From contig JAFKFH010000013.1 in assembly GCA_017307375.1 (NCBI GenBank), positions 124,001 to 188,000 on the forward strand: a DNA stretch of 64,000 nucleotides, read 5' to 3'. Position numbers and translations under genes: made by a program. Position 1 is the first letter of the stretch. Each line of letters starts with the position of its first letter. Of this stretch, positions 1 through 64,000 are shown piece by piece. The stretch is from Alphaproteobacteria bacterium (GTDB taxonomy: Bacteria > Pseudomonadota > Alphaproteobacteria > Ferrovibrionales > Ferrovibrionaceae). A model generated the notes under the pieces. It was not told where the DNA came from and searched no databases. It saw only the letters and a list, made by a program, of their open reading frames with translations.

Positions 1-876
1 TACCGTTCGCCCGGCTCCGCCGCCTGGATGTGGGCCACGGAATCGGGCTGGACCGTCACCGACCCGGTGACCGGGGCACAGTATTACGACGGCTTCGTGC
101 TGGACATTTCCGACGCCAAGCGGCGCGAGGCGGAACTGGCCGAAGCCCATACGGCGGCCGAGGCGGCCAACCGCGCCAAGTCGACCTTCCTGGCCAATAT
201 GAGCCACGAGCTGCGCACCCCGCTGTCGGCGATCATCGGTTTTTCCGACGTGATGATCCAGGGGGTGATGGGGCCGGTGACGCCGGCGCGCTATCGCGAA
301 TATATCGGCGACATCCACGCCTCGGCCCGCCATCTGCTGTCGCTGATCCAGGACATCCTCGACCTCGCCAAGGCCGAATCCGGCCGCGCCGGCATGCGCG
401 AGGAGGAAGTGGACCTGGCCGAACTCGCCACCGGTGTGCTGCGCATGCTGGGACCCCGGGCCGAAGAGGGCCAGGTCATGCTGCGTCACGACTGGCCGCC
501 GGCGCTACCGCGCGTCCGCGGCGAAAGCCGCAAGCTGCGCCAGATCCTGATCAACCTGCTGAGCAATGCCGTGAAGTTCACCCCCGCCGGCGGCGAGGTT
601 CATGTCGAGATCCGGCGCGCCGAGGGCGCCGGCATCGAGATCGTCATCGCCGACACCGGCGTCGGCATGTCGTCGACCGAGATCCCGCGCGCCTTCGAAA
701 GCTTCGTGCAGCTCGAATCCGGCCTAGCCCGCGCGGCCGAGGGCACGGGGCTCGGCCTGCCGCTGACCCGCGCCCTGATCGAGCAGCACGACGGCACCAT
801 CGGGATATCGAGCGAGCCCGGCCGCGGCACCACCGTCACGGTCAGGCTGCCGCCGGGCCGGACCGTTCCTAGCTAG
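1..876 (+). CDS. Sensor histidine kinase, C-terminal part (cut by window edge)
   Basis: The frame is open at the left edge, so the N-terminus, probably with PAS sensing domains, lies outside. The visible part begins with the end of a PAC motif (FVLDISDAK), then a HisKA domain with SHELRTPLSAII (phospho-acceptor His codon at 205-207), then a HATPase_c domain with N box NLLSNAVKF, G1 box ADTGVGM and G2 box GTGLGLPL. It should autophosphorylate and pass the phosphate to a response regulator, which is not in view. No membrane segment is seen in this part. The TAG stop shares 8 bases with the convergent Sel1 gene. The kinase assignment is secure; the signal and partner are unknown. Confidence 0.93.
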   Translation, partial: YRSPGSAAWMWATESGWTVTDPVTGAQYYDGFVLDISDAKRREAELAEAHTAAEAANRAKSTFLANMSHELRTPLSAIIGFSDVMIQGVMGPVTPARYREYIGDIHASARHLLSLIQDILDLAKAESGRAGMREEEVDLAELATGVLRMLGPRAEEGQVMLRHDWPPALPRVRGESRKLRQILINLLSNAVKFTPAGGEVHVEIRRAEGAGIEIVIADTGVGMSSTEIPRAFESFVQLESGLARAAEGTGLGLPLTRALIEQHDGTIGISSEPGRGTTVTVRLPPGRTVPS

Positions 877-1684
877 GCAGCTTCGCGCCGAGTTGCGCCA
901 CCCGGGCCGCCACCGCGGCCTTTTCCTCGTCGCTCATCGCCTGCTCGACGATCTTGCGGTCGGCCTGGGCAGCCTGGGCCGTCGCGGCATCGCCGCGGTC
1001 GGCAGCCAGCGCCAGCCAGGCGACGGCACCGACCAGATCGCGGCTCTCAGGCGAGGCCGAGGCCATCAGCCGGCCGAGATTGAGGAAGGCCGGGGCAAAG
1101 CCCTGGGCGGCCGCCTGCTCGAGCAACTTGCGTGCGGCATCGACATCCGCCTCCCCGCCCCGCCCTTCGGCCAGCAGCAGCGCCAGGTTGTTGCGGGCCC
1201 GGGCCTCGCCCTGGGCCGCGGCCATGCCGTACCAGCGCCGGGCACCGGCCGCATCGGCCGCGCCGCCCATGCCGCTGTCCAGCAATGTGCCCAGCGTCAG
1301 CTGCGCCTCGACCGCGCCGGCCTGGGCGGCCAGCGCCAGCCAGTCGCGCGCCGCCGCCTGGTCGGCGGCCGGGCCACGGGCCAGCATCAGCCCGAGCGCC
1401 AGGATCGCCCGCGGCTCGCGCTGCCGTGCGGCCTTCTCGTACCATTGCCGGGCCAGGGCCGGGTCGGCCGGCACGCCCAGGCCGCGCTCGTAGACCATGC
1501 CCAGCGTGAACTGGGCATTGGCATCGCCCGCCTCGGCCGGACGCTGGTAGTAGCGCGCCGTGTCGCGCCACGGATCGGCCGGTGCCGTCGTGGCCGCGTT
1601 GATGCCGGCCCCCACCGGCATGATTGACAGAATGAGCGCGAGCGGCCATGTGACCACCGCGCTGGTATGGATGACTCGGCGCAC
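869..1684 (-). CDS. Secreted Sel1-repeat (tetratricopeptide-like) protein
   Basis: A 271-residue protein with an N-terminal hydrophobic signal-like stretch (PLALILSIMPVGAG) and about five Sel1-like repeats of the form A..LG..Y..G.GV..D...A..W, for example AQFTLGMVYERGLGV. Such repeats fold as alpha-solenoids that bind partner proteins, often in the periplasm. I chose the GTG at 1684-1682 because GGGGGAG lies just upstream and the signal peptide follows directly. A longer frame to 1786 would run into the promoter and ribosome site of the divergent DUF2842 gene. The partner is unknown. Confidence 0.85.
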   Translation of the reverse strand: MRRVIHTSAVVTWPLALILSIMPVGAGINAATTAPADPWRDTARYYQRPAEAGDANAQFTLGMVYERGLGVPADPALARQWYEKAARQREPRAILALGLMLARGPAADQAAARDWLALAAQAGAVEAQLTLGTLLDSGMGGAADAAGARRWYGMAAAQGEARARNNLALLLAEGRGGEADVDAARKLLEQAAAQGFAPAFLNLGRLMASASPESRDLVGAVAWLALAADRGDAATAQAAQADRKIVEQAMSDEEKAAVAARVAQLGAKLPS

Positions 1685-1766
1685 TGCTCCCCCGCAATCG
1701 CTTAGCCGGCGCAATCTAGCACAGGCGCCCAGGCCTGCGAGCGGCAATGGTAGAAGGAGGCGGCGG

Positions 1767-2012
1767 GTGTCTGCAAGGTGGCGCAAACTGATCGGGCTGG
1801 TCGTCGGCCTCGTCGGGCTGGTGGTCTATGCGCTGGCCGCCGTGCTGCTGGGCGGCTGGATTGGCCGGTTCAGCTACGGCGCCGAACTGGTCTGGTACGT
1901 GATCGCCGGCGTGCTGTGGGTGCCACCCGCCGGCCGGCTGGTGCGCTGGATGCAGGCGCTCGACCCCGCCCTCACCACGTTCGGGCGCAAGCCGCGGCGC
2001 CGCCGCCGCTGA
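1767..2012 (+). CDS. Small two-helix membrane protein, DUF2842 family
   Basis: An 81-residue protein with two hydrophobic helices: the first around LIGLVVGLVGLVVYALAAV, the second around LVWYVIAGVLWVPPAG, followed by the RLVRWM motif and an Arg-rich tail (RRRRR). The layout matches DUF2842, a family of unknown function typical of Alphaproteobacteria. The start is the GTG at 1767, with AAGGAGG at 1754-1760 in good position; the in-frame ATG codons further upstream lie inside the divergent Sel1 gene. The stop is 3 bases from the stop of the convergent DinB-family gene. Confidence 0.8.
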   Translation: MSARWRKLIGLVVGLVGLVVYALAAVLLGGWIGRFSYGAELVWYVIAGVLWVPPAGRLVRWMQALDPALTTFGRKPRRRRR

Positions 2013-2015
2013 GCC

Positions 2016-2525
2016 TCAGCCTGCCACGCGCAGCCGGCGGGCCGGCTCGGCCCGATGGAGGTGAACGGCGAACGTATCCCAGGGCGGCGTGACTGCCAGT
2101 TGCCGCAGGATGCGCCCGACCTCGCCGCGGTGATAGCCGCCATGCAGCACGACATGGGTCAGCATTTCCGCCCGTGTCATCCGCCCGGCATCGCCGTCGG
2201 TGAAGGTGAACGCCACCGCCTGGGACAGGTCGGCGGGCGAGACCCGGTCGACATAGTCGAGAAACCAGCGGTCGGATGCCGCGACGGCGGCACGCAGGTC
2301 AGGCAGCGGCGGCGGCTCGGCACGGCCATCCGTCGCATAGGCGTGGCCGGTCCCGGCGAGATGGGCGGCGAAGATGTCGGCCACGACAAAATTGTGGTCG
2401 ACCAGCCGGAGCATTTCCCGCACCGCCGGCTGATCTACCGCAGCGTCGAGCCGTTCCAGACAAGCGAACAGTTCGGCATTGGCCCAGGCCTGATAGCCGA
2501 ACATGGCAGTGAGCGAGGCGGTCAT
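2016..2525 (-). CDS. DinB-family (YfiT/DinB superfamily) metalloenzyme-like protein
   Basis: A 169-residue four-helix-bundle protein. The start region MFGYQAWANAELFACLE, a central LVDHNFVVADIFAAHL and the C-terminal LTHVVLHGGYHRGEVGRIL carry the three His residues that bind metal in the DinB superfamily. Members include thiol-dependent transferases and many uncharacterised proteins, so the reaction cannot be named. The ATG at 2525 follows AAGGATC. It is transcribed divergently from the adjacent TetR regulator across a 72-base gap full of inverted repeats, which suggests that the regulator controls it. The same frame stays open far upstream, but that part is antisense to the TetR gene. Confidence 0.85.
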   Translation of the reverse strand: MTASLTAMFGYQAWANAELFACLERLDAAVDQPAVREMLRLVDHNFVVADIFAAHLAGTGHAYATDGRAEPPPLPDLRAAVAASDRWFLDYVDRVSPADLSQAVAFTFTDGDAGRMTRAEMLTHVVLHGGYHRGEVGRILRQLAVTPPWDTFAVHLHRAEPARRLRVAG

Positions 2526-2540
2526 GATGTGCGAGATCCT

Positions 2541-2558
2541 TTTTTGCCGCGGCAAAAA
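2541..2558. promoter_or_regulatory. Perfect 18-bp palindrome, candidate TetR operator
   Basis: TTTTTGCCGCGGCAAAAA reads identically on both strands. It lies in the 72-base gap between the DinB-family gene and the TetR gene, 15 bases from the first start codon. Divergent TetR-type regulators commonly bind such a palindrome to repress both directions. The site is directly visible; its binding protein is inferred. Confidence 0.55.
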
Positions 2559-2578
2559 TGCGAGTAATCTGCTCGTAT
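2558..2578. promoter_or_regulatory. Second inverted repeat in the TetR-DinB gap
   Basis: Arms ATGCGAG and CTCGTAT match at six of seven positions around a 7-base spacer. The repeat abuts the 18-bp palindrome and ends 19 bases before the TetR start codon. It may be a second operator or overlap the tetR promoter; its sequence differs from the first site, so one protein binding both is uncertain. Confidence 0.35.
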
Positions 2579-2597
2579 TTTTGCAGGGAGAGCGCCG

Positions 2598-3224
2598 TTG
2601 TCTACTCGCGTTGCCGGCCCGGCCAGGCCGATGCGCAAAGCCCCCCGCCAGGCGAGATCCCGGGCGATGGTCGACGCGATCGTCGAGGCTGCGGCTCGCA
2701 TTCTCGGCCAGCAGGGCTGGGCGGGGTTTACGACGAACAGGGTCGCCGAGGCGGCCGGGGTCAGCATCGGGTCGTACTACCAGTACTTCCCCGACAAGCA
2801 TTCGCTGACCGACGCGATCCTGCACCGCCATCTCGACGATTGCCTGGCCGTGGTCAGGCGGGCGACGCGATCGGCCCTGCCGCCGGCGGCACTGGCAGCC
2901 GAACTGGTGGACGGCATGATCGCCGTGCACAGCATCACCCCGGGATTGCACCGCGTGCTGCTCGACGACGCCCCCGACATCCGCAGCGCGCGCGATCCGC
3001 ACAGCGCGTTCGAGGTCGAGTTCCTCGGCCACTATGCCGCGGCGGTCGCGGCCTGCCGTGGCCGGGCGCCGACCGAGGCCGACCGGATCGACGGCATGCT
3101 GATCTCCGACGCGATCGACGGCGCCGTCCACAATGCGGCCCGTCGCGGCATGCTGGCCGCCCCGGCGATGCGGCTGGGACTGATCGAGATGATCACGCGA
3201 CACCTCGAACGTCGGCCGGATTAA
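2598..3224 (+). CDS. TetR/AcrR-family transcriptional regulator
   Basis: A 208-residue regulator with the family N-terminus: KAPRQARSRAMVDAIVEAAARIL, then a helix-turn-helix in FTTNRVAEAAGVSIGSYYQYFPDK, and a divergent ligand-binding C-terminal half. The start is TTG at 2598 with GGGAGAG upstream; an ATG at 2631 (MRKAPRQ) is a realistic alternative. It is likely to repress itself and the divergent DinB-family gene through the palindromes in between. The ligand cannot be told from sequence. Its stop overlaps the convergent small gene by 4 bases. Confidence 0.93.
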   Translation: MSTRVAGPARPMRKAPRQARSRAMVDAIVEAAARILGQQGWAGFTTNRVAEAAGVSIGSYYQYFPDKHSLTDAILHRHLDDCLAVVRRATRSALPPAALAAELVDGMIAVHSITPGLHRVLLDDAPDIRSARDPHSAFEVEFLGHYAAAVAACRGRAPTEADRIDGMLISDAIDGAVHNAARRGMLAAPAMRLGLIEMITRHLERRPD

Positions 3225-3514
3225 TCCACCGCCTTGGCCCGCCACTTGAAGTCGGCGAGGCTCATGCCCTGCAGCGCCCGGACATGGTCGGGGCGACCGA
3301 CGAACTGGGTGCTGCCGTCGCGGGCCAGCGCCGCCAGCACCACGTCGATCTGCGGCACGTGGCGGCGGAAGGCGCGCCAGGCGCGCATGCCCAGCGACCG
3401 CTCGGCGATCGAAGCCCAGGCGACATGGACGATGACAACCGGCCGCCCGCCCAGTTCCCACTGGGCCATGTGGTAGGTCAGCGGAGGTTCCCGGATGCGC
3501 CGTGCTGCCGCCAT
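3221..3514 (-). CDS. Hypothetical protein, 97 residues
   Basis: I do not recognise a family. The protein is soluble-looking, with a mixed pattern (GGRPVVIVHVAWASI, then HVPQIDVVLAALARDG, then WRAKAVD at the end) that resembles a small alpha/beta fold. It starts 20 bases downstream of acpS on the same strand, so the two may be co-transcribed. No good ribosome site precedes the ATG at 3514; an inner ATG at 3469 (MAQWELGG) is possible. The coding call rests on placement, absence of a better gene in the gap and plausible composition. Confidence 0.5.
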   Translation of the reverse strand: MAAARRIREPPLTYHMAQWELGGRPVVIVHVAWASIAERSLGMRAWRAFRRHVPQIDVVLAALARDGSTQFVGRPDHVRALQGMSLADFKWRAKAVD

Positions 3515-3533
3515 GGCGGTCTGCCGTTGCCGG

Positions 3534-3953
3534 TCAGGGCAGCAGCGCCGCCTGCTCGGGCGTCAGCGCCGTGATGATCACCATGGCCTGGGCCTGCGGC
3601 GGTTCGTCGGTGATGGTCAGGTCGATCCGCGCGACCAGGCCCTTGGGCGTGATCGCCTGCAGCCGGGCCAGTGCGCCGCCGGTCAGCACCATCGTCGGCT
3701 GCCCGCCGGGGCGGTTTACGACGCCCATGTCGCGCCAGAACACCCCCTTGCGCAGGCCGGTGCCCAGCGCCTTGGCGCAGGCTTCCTTGGCGGCGTAGCG
3801 CCGCGCATAGGAGGCGAAACGCTGGGCCCGGCGGTCGGACTTGGCACGCTCAAGCGGCGTGAAGACACGGTTCAGGAACCGGTCGCCGAAGCGGGCGATG
3901 GTCGCCTCGATCCGGGTGATGTCGATGATGTCGCTGCCGATGCCGATGATCAC
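3534..3953 (-). CDS. acpS: Holo-[acyl-carrier-protein] synthase
   Basis: A 139-residue phosphopantetheinyl transferase that moves 4'-phosphopantetheine from CoA to the serine of acyl carrier protein. The N-terminal [15 protein letters not shown] carries the Mg-binding Asp, and [21 protein letters not shown] carries the second conserved acidic/basic motif. Length is normal (about 125-140). In related genomes pdxJ and acpS usually adjoin; here a complete three-gene ABC transporter on the other strand lies between them. Confidence 0.96.
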
Positions 3954-4031
3954 GATGGATTGATGCCTGGCGGTTGATGACGACGGATGCTGGTGCGCCT
4001 AACCTACGGGCCGGCTTTCGGAGTCCGCAAC

Positions 4032-5225
4032 ATGATCCTGCGCCTGCTTGTCCTCGCCGCCCTGGCCTTCGCCCCGCCCGCCCTGGCGCAGGGCGAGGAC
4101 TGGCCGGCCGTGCTGGGTCGCGCCCGTGGCCAGACCGTGCATTGGAACGCCTGGGCCGGCGATCCCCGCTTCAACGATTATATCGCCTGGGTCGGGGCCG
4201 AGGTCGAGCGGCGCTTCGGCGTGAAGGTCGAGCATGTCCGGCTACGCGACACCGGCGAGGCCGTGGCGCGCGTCGTGGCGGAGAAGGCCGCCGGCCGAAC
4301 CGCGGATGGCAGTGTCGACCTGATCTGGATCAACGGACCGAATCTCGCGTCGATGCAGGCCCAGGCACTGCTGTACGGCCCGTTCGTCGATCGCCTGCCC
4401 AACGCGGCCAAGGTCGACTGGCAGGGCAAGCCGTCGACCCGCATCGACTTCACCTTGCCGGTCGGCGGCATGGCGGCCCCCTGGCTGATGGCGCAGGTGG
4501 TGTTCGTCTACGATTCCGCCCGGCTGGCCGAGCCGCCGGCCAGCATGGCGGCACTGGCCGACTGGGCGCGCGCCCATCCCGGCCGGCTGACCCACCCGGT
4601 GGCCCGGAACTTCCTCGGCGCCACCTTCCTCAAGCAGGCGCTGGTCGAACTGGCGCCCGATCCCGCGGCGCTGCAGCGCCCGGCCGACGATGCCGGCTAT
4701 GCTGCGGCATCGGCACCGCTCTGGGCCTGGTACGAGGCGCTGCGCCCAGCGTTGTGGCGGCAGGGCAAGTCGTTTCCCGAGAACGAGGCTGGCCAGCGCC
4801 AGCTGATGGCCGACGGCATCGTCGACCTCTACATCTCGTTCAACCCCGCCGAAGGCGCGATCGCGGTGGCCCGCAACGAACTGCCGCCGACGACGCGCAG
4901 CTTCGTGCTGAAGGCCGGCACCATCGGCAATACCAGCTTCGTTGCCATTCCCTACGACGCGACGGCGAAGGAAGGCGCGATGGTCGTGGCCGATTTCCTG
5001 CTGTCCGGCCCCGCCCAGGCGCGCGCGGTCGATCCCGACCGCCTCGGCATGGGCACCGTGCTCGACGTCGCGGCCCTGCCCCCGGCCCACCGCGCCGCCT
5101 TCGCCGAAACCCCGCACCCGCCGGCCTTGCTGACGCCGGAGGCGCTAGGCAAGCCGCTGCTGGAACCGCATCCGTCATGGATGACCCGAATAACCGAGGA
5201 ATGGGAACGGCGCACCGCCCGGTAG
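4032..5225 (+). CDS. ynjB: YnjB-type ABC transporter substrate-binding protein
   Basis: A 397-residue periplasmic solute-binding protein. Residues 1-19 form a Sec signal peptide ending in ALA before QGED. The mature part has the YnjB pattern: WNAWAGDPRFNDYI, DLIWINGPNL, and LYISFNPAEGA. I chose ATG 4032, preceded by GGAG, over an ATG at 3987 because the signal peptide begins there. The permease starts 4 bases after its stop, and the ATPase overlaps that, so the three form one operon. The substrate of YnjBCD systems is not established. Confidence 0.9.
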   Translation: MILRLLVLAALAFAPPALAQGEDWPAVLGRARGQTVHWNAWAGDPRFNDYIAWVGAEVERRFGVKVEHVRLRDTGEAVARVVAEKAAGRTADGSVDLIWINGPNLASMQAQALLYGPFVDRLPNAAKVDWQGKPSTRIDFTLPVGGMAAPWLMAQVVFVYDSARLAEPPASMAALADWARAHPGRLTHPVARNFLGATFLKQALVELAPDPAALQRPADDAGYAAASAPLWAWYEALRPALWRQGKSFPENEAGQRQLMADGIVDLYISFNPAEGAIAVARNELPPTTRSFVLKAGTIGNTSFVAIPYDATAKEGAMVVADFLLSGPAQARAVDPDRLGMGTVLDVAALPPAHRAAFAETPHPPALLTPEALGKPLLEPHPSWMTRITEEWERRTAR

Positions 5226-5229
5226 CGGC

Positions 5230-6873
5230 GTGACCGCAGCGCTGCGCCTCGGCGCCGGCCTCTGGCTCGCGGCGCTGGCGGCTGGCCTTGCCGGCACGCT
5301 GCTGCCGGCGTTCGGCTATCTGCCGGCACTGGGTGCGGACGGCTTCGGCCTCGCCGCCTGGCGCCAGCTGCTCGGCTGGCCCGGCATCGGGCACAGCGTC
5401 GCGGTCTCGCTGACATCCGGCCTGATCGGGACCGTTGGGGCCTTCGTCGCCGTCACGCTGTTCTGCGCCGCCATGCAGGGACATCGCTGGTTCGATCGCG
5501 CCGCGGCCGGCCTCGGGCCGCTGCTCGGCCTGCCGCATGCGGCCTTCGGCCTCGGCTTCGCCCTGCTGGTCGGGCCGAGCGGCTGGCTGGTTCGCCTGGT
5601 TTCCCCCTGGGCCACCGGCTGGACCGCCCCGCCCGACCTGGCCCTGGTCGGCGATGGCTGGGGCCTGACGCTGGCCGCGGCGCTGGCGATCAAGGAGGCA
5701 CCCTACCTGCTGCTGATGGTCGTCGCCGCCTTGCCCCAGATCCGAGGCCAGGAACATCTCCAGGCTGCCCGCAGCCTCGGCTACCAGCCGGTCCGGGGCT
5801 GGTTCCTGGTCGTGCTGCCGCAACTCTACCCGCTGATCCGCCTGCCGATCTATGCGGCGCTGGCCTTCGCCGTCTCGACCACCGACCTCGCGATCATCCT
5901 GGGGCCGAGCCAGCCGGCCGCCCTCAGCGTCGTCGTGCTGCGACTGGCGTTCGACCACGACGCCACGCTGCTGCTGCCGGCCGCCGCCGGCGCCGGCCTC
6001 CAGGGGCTGGTCGCGCTTGCGGCGATCACGCTGTGGCGGCTGGGCGAAAGGGCCGTTGCCCGCCTGGGTATCGTCATCCTGCGCCGCGGCATGCGCGGCA
6101 CGCCGGCCGGCGAGATGGCAGGGCGCGCCGCCGGCGCCTTGGCGCTGCTGGTCGTCGGTGGTGGCAGCCTCGCGACGATCGGCCTGCTGGCACTGTGGTC
6201 GATCGCCGGGACCTGGCGCTTTCCCGATGCCTTGCCCGACGCGTTGAGCACGCGCCCATGGCGGGAGGCGCTGCCGGTCCTGGCGGCGCCGCTGCTGACC
6301 GCGGCGGGTATCGGCCTCGCCGCGGCCATGTTGGCCCTGGCAGCGGCACTGGCCATGCTGGAACGGCCCTGGCGCGGCAGCCGCGCCCTGCTCTACCTGC
6401 CACTGCTGCTGCCGCAGGTAACCGTGCTGTTCGGGCTGCAGGTGGTGCTGGTGCGGTCGGGGCTGGACGGGCATGTCGGCACGGTCGTCGCCGTCCACCT
6501 GCTGTTCGTGCTGCCCTATGTCCATCTGTCGCTCGCCGATGCCCATGCCCGTTTCGACCGGCGCTATCTCGACGTCGCCGCCGGGCTGGGGCTGTCGCCC
6601 GCGCGCGCGTTCTGGCGGATCAAGCTGCCGATGCTGGCCCGGCCGATCGCTGCCGCCCTGGCCGTCGGCTTTGCCGTGAGTGTCGCGCAATACCTGCCGA
6701 CGCTGTTCGCCGGTGCCGGACGGGTCGCCACGGTGACGACGGAGGCGGTCGCCTTGAGCGCCGGCGGCGAACGCCGCCTGACCGCCGCCTACGGCTTCGC
6801 CCAGGGGGCGCTGCCGGCACTGGGCTTCCTACTCGCACTGCTGGTGCCGAGGCTGATGTCATGGCGACGCTGA
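5230..6873 (+). CDS. ynjC: YnjC-type ABC transporter permease, two fused permease halves
   Basis: A 547-residue inner-membrane protein made of two binding-protein-dependent permease modules in one chain. Each half has about six hydrophobic helices and one cytoplasmic EAA loop that docks the ATPase: QEHLQAARSLGYQPVRGW in the first half and YLDVAAGLGLSPARAF in the second. This fused arrangement is characteristic of YnjC. It starts at GTG 5230, 4 bases after ynjB, and overlaps the ATPase start by 13 bases, which implies translational coupling. Confidence 0.9.
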   Translation: MTAALRLGAGLWLAALAAGLAGTLLPAFGYLPALGADGFGLAAWRQLLGWPGIGHSVAVSLTSGLIGTVGAFVAVTLFCAAMQGHRWFDRAAAGLGPLLGLPHAAFGLGFALLVGPSGWLVRLVSPWATGWTAPPDLALVGDGWGLTLAAALAIKEAPYLLLMVVAALPQIRGQEHLQAARSLGYQPVRGWFLVVLPQLYPLIRLPIYAALAFAVSTTDLAIILGPSQPAALSVVVLRLAFDHDATLLLPAAAGAGLQGLVALAAITLWRLGERAVARLGIVILRRGMRGTPAGEMAGRAAGALALLVVGGGSLATIGLLALWSIAGTWRFPDALPDALSTRPWREALPVLAAPLLTAAGIGLAAAMLALAAALAMLERPWRGSRALLYLPLLLPQVTVLFGLQVVLVRSGLDGHVGTVVAVHLLFVLPYVHLSLADAHARFDRRYLDVAAGLGLSPARAFWRIKLPMLARPIAAALAVGFAVSVAQYLPTLFAGAGRVATVTTEAVALSAGGERRLTAAYGFAQGALPALGFLLALLVPRLMSWRR

Positions 6874-7502
6874 CCCTCGACGGCATCCGCCTGTCCGTCG
6901 GCGGCGCCCCGCTGATCCCGCATCTCGACCTCGCGATCGCGCCGGGTACGGTCGCCACGGTGATGGGTCCCAGCGGCAGCGGCAAGTCGAGCCTGCTGGC
7001 GCTGGTCGCCGGCCTGCTGCCGACCGCCTTCACTGCGGGCGGCCATGTGCGGCTCGGTCCGGAAGAGCTGACGCCGCTGCCGGCCCATCGGCGGCGGCTG
7101 GGCCTGCTCTACCAGGACGACCTGCTGTTCCCGCATCTGAGCATCGCCGACAATCTCGCCTTCGGCCTGGAGCCGGCAATTCGCGGCGCGGCCAGAAAGC
7201 GGGCCGTCGACGAAGCCCTGATCGCCGCGGAGCTGGAAGGATTGGGTGGGCGCGACCCGGCAACGCTATCGGGCGGGCAGCGCGCCCGTGCGGCCCTGTT
7301 CCGGACACTGCTGGCCAGGCCGCGGGCACTGTTGCTGGACGAACCGTTTTCGCGCCTTGATCAGGATCTGCGCATCCGCATGCGCCGATTGGTCTTCGAC
7401 CAGGCCGCCGCACACGACCTGCCGGTGCTGCTGGTCAGCCATGATCCGGCCGACGCCGAGGCGGCGGCCGGTCCGGTCGTCGATCTTCAGGCGCTGCGCT
7501 GA
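6861..7502 (+). CDS. ynjD: YnjD-type ABC transporter ATP-binding protein
   Basis: A 213-residue ATPase with Walker [11 protein letters not shown] loop [12 protein letters not shown], signature [12 protein letters not shown], Walker [13 protein letters not shown] and switch His in [10 protein letters not shown]. It energises the YnjC permease. Short length and lack of a C-terminal regulatory domain fit YnjD. Its end overlaps the convergent pdxJ end by 16 bases, so the transporter operon is packed tightly against the pdxJ operon. Confidence 0.93.
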
Positions 7503-8239
7503 CCCAGCGCGGCGTTGCGGGCCTGATCCATCGCCGCGCGCATGCGCCGGATGGCACTGTCGAGCCCGCCGAAGATCGCCTCGCCGATCAGGAAATGCCC
7601 GATATTGAGCTCGACCACCGACGGTATCGCCGCGATCGGCCCGACGGTATCGAAGGCCAGGCCGTGACCGGCATGGCATTCGAGGCCGATCGCCTGGGCG
7701 TGCGCCGCCGCGGCCTCGATCCGGGCCAGATGATGGGCGCGTTCCTCGCCCTCGGCCTCGCAATAGGCGCCGGTATGCAGTTCGACGACCGGGGCGCCGA
7801 GGCGCCGGGCCATGTCGAGCTGGCGGGGATCGGCCTCGACGAACAGCGAGACGCGGATCCCGGCAGCACCGAGCGCCGAGATATACGGCGCCAGGTGATT
7901 GTGGCCGCCGACGACGTCGAGCCCACCTTCGGTCGTGCGCTCCTCGCGCTTTTCCGGCACCAGGCAGCAGGCATGCGGCTTGTGCCGCAGGGCGATCGCG
8001 AGCATCTCGTCGGTCGCCGCCATCTCGAAATTCAGCGGCAGTTCGATCTGCTCCATCAGCCGGGCGATATCGTCGTCGGTGATGTGGCGCCGGTCCTCGC
8101 GCAGATGCGCGGTGATGCCGTCGGCGCCGGCGGTCGCGGCCATCTTGGCGGCGCGGACCGGATCGGGATGGCGGCCGCCGCGGGCGTTGCGGATGGTGGC
8201 GACGTGATCGATGTTGATGCCGAGGCGAAGACCCGTCAT
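7487..8239 (-). CDS. pdxJ: Pyridoxine 5'-phosphate synthase
   Basis: A 250-residue TIM-barrel enzyme that condenses 1-deoxyxylulose 5-phosphate with 3-amino-2-oxopropyl phosphate to give pyridoxine 5'-phosphate. Visible landmarks are [14 protein letters not shown] at the N-terminus, [19 protein letters not shown] with the catalytic Glu, VELHTGAYC and HAGHGL. ATG 8239 follows GGAGGG. It lies 35 bases downstream of pyrE on the same strand, in the rpoZ-rsh-pyrE-pdxJ series. Confidence 0.97.
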
Positions 8240-8274
8240 GACGCCCTCCACGAGGCTGCTGTCGGAAAACTCTG

Positions 8275-8862
8275 TTACTTCAGGCCGCGGCTGCCCGGCT
8301 TGATCGCCGGAATCTCCTGCAGCTCGGGCGGCAGGTTCTCGGCGTCGTAGGCCGGCACCTTCAGGCCGCAGAGCGAGAAATACGGCAGGCCGAGCGAGAC
8401 TTCGCCATCGGTGCGGTCGATGATCGAGCAGGCGGCGACCACCTGCCCGCCATGCTCGGCGATCGCCGCAGCGCATTCCTTGGTCGACTTGCCCGTCGTC
8501 ACCACGTCCTCGACCACGAGCACACGCGTGTTCGGTTCCAGCGCGAAACCGCGACGCAGGGTGAAGACGCCGTCGACCCGCTCGGTGAACATCGCCGGCT
8601 TGCCCAGAGCGCGACCGACCTCGTGGCCGATGATCAGCCCGCCCATCGCCGGCGAGATGACGACGTCGACGGGGTCGCGGCCGAGGCTTGCGACCACCCG
8701 GGCGGCCAGCGCGCGGCCGAAGGCCTCGGCGCGCTCCGGGTGCATCAGCACGCGGGCCGACTGGAGATACATCGGGCTGCGCAGCCCCGAGGACAGGATG
8801 AAATGTCCCTCGAGCAATGCGCCGGTGGCGCGGTAGTGCGCCAGAACCTCGTCCTTGGTCAT
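8275..8862 (-). CDS. pyrE: Orotate phosphoribosyltransferase
   Basis: A 195-residue enzyme of pyrimidine synthesis that joins orotate to PRPP to give OMP. The PRPP-binding loop [16 protein letters not shown] and the N-terminal [12 protein letters not shown] substrate segment are present. The start ATG 8862 is 7 bases downstream of the rsh stop, so it should be on the same transcript as the (p)ppGpp enzyme. Confidence 0.96.
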
Positions 8863-8869
8863 CCGAAAC

Positions 8870-11032
8870 CTACCCTCTGGCGCGCTCGACCGAATTGACC
8901 GTCGGCGTCGCCCGCAACGCGGCAATGATGTTGGTCAGGTGCTTGACGTCCTTGACCTCGATATCCACCAGGAATTCAAAATAGTCCGAAGTCCGATTGG
9001 TGATCTTCAGATTATGGATGTTGCCGCGGTTCTTGGCGATAACGGTGGTGAGATCCGACAGCGAGCCCGGCTCGTTTGCGACAATCGTCGAGATGCGGCC
9101 GACATGATGGGTTTCGTCGTTCGAATCCCAGGCCACGTCGAGCCAGCGTTCCGGCGTCGCCGCGAACTGCTCGAGCGTTTCGCAATCGATGGTATGGATC
9201 GTCACGCCCTTGCCGGTCGCCACGATCCCGACGATGCGGTCGCCGGGCAGCGGATGGCAGCAACCGGCGAAATGAACCGCCATGCCCGGGATCAGCCCGC
9301 GGATCGGTACACCCGAGCGATCCTTCTCCGACCCTTTGCGGACCCGGGTCAGCGGCACCACCTTGTCGGAGGCGACCTCGGTCCGCTCCTTCTCCTCCTG
9401 CTTCTCGCCGGGGAAGACGGCCTCGATCACCTGCCGCCCGGTCAGGTTGCCCGACCCGACCGCGACATAGAGATCTTCGAGGGTCTTGAGCCGGAGGACC
9501 TTCAGCGCGGTGTCGAAACCCTTTTCGGCGACCTGATGGCCGGCATCGCGGAATGCCTTGGCGACGACCGCCTTGCCCAGCGAGAAGAACTGGTCGCGCT
9601 GCTGCTGGGCCATGAACCGGCGGATGCGCGACCGCGCCTTGCCGGTGACGACGAAGGTTTCCCAGTTCGGGTTCGGCGTCGCGTTCTTCGACCGCAGGAT
9701 CTCGACCTGGTCGCCATTCTGCAGGATCGTGCGCAACGGCACGACGCGGCCGTTGACCTTGGCGCCGACGCAGGTATCGCCGATGCCGGAATGGACCGCA
9801 TAGGCGAAGTCGACCGGGGTGGCGTTGCGCGGCAGCGCGATCAGGTCGCCCTTCGGCGAAAAGCAGAAGACCTGATCCTGGAACATGTTGAGCTTGGTGT
9901 GCTCCAGGAACTCGTCCGGATCGGACGAGTCCAGAATCTCCAGCAGCTCGCGCAGCCAGCGATATTGCGTCGATTCGTTCGACGCCGCCGACTTGCCTTC
10001 CTTGTACGACCAATGCGCGGCGACGCCGAGATCGGCGACCGCATGCATGTCCTTGGTGCGGATCTGAATTTCGATACGCTGGTTCTCGGGCCCCAGCACC
10101 GTCGTGTGGATCGAGCGGTAGCCGTTCGGCTTGGGCGTCGAGATGTAGTCCTTGAAGCGGCCCGGCACCATCGGCCAGGAATTGTGGACGACACCGAGGG
10201 CCTGGTAGCAGGCAGTGGTATCGGCCACGACGATCCGGAAGGCCATGATGTCGGAGAGCTGCTCGAACGAGATGTTCTTGCGCTCCATCTTCTGCCAGAT
10301 CGAATAGGGCCGCTTCTCGCGCCCGGACACCCAGGAATCGATACCTGCCTCGGTAATCGTGCGCTTGATCTGGTCGGTGATGCGGGTGACCAGGTTGTCG
10401 CCGCCGCCCTCGCGCAGGAACGCGGTGCGGGCGATGATCGAGTTGCGCGCCTCAGGATTGATCTCGGCGAACGACAGGTCCTCGAGCTCTTCCTTGAGCT
10501 GCTGCATGCCGATGCGGTCGGCCAGCGGCGCGAAGATCTCCATGGTCTCCATGGCGATCCGCTTGCGCTTCTCCGGCTTGTCGATGAAATGCAGCGTCCG
10601 CATGTTGTGGACGCGATCGGCCAGCTTGACCAGCAACACGCGGATGTCGTGCGACATCGCCAGCAGCAGCTTGCGGAAATTCTCGGCCTGCCGGTTGCGG
10701 TCGGAGACCAGTTCCAGCCGGGTCAGCTTGGTCACGCCGTCGACCAGGCGCAGGACTTCCGGCCCGAAATTCCGCTCGATCTCCTCGGGCGTGGCCGAGG
10801 TATCCTCGATCGTGTCGTGCAACAGCGCGGTGACGATCGTCTGATAGTCGAGCTTCATGCCGGCCAGGATGCCGGCGACCTCGAGCGGATGCAGGAAATA
10901 GGGGTCGCCGGACGCGCGCTTCTGCGCCCCGTGCGCCTTCATCGCGAAGACGTAGGCGCGATTGATCATCGCCTCGTCCGCATCGGGATCGTAGGCGAGG
11001 ACGCGCTCGACCAGTTCGACCTGGCGGATCAT
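8870..11032 (-). CDS. rsh: Bifunctional (p)ppGpp synthetase/hydrolase (RelA/SpoT homologue)
   Basis: A 720-residue stringent-response enzyme. The HD hydrolase domain is intact (His48, His72-Asp73, and LADRVHNMRTL). The synthetase domain has the RFKD motif typical of bifunctional enzymes, followed by NGYRSIHT and the EIQIRT segment. A TGS domain follows around residues 385-445 and an ACT domain closes the C-terminus (ISTIVANEPGSLSDLT). Both activities are therefore expected. It sits between rpoZ and pyrE on one strand, the order usual in Alphaproteobacteria. Confidence 0.97.
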   Translation of the reverse strand: MIRQVELVERVLAYDPDADEAMINRAYVFAMKAHGAQKRASGDPYFLHPLEVAGILAGMKLDYQTIVTALLHDTIEDTSATPEEIERNFGPEVLRLVDGVTKLTRLELVSDRNRQAENFRKLLLAMSHDIRVLLVKLADRVHNMRTLHFIDKPEKRKRIAMETMEIFAPLADRIGMQQLKEELEDLSFAEINPEARNSIIARTAFLREGGGDNLVTRITDQIKRTITEAGIDSWVSGREKRPYSIWQKMERKNISFEQLSDIMAFRIVVADTTACYQALGVVHNSWPMVPGRFKDYISTPKPNGYRSIHTTVLGPENQRIEIQIRTKDMHAVADLGVAAHWSYKEGKSAASNESTQYRWLRELLEILDSSDPDEFLEHTKLNMFQDQVFCFSPKGDLIALPRNATPVDFAYAVHSGIGDTCVGAKVNGRVVPLRTILQNGDQVEILRSKNATPNPNWETFVVTGKARSRIRRFMAQQQRDQFFSLGKAVVAKAFRDAGHQVAEKGFDTALKVLRLKTLEDLYVAVGSGNLTGRQVIEAVFPGEKQEEKERTEVASDKVVPLTRVRKGSEKDRSGVPIRGLIPGMAVHFAGCCHPLPGDRIVGIVATGKGVTIHTIDCETLEQFAATPERWLDVAWDSNDETHHVGRISTIVANEPGSLSDLTTVIAKNRGNIHNLKITNRTSDYFEFLVDIEVKDVKHLTNIIAALRATPTVNSVERARG

Positions 11033-11074
11033 GGCTCGATCCGCCCGGGCCGGACTGTGGCGACCTTGTCGATC

Positions 11075-11464
11075 TTAGGCCTCCTCGGCGGGGCCGAGGT
11101 CCACGTCGCCGTCGTCATCGCCGTCGCCGACCATCTGCATGCCGTCGCGGGCGCCCGCGTTCTGGCTGGCCGTGACCGCCGCCCAGTCGTTCGACTGCAT
11201 CAGGGCGGCCATGTTGTCCTCCTCCGGCTCGTCGACTTCGACATGCTTCTGCAGCCCGCCGATCAGGCCCTGGCGCAGCGCGTCGAGGTCGATGGTCTCG
11301 TCGGCGATCTCGCGCAGCGCGACGACCGGGTTCTTGTCGTTGTCGCGATCGATCGTCAGTGCCGAACCCGCCGAAACCAGACGCGCCCGCTGGGCGGCGA
11401 GCATCACAAGCTCAAAGCGATTGGGGATCTTCTCGACGCAATCTTCGACGGTAACGCGGGCCAT
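11075..11464 (-). CDS. rpoZ: RNA polymerase omega subunit
   Basis: A 129-residue subunit that helps assemble and stabilise beta-prime. The N-terminal [20 protein letters not shown] and the segment [19 protein letters not shown] are diagnostic. The C-terminal 40 residues are strongly acidic, longer than in Escherichia coli but common in this class. It is the first gene of the rpoZ-rsh-pyrE-pdxJ series; omega and (p)ppGpp both act on the same polymerase site. Confidence 0.96.
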
Positions 11465-11635
11465 GGCGGGTATCCTTGGAATATAGGCGTGGTCAACCGG
11501 TTGAACGTTGAGATTTAGCGGTTGCAGCGCCGCGAATCAAGATGTTGGGGCCGGCCGCCGCGCCATATCCGCGTTTTCCGTGACGACGCGGCATGATAGA
11601 CACGAATGACGAGAAACCAGGGAGGAATCGATAAA

Positions 11636-12613
11636 ATGCGACGCGCTTTGCGTGTGCTTTCCATGCTCGTTGCAGGTCTCGGCGTGCTCGCCACGGCGAC
11701 CGGCCAGGCCCAAACCTATCCAACCCGCGCCATCACGCTGATCGTGCCGTTCCCGGCGGGGGGCACGACCGACATTCTCGGCCGCTTCGTCGGACAGGCG
11801 CTGTCGGCGGCCTGGAACCAGCCTGTCGTGGTCGAGAACCGAGGTGGTGCCGGCGGCAATATCGGGGCGGCTGCGGTCGCCAAGGCCGCGCCGGACGGCT
11901 ACACGCTGCTGGTCGGCACGGTCGGCACGCACGCGATCAATGCCAGCCTCTACACCAAGATGCCCTACGATACGCTGAAGGATTTTGCCCCGGTCACCCA
12001 GATCGCCTCGGTGCCCAACATGCTGGTGGTGACACCATCGCTGCCGGTCGGTTCGGTGACCGAACTGATCGCCTATGCCAAGGCCAATCCCGGCAAGCTG
12101 AACATGGCCTCCTCGGGCAACGGCACCTCGATCCACCTGTCGGGCGAACTGTTCAAGGTCATGACCGGGGTCGACATGGTGCATGTACCCTACAAGGGCT
12201 CGGCCCCGGCCCTGAACGACCTGATGGGCGGCCAGGTTCAGCTGATGTTCGACAACATGCCATCGGCGCTGCCCCAGGTGAAGGGCGGTACGCTCAAGGC
12301 ACTGGCCGTGACCACCGCGACCCGGTCGCCGGCCATGCCCGACCTGCCGACGGTGGCCGAAGCCGGGGTGCCCGGGTTCGAAGCTTCGTCCTGGTTCGGC
12401 GTCTTCGCCCCTGCCGGCACGCCCAAGGAAATCGTCGCCAAGCTGCAGACCGAGATCGCCCGCATCCTGAAATCGCCCGAGATGACCGAGCGCCTGGCTC
12501 AGCAGGGTGCCGTCGCCGTCGGCAACACGCCGGACGAATTCGGCGCCTATGTGCAGTCCGAACTGGTCAAATGGGCCGGCGTCGTCAAGGCGTCGGGCGC
12601 CCGGGTCGACTAG
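11636..12613 (+). CDS. Tripartite tricarboxylate transporter-type (Bug) substrate-binding protein
   Basis: A 325-residue periplasmic binding protein. A signal peptide ending near TGQAQ precedes the classic Bug opening [16 protein letters not shown] with TTDILGR. The first ATG at 11606 lacks a signal peptide; ATG 11636, after GGGAGGA, begins one. Such proteins bind carboxylates and related solutes. No TctA/TctB membrane genes are nearby, so it is an orphan. It lies between rpoZ and folK, facing away from rpoZ, and its stop shares 4 bases with the folK stop. Confidence 0.93.
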
Positions 12614-13107
12614 TCGATCCGCTCGACCACCTGCTCGGCCGGCAGGGCCGCGATCAGTTCGGCGATCGCGGTGCCGCTGGCCGGGTGCCGCCAATCGGGT
12701 GCCAGTTCGGCGAGCGGACGCAGTACGAAGCCGCGCTCGGCCATCCGGGGATGAGGCAGGATCGCCACCGGGCCGGGATCGATGCGGCCGTCGTAGTCGA
12801 TCATGTCCAGGTCGACGACGCGCGCCTGCCAGCGCTGGTCGCGGGTGCGGCCCAGGCGGGCCTCGATGTCGAGCAGCAGGACCATCAGGTCGGGAGGCGG
12901 CAGCGCCGTGCGCAGCGCGACGACGCGGTTGGTGTACCAGGGCTGGTCGAGGGTCACCGGAACCGGGGCGGTACGCCACCACGAGGAACACGCGAGTACG
13001 TCGAGGCCCGCTTCCCGCATCAGCCGGATGCTGGCCTCCAGCACTGCCCGGGGCTCGCCGTGTGTGGCCGAGGGCAAGTTCGATCCCAACCCGACATAGA
13101 CCGTCAT
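12610..13107 (-). CDS. folK: 2-amino-4-hydroxy-6-hydroxymethyldihydropteridine pyrophosphokinase
   Basis: A 165-residue folate enzyme that transfers pyrophosphate from ATP to hydroxymethyl-dihydropterin. The opening VYVGLGSNL, the SSWWRTAPV segment and the motif [16 protein letters not shown] with its Mg-binding Asp pair identify it. It is transcribed divergently from the NYN-domain gene and ends tail to tail with the binding-protein gene. Confidence 0.96.
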
Positions 13108-13230
13108 TCGATTAAATCCCGAAAACCCCGTGAAACCGTTTGCCCCGGGCGGCAGTTCCGCTAAGAAGGGCCTCGTCGCGATCGTGCGACACGATCATTA
13201 TTGAAAACACATACTCGCCGGAGAGCATTG

Positions 13231-13872
13231 ATGCGTTTCTATCCCCAAGAACGGGTCGCCCTGTTCATCGACGGGCCGAATCTCTATGCGGCCGCCCGCA
13301 CGCTGGGCTTCGATATCGATTACAAGCGCCTGTTGCAGCAGTTTGCCGGGCAAGGCCAGCTGTTGCGCGCCTTCTACTATACCGCCCTGGCCGAGGACCA
13401 GGAATATTCGCCGATCCGGCCGCTGATCGACTGGCTCGACTACAATGGCTTCACCATGGTCACGAAGCCGATGAAGGAATTCACCGACGCCACCGGGCGG
13501 CGGCGGATGAAGGGCAACATGGACATCGAGATCGCCATCGACATGATGGAGATGGCCGCCCATCTCGACCATGTCGTGCTGTTTTCCGGCGATGGCGACT
13601 TCCGCCGCCTGGTCGAGGCGGTACAGCGCAAAGGGGTGAGGGTCTCGGTCGTGTCCTCGTTCCGTACGTCCCCGCCGATGGTCGCCGACGAGTTGCGCCG
13701 CCAGGCCGACCAGTTCATCGACCTCGTCGACCTGATGCCCAAGATCCAGCGCGACCCTGCCCTGCGCGAGCAGGCGATGGCCGCGCGCGAAGCCCGCGCC
13801 CAGCAGCATCACGACGATGACGAGATCGACCCGCTGATCGACCGGCCGAGCCCGCCGCGCCGGGGGGCATGA
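13231..13872 (+). CDS. NYN-domain (LabA/DUF88) protein
   Basis: A 213-residue PIN-like nuclease-fold protein. Three acidic landmarks of the NYN domain are visible: VALFIDGPNLY near the start, KGNMDIEIAIDMM in the middle and LFSGDGDFRRLV after it. Members are proposed RNases, but activity has been shown for few. The ATG at 13231 follows GGAGAG; a TTG at 13201 would add ten residues without support. The stop overlaps the start of the uracil-DNA glycosylase gene by ATGA, so the two are coupled. Confidence 0.92.
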   Translation: MRFYPQERVALFIDGPNLYAAARTLGFDIDYKRLLQQFAGQGQLLRAFYYTALAEDQEYSPIRPLIDWLDYNGFTMVTKPMKEFTDATGRRRMKGNMDIEIAIDMMEMAAHLDHVVLFSGDGDFRRLVEAVQRKGVRVSVVSSFRTSPPMVADELRRQADQFIDLVDLMPKIQRDPALREQAMAAREARAQQHHDDDEIDPLIDRPSPPRRGA

Positions 13873-14498
13873 CGGCGGCGCCGCCCGGCGACTGCAACCT
13901 CTGCCCGCGATTGGCGGCGTTCCGTGCCGCCAATCGCCGCGCTTTTCCCGACTACCATAACGCTCCGGTCCCGGGCCGAGGGGCAGGCCTTGCCGCGCGC
14001 CTCTTGATCGTGGGCCTGGCGCCCGGGCTGCGCGGCGCCAATCGCACCGGGCGTCCGTTCGAAGGCGACCGTTCCGGCGATCTGTTGCGCACGACGCTCG
14101 ACGCTGCCGGCTGGCCGGCAGGACTGGTCCAGGTCACCAACGCGGTAAAATGCGTACCGCCGGAAAACAAGCCAACCAGATCGGAGATTGCCGCCTGTGC
14201 CGGCTATCTCGCCGCGGAACTGGCCGGCCTGCCCGCCCCGGCGGTACTGGCCCTCGGGCGCATCGCCCATGACGCGATCCTGCGGGCGGCCGGATTGCGA
14301 CCCGCGGCACATCCCTTCGCCCATGGCGCGGTGCATGCGCTGGGTGCTGGCCGGACGCTGTTCGCCAGCTATCACTGCAGCCATTACAACGTCGCGACCG
14401 GCAGGCTGACACCAGCCATGTTTGCCGGGATCTTCGCCACGATCGCCGGCCGTGGGCTAGGCCCGCCGCCTACCCCGCGGCCAACGGCAGGGCGATAG
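13869..14498 (+). CDS. Uracil-DNA glycosylase, family 5 (UDGb type)
   Basis: A 209-residue base-excision repair enzyme that removes uracil and related bases. The N-terminal CNLCPR, plus KCVPP and the later AACAGYL, supply the Cys ligands of a 4Fe-4S cluster. Motif 1 GLAPGLRGANRTGRPFEGD is the family 5 version. Motif 2 reads SYHCSHYN where SYHPS is usual. It is translationally coupled to the NYN-domain gene and overlaps the convergent histidine kinase end by 29 bases. Confidence 0.92.
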   Translation: MTAAPPGDCNLCPRLAAFRAANRRAFPDYHNAPVPGRGAGLAARLLIVGLAPGLRGANRTGRPFEGDRSGDLLRTTLDAAGWPAGLVQVTNAVKCVPPENKPTRSEIAACAGYLAAELAGLPAPAVLALGRIAHDAILRAAGLRPAAHPFAHGAVHALGAGRTLFASYHCSHYNVATGRLTPAMFAGIFATIAGRGLGPPPTPRPTAGR

Positions 14499-15969
14499 TA
14501 AAGCGCGAGCCCCCCGGCCCTGAGGTCGCGGCAATACGCCCGCCATGGCCTTCGACGATCCGGCGGGTCAGATGAAGGCCGAGGCCGGCCCCCGCGATGC
14601 GGCCGGAGGCTGCGGCCCGGAAATACTTGTCGAAGATCCGCTCCAGGTCGTCGGGTGCGATACCCGGACCGGAATCGGCCACCGATATCAGGACGCTCCC
14701 GTCCGCCGGCGTCGCCGCGATCTCGATCGGCCCGTGGTCGCCCGCATATTTCAGTGCATTGTCGACGAGATTCATCACCGCGATGCGGATCAGCGCGGCA
14801 TCGCCGGTCATCGTCATCGCCGGCCCCGCGCGCAGCAAGACCGCATCGGGGCCGCCCCTTGCCTGGCCGGCGTCGGCCGCGATATCCGCCAGCACCGACG
14901 ACAGATCGAACGGCGCCGGCTTGGGCCGCAATTCGCCGGCGTCGAGGCGATCGTCGGCCAGGCAGGTCTCGATCAGGCTGGTCAGACGCTGCGTCGCCCG
15001 GCGGATCCGCGCCAGGCCGCGCGGCAGGTCGTCGACGCCGGCAACCGACAGCAGTTGCGTCGTCGCCTCGATCACCGTCAGCGGCGAGCGGAATTCATGC
15101 GACAGCATCGCCAGCATCTGGCGCTGCTCCCGCCGCACCTGCTGTTCGGCGGCCACCGCCGCCATCAGGTCCTGCTCGAGCCGTTTGCGATCGGAAATGT
15201 CGACCCAGATCATCGCGATGCCGGAGACGTTGCGCGTCTCCTGGATCCGGAACCAGCGGCCATCGATGGTCTGGACCACGGCCGGTTCGTCGAGCGCTTC
15301 GTCGGGTCCGAGCGCCAGCAGCCGGCGCCAATCGGGACTATCGACCAGGGTCGCCGAAATCCGGCGCATCGCCGCCGGCCGACCGCCCCCCTGGCCCAGC
15401 CGCGGCGGGTCGACGACATGAGCGACCATCAGCTTGGAGAACAGCCGCGTGTTCATGAAGGCCAGCCGCTGGTTGCGATCGAACAGCAGCATCCCGACTT
15501 CGAGCGTCGAGAGGGCGTCGTTGAGCTGCACGAGGTCGAAATCGGCGAGCCGGCGGCTGGTGACGTCGCGCCAGATCTTGAACCGGCCGCCGTCCGGCGT
15601 CGGATACATGCGCAGCTCGACCCAACGGCCGTCAGCGCGCTGATAGGCCAGCGGGCCGATCACGGTGCGATGCCGTTCGACGGCGGCAACGAGCATCGCC
15701 TCCATCGTCTCGGCATCGACCGGGTGCTGCAGCTCGAACAGCGCGCGAACCGTGTCGAGAAACGGCAGGCCCGGCCGCAGCATCTCGCGCACTTCCGGGA
15801 AGAGCACGGGATAGGCAGCGTTCCAGGCGATCACCCGGTCGTCGGCATCATAGACGCAGATGGCCTCGTCGACATGGTCGGCAAGCATCGGCGCAAGCCA
15901 GGCGCGCAGTTCGGGCGCGAGCATGGCAAGGCTTCCGGTGGGGGCAGGATCATCGGCCGGTAATGGCAT
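14470..15969 (-). CDS. Soluble PAS-domain sensor histidine kinase
   Basis: A 499-residue kinase with no membrane segment. Two PAS-like domains precede the catalytic core: one around residues 35-145 (ICVYDADDRVIAWN, ending WRDVTSRR) and one around 150-270 (GMLLFDRNQRLAFMN, ending WVDISDRKR). HisKA carries MLSHEFRSPLTVIEA; HATPase_c carries NLVDNALKY, VADSGPGI and GAGLGLHL. The ATG at 15969 is chosen; a TTG at 15990 is an alternative and neither has a clear ribosome site. No response regulator gene is adjacent. It lies between the glycosylase and molybdopterin-protein genes. Confidence 0.93.
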   Translation of the reverse strand: MPLPADDPAPTGSLAMLAPELRAWLAPMLADHVDEAICVYDADDRVIAWNAAYPVLFPEVREMLRPGLPFLDTVRALFELQHPVDAETMEAMLVAAVERHRTVIGPLAYQRADGRWVELRMYPTPDGGRFKIWRDVTSRRLADFDLVQLNDALSTLEVGMLLFDRNQRLAFMNTRLFSKLMVAHVVDPPRLGQGGGRPAAMRRISATLVDSPDWRRLLALGPDEALDEPAVVQTIDGRWFRIQETRNVSGIAMIWVDISDRKRLEQDLMAAVAAEQQVRREQRQMLAMLSHEFRSPLTVIEATTQLLSVAGVDDLPRGLARIRRATQRLTSLIETCLADDRLDAGELRPKPAPFDLSSVLADIAADAGQARGGPDAVLLRAGPAMTMTGDAALIRIAVMNLVDNALKYAGDHGPIEIAATPADGSVLISVADSGPGIAPDDLERIFDKYFRAAASGRIAGAGLGLHLTRRIVEGHGGRIAATSGPGGSRFTIALPLAAG

Positions 15970-16044
15970 ATGGAACGAAGCCTGGACCAAGCTGGCAGCA
16001 ACTGCAAGGGGCGCCGCACTTACCTGCAGCCTTCGCCCCCTGCG

Positions 16045-16713
16045 TCAGCCGTAGCGCTGTTCCTTCCAGGGGTCGCCGACCATGTGATAGCCGCGATTCT
16101 CCCAGAAACCCGGCTTGTCTTCGGCCATGAACTCGATCCGCTTCAGCCACTTGGCCGACTTCCAAAGGTAGAAGCGCGGCATGATCAGGCGGACCGGCCC
16201 TCCGTGCTCGCGCGTCAGCGGCGCGCCGTCCCAGCTATGGGCCAGGATGACGTCGGGGTCGGACAGCATCTCCAGGCTGACATTGGTCGTGTAGCCGTCA
16301 TGGCTGTGCAGCATCGCGAATCTGGCCGTCTCGCGCGGCTTGACTTCGTCCAGCAGGTGCCGCACCGCGACGCCCGCGAACTTGTTGTCGTAGCGCGACC
16401 ATGCGGTGACGCAGTGCATGTCGCAGGTCACGACAGCCTGCGGCTGTTCCAGGAAGGCGTTCCAGTCCCACGTCAGCGGTTCGGCGACCAGGCCGTCGAC
16501 GCGCAGCTTCCAGTCCTGTTCGCGCACCGTCGGCTTGATGCCGAGGTCGAGCACCGGCCACTCGCGGACCAGGCGCTGGCCGGGCGGCAGGCGGCCCGCC
16601 CCGGCGGGGCGGCCGGTGAGCAGCCGGCCTTCGCGGGCCCATTTTTCCTTGGAGGCGACCAGCTTGTCCTTGATCGCCCCGAGCAATCCCGGATCCTTGT
16701 CGTCTTCCGCCAT
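16045..16713 (-). CDS. Sulfite-oxidase-like molybdopterin-dependent oxidoreductase
   Basis: A 222-residue protein made of the oxidoreductase molybdopterin-binding domain alone. The segment VTCDMHCVTAWSRYDN carries the Cys that coordinates Mo in this fold, and HSHDGYTTNVSLE and GGPVRLIMPRFYLWKSAKW are further family landmarks. No Tat signal, heme or dimerisation domain is present, so it is probably cytoplasmic, unlike MsrP. The ATG at 16713 follows GGTGAG, which overlaps the smpB stop; GTG 16722 is an alternative. It is the last gene of the dapA-smpB series. The substrate is unknown. Confidence 0.88.
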   Translation of the reverse strand: MAEDDKDPGLLGAIKDKLVASKEKWAREGRLLTGRPAGAGRLPPGQRLVREWPVLDLGIKPTVREQDWKLRVDGLVAEPLTWDWNAFLEQPQAVVTCDMHCVTAWSRYDNKFAGVAVRHLLDEVKPRETARFAMLHSHDGYTTNVSLEMLSDPDVILAHSWDGAPLTREHGGPVRLIMPRFYLWKSAKWLKRIEFMAEDKPGFWENRGYHMVGDPWKEQRYG

Positions 16714-16718
16714 GGGTC

Positions 16719-17183
16719 TCACCCGCGTTCGCGCATCAACCGGCCTTTTTCGCGCTGCCAGTCGCGTTCCTTCTCGGTATCGCGCTTGTCGTGCAGCTTC
16801 TTGCCGCGGGCCAGGCCCAGCTTCAGCTTGGCGATGCCGCGGTCGTTGAAATAGAGGCTAAGCGGAATGAGCGTCGACCCGCCCTTCTTGAGCTGCCCCA
16901 GCAGCTTGCCGATCTGACGGCGATGCATCAGCAGCTTGCGCGGCCGGCGCGGCTCGTGATTGAAGCGATTGCCCTGCTCGTACTCGGCGATATAGCTGTT
17001 GATCAGCCACAACTCTCCGGTCTCGGCCGAGGCGTAGGAATCGCCGATATTGGCCTTGCCGGTGCGCAGCGACTTGACCTCCGTGCCGGTCAGGACGATG
17101 CCGGCCTCGAAGGTCTCGTCGATGAAGTAATTGAAGCGGGCCTTGCGGTTCTCCGCGACAACGCGTTTGTTTTCGTCGCTCAC
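16719..17183 (-). CDS. smpB: SsrA-binding protein
   Basis: A 154-residue protein that brings tmRNA to stalled ribosomes. Family landmarks are [39 protein letters not shown] and the basic C-terminal [15 protein letters not shown]. It starts with GTG at 17183, overlapping the dapA stop in the form GTGA, so translation of the two is coupled. No tmRNA gene is seen in the window. Confidence 0.97.
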
Positions 17184-18130
17184 TTCTTACCTTTTGCGGC
17201 CTTCTTGGCCTTGGGGGCCGTGGCCTTGGCCTCGGCCTTCGGCGCCTTCGCCGGCTTGGCGATCAGCCCGACCTGCTTCATCACCGCCTCGACCTTCTTC
17301 TTGGTCACGTCCGACGGCTGGACCAGCGGCAGCCGCAGATCGGGTTCGCACAGGCCAAGCAGGCTGGCGGCATACTTGACCGGGCCGGGGCTGGTCTCGA
17401 CGAACAGCACGTTGTGCAGGGGCATCAGCGCCTCATGCAGCGCGCGGGCAGTCGCGTAGTCGCCGCTGAGGCAGGCTTCCTGGAACTGGGCGCACAGCTT
17501 GGGGGCGATGTTGGCGGTAACCGAGATGCAGCCGACGCCGCCATGGGCATTGAAGCCAAGCGCCGTGCCATCCTCGCCCGACAGCTGGCAGAAATCATCG
17601 CCCAGCGCCAGGCGCATCTTGGTCGGCCGGGTCAGGTCGGCGGTGGCGTCCTTGACACCGACGATGCGCGGCAACGCGGCAAGCTCGGCCATGGTTTCCG
17701 GCGTCATGTCGATCACCGAGCGGCCGGGGATGTTGTAGATGATGATCGGCAGGCGGGTGGCATCATGGATCGCCTTGAAGTGGGCGTAGAGGCCTGCCTG
17801 GTTGGGCTTGTTGTAGTAGGGCGTCACGACCAGCGCCGCATCGGCCCCGGCGGTCTTGGCGTGCTTGGTCAGCTCGATCGCCTCGTCGGTCGAGTTCGAG
17901 CCGGTGCCGGCGATGACCGGGACGCGGCCGCGCGCGGTCTCGATGCAGATTTCGACCACGCGCTTGTGCTCGTCATGGCTGAGCGTCGGGCTCTCGCCCG
18001 TCGTCCCGACCGGCACCAGGCCATGGGTGCCCTGCTCGATCTGCCAGTCGACCAGCTTGCGGAAAGCTTTCTCGTCTACCCGGCCGTTGCGGAACGGAGT
18101 GATGAGGGCGACGAAGGAGCCTTTGAACAT
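17180..18130 (-). CDS. dapA: 4-hydroxy-tetrahydrodipicolinate synthase with a Lys/Ala-rich tail
   Basis: A 316-residue lysine-pathway enzyme that condenses pyruvate with aspartate semialdehyde. Landmarks are [36 protein letters not shown] with the catalytic Tyr, [10 protein letters not shown] and VGVKDATAD with the Schiff-base Lys. The enzyme normally ends near residue 290; here about 26 further residues consist mostly of Lys, Ala and Pro. ATG 18130 starts at the conserved MFKGSFVAL. It heads the dapA-smpB series. Confidence 0.96.
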
Positions 18131-18365
18131 GGTCTCTATATCCCTGGCGGCGGCGGTTCGGTGAAAAGTGCGGCACCATAATCCCGCCACCGCGGCCCCG
18201 CAAGGCAGGATCCGCAAGGGAAAACCGTGCCGGAACCGCCATGACGCAATCCGTAAGAAACTTTAACCATAAGGCTCTACTCTGCCTTCGGGGTTGCTAT
18301 CCAGGGCCGGTGGGCGGCACAATCCCCTACCTATTCCACAGGATTCAAAGGGACTACGCCGCGTC

Positions 18366-20744
18366 ATGGGGGCACAGAAGACCGTCGGCATCGCCGCCGC
18401 GATCGCCTTGTTGCTGACGATCGACCCGGTCGTGGCCGCAACGCCGAAGGCAAAGACACCACCCAAGGAGACGCAGCCGGTCGCCGCCGTTCCGGTGCCC
18501 AGGCCTCGTCCGACGCCGCCTGCGATCGCGCGCTCGGCCCCGGCCCCGGCCCCATCGGCGCGCGCCGCCCTTCGCATCGACGACGAGGTGCTCGACAGCG
18601 TCGAGCGACTGTCGCTGCTGCCCCCCGGCGCCGTGGTCAAGCCCGCCGCGCCGGTGGACGAGGAACCGGTGGCGGCCGCCGTCGCCGCGATCAATCCGAT
18701 CAAGGCTGCGGTGGCAGCACCTGCCGTCGCCGCCATCAAGGCTCCGCCCCGTCCCGCCGCGGCGCCGCCCGGCGAAGCCGCGCCACCGCCTGCCAGCCTG
18801 ATGGGCGGTCCGCTGCGCCCGCTGACTGCCGAACAGCGCGCGCTGGCCTTGCGTGCGCTGGCCCTGATCGAAGGCGGACAGGCCGACAAGGGTGGTGCGC
18901 TGGCCGATCAGCTGCGGGGCCAGACCGCATTGGTCTCGTATCTCGACTACGAACGGCTGCGCCGCAGCGGATCCGGCGCCTCGTTCGGCGAAATCACGGA
19001 ATTCGTCCGCACCCATCGCGATTGGCCGCGTCAGGAAATGCTGCAGCGCCGGGCCGAGGAAGCGATCACCGGTTCGGAACCGGCGGACCGGCTGATGGCA
19101 TGGTTCGCCGAGAATCCGCCGGTCACCGGCATCGGCATGGTCCGCTATGGCGAGTTGCTGGCCGCCCGCGGCGGCGATGCCCAACCCTGGCTGCGCCGCG
19201 CCTGGATCGAAGGGACGTTCTCCCCGCAGGAAGAAGCGGCGTTCCTGGGCCGCAACGGCAGCCATCTCGCGGCAATCGACCACTATCGCCGGGCCGACCG
19301 GCTGCTGTGGGAATCCAACGTTGCTGCCGACGCGGTGCGCCGCCTGCTGCCGATGCTCGACGACGGACACCGCGCGCTGGTCGAGGCGCGGCTGGCCTTC
19401 CGCCTCGGCACCAAGAACCCGGAGGGCCTGGTTGCGCGCGTGCCCCAGAAGCTCGTCGGCGACCCTGGCCTGGCCTATGAGCGGATCAGGGCGCGCGAGC
19501 GTCAGGGGCGAGACGACGACAGCGACATCGCGCTATCCGGCCCGCCGGCCGACCCTGCCCAAGGCGACAAGTTCTGGGCGCTGCGCCAGGCCCAGGCGCG
19601 CAAGGCGCTGGCCGACGGCCGGGTGGCCGCCGCCTATCGCTACGCCGCCAATCACGGCGCGCTGTCCGGCGGATCGCTTGCCGAAGCCGAATTTCTCGCC
19701 GGCTGGATCGCTTTGCGGCTGAACGAAAATCCCCGTCAGGCCATCCAGCATTTCGAGAAGCTGAACGCGGCGGTGAAGTTTCCGATTTCGAAGGCGCGCG
19801 CCGCCTACTGGCTCGGCCGCTCGCACGAGGCCGGGCGCGATCCCGCCGTCGCGCGGCGCTGGTATCTCGAAGCTGCCGAGCATCCGACGACCTTCTACGG
19901 CCAGTTGGCCCTGGGCAAGCTCGGCCAGCGCAACGGCCTCGACCTGCCGGCCGCGCCCAAATCGTCGCCGGCCGAGCGCGAAAGGTTCAATCGCCGCGAG
20001 TTGGTCGCGGTCGTCCGCCAGCTCGACGAGCTCGGCCAGGCGGACCGTCTGCGCCCGTTCCTGCTGCGGCTGCAGGAGACTTCGGCGACCCTGGGCGAAC
20101 GCGCCCTGACCGCCCAGCTCGCCCGGGAAATCGGCCGCGTCGACCTGGCACTGGCCGTAGCCAAGCGCGCCCACCAGGGCGGCTATCTCGTCACCGATGC
20201 GTACTTCCCGATCATCGACGTCTTGTCGAAGGGCGATTTCGGCCTCGATCCCGCCGTGGTGATGGCAGTGGCCCGGCAGGAGAGCGAGTTCAACGCCGGC
20301 GCCGTGTCGCCGGCCGGCGCGCTTGGCCTGATGCAGCTGATGCCGGCGACCGCCAAGGAAGTCTCCCGGAAACTGAACCTCAGCTACGCCGCCGACAAGC
20401 TGACCAACGATCCGCGGTTCAACGCGACCCTCGGATCGAGCTACATGGCCGGGCTGATCGAGAACTGGAGCGGCAACCTTGCGCTGGCCGCCGCCGCCTA
20501 CAATGCCGGCGAAGGCCGCGTGCGCAAGTGGATCAAGGATTGGGGCGACCCGCGTACCGGCGAGATCGACCCGGTCGACTGGATCGAGATGATCCCGTTC
20601 TCGGAAACGCGCAACTATGTCCAGCGCGTGGTCGAAGGCGTGCAGGTCTATCGCCAGTTGACGCGCGGCAGCGTGCCGATGACGCTCGACGCCGACATCC
20701 GCGGCCGCGGCACCGGCCGGCGGGCGGAAGCCACCGCGGAGTGA
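18366..20744 (+). CDS. slt: Soluble lytic murein transglycosylase (Slt70-like)
   Basis: A 792-residue periplasmic enzyme that cleaves peptidoglycan with formation of 1,6-anhydromuropeptides. A signal peptide covers residues 1-26, followed by an Ala/Pro-rich stretch to about residue 155, then a long alpha-helical superhelix, and a C-terminal SLT domain with catalytic Glu in ARQESEFNAGAVSPAGA, then GLMQLMPATAKEV and AAAYNAGEGRV. The ATG at 18366 begins the signal peptide; upstream in-frame codons do not. It is divergent from dapA across 235 bases. Confidence 0.95.
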   Translation: MGAQKTVGIAAAIALLLTIDPVVAATPKAKTPPKETQPVAAVPVPRPRPTPPAIARSAPAPAPSARAALRIDDEVLDSVERLSLLPPGAVVKPAAPVDEEPVAAAVAAINPIKAAVAAPAVAAIKAPPRPAAAPPGEAAPPPASLMGGPLRPLTAEQRALALRALALIEGGQADKGGALADQLRGQTALVSYLDYERLRRSGSGASFGEITEFVRTHRDWPRQEMLQRRAEEAITGSEPADRLMAWFAENPPVTGIGMVRYGELLAARGGDAQPWLRRAWIEGTFSPQEEAAFLGRNGSHLAAIDHYRRADRLLWESNVAADAVRRLLPMLDDGHRALVEARLAFRLGTKNPEGLVARVPQKLVGDPGLAYERIRARERQGRDDDSDIALSGPPADPAQGDKFWALRQAQARKALADGRVAAAYRYAANHGALSGGSLAEAEFLAGWIALRLNENPRQAIQHFEKLNAAVKFPISKARAAYWLGRSHEAGRDPAVARRWYLEAAEHPTTFYGQLALGKLGQRNGLDLPAAPKSSPAERERFNRRELVAVVRQLDELGQADRLRPFLLRLQETSATLGERALTAQLAREIGRVDLALAVAKRAHQGGYLVTDAYFPIIDVLSKGDFGLDPAVVMAVARQESEFNAGAVSPAGALGLMQLMPATAKEVSRKLNLSYAADKLTNDPRFNATLGSSYMAGLIENWSGNLALAAAAYNAGEGRVRKWIKDWGDPRTGEIDPVDWIEMIPFSETRNYVQRVVEGVQVYRQLTRGSVPMTLDADIRGRGTGRRAEATAE

Positions 20745-20801
20745 ACCGCCGCCGGCAAGTCGCCGCAATCTTGCCGTGATTCAGCCTCAAGAAAGATTCC
20801 G

Positions 20802-21671
20802 ATGAAACAGGAACACCCCTACGTCGAGCGCGTGGTGCATGCCGAGGACGATGTCGCCCTCGCCTACCGGGTCTACGGTGCCGACCGGACCGAACGCACG
20901 CCCCTGCTCTGCCTCACCGGCCTGACCCGCAATGCCCGCGATTTCGACCCGATCGGGCGCCGCCATGGCGCCGAGCGGCGCGTGCTGTGCCTCGACTGGC
21001 GCGGCCGCGGCAAGTCGGGCTACGATCCGAACTACCAGAACTACGCACCGCCGACCTATGTGCGCGACGTCATGGCCCTGCTGGCGGCCGAGAATGTCCA
21101 TCGCGTGGTCATTCTGGGGACCTCGCTGGGCGGCCTGGTTGCCATGGGGCTTGCCGCCGCCGTCCCCGCGCTGATCGCCGGCATCGTCCTGAACGATATC
21201 GGCCCGGTGGTGTCCGAAGACGGTCGCCGGCGCATCGCCGGCTATGTCGGCCGCGATACCCGCTTTCCCGATCTCGCCAGCGCTGCTGCCGCGTTGCGGC
21301 AGCAATTCGGCGGCGCCTATCCCGACCTGTCGCCGGAAGGCTGGATGACCCAGGCCGAGAACACCTTCACCCGCGACGAGGCGGCCGGCAACTGGCGGCT
21401 CGACTACGACCTCAAGCTCGGCGATGCGGTGCGCGAGCAGGCAACCGGCACGGTTCCCGATCTGTGGCCGCTGTTCGGCGCGCTGAAGCCGATCCCCACG
21501 CTGGTCATTCACGGCAAGTTGTCCGACGTCCTCGACCAGCCGACGGTCGAGCGCATGCGACGCGAGAAGCCGGACCTGCAGCTCTGCACCGTCCCCAATC
21601 GCGGCCATGTCCCGCTGCTCGACGAACCGGAATGCGTGGGTGCCCTCGATGACTTCCTCAAGCGTTTCTGA
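20802..21671 (+). CDS. Alpha/beta hydrolase
   Basis: A 289-residue hydrolase with the full alpha/beta fold pattern: oxyanion segment LTGLTRNARDFD, DWRGRGKSG, nucleophile elbow GTSLGG (Ser108), acidic residue in HGKLSDVLD and catalytic His in NRGHVPLLDEP. It has no signal peptide. The substrate cannot be told; the sequence resembles esterase-like and ring-cleavage-product hydrolases. Its last 23 bases overlap the threonine dehydratase start, so these genes are coupled. Confidence 0.92.
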   Translation: MKQEHPYVERVVHAEDDVALAYRVYGADRTERTPLLCLTGLTRNARDFDPIGRRHGAERRVLCLDWRGRGKSGYDPNYQNYAPPTYVRDVMALLAAENVHRVVILGTSLGGLVAMGLAAAVPALIAGIVLNDIGPVVSEDGRRRIAGYVGRDTRFPDLASAAAALRQQFGGAYPDLSPEGWMTQAENTFTRDEAAGNWRLDYDLKLGDAVREQATGTVPDLWPLFGALKPIPTLVIHGKLSDVLDQPTVERMRREKPDLQLCTVPNRGHVPLLDEPECVGALDDFLKRF

Positions 21672-22650
21672 TCCGGTCCTCGCCGATGTCGAGGCTGCGG
21701 CAGACCGCATCGCCTCGACCGCCATCGTCACCCCGCTTCTCGAAAGCCCGCTGCTGAACGACCGCCTCGGCTTTCGCCTGTTCGTCAAGGCCGAGCCGCT
21801 GCAGCGCACCGGCAGTTTCAAGTTCCGCGGCGCGATGAACCGGCTGGCCCAGCTCGACACCGGCGAGCGCAAGCGGGGCGTCGTCGCCTTCTCGTCGGGC
21901 AACCATGCGCAGGGTGTCGCACTGGCGGCAAAGCTGCTGGGCGTTCCCGCCGTCATCGTCATGCCGGCGGATGCGCCGGCGATCAAGATCGCCAATACCC
22001 GCGCCTATGGCGCCGAGGTCGTGCTGTACGACCGCCGCACCGAAGACCGCGAGGCGATCGGCGCGAAATACGCCAGCGACCGCGGGATGACCGTCGTGCC
22101 GCCCTACGAGGATGCGCGGATCATCGCCGGCCAGGGGACGGTCGGGCTGGAGATCTGCCGGCAGTTGGACGGTCTGGGGCTCAAGCCCGGCGCGGTGCTG
22201 GCCAACACGTCGGGCGGCGGGCTGATTGCGGGTGTCGCGATCGCAGTGCGCGCCCTGGCGCCGGCGGCCGACATCTTCACCTGCGAGCCCGCCGACTTCG
22301 ACGACATGGGCCGTTCGCTGGTCGCCGGCCGTCGTGTCGCGAATCCGCCGGGGGGCGTGTCGCAATGCGACGCGCTGCTTGCTGCAACACCCGGCGAGAT
22401 CACCTTCCGCCTGGCCCAGCCGCGCCTGACCGGCGGGCTTGCCGTCACCGATGCCGAGGTCGACGACGCGATGCGAGCAGCCTTCGAATACTTCAAGCTG
22501 GTGGTCGAGCCGGGCGGCGCCGTGGCGCTCGCCAGCGTGCTGACGGGCCGTTTGCCCCGGCGCTACGACAACGTCGTGGTCGTCGCCTCGGGCGGCAATG
22601 TCGACGCGCCGGCCTTCGCCGCCGCGCTGAACCGGGCGCAACCGCTGTGA
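21649..22650 (+). CDS. Threonine/serine dehydratase, PLP-dependent
   Basis: A 333-residue fold-type II PLP enzyme. The PLP lysine is in RTGSFKFRGA, the phosphate loop is SGGGLIAG, and SSGNHAQGVAL lies between them. There is no C-terminal ACT domain, so it resembles the catabolic threonine dehydratase and serine racemase branch, not feedback-controlled IlvA. The true start is ATG 21649, inside the hydrolase gene; a longer frame from 21607 is read in another frame of that gene. The next gene begins in a GTGA overlap with its stop. Confidence 0.93.
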   Translation: MTSSSVSDPVLADVEAAADRIASTAIVTPLLESPLLNDRLGFRLFVKAEPLQRTGSFKFRGAMNRLAQLDTGERKRGVVAFSSGNHAQGVALAAKLLGVPAVIVMPADAPAIKIANTRAYGAEVVLYDRRTEDREAIGAKYASDRGMTVVPPYEDARIIAGQGTVGLEICRQLDGLGLKPGAVLANTSGGGLIAGVAIAVRALAPAADIFTCEPADFDDMGRSLVAGRRVANPPGGVSQCDALLAATPGEITFRLAQPRLTGGLAVTDAEVDDAMRAAFEYFKLVVEPGGAVALASVLTGRLPRRYDNVVVVASGGNVDAPAFAAALNRAQPL

Positions 22651-23630
22651 GCGCGCGGCGGAGGCTGACGGCCCTCGCGCTGCTGACCGCGGCGCTGCTG
22701 GCGCGGCCAGCCGGTGCCGCCGACTTCGTGCCGGCCCTGGTCTATGCGACCGGCGCCAAGTTCGACAAGTCGTTCAACGAAGGCGCCTACGAAGGCGCCG
22801 AGCGCTTCAAGGCCGAGACCGGCATTGCCTATCTCGAATACCAGCCGCAGAACCCCGGCGAGTTCGAGCGCGGCGTGACCGCGCTGATCCGGCGCGGGGC
22901 CAGCCAGATCGCGGCGATCGGCTTCTACTACGCCACGCCGCTCAAGGACCTGGCCCCCAAGCACCCGGACGTTCACTTCACGCTGATCGACGCGGTGGTC
23001 GATCTGCCCAATGTCGAATCGATCACCTACAAGGAGAACGAGGGCGCGTTCCTCGCCGGGATGCTGGCGGCGATGGCATCGAAGAGCGGCCGCATCGGCT
23101 TCATCGGCGCGATCGACATTCCGCTGATCCGCAAGTTCTCGACCGGTTACGAATACGGCGCCCATTACGCGCGGCCGGATGCCCAGGTCCTCCTGAACTT
23201 CGTCGGCGTCACGCCGGCGGCCTTCAACGATCCGACCACGGCCGGCGAAGTGGCACGCAGCCAGTTGATCCGTGGCGCCGACGTGCTGTTCGCCGGGGCG
23301 GGCCTGTCCAATATCGGCATCTTCGATGCCGCCAAGATGCAAGGCGACCTCGCCATCGGCGTCGACGCCAACCAGAACGGCCTCTATCCCGGTTCGATCC
23401 TGACCTCGCAGCTCAAGCGGGTCGACACCGCGGTGTACGAGAGCTTCATGGCCGGCAAGGAAGGCTTCTGGCGGGCCGGCATGCGCGAACTGGGGCTGAA
23501 GGAGAAGGGCGTCGACATCGCCTTCGACCAGTATAACGCGCCCCTGGTGACCGACGACATGCGCTTCCGTATCGAACGGGCCCGCAACGCGATCATCGAC
23601 GGCCAGATCGTCGTGCCCTCGAAGCCCTGA
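22647..23630 (+). CDS. BMP/PnrA-family ABC transporter substrate-binding protein
   Basis: A 327-residue periplasmic lipoprotein-like binding protein of the Med/BMP family, which mostly binds nucleosides. It begins at GTG 22647 with a signal peptide ending near PAGAADF. The first strand VPALVYATGAKFDKSFNEGAYEG and later KENEGAFLAGMLAA and GFIGAIDIPLIRKF are diagnostic. No permease or ATPase genes are adjacent; the neighbours are a dehydratase and an MFS pump, so the transporter partner is elsewhere or absent. There is no lipobox Cys. Confidence 0.9.
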   Translation: MSARRRLTALALLTAALLARPAGAADFVPALVYATGAKFDKSFNEGAYEGAERFKAETGIAYLEYQPQNPGEFERGVTALIRRGASQIAAIGFYYATPLKDLAPKHPDVHFTLIDAVVDLPNVESITYKENEGAFLAGMLAAMASKSGRIGFIGAIDIPLIRKFSTGYEYGAHYARPDAQVLLNFVGVTPAAFNDPTTAGEVARSQLIRGADVLFAGAGLSNIGIFDAAKMQGDLAIGVDANQNGLYPGSILTSQLKRVDTAVYESFMAGKEGFWRAGMRELGLKEKGVDIAFDQYNAPLVTDDMRFRIERARNAIIDGQIVVPSKP

Positions 23631-23645
23631 GGTCGCCGTACAGGA

Positions 23646-24887
23646 ATGCGCTTGCCGGGGGGCCTCGGCAATGTCGCTGCCGCGCTGAGCCAGACCGGTT
23701 ATCGCCGCTTCGTCATTGCCAGTATTGTTTCGCTGTCGGGAACCTGGTTGCAGCGCATAGCCGTGGGCTGGCTGGCCTGGGAACTGACCCGGTCGGCCAC
23801 GTGGCTCGGGCTGATGGCGATGGCCGACCTGATCCCGCCTTTGTTCCTGGCGCCGATCACCGGGGCCATGGCCGACCGCCACGACAAGCTGCGGCTGATC
23901 CGCATCACCCAGACCGGCGGGTTGATCCAGGCGGTGCTGCTGGCATTGCTGGCCGGGCTCGGATGGCTCGACATCTGGGGGCTGTTCCTGCTGACCGTCG
24001 GGCTCGGCGTGCTCAACGCCGCCAACCAGCCGGCGCGGCTGGCGCTGATGCCGCTGCTGGTCGACCGCTCGATGCTGCCCGCGGCGATCGCGATCAATTC
24101 GATCACCTTCAACGTCGCCCGCTTCATCGGCCCCGCGATCGGCGGCATCGTTCTGGCCCAGGGCGGCTCGACCCTGGCATTCGCGCTGAATGCCGCGACC
24201 TATGTCGGCTTCCTGGTCGCCATTCACGGGATCACGGTGTCCGAGCCGCAAGCCGCCGGCACGCGGCCCAGCGTGTGGCGCGAGAGCGCGGCGGGCATCG
24301 CCTATGCCGCGCGCCATCCGGCGATCGGGCCGATCTTCCTGCTGATGGCGCTGGGCGGTTTCGGCGCCCGCGGCATGCTGGAACTGCTGCCCGGCTTCGC
24401 CGACCATGTCTTCGACAGCGGCGCCGACGGCTTTGCCTCGCTGATGGCGGTGCTCGGCCTCGGGGCCGTCGCCGGCGGCATGTTCATGATGCTGCGCTCC
24501 GGCGGGGTCAGCGGCCTGTCGCGCCTGGTGATCCATGGATCGGGCGGGCTAGGCCTGGCGCTCGCCGCCTTTCTCGTCAGCCCGGCCCTGGGTCCGGCGC
24601 TGGTCGCGATCTTCGTGGTCGGGACGATGGCGGTGCTGTCGGCGATCTCGGCCCAGACCCTGGTGCAGTATGCCGCCGCGCCGGCGACCCGCGGCCGCAC
24701 CTTGGCGCTCTACGGCATGATCCTGACGGCCGGGCCGGCGCTGGGCGCGCTGGCCTTCGGCGGGCTGTCAGAACTGATCGGCCTCCGGCTCGCCGGCGCG
24801 GTCGGCGTGGCGGTGACCCTGGCGGGCTGGGGCCTGGCCCTGCGCCGCCGGCGCGGTATCGCCGGAGCGGAGACTTCGGCAGGATAG
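23646..24887 (+). CDS. MFS transporter, EntS-like
   Basis: A 413-residue inner-membrane carrier with about 12 hydrophobic helices. The opening GYRRFVIASIVSLSGTWLQR and GWLAWELTRSATWLGL, plus the loop MADRHDKLRLI between helices 2 and 3, match the MFS_3/EntS branch of drug and siderophore exporters. It starts 15 bases after the BMP gene and is probably on the same transcript. The substrate is unknown. Confidence 0.92.
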   Translation: MRLPGGLGNVAAALSQTGYRRFVIASIVSLSGTWLQRIAVGWLAWELTRSATWLGLMAMADLIPPLFLAPITGAMADRHDKLRLIRITQTGGLIQAVLLALLAGLGWLDIWGLFLLTVGLGVLNAANQPARLALMPLLVDRSMLPAAIAINSITFNVARFIGPAIGGIVLAQGGSTLAFALNAATYVGFLVAIHGITVSEPQAAGTRPSVWRESAAGIAYAARHPAIGPIFLLMALGGFGARGMLELLPGFADHVFDSGADGFASLMAVLGLGAVAGGMFMMLRSGGVSGLSRLVIHGSGGLGLALAAFLVSPALGPALVAIFVVGTMAVLSAISAQTLVQYAAAPATRGRTLALYGMILTAGPALGALAFGGLSELIGLRLAGAVGVAVTLAGWGLALRRRRGIAGAETSAG

Positions 24888-24972
24888 ATCGAGCCCTTCA
24901 GCCGGTTGACAATCGGCATGAGGGAAATGAAGCCGGGGCGAAATCAATCTTACCGGGCAGCGCAACTTTCGC

Positions 24973-25890
24973 TCAGACGGTGTTGTCGTTGGCCAGCACC
25001 TGGCGCTGGCGCTTCTTCGAGCGCTCCGCCGCATCGGCCTGTTGCGAGGCGACGTCGGGCTTGCCGAAGTCGTTCAGCGTCTCGGTCATCTTCGACAGGA
25101 CCATGACCGTCTCGGGCGCCACCAGCCCGCCGGGCGGACCGTTCCAGCCGGCCGTCGTCACCCGCGAGCCGCCGGCACCCATCGTCGAATCGCGGGCGGT
25201 CGGCAGCGGCTGGACCAGGGCCTGCATGTTGCCGAATTCCGCCTGCTTGCCGCCGATCGAGCGGGCGAAGCGCTGGTAAATTTCGCCGACGGACAGGGCG
25301 CGGCCGGAATCCTTGGCGTAGAAGACATTGCGGTTGGCGGCAGCGGCCTCGGGCAGGATCAGGTCGGCCTGGGCTGCCGAGTTTGATTTTAGCGCTGACA
25401 GAAAGCGAGAGGCCCCGGAAGGCCCGAGGAAATGAGCGAGATAGAGCTCGGTCGCCCCCGCGTTGCCGCCGGTTTCGCGCTCCAGCTTCGACTTGTTGCC
25501 GGCGGCATATTCGCCGGCCATCAGGCTGGCGAAGGTCGGATCGTCGCGCAACGCCATGATCTTGGCCTTGATCACGGGATCGCGGACGCGCGGCGTTTCC
25601 CCGGGCTTGCCCTCGATCCAGGCCGCCAGATCGCCCATGCCGTGTTCGGCCCCATGGTCGCGCACCATCTCGAGCCAGGTGCGGTCGATGAACTGGTAGA
25701 GGCCGCGGGCCGACGAGGTCGGGGCCTGCGCCTTCGGGTCGAAGCCGCTTTCCTGGGCAGCTTGTGCCATCAGGTAGGAAAAGTTTACCCCCGTCTTCTG
25801 GGAAGCGCGCTGAATCGCGGCAACCACGTCGGCCGGGGCTTTGGCGGCGAAGTCTGCGGTCTTGGCGGCGGCGGCGGCGTTCAGCGACAT
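24973..25890 (-). CDS. Lytic transglycosylase SLT-domain protein
   Basis: A 305-residue protein. The lysozyme-like core is near the N-terminus: NFSYLMAQAAQESGFDPKA with the likely catalytic Glu, then SSARGLYQFIDRTWLEMV and AGATELYLAHFLGPSGA. The C-terminal third is low in order and rich in polar residues. No clear signal peptide precedes the domain when starting at ATG 25890, which is unusual for a wall enzyme and may mean a specialised export route. It stands alone between the MFS gene and the oxygenase gene. Confidence 0.88.
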   Translation of the reverse strand: MSLNAAAAAKTADFAAKAPADVVAAIQRASQKTGVNFSYLMAQAAQESGFDPKAQAPTSSARGLYQFIDRTWLEMVRDHGAEHGMGDLAAWIEGKPGETPRVRDPVIKAKIMALRDDPTFASLMAGEYAAGNKSKLERETGGNAGATELYLAHFLGPSGASRFLSALKSNSAAQADLILPEAAAANRNVFYAKDSGRALSVGEIYQRFARSIGGKQAEFGNMQALVQPLPTARDSTMGAGGSRVTTAGWNGPPGGLVAPETVMVLSKMTETLNDFGKPDVASQQADAAERSKKRQRQVLANDNTV

Positions 25891-25949
25891 GGTCGGCGGA
25901 TCCCGGCTTGGTGGTTCCCGCAGCAGGTCAAGCAAGCCGCGTGCCAGAC

Positions 25950-26783
25950 CTAGAAGCCGGTGAACGGATCGTCCGGCCGGCGCCTGAGCCAATTGTCCGG
26001 CAGATACTCGGCCCGGCCGTCGACGACGTGCAGCGTATAGGCAAGCCGGGAGCGATCGGAGCGATTCGGCGCGCTGCGATGGGGCAGCAGGCCATGCAGC
26101 AGGATCAACGTGCCCCGGCTGGCCGGCAGCGGCACCCAGCCGTGGTCGGGCCAGGGCGCCTCGTCGCGCTCGACGAAGCGCGTCGTGTCGCCCACCCGCA
26201 GATAGTCCCGCTTGAGACCCAGACGGTGCCCGCCGGGCAAGGCCTCGAGGCAGCCATTGCCGGCCTCGGCCGCTTCCAGCGCGAACCAGAAGCCGATCAC
26301 GGAGGCCGGCTCGGTCCGGATGAAGGTCGCATCCTGGTGGGCCGAGACCTCGCCGCCGATGCCCGGCGGCTTGCAGATCACCATCGACTGGACCAGCCGC
26401 GGCTGCTCGATACCGATGGCCCCGGCAATCGCCGCCAGCCGCGGATCGCGCGAGAAATGGGCGAATTCGGGGTCGCGGTCATGCAGCGCGTGGCCGATCT
26501 TGTTGACGGCAAGCGCGGCCGGCCGCGTCAGCCGCCCGTCCGGGTCGACCGCGCCGGCCTCGTAGAACAGCGACACGCCGCCGGCCGATTCGAAGAACCG
26601 CGCATCCGCGTGACGCTGCTGTTCGTCGGTCGTGAAGATCGATACCCCCTGCGCGGGGGCAAGGGCCGCGATCAGCCCGGCGACGTGATCGGTCAGCGCG
26701 TCGCATCGGGCGGGCGTCACGAAATCCGGAACGATCAAAAAACCGTCACGGTGAAAGGCTGCTTTATCGGCGGGGCTCAGCAT
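25950..26783 (-). CDS. Phytanoyl-CoA dioxygenase (PhyH)-family protein
   Basis: A 277-residue Fe(II)/2-oxoglutarate oxygenase-fold protein. The iron triad is visible as HQD in VSAHQDATF and the distal His in LLHGLLPHRS, with Arg in RSDRSRLAYTLH to hold 2-oxoglutarate. The N-terminal FHRDGFLIVPDFV is the usual PhyH opening. The substrate is unknown. It is transcribed divergently from the REC-GGDEF-EAL gene across 129 bases. Confidence 0.9.
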   Translation of the reverse strand: MLSPADKAAFHRDGFLIVPDFVTPARCDALTDHVAGLIAALAPAQGVSIFTTDEQQRHADARFFESAGGVSLFYEAGAVDPDGRLTRPAALAVNKIGHALHDRDPEFAHFSRDPRLAAIAGAIGIEQPRLVQSMVICKPPGIGGEVSAHQDATFIRTEPASVIGFWFALEAAEAGNGCLEALPGGHRLGLKRDYLRVGDTTRFVERDEAPWPDHGWVPLPASRGTLILLHGLLPHRSAPNRSDRSRLAYTLHVVDGRAEYLPDNWLRRRPDDPFTGF

Positions 26784-26912
26784 CGAAAGCTCTTACATCT
26801 GCGCAAGTCGAATTTGGTTTCATTCTTTTGTGTTGTCTCCCCTCTTTTGGCTACTATCGTCGGCAGAACAGTTTCCATCGGCGTTCGGCAACAGACGAGA
26901 CAGTAACCCGAC

Positions 26913-28589
26913 ATGGCGCGCATCCTGGTCATCGACGACGAGCCGGCCCTGCGCCGCATGTTGTCGCGCGCGCTCGCCTCGGCCGGGCATTTCGTGCTGG
27001 AAGCCCAGGACGGTCGCGCCGGGTTGGGCGCGATCCAGGAACACCATCCCGATCTCGTCCTTTGCGACGTCAACATGCCGGAAATGAGCGGGTTCGAACT
27101 GCTCCAGGCGGTGCGGGCCCAGCCCGGCGTGGCCGAGGAGATGCCGTTCATCTTCCTGTCGGCCCTGTCGGAGCGCCAGGACATGATCGCCGGTCGCCGA
27201 CTCGGCGCCGACGACTACCTGACCAAGCCGCTCGACCTCGATCTCGTACTCGCTTCGGTGGAAGCGCGGCTCGAACGCTATCGGAACCGACTCGAACGGC
27301 TGAACCACGCCGCCAATCACGATTTCCCGACCGGCCTGCCCAACCGCAAGCGGCTTTGCGAACTGATCGAGGCGCGGCATCCTGCGGTCGCCGCCATCCA
27401 TCTCGACATCGACCAGTTCCGCAAGGCCAACACGATAGCCGGCCGCGCCGGCGGCGATCAGGCATTGGGCCTGCTGGTCGAACGCCTGAGCGCGGCGATC
27501 AAGCCCGGTGAAACCCTCGGGCGCGTCGGCGACGACGAATTCATCCTGCTGACCAGCCCGGCGGAAGTGCCGGAGCGGGCCGAGGCGCTGGCGCGCCGGT
27601 TCGCCGAGCCGATCACGGTCGCCGGCCACCGCCTGTCCTTCACCGCCTCGATCGGCTACGCCTCGGGCGAACATGCCGCCGGGGCGGTCGAACTGCTGCA
27701 GCATGCCGAACTGGCCTCGCGGGCTGCCAAGGCGCGCGGCGGGAACCGCCGGCAGGCGTTCTCGCTGGAGATGGCCGCCGTCGCCTCGCGCCGGGTCGCG
27801 ATCGAGATCGACCTGGCCTCGGCGGTGGCGAAGGGCGAGCTGTTCCTGCTCTACCAGCCCAAGGTGCATCTGGAAACCGGACGGATCGTCGGTGCCGAGG
27901 CGCTGGCCCGCTGGCGATCGCCCGCGCTGGGCGAGGTCTCCCCGCTCGAGTTCATCGAGCAGGCCGAACAGAGCGGGCTGATCGCCGAAATCGGCCTGTG
28001 GGCATTGCGCGAAGCCTGCGACCGGATCGGGGAAATCAAGGCAGTCGATGCCGCCGACTTCCGCATGGCGGTCAATCTGTCGCCGCGCCAGTTCGAAAGC
28101 GCGGGGCTCGTCGACGCGGTGGGCAACGTCTTTGCCGAGACCGCGATCGACCCCGGCGACATCGAATTCGAGGTGACCGAAACGGTGCTGGCGGCCGATA
28201 CCGCGCGGGCCATCGAAGTATTGCGCGACCTGCGCGGCCTCGGCGCCACCATCGCCATCGACGACTTTGGCACCGGCTACTCCTCGCTGAGCTATCTGAG
28301 CCAGTTCCCCGTCAACACGCTGAAGATCGACCAGGTCTTCCTGCGCGGCATTCCCGGCAATACGTCGGACGAATCGATCATCGACGCGATCCTGAACCTG
28401 GCCCAGGGACTGCGCCTCACGGTCGTCGCCGAGGGCGTCGAGAACGCAGCCCAGGCGGCCTTCCTGCGCCAGCGCGGCTGCCTCTTTGGCCAGGGTTATC
28501 ATTTCGCCAGGCCGCTGACGGTCGCCGAGCTCAAGGAACGCCTGGCCCAACAGGCGATGCGCAAGAGTCAGGCGGCAGGCGGGCCGTAG
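26913..28589 (+). CDS. Response regulator with degenerate GGDEF and intact EAL domain
   Basis: A 558-residue cyclic-di-GMP signalling protein. Residues 1-120 form a REC domain (VIDDEPAL, phospho-Asp in LVLCDVNMPEMSG, Lys in TKPLD). The middle is a GGDEF domain whose catalytic motif reads GDDEF, so diguanylate cyclase activity is doubtful. The C-terminal EAL domain keeps GAEALARW, NLSPRQF, EVTET, DDFGTGYSS, KIDQVF and EGVE, the residues needed for phosphodiesterase activity. Prediction: a phosphorylation-controlled c-di-GMP phosphodiesterase. No kinase gene is adjacent. Its end overlaps the convergent COQ10-like gene by 22 bases. Confidence 0.94.
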   Translation: MARILVIDDEPALRRMLSRALASAGHFVLEAQDGRAGLGAIQEHHPDLVLCDVNMPEMSGFELLQAVRAQPGVAEEMPFIFLSALSERQDMIAGRRLGADDYLTKPLDLDLVLASVEARLERYRNRLERLNHAANHDFPTGLPNRKRLCELIEARHPAVAAIHLDIDQFRKANTIAGRAGGDQALGLLVERLSAAIKPGETLGRVGDDEFILLTSPAEVPERAEALARRFAEPITVAGHRLSFTASIGYASGEHAAGAVELLQHAELASRAAKARGGNRRQAFSLEMAAVASRRVAIEIDLASAVAKGELFLLYQPKVHLETGRIVGAEALARWRSPALGEVSPLEFIEQAEQSGLIAEIGLWALREACDRIGEIKAVDAADFRMAVNLSPRQFESAGLVDAVGNVFAETAIDPGDIEFEVTETVLAADTARAIEVLRDLRGLGATIAIDDFGTGYSSLSYLSQFPVNTLKIDQVFLRGIPGNTSDESIIDAILNLAQGLRLTVVAEGVENAAQAAFLRQRGCLFGQGYHFARPLTVAELKERLAQQAMRKSQAAGGP

Positions 28590-29014
28590 AGCTGCCGGGC
28601 GCGGGCCTCGAAGGCACCGACCATCCGCTTCACCGCTTCGCCGAACAGCAGCTCGATCGTCTTCTGCAGCAGGCGCGAGCGGAATTCGAAATCGACGAAA
28701 AAATCGATGGCACACCCCCCGCCCTCGCGGGGGACGAAGTGCCAATGATTGCGCAGGTACTTGAACGGCCCCTCGGCATATTCGACGTCGATGCGCAGAT
28801 TCGGGCGGTCCAGTTCGACGCGCGAGGTGAAACGTTCGCGGAACATCTTGAAGCCGATGATCAGGTCGGCGGTGATCACCTCGCCCTCGCGCTTGCGGAT
28901 GCGGGCGCCGATGCACCAGGGCAGGAACTCGGGATATTTGTCGACCTCGGCCACCAGGTCGAACATGTCCTCGGCCCGGTAGGGCAATTCGCGCAGTTCG
29001 GCATGGGTAGGCAT
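28568..29014 (-). CDS. COQ10/RatA-family START-like protein
   Basis: A 148-residue START-fold protein. YRAEDMFDLVAEVDKYPEFLPWC, the central FTSRVELDRPN and the end AFEARARQLYG are diagnostic for the coenzyme Q-binding COQ10/RatA family, which helps ubiquinone function. ATG 29014 begins the conserved MPTHAELR. In related genomes this gene directly follows lipA; here about 4.7 kb of other genes separate them. Confidence 0.93.
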   Translation of the reverse strand: MPTHAELRELPYRAEDMFDLVAEVDKYPEFLPWCIGARIRKREGEVITADLIIGFKMFRERFTSRVELDRPNLRIDVEYAEGPFKYLRNHWHFVPREGGGCAIDFFVDFEFRSRLLQKTIELLFGEAVKRMVGAFEARARQLYGPPAA

Positions 29015-29096
29015 CGGCTTACGGGAACTCGCGCGCTGGTGAACGAGGGGGCTACCTTTGCCGCCCGCTGTCCGATCCGTCAAGCCGCGCGGCGCT

Positions 29097-29828
29097 TCAC
29101 CAGCTTTCCATCCAGGGTCGCAGGTCGATTTCATGGGTCCAGGCGTCGCGCGGCTGGCCGTGCAGTTGCCAGTATGTCTCGGCGATCGATTCAGGCTTCA
29201 GGATGCCGTCCTGCGGAGCCAGCGCCGCGGCATCCGGGAAATTCTCGCGGATCCAGGCGGTGTCGATCGCCCCGTCGATTACCGGATGGACGACGTGAAT
29301 GCCCTGCGGCCCCAGTTCACGCGCCATGCTCTGCGCCAGCGCCCGCAAGCCGTGCTTGGCGCCGGCAAAAGCCGAGAAACCCGCCCGGCCGCGCATCGAG
29401 GCGGTGGCGCCGGTGAAGAAGATCGTGCCCCGCCCGCGCGCCAGCATCCGCTTCGCCGCCTCCCGGCCGGTCAGGAAACCGGCAAAGCAGGCCATTTCCC
29501 AGACCTTGAAATAGACCCGCGCCGTGGTCTCGACCACGGGGAAGCGAACATTGGCACCGATGTTGAACACGGCCACCTCGATCGGGCCGATCTCGCGCTC
29601 GACGGTATCGAAGAGATCGACGACCTGATCTTCCTTGCGGGCATCGACCCCGAAGGCACGGGCCTCGCCTCCCCCGGCTTCGATGGCGGCAACCAGCGGC
29701 GCGAGTTTGTCGGCGCTGCGCCGCACGACGCAGGCGACGAAACCTTCCCGGGCAAAGCGGCGGGCGATCGCCCCGCCGGTCGCATCACCGGCGCCGACCA
29801 CCAGAACGGCCTTGCGACCTTGGCCCAT
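29097..29828 (-). CDS. SDR-fold protein lacking the catalytic Tyr
   Basis: A 243-residue short-chain dehydrogenase-fold protein. The nucleotide-binding GAGDATGGAI and the VFNIGAN strand are present. The catalytic Tyr-x3-Lys reads FAGAK (Phe154, Lys158), and the residue 13 before it, normally Ser, is Ala141. The usual proton relay is therefore missing, although related families share the segment. ATG 29828 follows GGAGGAAACC. It is divergent from the hxlR gene over a promoter with two matching inverted repeats, so hxlR probably controls it. Function unknown. Confidence 0.88.
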   Translation of the reverse strand: MGQGRKAVLVVGAGDATGGAIARRFAREGFVACVVRRSADKLAPLVAAIEAGGGEARAFGVDARKEDQVVDLFDTVEREIGPIEVAVFNIGANVRFPVVETTARVYFKVWEMACFAGFLTGREAAKRMLARGRGTIFFTGATASMRGRAGFSAFAGAKHGLRALAQSMARELGPQGIHVVHPVIDGAIDTAWIRENFPDAAALAPQDGILKPESIAETYWQLHGQPRDAWTHEIDLRPWMESW

Positions 29829-29848
29829 GGTTTCCTCCATATCACAAA

Positions 29849-29863
29849 GTTCCAAAACAGAAC
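29849..29863. promoter_or_regulatory. Candidate HxlR operator 1 (GTTC-N7-GAAC)
   Basis: Inverted repeat with arms GTTC and GAAC around CAAAACA, in the gap between the SDR and hxlR genes. It is one of two copies set 28 bases apart and embedded in a longer imperfect direct repeat beginning AGTTC and ending in TTGACAAGATG or TTGTCAAACATG. Confidence 0.6.
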
Positions 29864-29876
29864 CTTGACAAGATGA

Positions 29877-29891
29877 GTTCTAAAAAGGAAC
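29877..29891. promoter_or_regulatory. Candidate HxlR operator 2 (GTTC-N7-GAAC)
   Basis: Arms GTTC and GAAC around TAAAAAG, exactly 28 bases after operator 1. A TTGACA at 29865-29870 on the plus strand and another on the minus strand (29898-29893) flank it, so binding here could cover both divergent promoters. Confidence 0.6.
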
Positions 29892-29900
29892 TTGTCAAAC

Positions 29901-30380
29901 ATGCGCTGGAACGAACTGGATCGCGAAGCCTGCTCGGTCGCCCGCACCGTCTCGGTGATCGGCGACCGCTGGACGTTGCTGATCCTGCGCGACTGCTTCT
30001 TGCGGGTGCGGCGCTTCGACGATTTCCAGGCGCGGCTCGGGATCACGCGCCACATCCTGGCCGACCGGCTGCGCAAGCTCGTCGATGACGGCATCCTGCG
30101 GCGCGAGGCGTATCAGGACCGGCCCAAGCGCCATGAATACCGGCTGACCGAAAAGGGCCTCGACCTGCATCCGTTGATGATGGCGCTGGTCCACTGGGGC
30201 AATGTGCACATGGACGATGGCGCCGGCCGGCCGCTGCTGCATCGGCACCGTGCCTGCGGCCATGACTTCGACCCGGTGACCGTCTGCTCGGTCTGCGGCG
30301 AGCCGGTCGGCGCACGCGACGTCCATGTTCATCCGGGACCGGGCGATCGAGGGCCCGGCCTGATCCAAAACGGCCAATAG
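29901..30380 (+). CDS. HxlR-family winged-helix regulator with zinc-ribbon tail
   Basis: A 159-residue regulator. The N-terminal half is a standard HxlR domain: Cys in REACSVARTVSVIGDRW, then LLILRDCFLRVRRFDDFQ, RLGITRHILADRLRKL and DGILRREAYQDRPKRHEYRLT. The C-terminal CGHDFDPVTVCSVCGEPV has a C..H..CxxC set that could bind zinc. The ATG at 29901 is preferred; a TTG at 29892 is possible and the transcript may be nearly leaderless. It is likely to repress itself and the divergent SDR gene, and perhaps the isomerase 13 bases downstream. Confidence 0.93.
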   Translation: MRWNELDREACSVARTVSVIGDRWTLLILRDCFLRVRRFDDFQARLGITRHILADRLRKLVDDGILRREAYQDRPKRHEYRLTEKGLDLHPLMMALVHWGNVHMDDGAGRPLLHRHRACGHDFDPVTVCSVCGEPVGARDVHVHPGPGDRGPGLIQNGQ

Positions 30381-30393
30381 GGAGGGCCCGGTA

Positions 30394-30984
30394 ATGGCGA
30401 GATTGGAATTCTTCTTCGACGTCGGTAGTCCAACGGCATACCTCGCCTACACCCAGTTGCCCGGCATCGCCAGCCGCACCGGCGCCGAGATCCGCTATCG
30501 TCCGATCCTGCTTGGCGGCGTATTCAAGGCCACGGGCAACCGCGCCCCCGGCGAAGTCGCGCCGAAAGGCGCCTACATGCTGCGCGATCTGCAGCGCTAC
30601 GCGGCGCGCTACGGCGTGCCCTACGCCCACAACCCGAATTTTCCGATCAACACGATCCTGATGATGCGCGGCGCTGTCGCAGCCCAGCGGCTGGAACTGT
30701 TGCCGGCCTATCTCGGCGCAATCTTCGCCGGCATGTGGGTCGAACAGGCGCCGATGCAGGATCCGCAGGAAGTCGGTCGCCGTCTCGTCGCCGCGGGGAT
30801 CGACGTCTCGACGTTGCTGCCTCTCACCGAGGACCAGTCGGTGAAGGACGAATTGCGCATCAATACCGAGGAAGCGGTTCGACGCGGCACCTTCGGCGCA
30901 CCGACTTTCTTCGTCGGCGATGAAATGTTCTTCGGCCAGGACCGGCTGGATTTCGTCGAGGACGAGTTGCGGCGCGCCGGCTGA
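30394..30984 (+). CDS. 2-hydroxychromene-2-carboxylate isomerase-like protein (DsbA fold)
   Basis: A 196-residue glutathione-dependent kappa-class/DsbA-fold protein. The opening LEFFFDVGSPTAYLAYTQ has Ser where redox relatives have Cys, which marks the NahD/HCCA isomerase branch. The C-terminal GTFGAPTFFVGDEMFFGQDRL is equally typical. In naphthalene breakdown the enzyme isomerises 2-hydroxychromene-2-carboxylate; no other genes of that pathway are here, so the true substrate is open. It follows hxlR by 13 bases and is likely co-transcribed. Confidence 0.9.
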   Translation: MARLEFFFDVGSPTAYLAYTQLPGIASRTGAEIRYRPILLGGVFKATGNRAPGEVAPKGAYMLRDLQRYAARYGVPYAHNPNFPINTILMMRGAVAAQRLELLPAYLGAIFAGMWVEQAPMQDPQEVGRRLVAAGIDVSTLLPLTEDQSVKDELRINTEEAVRRGTFGAPTFFVGDEMFFGQDRLDFVEDELRRAG

Positions 30985-31010
30985 CGGATAATTTTCCCAA
31001 GCCGACCGGA

Positions 31011-32519
31011 TCAGCCGGCAAGCCGCTCCTCCGCCATCTCGCGCAGCTTGCCGCGCTGGATCTTGGTGCCGTTGGCGCCCTGCGTTCGCGGGAAATCGTC
31101 GACCTGCCAGACATGCACCGGTACCTTGAACGGGGCGAGCACGGCGCGCGCACCGGCGATGACCGCCTCTTCCGAAGCCGTGCCGATGATGAAGGCGGCG
31201 CAGCGGCGCTGGCCCGACTGTTCGATCGCCACCACCTGGGCATCGGTGACGCCATCGATGGTTTTCAGCACATCCTCGATCTCGACCGGGCTGACGAGAA
31301 AACCGGCGAGCCGGATGGCATCACCCTTGCGGGTCTCGAAGACGAAACTGCCGTCGGCGCGCAGGCGCCCGATATCGCCGGTACGGAAAAACCCGTCGGC
31401 CGTCATCGCCGCCGCGGTGGCCGCGGCATTGTTCAGATAACCGACGAAGTTGGTCGGGCTGCGGATCTCGATCTCGCCATCGGTGATCCGCACCTCGGCA
31501 TCGGCCGAGGCGGGCCGGCCACCAGCCTCGATACGCTGGTCGAGCGGCAGATCGCGGGGCTGGGTGGCAAACAGGGCCAGCACTTCGCTCGACCCGTAGA
31601 GACCGACCAGCGGCAGGCCGCGATCCCAAGCCTTACGTGCGAGTTCGGTCGCGCCTGGACCGAACGCCGCGAAACCGAAGACGCGCGCTGCCGGGAACGG
31701 GGCATCGCCCGCCTCCATCAGCCGCCGATAGACCTCGTCGCTGGCATAGACATGGGTGATCGCCTCGCGCCGCATCAGTTCGGCGGCGGCATCGGGTTCG
31801 AAGGTCTCCTGGATATGCACCGGCGCGCCGCCGGCCACGGCGGCCAGTAGCGCGGCGAGGCCGAACACGCCGCAGAACGGCATCGCGGCAAACAGCCGGG
31901 CATCCGCGCCATCGAGGCCGTGGGCCACGGCGCAGCGACGGGCATGCAGAGCCAGCGTGCGCTGCGGATGAACCACCAGCTTGGGCCCGCTGGTCGTGCC
32001 CGAGGTCGTGAACAGGACGGCCGGCTGATCCGGCTCGCCCCGATCGGGCAGTTCGGCATCGTCGGGGGCGAAGCGCACGACCGGGCGGCCCAGCAGCACC
32101 GCCGGCATCTGCGCCTCTGGATCGACGACCGCGATCCGCTCCAGCGCCGGCAGCTCGGACCCGACTTGATCGAGGATCGCCGCAAAGTCGATGCCGCGAA
32201 AATCGTGTTGCAGCACCAGCAGCCTGGCGCCGCTCTGCCGCAGGATGTGTTCGACCTCCGAGGCGCGGTATCGGGTGTTGACGGCGACCAGGGTCGCGCC
32301 GATCCGGGCCAGCCCGAACAGGATGGCCAGCCACTCGATCCGATTGACCATCCAGACCGCAACCTTGTCGCCGCGACCGATGCCCTGCCCGGCCAGCCAG
32401 GCCGCAGCGCGGCCGGCGAGGCCGTCGAAAGCGCCGTGCGTGACCGCTGCCCCGCGATCGACGAAGGCAACCGCCCCGGGCAGATCCCGGTCGATCAGGT
32501 CGTTAAGCGTCAGACGCAT
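31011..32519 (-). CDS. AMP-forming acyl-CoA synthetase/ligase
   Basis: A 502-residue adenylate-forming enzyme. The P-loop FTTSGTTSGPKLVVHP, the YGSSEVLALF motif, FFRTGDIGRL, and the C-terminal TKIQRGKLRE with the catalytic Lys are visible. It should activate a carboxylic acid to its CoA thioester through an acyl-AMP. ATG 32519 begins the natural N-terminus MRLTLNDLI; longer upstream reading is antisense to the MFS gene. It is the reverse-strand member of the accessory cassette between COQ10-like gene and lipA. The acid is unknown. Confidence 0.92.
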   Translation of the reverse strand: MRLTLNDLIDRDLPGAVAFVDRGAAVTHGAFDGLAGRAAAWLAGQGIGRGDKVAVWMVNRIEWLAILFGLARIGATLVAVNTRYRASEVEHILRQSGARLLVLQHDFRGIDFAAILDQVGSELPALERIAVVDPEAQMPAVLLGRPVVRFAPDDAELPDRGEPDQPAVLFTTSGTTSGPKLVVHPQRTLALHARRCAVAHGLDGADARLFAAMPFCGVFGLAALLAAVAGGAPVHIQETFEPDAAAELMRREAITHVYASDEVYRRLMEAGDAPFPAARVFGFAAFGPGATELARKAWDRGLPLVGLYGSSEVLALFATQPRDLPLDQRIEAGGRPASADAEVRITDGEIEIRSPTNFVGYLNNAAATAAAMTADGFFRTGDIGRLRADGSFVFETRKGDAIRLAGFLVSPVEIEDVLKTIDGVTDAQVVAIEQSGQRRCAAFIIGTASEEAVIAGARAVLAPFKVPVHVWQVDDFPRTQGANGTKIQRGKLREMAEERLAG

Positions 32520-32592
32520 GGCTGCCTCTCCCTCGGCGCGTGGCTCCGGCACGCTACCCGCCGGTAACGGCGCTGGGCAAGGCCGCGATTTC

Positions 32593-33810
32593 ATGACTTT
32601 ATGTGCACTGCAGCAAATCTTTGCCAGGACCGTCCCCTTGCCGCCCCAGCCTCCCCGTATCGTCCTCCTGACCCTGCTCGGCGCCTCGACCCTGACCGTA
32701 ATGTCCGGGGCGATCATCGCGCCGGCATTGCCCGGGCTGCTCGCCCATTTCGCCGGGGCCGAGGGCGCTGAGATCCTGGTCCGGCTGGTCCTGACCATTC
32801 CCGCCCTGTCGATCGCCCTGTTCGCCTTTCCCGCCGGCATGCTGGTCGACCGCATTGGGCGCAAGCCGGTGCTGCTGGCCGGCATTCTCGGCTACGCGAT
32901 CGCCGGGGGCGCCGGCGCGCTGCTCGACGACCTGACGCTGCTGCTGATCAGCCGCGTGGTGCTGGGCATCGCCGTGGCCGCGGTGATGACGGCGTCGTCG
33001 ACCTTCATCGGCGATCTCTATACCGGCGACATGCGCTTCAAGGTAATGGGCTGGCAGGCCTCGTTCATGTCGTTCGGCGGCGTGGTCTTCCTCTCGGCCG
33101 GCGGGGTGCTGGCCAAGCTGGACTGGCGGATGCCGTTTGCCGTCTACCTGCTGGCCTTCCTGCTGCTGCCGACCGCAATCTTGCTGCTGAAGGAACCGAC
33201 GCGGCAGGCCCATGTCGCGGGACCGGACGGCACGGCCCCGCCCGCCCGGCTCAACGCACCGCTGATCGGCTTCATCATGGTGCTGTCGTTCCTGGCGATG
33301 GCCTTCTACTACATGATGCCAGTGCAGCTGCCGTTCCTGCTGGCCGGTCTCGGCATCCCCGATCCGGGCCTTGCCGGCTTCGCCCTGGCGGGTGCCACGC
33401 TGACCTCGTCGATCGCGGCGATGCGTTTCCAGAAGCTGAGGATGAAGACGTCGGTGCCGACGGTCTATGCGGTGGCGCTGGCCTCGATGGGCATCGGCTA
33501 TACCGGCATCGCGCTCTCGTCGAGCTATCCGATGATCGCAGCCTCGACCCTGGTCGGCGGCATCGGGCTGGGGCTGTTCTTCCCCAACGGGTCCAGCTGG
33601 CTGATCGGCCTGACGCCGCCGCGGCTGCGCGGCCGCATCGTCGGCGGCATGACGGCCTCGATCTTCCTCGGCCAGTTCGTCTCGCCGCTGATGACGACGC
33701 CGCTGTCGAACCGCTTCGGCTATGCCGGCGGGTTCGCGCTGATCGCCGCGGTGCTGCTGGCCGGCGCGGTCGCGTTCGCCAGCTGGGCTTGGCGCGCCCG
33801 GCGCAGCTGA
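32593..33810 (+). CDS. MFS transporter
   Basis: A 405-residue carrier with about 12 hydrophobic helices. The signature loop [19 protein letters not shown] lies between helices 2 and 3, and [20 protein letters not shown] in the second half. The ATG at 32593 is the first realistic start, 73 bases from the divergent CoA-ligase start, so the two may share a promoter region and a substrate. Its last 91 bases are antisense to the 3' end of lipA, an unusually long tail overlap. Confidence 0.9.
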
Positions 33811-34721
33811 GCGAAATCGTCGCCGGCGAGGTAGGACGAACGGGTCAGCGGCGAGGCCGCGACCATCAGGAAGCCGCGGCCGCGCGCCGCCTTGGCATAT
33901 TCGGCGAATTCCGGCGGGGTGACGAAGCGGTCGACCGCCGCGTGCTTGGGCGTCGGCTGCAGATACTGGCCCAGCGTGATGAAATCGACATCGGCGGTGC
34001 GCAGGTCGTCCATCACCTGCTGGATCTCGATCTTCTGTTCGCCCAGGCCGACCATCAGACCCGACTTGGTGAAGATGGCGGGATCGCATTCCTTGACCCG
34101 CTGCAACAGCCGCAGCGAGGCGAAATAGCGCGCGCCGGGGCGGATCGTCGGATAGAGCCGCGGCACGGTTTCGAGATTGTGGTTGTAGACGTCGGGCCGT
34201 GCCTCGACGATCGCCTCGATGGCGCCTTCCTTGCGGAGGAAATCGGGCGTCAGCACCTCGATCGTCGTGTTCGGCGCGGCGGCGCGGATCGCCTTGATCG
34301 TGCGCACGAACTGGCCGGCCCCGCCATCGGCGAGATCGTCGCGATCGACCGAGGTGACGACGACATGTTCGAGGTTCAGCTTGCCCACCGCCTCGGCGAC
34401 ATGATCGGGTTCATGCGGGTCGACCCCGGACGGCTTGCCGGTCGCGACGTTGCAGAAGGCGCAGGCGCGGGTGCAGACCGCGCCCAGGATCATCACGGTC
34501 GCATGCTTCTGTTTCCAGCATTCCCCGATATTGGGGCAGGCCGCCTCCTCGCAGACCGTGTTCAGCTTCAGCTCACGCATCAGCTTGCGGGTCTCGTGGT
34601 ACTCGGGCGAACCGGGTGCCTTGACCCGGATCCATTCCGGCTTGCGCTGGATCGGATTGTCGGGCCGATGCGCCTTCTCGGGGTGGCGCAGGGCCGCGAT
34701 CGTCGGGGCGGGCTGGGACAT
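33720..34721 (-). CDS. lipA: Lipoyl synthase
   Basis: A 333-residue radical-SAM enzyme that inserts two sulfurs into octanoyl groups. Both cluster motifs are present: the auxiliary cluster [12 protein letters not shown] and the radical-SAM CTRACAFCN. The C-terminal RSSY cluster ligand motif is in [13 protein letters not shown]. After [11 protein letters not shown] the protein carries about 20 extra residues encoded within the overlap with the MFS gene. It is the last gene of the pyruvate dehydrogenase series, whose E2 and E1-beta lipoyl domains it serves. Confidence 0.96.
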
Positions 34722-34753
34722 GGGGCTTATGACCTTGGTCGAAATCAGGGCTT

Positions 34754-34779
34754 GCCCCCGCCCGCTTGCGGGCGAGGGC
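34754..34779. other. Strong hairpin in the lpd-lipA gap
   Basis: Eleven G-C pairs with one mismatch around a CTTG loop, in the 71-base gap between lpd and lipA on the minus-strand transcript. No T-run follows on either strand, so it is not a clear terminator. It may be an RNA processing or stability element separating lipA expression from the enzyme-complex genes. Confidence 0.5.
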
Positions 34780-34792
34780 AGCGCTTACCGAA

Positions 34793-36193
34793 CTACATGT
34801 GGATGACCCGCCCGTAGGCGTCAAGCACCGACTCGTGCATCATTTCGGACAGCGTCGGGTGCGGGAATACCGCATGGATCAGCTCAGCCTCGGTCAGTTC
34901 GGCCGACCGGGCCAGGCCGAAGCCCTGGATCAGTTCCGTCACCTCGGCACCTACCATATGCGCACCCAGCAGTTCGCCGGTCTTCCGGTCGAACACCGTC
35001 TTGACCATGCCTTCCGGCTCGCCCAGCGCGATCGCCTTGCCGTTGCCGATGAAGGGGAAGCGGCCGACGCGCACGTCGTAACCGCGGGCCTTGGCCGCCG
35101 CCTCGGTCAGGCCGACGCTGGCGATCTGCGGCGAGCAGTAGGTGCAGCCGGGGATCGTCGTCGGGTCGATCGGATGGACCTTCTGGCCCGCGATCATCTC
35201 GGCGACGAGCACGCCTTCGTGGCTCGCCTTGTGGGCGAGCCAGGGGGCCCCGGCAAGATCGCCGATGGCATAGACGTTGGGCTCAGCCGTCCGGCAATGG
35301 TCGTCGACCACGACATGGGTCTTCTCGACCTTCACCTTGGTGCCTTCGAGGCCCAGGTTCTCGACATTGCCGACGATGCCGACGGCAAGGATCACGCGAT
35401 CCACGGTCAGCGTCTCGGTCTTGCCGTCCTTCGCCTGCAAGGTGGCGGTCACCTTGTCGCCCTGGCGGTCGAGCTTGGTGACCGTGGTGGCGACGCGGGT
35501 CTTCATGCCCCGCTTTTCGAACTGCTTGCGCGCGAAGGCCGAGATTTCCTCGTCCTCGACCGGCAGCAGGCGGTCCATCACCTCGACGACCGTCACCTCG
35601 GCGCCGAGCGAGCGGAAGAACGACGCGAACTCGATGCCGATGGCGCCGGAACCAACCACCAGCAGCGATTTCGGCATGGTGTTGGGGACCAGCGCGTCCT
35701 TGTAGGTCCAGACCAGCTTGCCGTCCGGCTCCAGCCCCGGCAGGGTGCGCGCCCGCGCGCCGGTCGCCAGGATGATATGCCTGGCCTGGACGGCCTCTTC
35801 CTTGCCGTCCTTGGCCTTCACCGTCAGCTTGCCCGACCCGGCCAGCCGGGCTTCACCGTCGATGACCGCGACCTTGTTCTTCTTCAGCAGATGCTTCACA
35901 CCGCCCGACAGCTGGCCGGCGACCTTGCGCGAGCGGTCGACGACCTTGGCCAGGTCGAAGGATGCTCCCTGCACCGACAGGCCGAACGACGCGGCGTGCT
36001 GGATATTGTCGTAGACCTCGGCCGAACGCAGCAGCGCCTTGGTCGGGATGCAGCCCCAGTTCAGGCAGATGCCGCCGAGATGCTCGCGCTCGATCACGAC
36101 GGTGCTGAGACCGAGCTGGGCGGCGCGGATCGCGGCGACGTAGCCGCCGGGGCCGGCACCGACCACGGCGACGTCATAGGCTTGGGTGCTCAT
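34793..36193 (-). CDS. lpd: Dihydrolipoyl dehydrogenase (E3)
   Basis: A 466-residue FAD enzyme that reoxidises dihydrolipoamide of E2. The FAD site GAGPGGYVAAIRAAQLG, the redox disulfide in GGICLNWGCIPTK, the NAD site VVGSGAIGIEFASFF and the C-terminal HAVFPHPTLSEMMHES with the catalytic His-Glu are all present. It starts 10 bases after the E2 gene, so the complex is encoded as one operon. Confidence 0.97.
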   Translation of the reverse strand: MSTQAYDVAVVGAGPGGYVAAIRAAQLGLSTVVIEREHLGGICLNWGCIPTKALLRSAEVYDNIQHAASFGLSVQGASFDLAKVVDRSRKVAGQLSGGVKHLLKKNKVAVIDGEARLAGSGKLTVKAKDGKEEAVQARHIILATGARARTLPGLEPDGKLVWTYKDALVPNTMPKSLLVVGSGAIGIEFASFFRSLGAEVTVVEVMDRLLPVEDEEISAFARKQFEKRGMKTRVATTVTKLDRQGDKVTATLQAKDGKTETLTVDRVILAVGIVGNVENLGLEGTKVKVEKTHVVVDDHCRTAEPNVYAIGDLAGAPWLAHKASHEGVLVAEMIAGQKVHPIDPTTIPGCTYCSPQIASVGLTEAAAKARGYDVRVGRFPFIGNGKAIALGEPEGMVKTVFDRKTGELLGAHMVGAEVTELIQGFGLARSAELTEAELIHAVFPHPTLSEMMHESVLDAYGRVIHM

Positions 36194-36203
36194 CGTCGCC
36201 TCC

Positions 36204-37532
36204 TCACAGCATCATGGTCAGCGGGTCTTCGATCAGGCCCTTGAACGCCTTCAGCCACTCGGCACCGACCGCCCCGTCGACGACACGATGATCGACCGAC
36301 AGCGTGCAGGTCATCACGGTCGCGATGGCCAGGGCATTGTTCCTGACGACCGGGCGCTGCTCGCTCGCCCCCACGGCCAGGATGCAGCCCTGGGGCGGGT
36401 TGATCACCGCCTCGAACTGCTTGATCCCGAACATGCCGAGATTGGAGATCGAGAAGGTACCGCCCTGGAATTCCTCCGGCTTAAGCTTGCCGTCGCGGGC
36501 GCGGGTGGCCAGGTCCTTCATCGCCGACGAGATGTCGACGAGGCCACGGCCCTCCGCCGCCTTGATGATCGGGGTAATCAGCCCGTTCGGCGTGGCGACC
36601 GCGACCGAGATGTCGGCGTGCTGGTAGTAGATCAGACCGCTGTCGTCGTAGGACGCGTTCGCCGCCGGCACCTTCATCAGCGCCAGCGCGGCTGCGCGAA
36701 TGACGAAGTCGTTGACCGAGAGTTTCCAGCCGTCCGACTTGGCGTTGAGCTTGGCGCGCATCTCGAGCAGCGCGTCGACCTCAATATCGACGGTCAGGTA
36801 GAAATGCGGCACCGTCTGCTTCGATTCCGTCAGGCGGCGCGCGATGGTCTTGCGCATGCCCGACAGCGGCTCGACCCGATAGGGCATCTTCAGCAGATCG
36901 GCAAGCTGGCGGGCGCCCGGGCCGGACGGCGCCGGCGCCGCGGCGGCGGGCGCGGCCGGGGCGGCGGCAGGTTTGGGCGCATCGGCCACCGGGGCCGCGA
37001 CAGCAGCCGCCTTCTTCGGTGCTCCTCCGGCGATCGCCGCCTCGACATCGGCCTTGACGATCCGGCCGTGCGGGCCGGAGCCCGAGAGGGCGGCAAGGTC
37101 GAGGCCGGCCTGTTCGGCCATGCGGCGGGCCAGCGGCGAGACGAAGATCCGCTCGCCCTCGGCCTTCGGCGCCGTCGCAGCGGCCGCGGGCCTGGCAGTC
37201 TCGACCGCCGGCTTCGGGGCCTCGGCTTTGGGGGTCTCGGCCTTCGGCGCCTCGGCCTTGGGCGCGGCCTTGGCGGCACCAGCCTCCTCACCGTCGCCCA
37301 GCAGCGTCGCGATCGGCGTGTTGACGGCAACACCCTCGGTGCCCTCGGCCACAAGGATCTTGCCGATGCGGCCTTCGTCGACCGCCTCGAACTCCATCGT
37401 CGCCTTGTCGGTCTCGATCTCGGCCATCACGTCGCCGGCCTTGACCGTGTCGCCTTCCTTCACCAGCCACTTGGCCAGCTTGCCCTCGGTCATCGTCGGC
37501 GACAGGGCGGGCATCAGAATGTCGATCGGCAT
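36204..37532 (-). CDS. pdhC: Pyruvate dehydrogenase complex E2 (dihydrolipoamide acetyltransferase)
   Basis: A 442-residue core subunit. One N-terminal lipoyl domain (lipoyl Lys in [13 protein letters not shown]), an Ala/Pro/Glu-Lys linker, an E3-binding domain ([16 protein letters not shown]), a second Ala/Pro linker and the acetyltransferase domain ending with [14 protein letters not shown]. The linkers are strongly repetitive. It follows pdhB by 14 bases and precedes lpd by 10. Confidence 0.97.
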
Positions 37533-37546
37533 CGTGTGCGCTCCCC

Positions 37547-38920
<1,374 letters not shown>

Positions 38921-38923
38921 GCT

Positions 38924-39925
38924 TCAGGCCTCCACCAGGATGTCGGTCCAAAGCTCGGACGGATCGGGTTCAGGGCTGGTCTGGGCGAAGTCGGCCGAAT
39001 CCTGGACGATCGCCTTGACCTCGCGGTCGACCTCCTTGAGCTGGTCTTCCGAGACCAGCTTCTCGTTGATCAGCAGGTTCTTGACCTGATCGATCGGGTC
39101 GTGCTCGGCCTTCATCTTGTTGACCTCGTCCTTCGAGCGGTACTTGGCGGGGTCCGACATCGAATGGCCGCGATAGCGGTAGGTCTTCAGCTCCAGGATG
39201 ATCGGGCCCTTGCCCGAGCGGCACCACTCCGCGGCCTCGAGCCCGGCATCGCGCACCGCCAGGACATTCATGCCGTCGACCGGCTTGCCGGGAATGCCGA
39301 AGCTTTCGCCGCGGCGATGGAACTCGGTCACTGCCGAGGCGCGGGCGACGGCGGTGCCCATCGCATACTGGTTGTTCTCGATCACGTAGATGACCGGCAG
39401 CTTCCACAGCTCGGCCATGTTGAAGCTTTCATAGACTTGGCCCTGGTTGGCCGAGCCGTCGCCGAAATAGCAGAACGTGACGCCGTCGGTATCGTTGTAC
39501 TTCTGGGCGAAGGCCAGCCCGGTACCCAGCGGCACCTGGGCGCCGACGATGCCGTGGCCGCCGTAGAAAGCCTTCTCGCGGCTGAACATGTGCATCGAGC
39601 CGCCCTTGCCCTTCGAATAGCCGCCGGCGCGGCCGGTCAGCTCGGCCATCACGCCGCGCGGATCCATGCCACAGGCCAGCATGTGGCCGTGATCGCGGTA
39701 GGAGGTGATGACGGCATCGCCCTGCTTGAAGGCGGCCTGCAGCCCGACGACGACGGCCTCCTGGCCGATGTAGAGATGGCAGAAGCCACCGATCAGGCCC
39801 ATGCCGTAAAGCTGGCCCGCCTTCTCCTCGAAGCGGCGGATCAGCAGCATGTCGCGGTAATACTTGAGGACTTCCTCAGACGTATAGCTCTGCCGCGCTT
39901 TGTCGGCGGCCGGTTTTTTCGCCAT
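38924..39925 (-). CDS. pdhA: Pyruvate dehydrogenase E1 alpha subunit
   Basis: A 333-residue thiamine-diphosphate subunit that decarboxylates pyruvate with pdhB. Landmarks are SMHMFS, FYGGHGIVGAQVPLG and the TPP motif GDGSANQGQVYESFN ending in ENNQYAMGT, plus the regulatory loop region YRYRGHSMSDP. ATG 39925 follows GGGGAGGA. It is first of pdhA-pdhB-pdhC-lpd-lipA, and its 294-base upstream gap holds an inverted repeat. Confidence 0.97.
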   Translation of the reverse strand: MAKKPAADKARQSYTSEEVLKYYRDMLLIRRFEEKAGQLYGMGLIGGFCHLYIGQEAVVVGLQAAFKQGDAVITSYRDHGHMLACGMDPRGVMAELTGRAGGYSKGKGGSMHMFSREKAFYGGHGIVGAQVPLGTGLAFAQKYNDTDGVTFCYFGDGSANQGQVYESFNMAELWKLPVIYVIENNQYAMGTAVARASAVTEFHRRGESFGIPGKPVDGMNVLAVRDAGLEAAEWCRSGKGPIILELKTYRYRGHSMSDPAKYRSKDEVNKMKAEHDPIDQVKNLLINEKLVSEDQLKEVDREVKAIVQDSADFAQTSPEPDPSELWTDILVEA

Positions 39926-40027
39926 GGACTAGGGTCCTCCCCTGTGAGCGGCAATGATGGAAAGCCTGTGCGGGTCGGGCGCCACTGTGCCGACAGCGCC
40001 CCGAAACGGCAAGTAGACGAAACGTCG

Positions 40028-40048
40028 CTTAACCGGATTTCGGTTAAG
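40028..40048. promoter_or_regulatory. Inverted repeat upstream of pdhA
   Basis: Perfect 8-base arms CTTAACCG and CGGTTAAG around GATTT, 103 bases before the pdhA start and 172 before the divergent SDR gene. It does not resemble the Escherichia coli PdhR site. A dimeric repressor or activator of the pyruvate dehydrogenase operon is the simplest idea. The rest of the 39926-40219 gap shows no gene. Confidence 0.5.
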
Positions 40049-40219
40049 TTGCGCAAAGCCCCGGTTTCCGCGACATTCTCGAACCCAAGGAGCAACCGCA
40101 AAGCGAATTGACGCAATGCAACATCGCAGTGCGGTGCAGCATCGGGCATCAAATCTTGCCTGGATGCGGCGCGCCCGCGATGATCGGGTCAAGCAGTACA
40201 TGTGGGGAGTGACAACGCG

Positions 40220-40972
40220 ATGAGCAACAAGGCGATCCTGATTACCGGCGGCAGCCGCGGCATCGGCCGGGCGGCGGCGATTCTGGCGGGCCGGCGCGGC
40301 TGGTCGGTGGCGATAAACTATGTCGGCAATGCCGCCGCCGCCGCGGAAACTGCCGCGGCGGTGACCGAAGCCGGCGGCCAGGCTATCGCCGTGCGCGGCG
40401 ACGTCGCGGTCGAGGGCGACGTGATCGCCATGTTCAACGCGGCCGAGGCCGCCTTCGGGCCGCTCGACGGTCTGGTCAACAACGCCGGCATCGTGGCGCT
40501 GGGCCAACCGCTGGCCGACATGCCGGCCGAGCGGTTGAAGCGCGTCTTCGACACCAATGTCTTCGGCGCCTATCTCTGCGCGCGCGAGGCGGCGCGGCGC
40601 TTCAGCCGGTCGCGCGGCGGCAAGGGCGGCGCGATCGTCAACCTGTCCTCGGCCGCGGCGCGGCTCGGCTCGCCCAACGAATATGTCGACTATGCCGGCT
40701 CGAAGGCGGCGATCGACACCATGACGATCGGGCTGTCGAAGGAACTGGGGCCGGAGGGCGTACGCGTCAACGCGATCCGCCCCGGGCTGATCGACACCGA
40801 GATCCACGCCACCTCAGGCTCGCCCGACCGCGCCCACCGCCTTGCCGGCCAGGTTCCGTTGCGCCGCGCCGGCACGGCCGAAGAGGTCGCCCAGACCATC
40901 GTCTGGCTCCTCGACGAGACCACCTCGGGCTATGTGACGGGGGCGATCATCGACGTGACCGGCGGGCGATAA
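40220..40972 (+). CDS. SDR-family oxidoreductase
   Basis: A 250-residue short-chain dehydrogenase with all usual residues: TGGSRGIGRAA for the cofactor, NNAG, catalytic Ser in NLSSAAARLG, and YAGSK. The Tyr-Lys pair and Asn are in place, so an active NAD(P)-dependent enzyme is expected. The pattern resembles glucose 1-dehydrogenase and 3-oxoacyl-ACP reductase-like members; substrate unknown. ATG 40220 is preceded by GGGGAG at 11 bases; an in-frame start at 40202 is less likely. Confidence 0.93.
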   Translation: MSNKAILITGGSRGIGRAAAILAGRRGWSVAINYVGNAAAAAETAAAVTEAGGQAIAVRGDVAVEGDVIAMFNAAEAAFGPLDGLVNNAGIVALGQPLADMPAERLKRVFDTNVFGAYLCAREAARRFSRSRGGKGGAIVNLSSAAARLGSPNEYVDYAGSKAAIDTMTIGLSKELGPEGVRVNAIRPGLIDTEIHATSGSPDRAHRLAGQVPLRRAGTAEEVAQTIVWLLDETTSGYVTGAIIDVTGGR

Positions 40973-40985
40973 GCCCGCCGCGGCA

Positions 40986-41465
40986 CTAGCCTTTCGGGTT
41001 CTTCTTCTCGCACTCGTTCATCTGGCGCAGCGCCTCGGCTACGCCGGGTATCTGGAACTGCGTCTTGCCGGCCGGGGTCGCCATCGTGATGGTCGAGCCA
41101 CTGCGCAAGGCGCCGAGCAGCTTGCGATTGATCTCCCAGTTGCCGGTGATCGCCTTGTCGTTGGCGGCGGTCCATTGCGACTGGCGCACCAGCAATTCCT
41201 GGTCGATGTAGAAATCGGCGGCGACGACCGTGCCTTCCTTCAGGTCCCAGTTGTCGTAGGCCAGCACGATCATCATCTGGTCGTCGGTGAAGGCGAAGGC
41301 GACGAAATATTCGGCGTTGCCGTCGTCCGGCGCCTTGTAGCCCATGCTGGCGCTGCAATGCCCGTCCTTGCCGCGCGACACGTCCCAGTCGCCGAGCTGG
41401 CCGAGGGCCAGGACGGGCGATGCGCACAGTACGTAGGCAGCGGCGAAAGCGGCGGCGAGACGCAT
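40986..41465 (-). CDS. Hypothetical secreted protein, 159 residues
   Basis: The protein starts with a signal peptide (MRLAAAFAAAYVLCASPVLA) and continues as a small beta-rich domain: LGDWDVSRGKDGHCSASM, then AEYFVAFAFTDDQMMIVL, then TITMATPAGKTQFQIPG. A Cys pair, one early and one near the C-terminal NECEKKN, could form a disulfide. The pattern is reminiscent of the invasion-associated locus B type of periplasmic proteins, but I would not name it. ATG 41465 is chosen because the signal peptide starts there. Confidence 0.75.
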   Translation of the reverse strand: MRLAAAFAAAYVLCASPVLALGQLGDWDVSRGKDGHCSASMGYKAPDDGNAEYFVAFAFTDDQMMIVLAYDNWDLKEGTVVAADFYIDQELLVRQSQWTAANDKAITGNWEINRKLLGALRSGSTITMATPAGKTQFQIPGVAEALRQMNECEKKNPKG

Positions 41466-41513
41466 GAGGCCCTTCGGGACGACGCGGTCGACTTCCACGA
41501 TCCTAGAGGCGGA

Positions 41514-41828
41514 TCATTCCTTGGTGAAGACGACGAATTCGTCGTGGCGGGCCTGGCCCAGCACCAGCCGGGCCTGCTCTTCCAGCATGTCGGCATCGAG
41601 GTTGTCGGCACGCATCAGATTGACGCGGCGTTCGAGCTTCTTGCGCTGGCCGACGACTTCGTCCAGCACCGCCCGGGTATCGGCGATCTCGGCCTGCAAC
41701 CGACCGTAGGCGCGCAAGCCGCGGTCACCCTCGACCAGGTGATAGCCGAAATAGGCGATCGCCATCAGGCAAATGGCCGGCAGGATGGCCGCACGGGCCT
41801 GACGCTTGATCTCACGGACGACACTCAT
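41514..41828 (-). CDS. ftsB: FtsB/DivIC-like septum formation initiator
   Basis: A 104-residue divisome protein with one N-terminal membrane helix (ILPAICLMAIAYFGYHL) and a coiled coil (AEIADTRAVLDEVVGQ onward), ending in the conserved EEQARLVLGQARHDEFVV. It should link early and late division proteins in the periplasm. ATG 41828 is chosen; a longer frame adds a stretch antisense to no gene but lacking any membrane or start signal. It lies just downstream of eno on the same strand. Confidence 0.9.
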   Translation of the reverse strand: MSVVREIKRQARAAILPAICLMAIAYFGYHLVEGDRGLRAYGRLQAEIADTRAVLDEVVGQRKKLERRVNLMRADNLDADMLEEQARLVLGQARHDEFVVFTKE

Positions 41829-41902
41829 GCCCGGAATCGAATCACACGCGAGTCGGCGGGTCAACGGCTTTTCCGTAAACCCGCTGGAAAATAAACGAGT
41901 CG

Positions 41903-41934
41903 CTGGCGTCCCGTGGCAAGCCACAGGACGCCAG
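41903..41934 (-). terminator. eno: Candidate terminator after eno
   Basis: Arms CTGGCGTCC and GGACGCCAG plus an inner GTGG/CCAC pair form a long stem with a CAAG loop, 15 bases beyond the eno stop. On the minus strand it is followed by CGACTCGTTTATTTTCC, a weak T-rich tail. It could end part of eno transcription before ftsB. Confidence 0.5.
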
Positions 41935-41948
41935 TCCTAAACGCTTTG

Positions 41949-44606
<2,658 letters not shown>

Positions 44607-44620
<14 letters not shown>

Positions 44621-45446
44621 GGGACTTGGCGATCCGGTCGTAGGCCTGAAGCTGCTTCAGCAAGGCGCCGAGCTGGTCGAACGGCACCATGTTCGGACCA
44701 TCCGACGGGGCATTGTCGGGATCACGATGGGTTTCCATGAATACCGCCGCCACGCCGACCGCGACGGCGGCGCGGGCCAGCACCGGGACGAATTCCCGCT
44801 GGCCGCCGGTCGAGGCGCCCTGCCCGCCCGGCTGCTGCACCGAGTGCGTCGCATCGAACACGACGGGACAGCCGGTCTCGGCCATGATCGGCAGGCTGCG
44901 CATGTCGGAGACGAGGGTGTTGTAGCCGAAGCTTGCCCCCCGCTCGCAAACCAGGACATTGCGGTTGCCGCCGTGCTCGATCTTGGCGACCACGTTCTTC
45001 ATGTCCCAGGGGGCCAGGAACTGACCCTTCTTCACGTTGATCGGCTTGCCCGTCGCCGCGGCGGCGAGCAGCAGGTCGGTCTGGCGGCAGAGGAAGGCGG
45101 GGATCTGCAGCATGTCGACCGCCTCGGCCACGGCCGCGCATTGCTCGGGCGCGTGGACGTCGGTGATCAGCGGCACGCCGACCGTCTCGCGGATCTCGCG
45201 GAAGATCGGCAGCGAACCCTCCAGCCCCAGCCCGCGCTGCCCCTTGACCGAGGTCCGGTTCGCCTTGTCGAACGAGGTCTTGTAGATCAGGTTGATCCCG
45301 AGCCCGTCGCACAAGGCCTTCAGGCTCGACGCCATGTCGAGCGCGTGTTCGCGGCTCTCCAGCTGGCAGGGCCCGGCGATCAGGGCAAAAGGCAGGTCGT
45401 TGGCGATCTCGAATCCGCCGACGGGAACGCGTCGCTGCTCGGTCAT
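44607..45446 (-). CDS. kdsA: 3-deoxy-8-phosphooctulonate synthase
   Basis: A 279-residue enzyme making KDO-8-phosphate from phosphoenolpyruvate and arabinose 5-phosphate for lipopolysaccharide. Landmarks are [54 protein letters not shown] and [15 protein letters not shown] 45446 begins the real N-terminus. The preceding part of the open frame lies in the promoter gap shared with the DUF4337 gene. Confidence 0.97.
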
Positions 45447-45588
45447 CAAACTCGATCCAGTGATGGCTTTGGGGGCGCCACTATAGCCCCGCACCATGAC
45501 GGCGTCATCACAGCCCGCGGCATTGCAGATCCGCGCGCCGTCGCTATGCTCGCCGACCCGCTATACCAAAGAGGGAGTGATTCGGGCG

Positions 45589-46176
45589 ATGGAAACCCGC
45601 GAGGTCCACGAGGCGATCCACGAAGCCGGGCATGGCCACCACGCCAGCCAGTCGCGCGTCAACAAGCTGGTCGCCGTACTGATCGCGGTCCTGGCCGCCC
45701 TGCTGGCGGTCACCGAGATGGGTGGCAAGAGCGCGCAGACCACCGCGGTGGTGGCCAACGGCGATGCCGCCAACACCTGGTCGTTCTTCCAGGCCAAGAC
45801 GATCCGGCAGACGATGCTGCGCACCTCGGGCGAACTGCTCGAGGTGCTGGGTCCCGAACTGACCCCGGCCCAGGCCCAGCGGCTTGAAGCCTGGCGCAAG
45901 ACCGTGCAGCGCTACGAGACCGAGCCCGAGACCGGCGAAGGCCGCAAGGAGCTTGCGGCGCATGCCAAGGCGGCCGAGGCGCGCCGCGAACGGGCACTGG
46001 CCGCCTATCACCAGTTCGAATACGCCTCTGCCGCGCTGCAGCTTGCAATCGTCCTGGCCTCGGCCGCGGTAATCACCTCGATGGTGTGGCTGGCGTGGTT
46101 TGCCGGCGGACTGGGGCTGGTCGGGGCCGGCCTCGGCGCGCTCGGCTTCTTCGCGCCCGGCATGATCCACTTCTAG
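45589..46176 (+). CDS. DUF4337-family membrane protein
   Basis: A 195-residue protein with a His-rich N-terminus (EAIHEAGHGHHAS), a membrane helix (VAVLIAVLAALLAVTEM), the family motif ANTWSFFQAKTIRQ, a charged helical stretch, and two C-terminal hydrophobic helices. This order matches DUF4337, of unknown function. The start is ATG 45589, with GAGGGAG 11 bases upstream; GTG 45577 is an alternative. It lies between kdsA and the arsR-type gene. Confidence 0.85.
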   Translation: METREVHEAIHEAGHGHHASQSRVNKLVAVLIAVLAALLAVTEMGGKSAQTTAVVANGDAANTWSFFQAKTIRQTMLRTSGELLEVLGPELTPAQAQRLEAWRKTVQRYETEPETGEGRKELAAHAKAAEARRERALAAYHQFEYASAALQLAIVLASAAVITSMVWLAWFAGGLGLVGAGLGALGFFAPGMIHF

Positions 46177-46197
46177 CCTTATGTCCCGGCGATTGAC

Positions 46198-46218
46198 TAT
46201 CAACAAATCTGTTGAATA
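46198..46218. promoter_or_regulatory. ArsR-type operator site 1 (CAAC-N6-GTTG) before arsR
   Basis: TATCAAC and GTTGAATA flank a 6-base spacer, ending 9 bases before the arsR ATG at 46227. The same core occurs twice more at 46812 and 46853, before the DUF899 gene. Position predicts autorepression by the regulator. Confidence 0.7.
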
Positions 46219-46226
46219 ATCGCGAG

Positions 46227-46598
46227 ATGAGCCAAGCCGTCACCGAGCCGGCGGAGAGGGCCGATGCGGAATCGGCCCTCGACCGCGTCTTCTTTGCGCT
46301 GAGCGATCCGATCCGCCGCGCGATCCTGGTGCGGCTGGACGCGGGACCGGCCCTGGTCTCGGAACTGGCGGCGCCGTTCGACATGAGCCTTCAGGGCGTG
46401 TCGCGCCATATCCAGGTGCTGGTGCGTGCCGGGTTGATCCGTCAGGAACGTACCGGCCGGATCAGCCGCTGCCAGCTCGAGGCCGCCCCCATCCACGACG
46501 CCGCGGTCTGGATGGATCGCTATGCCAAATATTGGCATCGCGGGCTCGATTCCCTCGAAGCGCTGCTCGGCGCCCCGAACCCGCCCCGGCAAGACTGA
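46227..46598 (+). CDS. ArsR/SmtB-type winged-helix regulator without metal site
   Basis: A 123-residue repressor. The helix-turn-helix and wing are clear: FFALSDPIRRAILVRLDAG, VSELAAPFDMSLQGVSRHI, VLVRAGLIRQERTGR. The ELCVCDL-type metal-binding helix is absent and there is no Cys, so it belongs to the non-metal branch often found beside small stress or SRPBCC genes. ATG 46227 is chosen; TTG 46212 would place the start inside the operator. Three copies of its likely operator lie before it and before the DUF899 gene. Confidence 0.92.
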   Translation: MSQAVTEPAERADAESALDRVFFALSDPIRRAILVRLDAGPALVSELAAPFDMSLQGVSRHIQVLVRAGLIRQERTGRISRCQLEAAPIHDAAVWMDRYAKYWHRGLDSLEALLGAPNPPRQD

Positions 46599-46620
46599 GG
46601 ACGGCGCCGCGGCGCCAGCT

Positions 46621-46797
46621 TCAACCCCGGGATAGCAGGCTATGGCAGATCGGCGGAGCGTCGAGATCGCCAGCCGACACCTCATGCCAGAAGAACCAGG
46701 CCCCGGCCAGCAAAGCTGCGGCAATGCCCGCCGCTGCGCAGCGTCGTGCCAATGCGACGTTGGCCGCGGCCAGCATCCCGATCAGACAGCACAGCAT
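46621..46797 (-). CDS. Small membrane protein, 58 residues
   Basis: A short open frame on the minus strand, starting at ATG 46797 with GGGGG five bases upstream. It encodes CC near the N-terminus (MLCCLIG), a hydrophobic stretch with RRC in the middle, a second helix ending AGAWFFWHEV, and a short soluble tail with ICH. Two short membrane passes are likely. No family is recognised. Operator site 2 lies 15 bases upstream of its ATG, so it may be co-regulated with the divergent DUF899 gene. The frame is convergent with arsR. Confidence 0.6.
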   Translation of the reverse strand: MLCCLIGMLAAANVALARRCAAAGIAAALLAGAWFFWHEVSAGDLDAPPICHSLLSRG

Positions 46798-46811
46798 GGA
46801 CGCCCCCTAGA

Positions 46812-46833
46812 TATTCAACAAAAACGTTGAATA
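46812..46833. promoter_or_regulatory. ArsR-type operator site 2 between the small membrane gene and DUF899 gene
   Basis: Perfect 8-base arms TATTCAAC and GTTGAATA around AAAAAC, the best of the three sites. It lies 15 bases before the 58-residue gene and 57 bases before the DUF899 start, so it could serve both directions. Confidence 0.7.
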
Positions 46834-46852
46834 ACAATGCTGGAGATGATAA

Positions 46853-46870
46853 TCAACAAATCCGTTTATA
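46853..46870. promoter_or_regulatory. ArsR-type operator site 3 (half-degenerate)
   Basis: TCAAC, spacer AAATCC, then GTTTATA. The left half shares the 11-mer ATCAACAAATC with site 1, while the right half is weaker. It ends 20 bases before the DUF899 start, where bound repressor would block transcription. Confidence 0.55.
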
Positions 46871-46890
46871 ATCATTCGATGGAGGCGACG

Positions 46891-47610
46891 ATGACCACCG
46901 ATACCCTGGCCGAACCCCGTATCGTCGAGCGTGCGGCATGGCTGCAGGCGCGGCTGGACTTGCTGGCCGAGGAGAAGGCATTCACCCGGGCACGCGATGC
47001 GCTGGCCGCACGGCGGCGCGAGATGCCCTGGACGAAAGTCGAGAAGGACTATGTGTTCGATGGCAGGCAGGGTCCGCTCGGCCTGGCGGACCTGTTCGGC
47101 CGGCACAGCCAGTTGATCGTCTATCATTTCATGTTCGCGCCGGAAGCCGAGACCGGCTGCAGGAGCTGCTCGTTCTGGGCCGATCACTTCGACGGCATGC
47201 GGCCGCATCTGGCCGCCCGTGACACCGCCTTCGCGGCAATATCGCGGGCACCGCTGCACAAGCTGGCGGCGCAGGCCAACCGGCTGGGCTGGGGCTTTAC
47301 CTGGGTTTCGTCGGGGCGCTGCAGCTTCAACCATGATTTCGACGTCTCCTTCGGCAAGGAGATGCTCGAACATGGCGGCGGCACCTACAACTACGAGCCT
47401 CTGACGCGGAAACAGCCGGATCTGCCCGGGGTCAGCGTCTTCGCGCGCACCGATGACGGCGTGTTCCACACCTACTCGGCCTATGCCCGCGGCATCGATT
47501 TCCTGAACGCGACCTACAACTACCTCGACCTGACCCCGAAGGGCCGCAACGAGGAGGGTCTCCCCTGGCCGATGGCCTGGGTCAGGCTGCGGGACGACTA
47601 CGCCGCCTGA
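46891..47610 (+). CDS. DUF899-family thioredoxin-like protein
   Basis: A 239-residue protein of the DUF899 family in the thioredoxin superfamily. Landmarks are LDLLAEEKAFTRARD, REMPWTKVEKDYVFDG, LIVYHFMFAP, the CxxC in GCRSCSFWADHFDG, and the late FHTYSAYARGIDF with LDLTPKGR. The active-site-like Cys pair follows the first strand as in peroxiredoxins, so a redox role is plausible. ATG 46891 follows GGAGG; an upstream frame from 46837 runs through operator site 3. It is followed by a strong terminator. Confidence 0.9.
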   Translation: MTTDTLAEPRIVERAAWLQARLDLLAEEKAFTRARDALAARRREMPWTKVEKDYVFDGRQGPLGLADLFGRHSQLIVYHFMFAPEAETGCRSCSFWADHFDGMRPHLAARDTAFAAISRAPLHKLAAQANRLGWGFTWVSSGRCSFNHDFDVSFGKEMLEHGGGTYNYEPLTRKQPDLPGVSVFARTDDGVFHTYSAYARGIDFLNATYNYLDLTPKGRNEEGLPWPMAWVRLRDDYAA

Positions 47611-47621
47611 GGGTGGGATCC

Positions 47622-47653
47622 GCGGGGCCGGCTTGCCGGCCCCGCTTCTTTTT

Positions 47654-47654
<1 letters not shown>
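47622..47654 (+). terminator. Rho-independent terminator after the DUF899 gene
   Basis: A perfect 10-bp stem (GCGGGGCCGG with CCGGCCCCGC) around CTTG, followed by TTCTTTTTT. It starts 12 bases after the DUF899 stop and ends at the pyrG stop of the opposite strand. Confidence 0.92.
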
Positions 47655-49294
<1,640 letters not shown>

Positions 49295-49311
49295 TTATAC
49301 CTCGAAACCAA

Positions 49312-49348
49312 ACCAAAAGAGAAGCGCGCGGGGGATGTCCCCGCGCGC
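49312..49348 (-). terminator. secG: Rho-independent terminator after secG
   Basis: A 10-bp G-C stem (positions 49324-49333 with 49339-49348) around a 5-base loop, 30 bases beyond the secG stop. On the minus strand it is followed by TTCTCTTTTGG. It separates secG from pyrG. Confidence 0.75.
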
Positions 49349-49377
49349 CTTCGATGTCGGACCGGCGGGACGGCCGG

Positions 49378-49722
49378 TTATTTCGGTTGCGGCACCTGCG
49401 GCACGTCGGCCGGCGGCGCGGCGGGAGCAGCAGGCGCGGCCGGGGCGCTGGTCCCCGGCTGGTCGACCATGCGGTCGATGATCGACGTCGGGCTGGCCGA
49501 GCGCTGCTGGCCGGCCAGGATCGACAGCACGATCGACGTCACGAAGAACAGGGTCGCCAGAATCGCGGTGGTGCGGGTCAGCACGTCGCCGCGGCCCCGG
49601 GCGGAAAACAGGCCGCCGACCGCGTTCTCGCCGAACGAGCCCCCTTCCGAGCGCTGCATCAGGATCACGCCGATCAGCCCGACGGCGATGATCAAATGAA
49701 TGACGAGTACGACGGCAGTCAT
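49378..49722 (-). CDS. secG: Preprotein translocase subunit SecG
   Basis: A 114-residue inner-membrane protein with two helices (VVLVIHLIIAVGLIGVILMQ and ILATLFFVTSIVLSIL) joined by the conserved SEGGSFGENAVGGLFSARG loop. The tail is Ala/Pro-rich, as in many alphaproteobacteria. The longer open frame to 49821 precedes the natural start MTAVV. Confidence 0.95.
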   Translation of the reverse strand: MTAVVLVIHLIIAVGLIGVILMQRSEGGSFGENAVGGLFSARGRGDVLTRTTAILATLFFVTSIVLSILAGQQRSASPTSIIDRMVDQPGTSAPAAPAAPAAPPADVPQVPQPK

Positions 49723-49860
49723 GGTTTTCCCTTTCCGCGAGGGCCTTGAATCGGAATCCCCGCGCGACCGCGGGCTTTTACACCCGCCGGGCTGATCGGG
49801 CAACGATCTTGATCGACACACCAGATATGGCCGGCATGCACGATCCTCAAGGCCCGACGC

Positions 49861-51459
49861 TCAGCCACGTTTCTTCCGGCCGCGGTAGTCGAGGACGCCG
49901 GGCCGGGCCAGTGGATCCTCGCCAGCGGCAAAGATCTGCGCCTTCTGCACCTTCTGGGTCGACGTCTTGGGCAGGTCGTCGAGAAACAGGAACCAGCCCG
50001 GCGCCTTGTAGTAGGCCAGCCGGTCGTTGGCCCAGGCGAACAGGCGGTCGGCCAGCACGGCATCGCCCGCCACGCCCGGCATCGGCACGATGCAGGCCAT
50101 CACCTCCTCCTCGCGCAGCGGGTCGGGCACGGCCAGCACCGCGACCTGGGCGACATCGTCATGGACCTGCAAGGTCGCCTCGATCTCGGCCGCGGCGATA
50201 TTCTCGCCCGACCGGCGGATGATGTTCTTCTTGCGGTCGACGAAATACATCATCCCGGTTGCGTCCATCATGCAGACGTCGCCGGAATGAAACCAGCCGC
50301 CGGCCCAGGCGGCCTCGGTCGCCTCGGGATTTTTCAGATAGCCGGCAAAGAAGCCCTTGCGCGGTTCGGCAGCGGAATGACGCACCACCAACTCGCCCGG
50401 CACACCCGGCCCGGTATCGCGCATCTCCTCGTCGACGATCCGTGCCTCCAGCCCCGGCACCGCCCGGCCGAAGGCACGGGTCGTCACCAGGCGCGGCTCC
50501 CGATTGTCGGCGAAGATGCGTCCGGTCTCGGTCATGCCCCAGACCTCGACCAGCGGGAAGCCGAAACGCCGCTCGAACACCGGGTGCAATTCCGGATCGA
50601 CACCGGCACCCAGCCCGGCGCGGACGCGGTGCAGCCGCTCCTCGGGCACCGGCGCCTGGTTCAACAAAAGCGGCGGCACGACGCCCAGATAATGGATCAG
50701 CGTCGCCCCGGTTGCCACGATCTCGGGCCACCAGCGGGCCGGCGAGAACCGCTCGGGCAGCACCAGGCAGTTCGCGGTCAGCATGGCGCAGGTCGCGGTC
50801 ACCGCCTGATGGTTCATGTGGTGCAGCGGCAGCGGGTTGTAGAAGACGTCGCGACCCGGATGAACCGCCAGATGCCCGCCGATGTCGCGATACCACGCAC
50901 CGGCATTCAGATAGTAGAAATTGGTGAGGATACAGCCCTTCGGGCGGCCGGTGGTACCCGACGTGTAGAGCAGCCCGCATTCGGTGTCGGGGCCGGGCGC
51001 GCCGCCATGCGGCGCCGGCCGCGCCGGTCCGGGCAGACGGTCCGGCAGGCGGTCGGCATCGACCACCGGCAACGGCTTGTGCCGTTCGCCGGCGACCCGC
51101 TCGAGGTCGGCCAGGCGATCGGCGGTGACCACGGCCAGGTCGGCCTCGCTGTGCTCCATCTGGTAGAGCAGTTCGTCATGCCGGTAGTCGGGGTTGATCG
51201 GCACCACGCCGCAGCCGAGGCGGTTCAGCGCCAGGAAATGGATGAAGAAATCGGGCCGCATGCCCAGCAGCAGGGCGACGCGATGACCGTGGCCATAGCC
51301 GGCGGCCCGATAGGCCTCGACCAGGCTGTCGACCGCCTCGCGCACCCGGCCGAAACGCCAGTCCCCGGGCACGCGCCCCGGCCCTTCGGGCACGCGCAGA
51401 AACACATTGTCGGGCGCCGCCACGGCACTTGCGGCGAACGCGTCGAAAACGATGTCCAT
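49861..51459 (-). CDS. AMP-dependent CoA ligase (crotonobetaine/carnitine-CoA ligase-like)
   Basis: A 532-residue adenylate-forming enzyme. The P-loop is LLYTSGTTGRPKGCI, followed by VEVWGMTETGRIF, WFHSGDVCMMDATG and the RRSGENIAAAEIE core motif; the C-terminal region ends with TSTQKVQK. The layout and length fit the CaiC branch, but substrate is unknown. It starts 15 bases after the amidotransferase gene, so the two probably share a transcript downstream of tpiA. Confidence 0.9.
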   Translation of the reverse strand: MDIVFDAFAASAVAAPDNVFLRVPEGPGRVPGDWRFGRVREAVDSLVEAYRAAGYGHGHRVALLLGMRPDFFIHFLALNRLGCGVVPINPDYRHDELLYQMEHSEADLAVVTADRLADLERVAGERHKPLPVVDADRLPDRLPGPARPAPHGGAPGPDTECGLLYTSGTTGRPKGCILTNFYYLNAGAWYRDIGGHLAVHPGRDVFYNPLPLHHMNHQAVTATCAMLTANCLVLPERFSPARWWPEIVATGATLIHYLGVVPPLLLNQAPVPEERLHRVRAGLGAGVDPELHPVFERRFGFPLVEVWGMTETGRIFADNREPRLVTTRAFGRAVPGLEARIVDEEMRDTGPGVPGELVVRHSAAEPRKGFFAGYLKNPEATEAAWAGGWFHSGDVCMMDATGMMYFVDRKKNIIRRSGENIAAAEIEATLQVHDDVAQVAVLAVPDPLREEEVMACIVPMPGVAGDAVLADRLFAWANDRLAYYKAPGWFLFLDDLPKTSTQKVQKAQIFAAGEDPLARPGVLDYRGRKKRG

Positions 51460-51474
51460 GACTCCTCCCGTTTA

Positions 51475-52287
51475 TTAGTGCCGGAAGGGTTCGACCTTCA
51501 CCTTTCCGGTTTCGGCGACCAGCAGACTGGATTCGGCAACCGGCGTCCAGTTGCGGATTTCGGCGTCGAGCGGTTCGGAGGAAACGAACAGCGAGCCGGT
51601 CTCGCTGACACAGCAGGTCTGGCCGTCGGCGGCGCGCACGCCGGTCGCCATGCCATGATAGAGCGTCGGCGACTGGCGGTCGGTCGAATGGCGCAGGGCG
51701 ATGATCCGCTCGCCATCCGTCACCGCGGCGGCGATGCGCAACGGGTCGGTCACGCCGGCCTCGGCCATCGCGCCTTCGACCCGTTCGACGGCGAGGCGAA
51801 AGGCAGTGACCGGATCGCGCTCGAGGCCGAAGGTGAGCAGCAGGAAGAACAGCGTCTCGCTGTCGGTATTGCCCTGGCGCTGGCGGTAGAGCTCGGGCGA
51901 GATCATGAAGTCGAGATCGCGGGCGATCCTGTCGAAGCCGCCGATCTGGCCGTTGTGCATGAACAGCCAGCGCCCGTGGCGGAACGGATGGCAATTGGCC
52001 CGGCTGGTCGAGGTGCCGGTCGAAGCGCGGACATGGGCAAAAAAGAGGTTCGACCGGATCTGTTCGGACAGCGACCTCAGGTTGTCGTCGTTCCACGCCG
52101 GCCGGACGTCGCGATAAAGGCCGGGCTCGGTCTTGGCATCGTACCAGCCGAGGCCGAAGCCGTCGCCATTGGTCACCACATGGCTCTTGCGCGCATGCAG
52201 CGACTGGCTGATCAGGGAGTTGGCGGGTTTGAACAGGACTTCGTCGAGATAGACCGGCGATCCGGCATAAGCAAGCCAACGGCACAT
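51475..52287 (-). CDS. Class II glutamine amidotransferase (YafJ/EgtC-like)
   Basis: A 270-residue N-terminal-nucleophile hydrolase. The start MCRWLAYAG leaves Cys2 as nucleophile after removal of Met, which decides for ATG 52287 over a GTG at 52299. NGDGFGLGWY, FAHVRASTGTS with NCHPFRHG, and FMHNGQIGGF are family landmarks. It resembles YafJ and EgtC, but no ergothioneine genes are nearby. It lies 100 bases after tpiA and 15 bases before a CoA ligase. Ammonia acceptor unknown. Confidence 0.9.
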   Translation of the reverse strand: MCRWLAYAGSPVYLDEVLFKPANSLISQSLHARKSHVVTNGDGFGLGWYDAKTEPGLYRDVRPAWNDDNLRSLSEQIRSNLFFAHVRASTGTSTSRANCHPFRHGRWLFMHNGQIGGFDRIARDLDFMISPELYRQRQGNTDSETLFFLLLTFGLERDPVTAFRLAVERVEGAMAEAGVTDPLRIAAAVTDGERIIALRHSTDRQSPTLYHGMATGVRAADGQTCCVSETGSLFVSSEPLDAEIRNWTPVAESSLLVAETGKVKVEPFRH

Positions 52288-52387
52288 GTCTTGAGCCACC
52301 TCATCCTGGCGCCGGCACCCGGCACGTCATCATGCCGTGTCAGGTTTGCCGGGCCAAGATGGCAATAACGAGGCGGCCTTGTAGAAC

Positions 52388-53173
52388 TCAGCGCGAAATC
52401 TTGGCCTCGACGATCGGCCAGAAATCCTCGGCCTTGAGGCTGGCGCCGCCGACCAGCGCACCGTCGACATTGGCCACAGCCATCAGTTCGGCCGCATTCG
52501 ACGCCTTGACCGAACCGCCATAGAGCAGGCGGAATGCCGCGCCGTCGGCAAAGCGGGCGACCAGGTCGGCGCGCAGCCGCGCGTGAACCTCGGCGACCTG
52601 GTCCGCGGTCGGCGTGCGGCCGGTGCCGATCGCCCAGACCGGTTCGTAGGCAACGACCGTGTTGGCCGCGGTGGCGCCCGCCGGGACCGAACCTGCGATC
52701 TGGCGCGAAACGACGTCGAGGGTCCGACCGCCATCGCGCTGGTCGAGGGTTTCGCCAATGCAGACGATCGCGGTGAGGCCGGCGGCATGGGCCGCTCGCG
52801 CCTTGGCCTCGACGGCCGCGTCGGTTTCGCCGTGATCGGCACGACGCTCGGAATGGCCGACGATGACATAGGCGCAGCCAATGTCGCGCAGCGAATCGGC
52901 CGAGATATCGCCGGTATGGGCGCCCTTGGCCTCGGCATGGCAATCCTGCCCGCCGACGCCGACCGACTGGGCGGCGCCGAACGCGGCCAGCGCCAGCACC
53001 GCGGGGTGCAGCAGCGTGGCCGGCGGGCAGACCACGACCTCGGGCAGGCCACGGGTCGACTTGATACGATCGGAGAGCAGCCCGAGCTCGGCCAGGCCGG
53101 CCTGAAGTGTACCGTTCATTTTCCAGTTGCCGGCGATCAGCGGGCGCGGCGCCGCGGGGGTCATGGTTGCCAT
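52388..53173 (-). CDS. tpiA: Triose-phosphate isomerase
   Basis: A 261-residue TIM-barrel enzyme of glycolysis. The substrate Lys in [10 protein letters not shown], His in VIVGHSERR, the catalytic Glu in [11 protein letters not shown] and the phosphate loop LYGGSVKA are in place. ATG 53173 follows GAGGGCGGGG; ATG 53164 is also possible. It is divergent from ppiD. Confidence 0.97.
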
Positions 53174-53310
53174 GGCCCCGCCCTCTACCAAAACCGCGCG
53201 GCAATTGCCACATGCCGTTGCGGCGCCGGGCACACCCCTCTATGATGCGCCGCCCCCGGAAGCCATGTCCGATGGCATATTTGACTGAAGAATCAAAAGG
53301 TTGAAGGCCG

Positions 53311-55218
53311 ATGCTTGAACAAATGCGCTCTGCCGCCGGCACCTGGGTGGCACGCGTCCTGATGCTTCTGCTGATTCTCAGCTTCGGCGTCTGGGGCATC
53401 GGCGACTACATCCGGCCCAAGCCCGACACCGTGGCGGCAAGCGTCGGCAAGGTCGAAATCTCGGACATGGCCTTCCGCGACCAGTATCGCTTCCAGCTCA
53501 ACGCGATGCAGCGCCAGATGGGTGGCGCGCTCAGCCCGGAGCTGGCCAAGCAGTTCGGCGTGCCCGATCGGGTCCTGAACGAAATGATCGACCAGGCGCT
53601 GTTCGACCAGGAGGCCAAGCGCCTCGGCCTCAATGTCTCGGACACGGCCGTCGCCAGCCAGATCCGCGACATGCCGGCCTTCCGCGGCGCGGGCGGCTTC
53701 AACCGGCTGAGCTACGAGGCGGCGCTGCGCAATGCAGGGCTGACCGAGGCGATGTTCGTCAGCCAGCTGCGCAGCGGCATGCTGCGCAGCCAGATCGTCG
53801 ACGCGCTGGGCGCAGGCGTGGCCCTGCCGCCCGATATCGCCGTCGAGACCCTGTACAAGCTGCGCCAGCAGCGCCGCGTCGTCGCCTACCTGACGATCCC
53901 GGCCGCCAACCTCGCACGCATCCCGGAGCCTACCGAGGGCGAACTGGCCGACTACTACAAGGCCAACCAGCTGCGCTACGCCGCCCCCGAATACCGTGCG
54001 ATCACCTATGCGCTGCTGACGCCTGCCGCGGTCGGCGCGACGCTGAAGATCGACGACCAGCAGATCGCCGAGGAATATGCCGCCCGCAAGGCGCAGTTCA
54101 GCGTTCCGGAAAAGCGCACCGTCGAACAGGCGGTCTACCCGGACGAGGCCGCAGCCAAGGCGGCGCGCGACCGCATTGCCAAGGGCGAGGATTTCGCCGC
54201 TGTCGCCAAGGACACGCTGAATCGGTCGCCCGACGAGCTGAGCCTGGGCACGGTGAGCCAATCGGAGCTGCCGGCCGAGATCGGTACCGCCGCATTCGGC
54301 CTGGCCAAGGATGCCGTCAGCGACCCGGTACAGACCCCGTTCGGCTGGCATCTGGTGCGCGTCACCGCGATCCAGCCCGGCTCGGAAACCCCGCTCGACC
54401 AGGTCAAGGACCAGTTGAAGACCGAGCTGGCCCTGCGCCTGGGCGCCGAGCAGATGACCAAGCTGCTGCCGCAGATCGACGACCGGCTGGCCGGCGGCGC
54501 GACGATCGAGGATACCGCCAAGGCCTTCAACTTCACCCTGCACAAGATCGCCGCCACCGATCGCCGCGGCTTTGGCCCGGACGAGAAGCCGGTTGCCGAC
54601 CTGCCCCAGCCGCCGCGCGAACTGCTCGACCAGGCCTTCGAACTGCCCGAGCAGAACGACCTGCAGGTCAGCGAACTGCGCGACGGCAGCCTGCTGATCG
54701 CCCGCGTCGAGAAGATCACGCCGGAAGCGCCCCGCCCGCTCGACCAGATCAAGGAGCGCGTCACCGCCGACTGGAAACGCGCCGAAGCCGACAAGGCAGG
54801 CGACGCCCAGGCCAAGGCGCTGGCCGACAAGATCAAGGGTGGCACCGACCTCGCCGCGATCGCCGGCGAACTGAAGGCCGAGATCCAGCGTACCCCGGCG
54901 ATCGACGCCCAGGGCCAGGCCGCGGCCGAAGCCGGGGCGTTTGCCAATCCGTTCGCACCGGCGCTGCTGGCGCAGGTCTTCCGCGCCAAGAAGGATGAGG
55001 TCCTGTCGGGCCGCGGCCTCGGTCCGGACCAGTTCATCGTCGCCCGCGTGACCGAGATCGTCGAGCCGGCCTACAAGGCCGACGACGCCCAGGTCGCCGC
55101 GCTACGCCAGGAGTTGGGCAACGCCCAGTCGAATGATGTGGTGGCCGGTTACCTGGAGGCCCTGAAGGCCCGCTATCCGGTCAACGTCCATCAGGCCGTC
55201 GTCGACCGCTCGCTCTGA
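53311..55218 (+). CDS. ppiD: PpiD-like membrane-anchored peptidyl-prolyl isomerase (SurA N-domain type)
   Basis: A 635-residue envelope chaperone. An N-terminal membrane helix (VLMLLLILSFGVWGIGDYI) anchors a SurA-type N-domain (VLNEMIDQALFDQEAKRLG) and a parvulin-like PPIC region (EQAVYPDEAAAKAARDRI to TPFGWHLVRV). It helps fold periplasmic and outer-membrane proteins. It is followed by trpE after 18 bases and lies divergent from tpiA. Confidence 0.93.
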   Translation: MLEQMRSAAGTWVARVLMLLLILSFGVWGIGDYIRPKPDTVAASVGKVEISDMAFRDQYRFQLNAMQRQMGGALSPELAKQFGVPDRVLNEMIDQALFDQEAKRLGLNVSDTAVASQIRDMPAFRGAGGFNRLSYEAALRNAGLTEAMFVSQLRSGMLRSQIVDALGAGVALPPDIAVETLYKLRQQRRVVAYLTIPAANLARIPEPTEGELADYYKANQLRYAAPEYRAITYALLTPAAVGATLKIDDQQIAEEYAARKAQFSVPEKRTVEQAVYPDEAAAKAARDRIAKGEDFAAVAKDTLNRSPDELSLGTVSQSELPAEIGTAAFGLAKDAVSDPVQTPFGWHLVRVTAIQPGSETPLDQVKDQLKTELALRLGAEQMTKLLPQIDDRLAGGATIEDTAKAFNFTLHKIAATDRRGFGPDEKPVADLPQPPRELLDQAFELPEQNDLQVSELRDGSLLIARVEKITPEAPRPLDQIKERVTADWKRAEADKAGDAQAKALADKIKGGTDLAAIAGELKAEIQRTPAIDAQGQAAAEAGAFANPFAPALLAQVFRAKKDEVLSGRGLGPDQFIVARVTEIVEPAYKADDAQVAALRQELGNAQSNDVVAGYLEALKARYPVNVHQAVVDRSL

Positions 55219-55236
55219 CCGCCGGGAAGCAGGCCG

Positions 55237-56745
55237 ATGCAGCCGCCGTTCGACGCCTTCGCCGCGACCTATGCCGCCGGGCGCGCCCAGGTCGTGGCGA
55301 CCGAACTGGTCGCCGACCTGGAGACGCCGGTCTCGGCCTTCCTCAAGCTGTCGGGCGGCAAGCCGTGGTCTTCGCTGCTCGAATCGGTCGAGGGCGGCGC
55401 GGTACGCGGGCGCTACTCGATCATCGGGCTCAAACCCGACCTGATCTGGCGTTGCTTCGGCGATCGGGTCGAGATCAACCGCGAGGCGCGGCGCGACCTG
55501 ACGGCCTTCCAGCCGGCCGGCACCGGCGCACTGGCGTCGCTGCGCGCATTGCTTGCGGAATCGCAGATCGAACTGCCGCCCGAGATGCCGCCGATGGCCG
55601 CGGGGCTGATCGGCTATCTCGGCTACGACACCGTGCGGCTGATGGAAAAGCTGCCGGAACCCAAGCAGGACGCGCTGGGCGTGCCCGACGGCATGTTCAT
55701 GCGGCCGACGATCATGGCGATCTTCGATGCCGTGCGCGATACGCTGACCCTGGTCACGCCGGTCTGGCCGGACAGCCGGGTGACGGCCGACGTCGCCTAC
55801 GAACTGGCGCGCGAGCGCCTCGCCGACGCGCAGATGGACATCGAGGGGCCGGTGCCGCTCCCCTACGAAGGTGGCGCGCTCGCCACCGCGACGCCGCCCG
55901 TGCCCGTGTCGAACACGACGCCCGAGCGCTATCGCGAGATGGTGGCGGCAGCCAAGGACTACATCGCCGCCGGCGACATCTTCCAGGTCGTGCTGTCCCA
56001 GCGCCTGGCGGTACCGTTCAAGCTGCCCCCTTTCGCGCTGTACCGGGCGTTGCGCCGGACCAACCCGTCGCCGTTCATGGTCCATCTCGATTTCGGCGGT
56101 TTCGCGATCGTCGCCTCCAGCCCGGAAATCCTGGTGCGGCTGCGCGACGGCACGGTCACGATCCGGCCGATCGCCGGGACGCGTCCGCGCGGTGCCGACA
56201 GCGCCGAGGATGCGCGGCTGGCGGCCGAGCTCCTGGCCGATCCGAAGGAACTGGCCGAACATCTGATGCTGCTCGACCTCGGCCGCAACGATGTCGGCCG
56301 CGTGGCGCAGATCGGCTCGGTCAAGGTCACCGAGAAAATGATCATCGAGCGCTACAGCCATGTCATGCACATCGTCTCGAACGTCGAGGGTGCCGTGCGC
56401 CCGGATGTCGATGCGATCGGCGCGCTGAGTGCGGGCTTCCCCGCCGGAACGGTCTCGGGCGCCCCCAAGATCCGCGCCATGGAGATCATCCACGAACTCG
56501 AGGCCGAGAAGCGTGGCGTCTACGGCGGCGGCATGGGCTATTTCTCGGCCAACGGCACGATGGATTCCTGCATCGCGCTACGCACCGCGGTGGTCAAGGA
56601 TGGCGTCATGTACGTCCAGGCCGGGGCCGGGATCGTCGCCGATTCCAATCCGGAATCCGAACACCAGGAATGCCTGAACAAGGCCCGCGCCCTGGTTCGC
56701 GCCGCCGAGGAAGCCGTCCGCTTCGCCCGCCGCACCAACAGGTGA
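55237..56745 (+). CDS. trpE: Anthranilate synthase component I
   Basis: A 502-residue enzyme converting chorismate to anthranilate with TrpG. The feedback motif LLESVEGG follows KLSGGKPWSS; the catalytic part has PIAGTRPRGADSAEDA, LDLGRNDVGRVA and AGIVADSNPESEH. It is separate from trpG rather than fused as in rhizobia. It starts 18 bases after ppiD and lacks a leader peptide of its own; two unrelated genes separate it from trpG. Confidence 0.97.
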   Translation: MQPPFDAFAATYAAGRAQVVATELVADLETPVSAFLKLSGGKPWSSLLESVEGGAVRGRYSIIGLKPDLIWRCFGDRVEINREARRDLTAFQPAGTGALASLRALLAESQIELPPEMPPMAAGLIGYLGYDTVRLMEKLPEPKQDALGVPDGMFMRPTIMAIFDAVRDTLTLVTPVWPDSRVTADVAYELARERLADAQMDIEGPVPLPYEGGALATATPPVPVSNTTPERYREMVAAAKDYIAAGDIFQVVLSQRLAVPFKLPPFALYRALRRTNPSPFMVHLDFGGFAIVASSPEILVRLRDGTVTIRPIAGTRPRGADSAEDARLAAELLADPKELAEHLMLLDLGRNDVGRVAQIGSVKVTEKMIIERYSHVMHIVSNVEGAVRPDVDAIGALSAGFPAGTVSGAPKIRAMEIIHELEAEKRGVYGGGMGYFSANGTMDSCIALRTAVVKDGVMYVQAGAGIVADSNPESEHQECLNKARALVRAAEEAVRFARRTNR

Positions 56746-56754
56746 AATCCGGCC

Positions 56755-57771
56755 CTATCCGTCGGATGCCAGCCTGACCAGCGTCGAGACCGGTACCAGC
56801 GTCAGCCCCTTGCCCGGCATCTCGGCCAGGAACCGCCGAACGGCGGCGATCGTCACGTCGTGCGGGTGGCCGATCGCGATGGCATGGCCCTGCCGGCGCG
56901 CTACCGCTTCGAGGTCACCCAGCCGGCGATCGACGGCCGCGGCGGCCATCTCGTGGTCGAGAAAGACGTCACGGCCTACGGCCGGCAGGCCGTCGCGCTG
57001 CGCCAGCGACAGCCCGACCGAATGCGGGCTGGTCCGGGAATCGAGGAAGAAAACCCCGCGCGCCTTGAGGGCCTGCAGCACCGGCCCCATGGCCTGGGCA
57101 TCGGCGGTGAAGCGGCTGCCCATGTGATTGTTGACGCCGACATAGCCCGAGAACCGGTCGAGGTTCCAGTCGAGCCGCTTCAGCCGCTCGTCCGGCGGCT
57201 GGGCCAGCGTCAGGGCATGCGGACCGGGATCGGCGTTGCCTTCCGGCTGCATCGGCAGGTGCAGCATGATCTCATGGCCGCGGGCGCGGCCGGACGCGGC
57301 CTGGTCGCCAACCTTCTCGGCATAGGGCAGGAAGGATAGCGTCAGCGGACCGTTCAGGGCGATGACCTCGGCCGACCGCTTGCGGTCGACACCCATGTCG
57401 TCGAAGACCAGCGCGACCAGCAACTGTCCCTTGGAGACCGCGGGCTTGCGCACCGCCGGCGGGGGTGGCGGCACGGCGGCCGCCAGCGTCGGGGACTGGG
57501 CCGGCAATTGCGCGGGGGCCGGCGGCGGTTCCGGTGGCGTTGCCACAGCTGCTGGGGGCTGGGTTGCGGCCGGCGGCGGGGCCGGTGGTCGGGTCGGCAG
57601 GGCCGCGACGACGGGCGGGCGCAGTTCCTTGGCCGGCCGTGGCCACAGCGCCAGGCCGGCGCCGACGGTCATCAGGATACCGATCAGGGCGCCAAGCAGG
57701 ATCCATGGCATCCTGGCCGGCGGGATTTTCGGGCGCTTGGCCGCCCCTTTGGCTCGCTTGCGAGTCGCCAT
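56755..57771 (-). CDS. Divergent polysaccharide deacetylase (YibQ-like)
   Basis: A 338-residue envelope protein. A basic N-terminus and one membrane helix (WILLGALIGILMTVGAGLAL) are followed by a Pro/Ala-rich linker to about residue 120 and then the deacetylase-like domain: LVALVFDDMGVDR, EIMLHLPMQPEG, YVGVNNHMGSRFT, FFLDSRTSPHS and IAIGHPHDV. This is the DUF610/YibQ branch of NodB-like proteins. The substrate is not known. It is convergent with trpE and divergent from the phytase-like gene. Confidence 0.9.
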   Translation of the reverse strand: MATRKRAKGAAKRPKIPPARMPWILLGALIGILMTVGAGLALWPRPAKELRPPVVAALPTRPPAPPPAATQPPAAVATPPEPPPAPAQLPAQSPTLAAAVPPPPPAVRKPAVSKGQLLVALVFDDMGVDRKRSAEVIALNGPLTLSFLPYAEKVGDQAASGRARGHEIMLHLPMQPEGNADPGPHALTLAQPPDERLKRLDWNLDRFSGYVGVNNHMGSRFTADAQAMGPVLQALKARGVFFLDSRTSPHSVGLSLAQRDGLPAVGRDVFLDHEMAAAAVDRRLGDLEAVARRQGHAIAIGHPHDVTIAAVRRFLAEMPGKGLTLVPVSTLVRLASDG

Positions 57772-57817
57772 CGCGGTAGAATCGATCGTACTGTCACCCC
57801 ATGCAAGCAGCCTCGTC

Positions 57818-58795
57818 ATGATCCGCCGCCGCCGTTTTCTTGCCACGGCCATTGCCGGCCTGACCGTTCCGGGTGCGGCATCGGCAATCAACTGGCCGCA
57901 GCCGCCGCGCGATGCCCGGAACCCGACGCTGGTGATCGACAGCCCCGCGATCAACGCGTTCATCCCGAATTTTCGGACCTTCCAGGACATCGATGCCGCC
58001 GCGAAGGTGCGCGGCCTCGACACCACCGGCCTCGACGCGCTGCCGTCGGTATGGGGCGGCGCGCAGTTTTCGGTGACGGCCTGGCGCAAGCTGCGCAATT
58101 CGTCGACCAAGCTGACCGGGCTTTTTGCGGTGATGGACCTGCGGCAGGAAAGCCACGGCTTCCTGGACAGCAATGCGGTGACCTGGCTGGCCCAGCACAA
58201 TTGGGGCAACCTGGGGCTGACGCACGATCAGGTGAAGACTGCCGAGAGCAAGCGCCTGGCCGAACTGGCGCGCCAATCGGTCGTCACCCCGCCATCGATC
58301 GACGATTATCGCGGCCGCGGGATAAAAAAGGGACCGGAACTGACCGTCCAGAACGTGGCGCCCGAAGCCGTGGTGGTCAGCCAGACCAACGCCCGCTACA
58401 TCCGCTTTGCGGTGACCGACCATCTCCGGCCGACCGACGCCGACGTCGACCGCTTCGTCATGCTCGTGGTCGGACGGATGGGGCAGATGTACGGCCAGCC
58501 GCTCTACATCCACTGCCTGGATGGCGGTGGCCGCACGACGACCTTCCTGGCGATGGTCGACATGCTCGCCAATGCCGACCGGGTCTCGTTCGAGACGATC
58601 ATCGCCAGGCAGGCGACGGTCCGCCCCTATTACGATCTCGCCGACATGCAGCTGAAGAACGGCCAGGACGGTCCCTACAGCCCCTATTATCGCGAACGGC
58701 TGTCCTTCCTGTCCCATTTCCATAGTTTTGCGGCGGCACGGATCGGCGGCGAACACCGGCGCTGGAGCCGCTGGGTCGCCGATGGCGGCGCTTGA
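57818..58795 (+). CDS. Exported protein tyrosine phosphatase-like phytase
   Basis: A 325-residue protein with a twin-Arg-rich signal (MIRRRRFLATAIAGL, cut near ASA). The body matches cysteine phytases of the Selenomonas type: DLRQESHGFLDSNAV and NWGNLGLT, general-acid Asp201 in VTDHLRPTD, and the P-loop HCLDGGGRTTTF with Cys233 and Arg239. Rhizobial and rumen relatives hydrolyse inositol phosphates; here the loop has LDGGG where HCEAGVGRTTTF is usual. It lies between the trpE and trpGDC blocks. Its stop overlaps the TTGACA of the trpL promoter. Confidence 0.87.
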   Translation: MIRRRRFLATAIAGLTVPGAASAINWPQPPRDARNPTLVIDSPAINAFIPNFRTFQDIDAAAKVRGLDTTGLDALPSVWGGAQFSVTAWRKLRNSSTKLTGLFAVMDLRQESHGFLDSNAVTWLAQHNWGNLGLTHDQVKTAESKRLAELARQSVVTPPSIDDYRGRGIKKGPELTVQNVAPEAVVVSQTNARYIRFAVTDHLRPTDADVDRFVMLVVGRMGQMYGQPLYIHCLDGGGRTTTFLAMVDMLANADRVSFETIIARQATVRPYYDLADMQLKNGQDGPYSPYYRERLSFLSHFHSFAAARIGGEHRRWSRWVADGGA

Positions 58796-58820
58796 CAAAA
58801 GCGGCCGGCGACGGGATGGT
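58792..58820 (+). promoter_or_regulatory. trpL: Candidate trpL promoter
   Basis: TTGACA at 58792-58797 and a weak GATGGT at 58815-58820, 17 bases apart. Transcription would start about the trpL ATG, so the leader may be leaderless as described for rhizobial trpL. The -35 element overlaps the end of the phosphatase gene. Confidence 0.5.
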
Positions 58821-58826
58821 TTGGCC

Positions 58827-58895
58827 ATGTCTGCGATGAACAGCCATATCCTTTCGCGCCGCTGGTGGCGCTGGCACAGCCAGCGGCCCTCCTAG
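58827..58895 (+). CDS. trpL: trp operon leader peptide, 22 residues
   Basis: ATG 58827 to TAG 58893, encoding 22 residues with three Trp codons within four positions (RRWWRWH), 187 bases upstream of trpG. Codons with two adjacent UGG form the classic attenuation sensor: ribosomes stall when charged tRNA-Trp is scarce. No ribosome site precedes it. It heads trpG-trpD-trpC rather than trpE. Placement in front of a trp gene and composition make the call strong. Confidence 0.85.
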   Translation: MSAMNSHILSRRWWRWHSQRPS

Positions 58896-59045
58896 CACGC
58901 ATGCATGCAGGGCCACCAGCGAGGGGCCCTGCCGCGATCCAAGACACCGCCAAGGTTCCCTTCCCGACCGACGACAGCAGGAGGAGGACCAGATGATTCC
59001 CGAAATCGGCACGACGAGACCGCCCTTGACGGTCGGGGCGCTTTC
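58861..59045 (+). promoter_or_regulatory. Candidate trp attenuator RNA region
   Basis: The Trp codons lie in GCTGGTGGC (58861-58869), which can pair with GCCACCAGC (58912-58920). A competing hairpin pairs GCAGGGCC (58907-58914) with GGCCCTGC (58925-58932); the two overlap at 58912-58914 and exclude each other. Further on, CCCGACCG (58963-58970) can pair with CGGTCGGG (59030-59037), and CGCCC with GGGCG at 59021-59040 just before CTTTCC. Which of these terminates is not settled by eye. Confidence 0.6.
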
Positions 59046-59081
59046 CGGTTTGGTCGCGGCCCAAAAGGCACCGGGGCGGCC

Positions 59082-59675
59082 ATGATCATCCTGATCGACA
59101 ACTATGACTCATTCACCTGGAACCTCGTGCACTACCTGGGCGAACTGGGGGCCGAGATTCAGGTGCACCGCAACGATGCGCTGACCGTCGACGAGGTGCT
59201 GGAACGCCGGCCGCGCGGCATCGTGCTGTCGCCCGGCCCCTGCGATCCCGACCGCGCCGGCATCTGCCTGGCGCTGATCGGCGCGGCCGCAGCCAACCGG
59301 CTGCCGCTGCTCGGCGTCTGCCTGGGCCACCAGGCGATCGGCCAGGCCTTCGGCGGTCGCGTGGTGCGCGCCCCCGAACCCAAGCACGGCAAGCTGTCGG
59401 CGGTGACTCATGGCGACAGCGGCGTCTTCGCCGGCCTGCCGCAGAAGTTCGCGGCAACCCGCTATCACTCGCTGGTCGTCGACCGGGCCGGGCTGCCCGA
59501 AACGCTCGTCGTCAATGCCGAGAGCGAAGATGGCCTGATCATGGGCCTGCATCACCGCGACCTGCCGATCCACGGCGTCCAGTTCCACCCCGAGAGCATC
59601 GCCTCCGAGCACGGCCATGCCCTTCTGCGCAACTTCCTCGCCCTCACCGGCGAAAACCTGAGACAGGCGGCATGA
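59082..59675 (+). CDS. trpG: Anthranilate synthase component II, glutamine amidotransferase
   Basis: A 197-residue subunit that supplies ammonia to Trp[27 protein letters not shown], the Cys in [15 protein letters not shown] and the triad [10 protein letters not shown] are diagnostic. It may also serve 4-amino-4-deoxychorismate synthesis, as in some bacteria. It overlaps trpD by ATGA and is preceded by the Trp leader. Confidence 0.97.
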
Positions 59676-60712
59676 CCGGCGACATCACCGACTTCAAGCA
59701 ACTGCTGGGCCTCGTCGCGGCCGGCCAGCGCCTGTCGATCGAACAGGCCAAGTTCGCCTTCGACATCATGATGGCGGGCGACGCCACGCCGTCGCAGATG
59801 GGCGCCTTCCTGATGGGCCTGCGCGTGCGCGGCGAAACCATCGAGGAGATCACCGGCGGCGTGCTGGCATTGCGCGCCCGCGCCATCCGCATCAATGCGC
59901 CGGCCGGCGCCATCGACGTCGTCGGCACGGGCGGCGACGGCGTCGGTACCTGGAACATCTCGACCTGCGCCGCAATCGTCGTCGCCAGCCTGGGCGTGCC
60001 GGTCGCCAAGCACGGCAACCGCGCGGCGTCGTCGAAGAGCGGGGCCGCCGACGTGCTGACCGCCCTCGGGGTCAACATCGATGCCGACATGACGCTGGTG
60101 CAGAAGGCGCTGGACGAGATCGGCCTGTGCTTCCTGATGGCCCAGCGTCATCACGGCTCGATGCGGCATGTCGGGCCGACGCGGGTCGAGCTCGGCACGC
60201 GCACGATCTTCAACCTGGTCGGTCCGCTGGCCAACCCGGCAGGTACGCGCCGGCTGATGATGGGCGTCTTCGCCCGCGACTGGGTCGAACCGATCGCCTA
60301 TGCCCAGCACAACCTGGGGGCCGAGCGCGCCTGGGTCGTGCACGGTCTCGACGGGCTCGACGAACTGACGACGACGACCGGCTCGCTGGTCGCCGAACTA
60401 CGCGACGGCGAGGTCCGCTCGTTCGAGGTGACGCCGGAGGATGCCGGCCTCGAGCGCGCCGATATCGAGGCGCTCAAAGGCGGCGACCCGGCGACCAACG
60501 CGCTGGCGCTGAACGCCGTGCTCGACGGTCACCAGGGTGCCTACCGCGACATCGTGCTGATGAACGCGGCAGCCGCGCTGATCGTCGCCGGTCGGGCCGA
60601 AACCTTGCGCGACGGCGCGGCCCAGGCGGCGCGTGCGATCGACGACGGGCTCGCGCGTCGCACGCTGGATGGCCTGATCCGGGTCAGCCATGAAACGGTC
60701 TCGGCAAAATGA
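59672..60712 (+). CDS. trpD: Anthranilate phosphoribosyltransferase
   Basis: A 346-residue enzyme joining anthranilate to [38 protein letters not shown] and the [13 protein letters not shown] region are in place, as is [13 protein letters not shown]. It is coupled to trpG and trpC by ATGA overlaps on both sides. Confidence 0.97.
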
Positions 60713-61512
60713 GCGACAAGCTTGCCGAGATCTGCGCGGTCAAGCGCGACCATATCCAGCAGGCCCGCGCCCGGCGCCCGCTGGCCGCGGTGGAGGCGGC
60801 GGCCAAGGCCGCAACCCCGCCGCGCGGCTTCATCGCCGCGCTGCAACGCGCGGCGACAGGCGGCTATGCGCTGATCGCCGAGATCAAGAAGGCATCGCCG
60901 TCGAAGGGCGTGATCCGGGCCGATTTCGATCCGGCGACGCTGGCCCGGGCCTACCAGGCGGGTGGCGCGACCTGCCTGTCGGTCCTCACCGACACGCCAT
61001 ACTTCCAGGGCCATGACGACTACCTCGTCGCGGCCCGCGCGGCGGTCGACCTGCCGGCGCTGCGCAAGGATTTCATGCTCGATCCCTACCAGGTGTTCGA
61101 AGCCCGCGCACTCGGCGCCGACTGCATCCTGCTGATCCTCGCCTGCCTGTCCGACGGGCAGGCCGCCGAGCTCGAGGAGATCGCCCGCGCCCTCGGCATG
61201 GACGTGCTGATCGAGACGCATGACGCCGACGAGATGACCCGCGCCCTAAGGCTGAAATCGCCGCTGATCGGGGTCAACAACCGCAACCTCAAGACCCTGT
61301 CGATCGATCTCGGCATCAGCGAGGCCCTGCGCGCGATGTGTCCGCCCGATCGCATACTGGTTTCCGAAAGCGGCCTGGGCAGCCCCGCCGATCTGGCGCG
61401 CATGGCCCGGATAGGCATTCGTACCTTCCTGATCGGCGAAAGCCTGATGCGCGAGGCCGACGTCACCGCGGCGACCCGCGCAATCCTCGGCAACCCGCTG
61501 GCCGCGCCGTGA
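60709..61512 (+). CDS. trpC: Indole-3-glycerol phosphate synthase
   Basis: A 267-residue TIM-barrel enzyme that closes the indole ring. [50 protein letters not shown] and [14 protein letters not shown] are its landmarks. It overlaps trpD by ATGA and moaC by GTGA. There is no fused TrpF. Confidence 0.97.
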
Positions 61513-61994
61513 GCGACGAACGGCGCCTGACCCATTTCGACGACGCCGGTCGGGCGGCGATGGTCGACGTTTCGGCCAAGCCCGCCACGACCCGCACCGC
61601 GGAAGCGCGCGCCCGCGTGCTGATGCAGCCGGAGACGCTGAAGCTGATCGAGAACGGCACGGCGGCGAAGGGCGATGTACTGGGGGTCGCCAGGCTGGCC
61701 GGGATCATGGCGGCGAAGCGGACTGCCGACCTGATCCCGCTGTGCCATCCGCTGGCCATCGCCAAGGTCACGGTCGACCTCGAACCCAACCGGGCGGACT
61801 CGGCCGTCGACATCGTCGCAACCGTCAAGCTGACCGGCCAGACCGGCGTCGAGATGGAAGCCCTGACCGCCGCCTCGGTCGCGGCCCTCACGGTCTACGA
61901 CATGGTCAAGGCGGTCGACCGCGGCATGCGCATCACCGACATCCGCGTCACCCGCAAGGCCGGCGGCAAGTCGGGTGATTTCAGCCAGGACTGA
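61509..61994 (+). CDS. moaC: Cyclic pyranopterin monophosphate synthase
   Basis: A 161-residue molybdopterin enzyme acting with Moa[38 protein letters not shown] with PLCHPL, and the catalytic [20 protein letters not shown] are intact. It starts at GTG 61509, overlapping the trpC stop, so molybdopterin synthesis is coupled to the trp genes on one transcript. Confidence 0.97.
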
Positions 61995-62058
61995 TCGGGC
62001 TGGCACCGCGCGGATTTACCGCTAGAGTCGGCGGCCCGTCCGCGTCAGGAGTTGGCCC

Positions 62059-63282
62059 ATGAGCCCGTCCGATCTGCTGCCCGTGCCCGAGGCCAAGGCG
62101 CGCATCCGCGCCGCGTTCGATCCCGTCCCGCTCGAATGGGTCGGGCTGACCGAGGCCGGGGGGCGCATCTTGGCAGAACCGCTCGCTGCCCGCCGCACCC
62201 AGCCTCCGGTGCCGATGTCGGCGATGGACGGTTATGCCGCGCGTCACCAGGACGCGACGGCCGGCGCCACGCTCGATCTGGTCGGCGCGGTTGCCGCCGG
62301 CGGAATCTACGAGGGCACGGTCGGGCCGGGTGAAACCGTGCGCATCTTTACCGGTGCCGCCCTTCCCGACGGTGCCGACACCGTCGTGATCCAGGAAAAC
62401 GTCTCCGCCGCCGGCAGCCGCATCACCATCAACGAGGCCAGCCGCGCCATCGGCGCCAACGTGCGCAAGGCCGGCATCGATTTCCGCGAGGGCGACACCA
62501 AGCTGCAGGCCGGTACCCGGCTCGGTGCCCGCCACGTGGCGCTGGCCGCGGCGATGGGCCACGCCTTCCTGCCGGTGCGACGGCGGCCGCGCATCGCGCT
62601 GCTTGCGACCGGCGACGAACTGCGCCGGCCGGGCGACGCCCTGGGGCCTACGCAGATCGTCGCCTCCAACGCCTACGGCCTTGCCGCACTCGTGCGCGCC
62701 TGCGGCGCGGAGCCCGTCGACCTCGGCATCGCCCGTGACGATCGGGCCGTCCTGGCGCGCGCGGCCGCGGGGGCGGTCCATTGTGATCTGCTGGTCACCA
62801 TCGGCGGGGCCAGTGTCGGCGAGCATGACCTGATCCGCGAGGTCCTGGGCCAGGGCGGGGCCGGCCTCGATTTCTGGAAGATCGCGATGCGCCCGGGCAA
62901 GCCGCTGATGTTCGGGGAAACCGGCGGGACCAGGCTGCTCGGCCTGCCGGGCAATCCGGTATCGGCGCTGGTCTGCGGCCTGCTGTTCCTGACCGAGGCG
63001 ATCGCCGGACTGCTCGGCACCGGCCAGAACCCGCTGCCGATGGGCGAGGCGCGGCTGGGTGCCGACCTGCCGGAGAACGACCGGCGCGAGGATTATCTGC
63101 GCGCCACCCTTACGCGCGACGAAGCGGGCCGGCTGGTGGCGACGGCGTTCGCACGCCAGGACTCGTCGATGCTGTCCACGCTTGCCGATGCCGACTGCTT
63201 CATCGTGCGTCCGCCGGGGGCGCCGGCGGCGGCGGCCGGCGTGCCGGTGCCGATCCTCGACCTGGGCGGCGGCGCTTTCTGA
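62059..63282 (+). CDS. moeA: Molybdopterin molybdenumtransferase
   Basis: A 407-residue enzyme that inserts Mo into molybdopterin. MSAMDGYAARHQD near the N-terminus, EGDTKLQAGTRLG, LLATGDELRRPGD, GGASVGEHDLIRE and LGLPGNPVSALV are the conserved parts. It begins 64 bases after moaC and precedes lexA. The sulfite-oxidase-like protein at 16 kb is a possible user of the cofactor. Confidence 0.96.
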   Translation: MSPSDLLPVPEAKARIRAAFDPVPLEWVGLTEAGGRILAEPLAARRTQPPVPMSAMDGYAARHQDATAGATLDLVGAVAAGGIYEGTVGPGETVRIFTGAALPDGADTVVIQENVSAAGSRITINEASRAIGANVRKAGIDFREGDTKLQAGTRLGARHVALAAAMGHAFLPVRRRPRIALLATGDELRRPGDALGPTQIVASNAYGLAALVRACGAEPVDLGIARDDRAVLARAAAGAVHCDLLVTIGGASVGEHDLIREVLGQGGAGLDFWKIAMRPGKPLMFGETGGTRLLGLPGNPVSALVCGLLFLTEAIAGLLGTGQNPLPMGEARLGADLPENDRREDYLRATLTRDEAGRLVATAFARQDSSMLSTLADADCFIVRPPGAPAAAAGVPVPILDLGGGAF

Positions 63283-63292
63283 CATCTGGCCC

Positions 63293-63321
63293 TTGACGGG
63301 CTTGCAGAACCAAACTAGAAC
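63293..63321 (+). promoter_or_regulatory. lexA: lexA promoter with GAAC-N7-GAAC SOS box
   Basis: TTGACG at 63293-63298 and TAGAAC at 63316-63321, 17 bases apart. A perfect GAAC-N7-GAAC at 63307-63321 (spacer CAAACTA) overlaps the -10. This is the reverse complement of GTTC-N7-GTTC, the known alphaproteobacterial LexA box, so lexA should repress itself. Confidence 0.8.
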
Positions 63322-63331
63322 AATATCGTCA

Positions 63332-63346
63332 GTTGCCGTTTCGTTC
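63332..63346 (+). promoter_or_regulatory. lexA: Imperfect second SOS-like box
   Basis: GTTG-N7-GTTC, one base away from the alphaproteobacterial LexA box, 11 bases after the perfect site. It may be a weaker second site; with one mismatch it is only a candidate. Confidence 0.35.
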
Positions 63347-63405
63347 CGACAACCGTCGGCATGTATTCGGATCCAGGGCATTGCCTGAGGGGAGAGCGCG
63401 CTACC

Positions 63406-64000
63406 ATGCTCACGCGTAAGCAACACGAACTGCTGATGTATATTCACCAGCATCTTCAGCATTCCGGCGTCTCTCCCTCGTTCGACGAAATGAAGGACGC
63501 GCTGAACCTGCGGTCGAAGTCGGGCATTCACCGGCTGATCACCGGGCTCGAGGAACGCGGCTTCATCCGTCGTCTTGCGCATCGTGCCCGTGCGCTCGAA
63601 GTACTTCGCCTGCCCGAAACCGCCCTGCCTCGCCGGAATGCCGGCGCTGCGCCGGCCGTCGCCTCGGCACCGAGCCCCGAGATGGTCGCTGCGCCGGAAG
63701 GGACCACGGCCGGCATCGCCGCAAGCCCGCGCCGCTTCGAGCCCAACGTGATCCGCGGTGGTGCCGGCAATGCCTCGATCTCGACCGGCATGCCCGCCGG
63801 GGCCGTGCCGGTGCCCAGCAACGATCTGCTGGCCCTGCCGCTCTATGGCCGCATCGCCGCCGGCACGCCGATCGAAGCGCTGCGCGATTATTCCCGACAG
63901 GTCGAGGTGCCCGGCTCCTTCGTCGGCATGGGCGAGCATTATGCGCTCGAGGTCGCCGGCGACTCGATGGTCGATGCGGGCATTCTCGACGGTGACACCG
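63406..64000 (+). CDS. lexA: LexA repressor, C-terminus cut by window edge
   Basis: ATG 63406 to the window end, 198 codons so far. The N-terminal winged helix is [16 protein letters not shown] with [11 protein letters not shown] and [15 protein letters not shown] long Ala/Pro-rich linker follows, as in this class. The self-cleavage site is Ala152-Gly153 in GRIAAGTP, and the catalytic Ser187 is in GDSMVD; the Lys lies beyond the edge. AGGGGAGAG precedes the start. It represses SOS genes until RecA triggers its cleavage. Confidence 0.97.

Follow-up and report, generated by a model that had tools for sequence, protein, structure and literature searches.

A non-metal-type ArsR repressor gene, a DUF899 gene and a small hydrophobic-protein gene as a probable self-regulated redox module with operators phased at 19 bp

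The arsR/DUF899/small-gene locus (Table 1) of the 64-kb stretch of DNA analysed here (the window) most likely represents a genuine, though modest, new self-regulated redox module, in which an ArsR autorepressor of the non-metal type would control the divergent promoters of a DUF899 protein with a predicted peroxiredoxin fold and of a small Cys-rich membrane protein; taken as a whole, this mechanism is considered probable. Sequence comparison establishes the conservation of the sites, their phasing and the conservation of the small gene, and a fold model and the linkage of the genes add to it; repression by ArsR, the inducer and a joint redox function are what we infer. The original prediction had regarded the locus as self-regulated, and it is favored by the positions of the sites, which overlap predicted promoters and, in the whole genome, occur only at arsR genes. 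The pairing of arsR with DUF899 is common; only rarely does the small gene complete it to a trio, which was found in four genomes.

In the preferred mechanism, a dedicated non-metal-type ArsR would bind the palindrome TCAAY-N6-RTTGA, shutting off its own promoter at site 1 and, on the array of three units, the two promoters from which the small gene and the DUF899 gene are read back to back; with the units placed over the predicted -35 and -10 boxes, dimers occupying them would keep RNA polymerase off the two divergent promoters at the same time. A signal, possibly an oxidant or electrophile that reacts with the thiol of Cys82, would release ArsR and induce the CxxC protein of peroxiredoxin fold together with the Cys-containing membrane peptide, and both products may act jointly in thiol redox defence. 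A more specific version, in which the microprotein, with its three conserved Cys, and the DUF899 protein are co-induced as a membrane-linked thiol redox unit, and ArsR occupies the 19-bp array in a cooperative manner and detects thiol oxidation with its one Cys, appears rather doubtful.

Table 1. Genes, operator units and predicted promoters of the locus (positions in the window)
Feature	Positions	Strand	Details
Predicted sigma-70-type arsR promoter	46193..46220	+	TTGACT, 16 nt, AATAAT; wraps site 1
Operator site 1	46196..46219	+	core TCAACaaatctGTTGA, 46200-46215; 28.7 bits
arsR-type repressor gene	46227..46598	+	123 aa; single conserved Cys82; recognition helix SLQGVSRH
Small hydrophobic-protein gene	46621..46797	-	58 aa; MLCCL start, C-terminal Cys51; divergent from DUF899
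Possible small-gene promoter	46810..46837	-	TTGTTA (46837-46832), 16 nt, AATATC (46815-46810); from sequence only
Operator site 2, array unit 1	46811..46834	+	TATTCAAC-N6-GTTGAATA, perfect 8-bp arms; 32.5 bits
Degenerate middle array unit	46830..46853	+	AATAACAAT-N6-GATGATAAT; 19 bp from each neighbour; 17.9 bits
Operator site 3, array unit 3	46849..46872	+	ATAATCAAC-N6-GTTTATAAT; 32.3 bits
DUF899 gene	46891..47610	+	239 aa from preferred start; alternative ATGs 46879, 46837

Three sites with one core had been proposed for this locus, and this description holds for sites 1 and 2, which match CAAC-N6-GTTG exactly (46201-46214 and 46816-46829; 0.39 matches expected in the window), whereas site 3 is degenerate (CAAC-N6-GTTT); the inverted repeat described at site 2 (46812-46833) is perfect, with an 8-6-8 layout. 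A position matrix derived from operator-like palindromes beside ArsR genes of other genomes only, which avoids circularity, was applied to the 64-kb window and ranks sites 2, 3 and 1, in this order, as the top three matches. The fourth-ranked match lies midway between sites 2 and 3; this middle unit was overlooked in the original prediction and completes an array with 19/19-bp steps. The best matrix score outside the locus in the whole window is 7.8. A third exact CAAC-N6-GTTG, at 52651, receives no score from the matrix and is considered a chance match. In the 7.54-Mb genome, TCAAC-N6-GTTGA is present at sites 1 and 2 only, and the relaxed TYAAC-N6-GTTRA in three places, all of them at arsR genes; the sole additional place is the start codon of another arsR, and the gene that follows it looks SRPBCC-like.

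The operator overlaps the promoter of the repressor itself, as in autorepressors, since site 1 extends across the promoter predicted for arsR, which agrees with the consensus at 10 of 12 positions (expectation in the promoter scan, 0.2); the arsR ATG is located 6 nt past the -10 box, and thus a leaderless transcript is possible. The possible promoter of the small gene has the same register relative to site 2 as the arsR promoter has to site 1; neither a small-gene promoter nor the possible -35 boxes of the divergent region, which are poor, were reported by the promoter scan. The halves of the middle unit are possible -35 boxes of both divergent promoters, and a -10-like TATAAT (46867-46872) is found in the right flank of site 3. 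The units of the window's divergent region have offsets of 13, 32 and 51, that is, steps of 19 bp, and the offsets in the matching regions are 11/30/49 in Chelatococcus (L033), 13/32/51 in Methylopila (L035) and 12/31/50 in a member of the same family (L005), with the 19/19 pattern of the window also present in L054. Upstream of arsR, two to three units at 19-bp steps are found in L048, L049, L050, L051, L052 and L054, and altogether nine other loci of the window's ArsR clade carry tandem sites with the exact 19-bp step; the sites are therefore kept in relatives, according to both the matrix scan and the tandem units at related loci. Across all regions examined, 15 site pairs are 19 bp apart, 5 are 38 bp apart and 4 in total are spaced differently, although these pairs are not independent events because the regions are mutually homologous. 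Exact phasing of ArsR sites makes cooperative repression clearly and cheaply testable.

The spacing has a second possible origin, namely that the 19-bp phasing is a by-product, with one true ArsR site per promoter and second half-sites that are TTGACA-like -35 boxes fixed relative to the -10. An RTTGA half together with the one or two bases after it makes up the TTGACA-like -35 box, and the AT-rich -10 box is the right flank of the following unit; because of this coincidence, the phasing may stem from the packing of repressors, from promoter geometry or from both, and promoter geometry, not repressor contacts, could dictate the 19-bp step. Just half a unit is present upstream of site 1, in line with a by-product, but the distal TCAAY halves, which hold no promoter element, are also conserved (L048, L035, L005 and L054), and this origin is regarded as possible but unlikely. 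It is improbable that the sites are those of another regulator that has both arsR and DUF899 as targets. A palindrome by itself names no protein, and binding of ArsR to the TCAAC-type sites is deduced from sequence; nevertheless, many genomes have the site at arsR-type genes irrespective of their neighbors, the window's own genome has it exclusively there, and the letters of the operator and the recognition helix of ArsR change jointly. Without exception, Pro56 accompanies TTAAC-N6-GTTAA-type sites, which lack the C-G step (25 loci), and Gln, Asn, Ala or Thr at this position accompanies sites that have this step (10 loci), a pairing also seen in further loci, including matches from 398 genomes of the phylum. 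The Fisher test of residue 56 against operator type gives 5e-9 when descent is ignored; on the tree, residue and operator changed together only about twice, so the covariation is weak once corrected for phylogeny, and the pairing is supportive rather than decisive and carries modest weight. The assignment of the regulator to the ArsR family agrees with what had been proposed (HTH_20, 3.3e-14; HTH_5, 2.3e-6; NF033788, 64.7 bits against a cut-off of 55); the nearest solved structure by sequence is 3f6o, and the SdpR autorepressor model NF033789 gives 53 bits, below its cut-off of 100. Its clade comprises 10 proteins (tree support 99), in all of which the recognition helix has Gln56, and a DUF899-family gene lies beside arsR in 10 of 10 members; besides the window's own protein, no further members were detected in 398 genomes of the phylum. 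The absence of metal ligands noted originally is also confirmed: C82 is the sole Cys, neither H90 nor H104 is conserved within the clade, alpha3 has no CxC, and the conserved Cys, His or Asp ligands of alpha3 or alpha5 that characterize metal-sensing ArsR proteins are missing, which makes metal sensing unlikely. The regulator as a metal sensor, with DUF899 serving in metal stress, would agree with the NCBIfam name (metalloregulator ArsR/SmtB family) and with the metal response reported for a Brucella ArsR (PMC8509827), but no Cys besides C82 is conserved in the clade any more than the two His residues, the module has neither metal transporter nor reductase, and this reading is judged very improbable. 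Of 47 other ArsR homologues, 36 have Cys82 as well; the thiol signal is for this reason a guess, and the Cys is not specific to the arsR/DUF899 system.

As regards the small gene, an overlooked minus-strand frame of 58 residues had been pointed out, and it is present as described, with an SD-like AGGGGG 5 nt upstream of its ATG, which lies 14 nt from site 2. Its counterparts opposite DUF899 are frames of 74 (L033), 78 (L035) and 75 (L005) codons, so the frame is kept in three other genera at the same divergent position. We consider it highly improbable that this frame is not a gene and that the conserved DNA is just promoter and leader. By codon statistics it is not told apart from wrong frames, 34% of the wrong open frames scoring better and its codon use being atypical, and homology searches are empty: over 96 relatives and 385 class genomes, BLAST/HMM recovered only the window's own copy plus chance matches, and a DNA pattern search (small-gene start plus upstream TTGA) of the 385 class genomes gave the same result. 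Nevertheless, the four frames (58, 74, 78 and 75 aa) are open in four genera with lengths that differ by whole codons, every relative has the identical MLCCL start after an SD-like sequence and a single Cys in the C-terminal part, and pN is lower than pS in the comparisons of the window gene with L033 (0.43/0.75) and L035 (0.36/0.66), being less clear with L005 (0.50/0.58); the alignment score with each of the three relatives was reached by 0 of 1000 shuffles. The conservation was revealed by a frame listing of the Chelatococcus locus, which illustrates how conserved position and a shared operator can bring to light a short gene that homology searches miss. The gene is therefore judged to be real but not widespread, and was found in four genomes. 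None of the four members matches a Pfam family at E up to 1, and no NCBIfam family matches the window's 58-aa protein. The fold model is a single helix of low confidence (pLDDT 62.6), and the protein is called a membrane protein because its sequence is hydrophobic; a membrane location thus appears plausible from its composition.

The identity originally given to the DUF899 protein is secure (Pfam PF05988, 1.2e-86, 290 bits against a gathering threshold of 27). The start at 46891 is preferred because GGAGG precedes ATGACC there, and an SD with ATGACC is also found in L033 and L035. The description as thioredoxin-like with a CxxC agrees with the invariance of C90-x-x-C93 in 31 aligned relatives, an alignment that includes the short DUF899-like proteins after arsR in L033, L050 and L054, and DUF899 belongs to the thioredoxin-like clan of Pfam (PMC3091736). 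The AlphaFold2 model (pLDDT 93.5) matches AhpC/BCP/peroxiredoxin Q-type structures in Foldseek (best E 4.5e-7, probability 1.00), with TM values of up to 0.69 by target and of only about 0.4-0.47 by query. The modelled protein thus appears to adopt a peroxiredoxin fold, which makes a redox function likely; in sequence, the Pfam search gives DUF899 only, with no AhpC-TSA or Redoxin match, and no solved DUF899 structure was found by sequence search. No activity or assigned function of DUF899 was encountered in the literature found, with most subscription journals outside the search. DUF899 is widespread, and its repeated tight linkage to small repressors, together with an operator defined closely enough for mutagenesis, offers a handle on inducer and substrate. 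Short DUF899-like proteins of about 190-200 aa with a CxxC (L033:6488-7099, L077:901-1470, L050:829-1398 and L054:896-1465) follow arsR or DUF899 in the window's ArsR clade, and 3 of 3 scanned match AhpC-TSA; the window's genome has no separate short copy, the search giving its two DUF899 genes only. A second set of DUF899 genes is divergent from MarR genes (L097, the second copy of the window's own genome, C28:30810-31496, and L018, L020, L022 and L029), the MarR regulator starting with M(V)RDTCLCLHVQRAARA and having two Cys near the N-terminus. Two unrelated types of repressor are thus linked to DUF899.

ArsR autorepressors belong to a known kind, as does the pairing of such repressors with small enzymes. 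The non-metal autorepressors of the ArsR/SRPBCC and SdpR-like types (NF033788/NF033789; 3f6o) share with the window the winged helix, a palindrome over their own promoter and an adjoining target, but the window has Gln56 with TCAAC instead of TTAAC, tandem sites at 19 bp, DUF899 instead of SRPBCC as target and a score below the SdpR cut-off. SmtB/ArsR metal sensors have inverted repeats overlapping promoters; in SmtB, CmtR and NmtR, the fold and these repeats are alike, whereas the window's clade has no conserved metal ligands. Peroxiredoxin Q/BCP (AhpC-TSA) resembles the modelled DUF899 protein in fold and in a conserved Cys in an active-site-like loop, but the latter has a CxxC pair, a long N-terminal helix and 10-18% identity. 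In the MarR-DUF899 divergent pairs, L097 included, DUF899 also lies beside a small repressor gene, but the MarR protein carries the Cys residues of an N-terminal CLCLH and no TCAAC arrays were found. The statement that inducer and function are not described for a trio of this sort is weakly supported, as no paper joining DUF899 and ArsR was found; the literature searched, which has most subscription journals outside it, does not mention the two together, and searches on ArsR returned nothing on the window's subfamily. With the same limit, the literature found has nothing on the Gln-type ArsR clade and its phased operators, on the DUF899 targets of this clade or on the MLCCL protein.

At other ArsR loci, the operator ATACTTAACcatATGGTTAAGTAT of many Pro-type arsR genes contains the start codon (L055, L057, L012, L056, L058, L060, L074 and L096), and the first residues (MVKY and similar) are consequently dictated by the operator. 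The second ArsR of the window's own genome (L153, C38) also has this start-codon-in-operator layout, with MVES, and a pair of TCAACCATG-type sites, separated by about 39 bp, where arsR starts; an NRAMP-like metal transporter gene (L153:1553-2959) is located directly upstream. Palindromes that keep the 6-bp spacer but have other letters (ATTCC/GGAAT and ATAGC/GCTAT) are found at more distant arsR genes beside DUF899 (L034, L038, L080 and L083), which suggests that a systematic reading of the operator code of this ArsR family could be possible.
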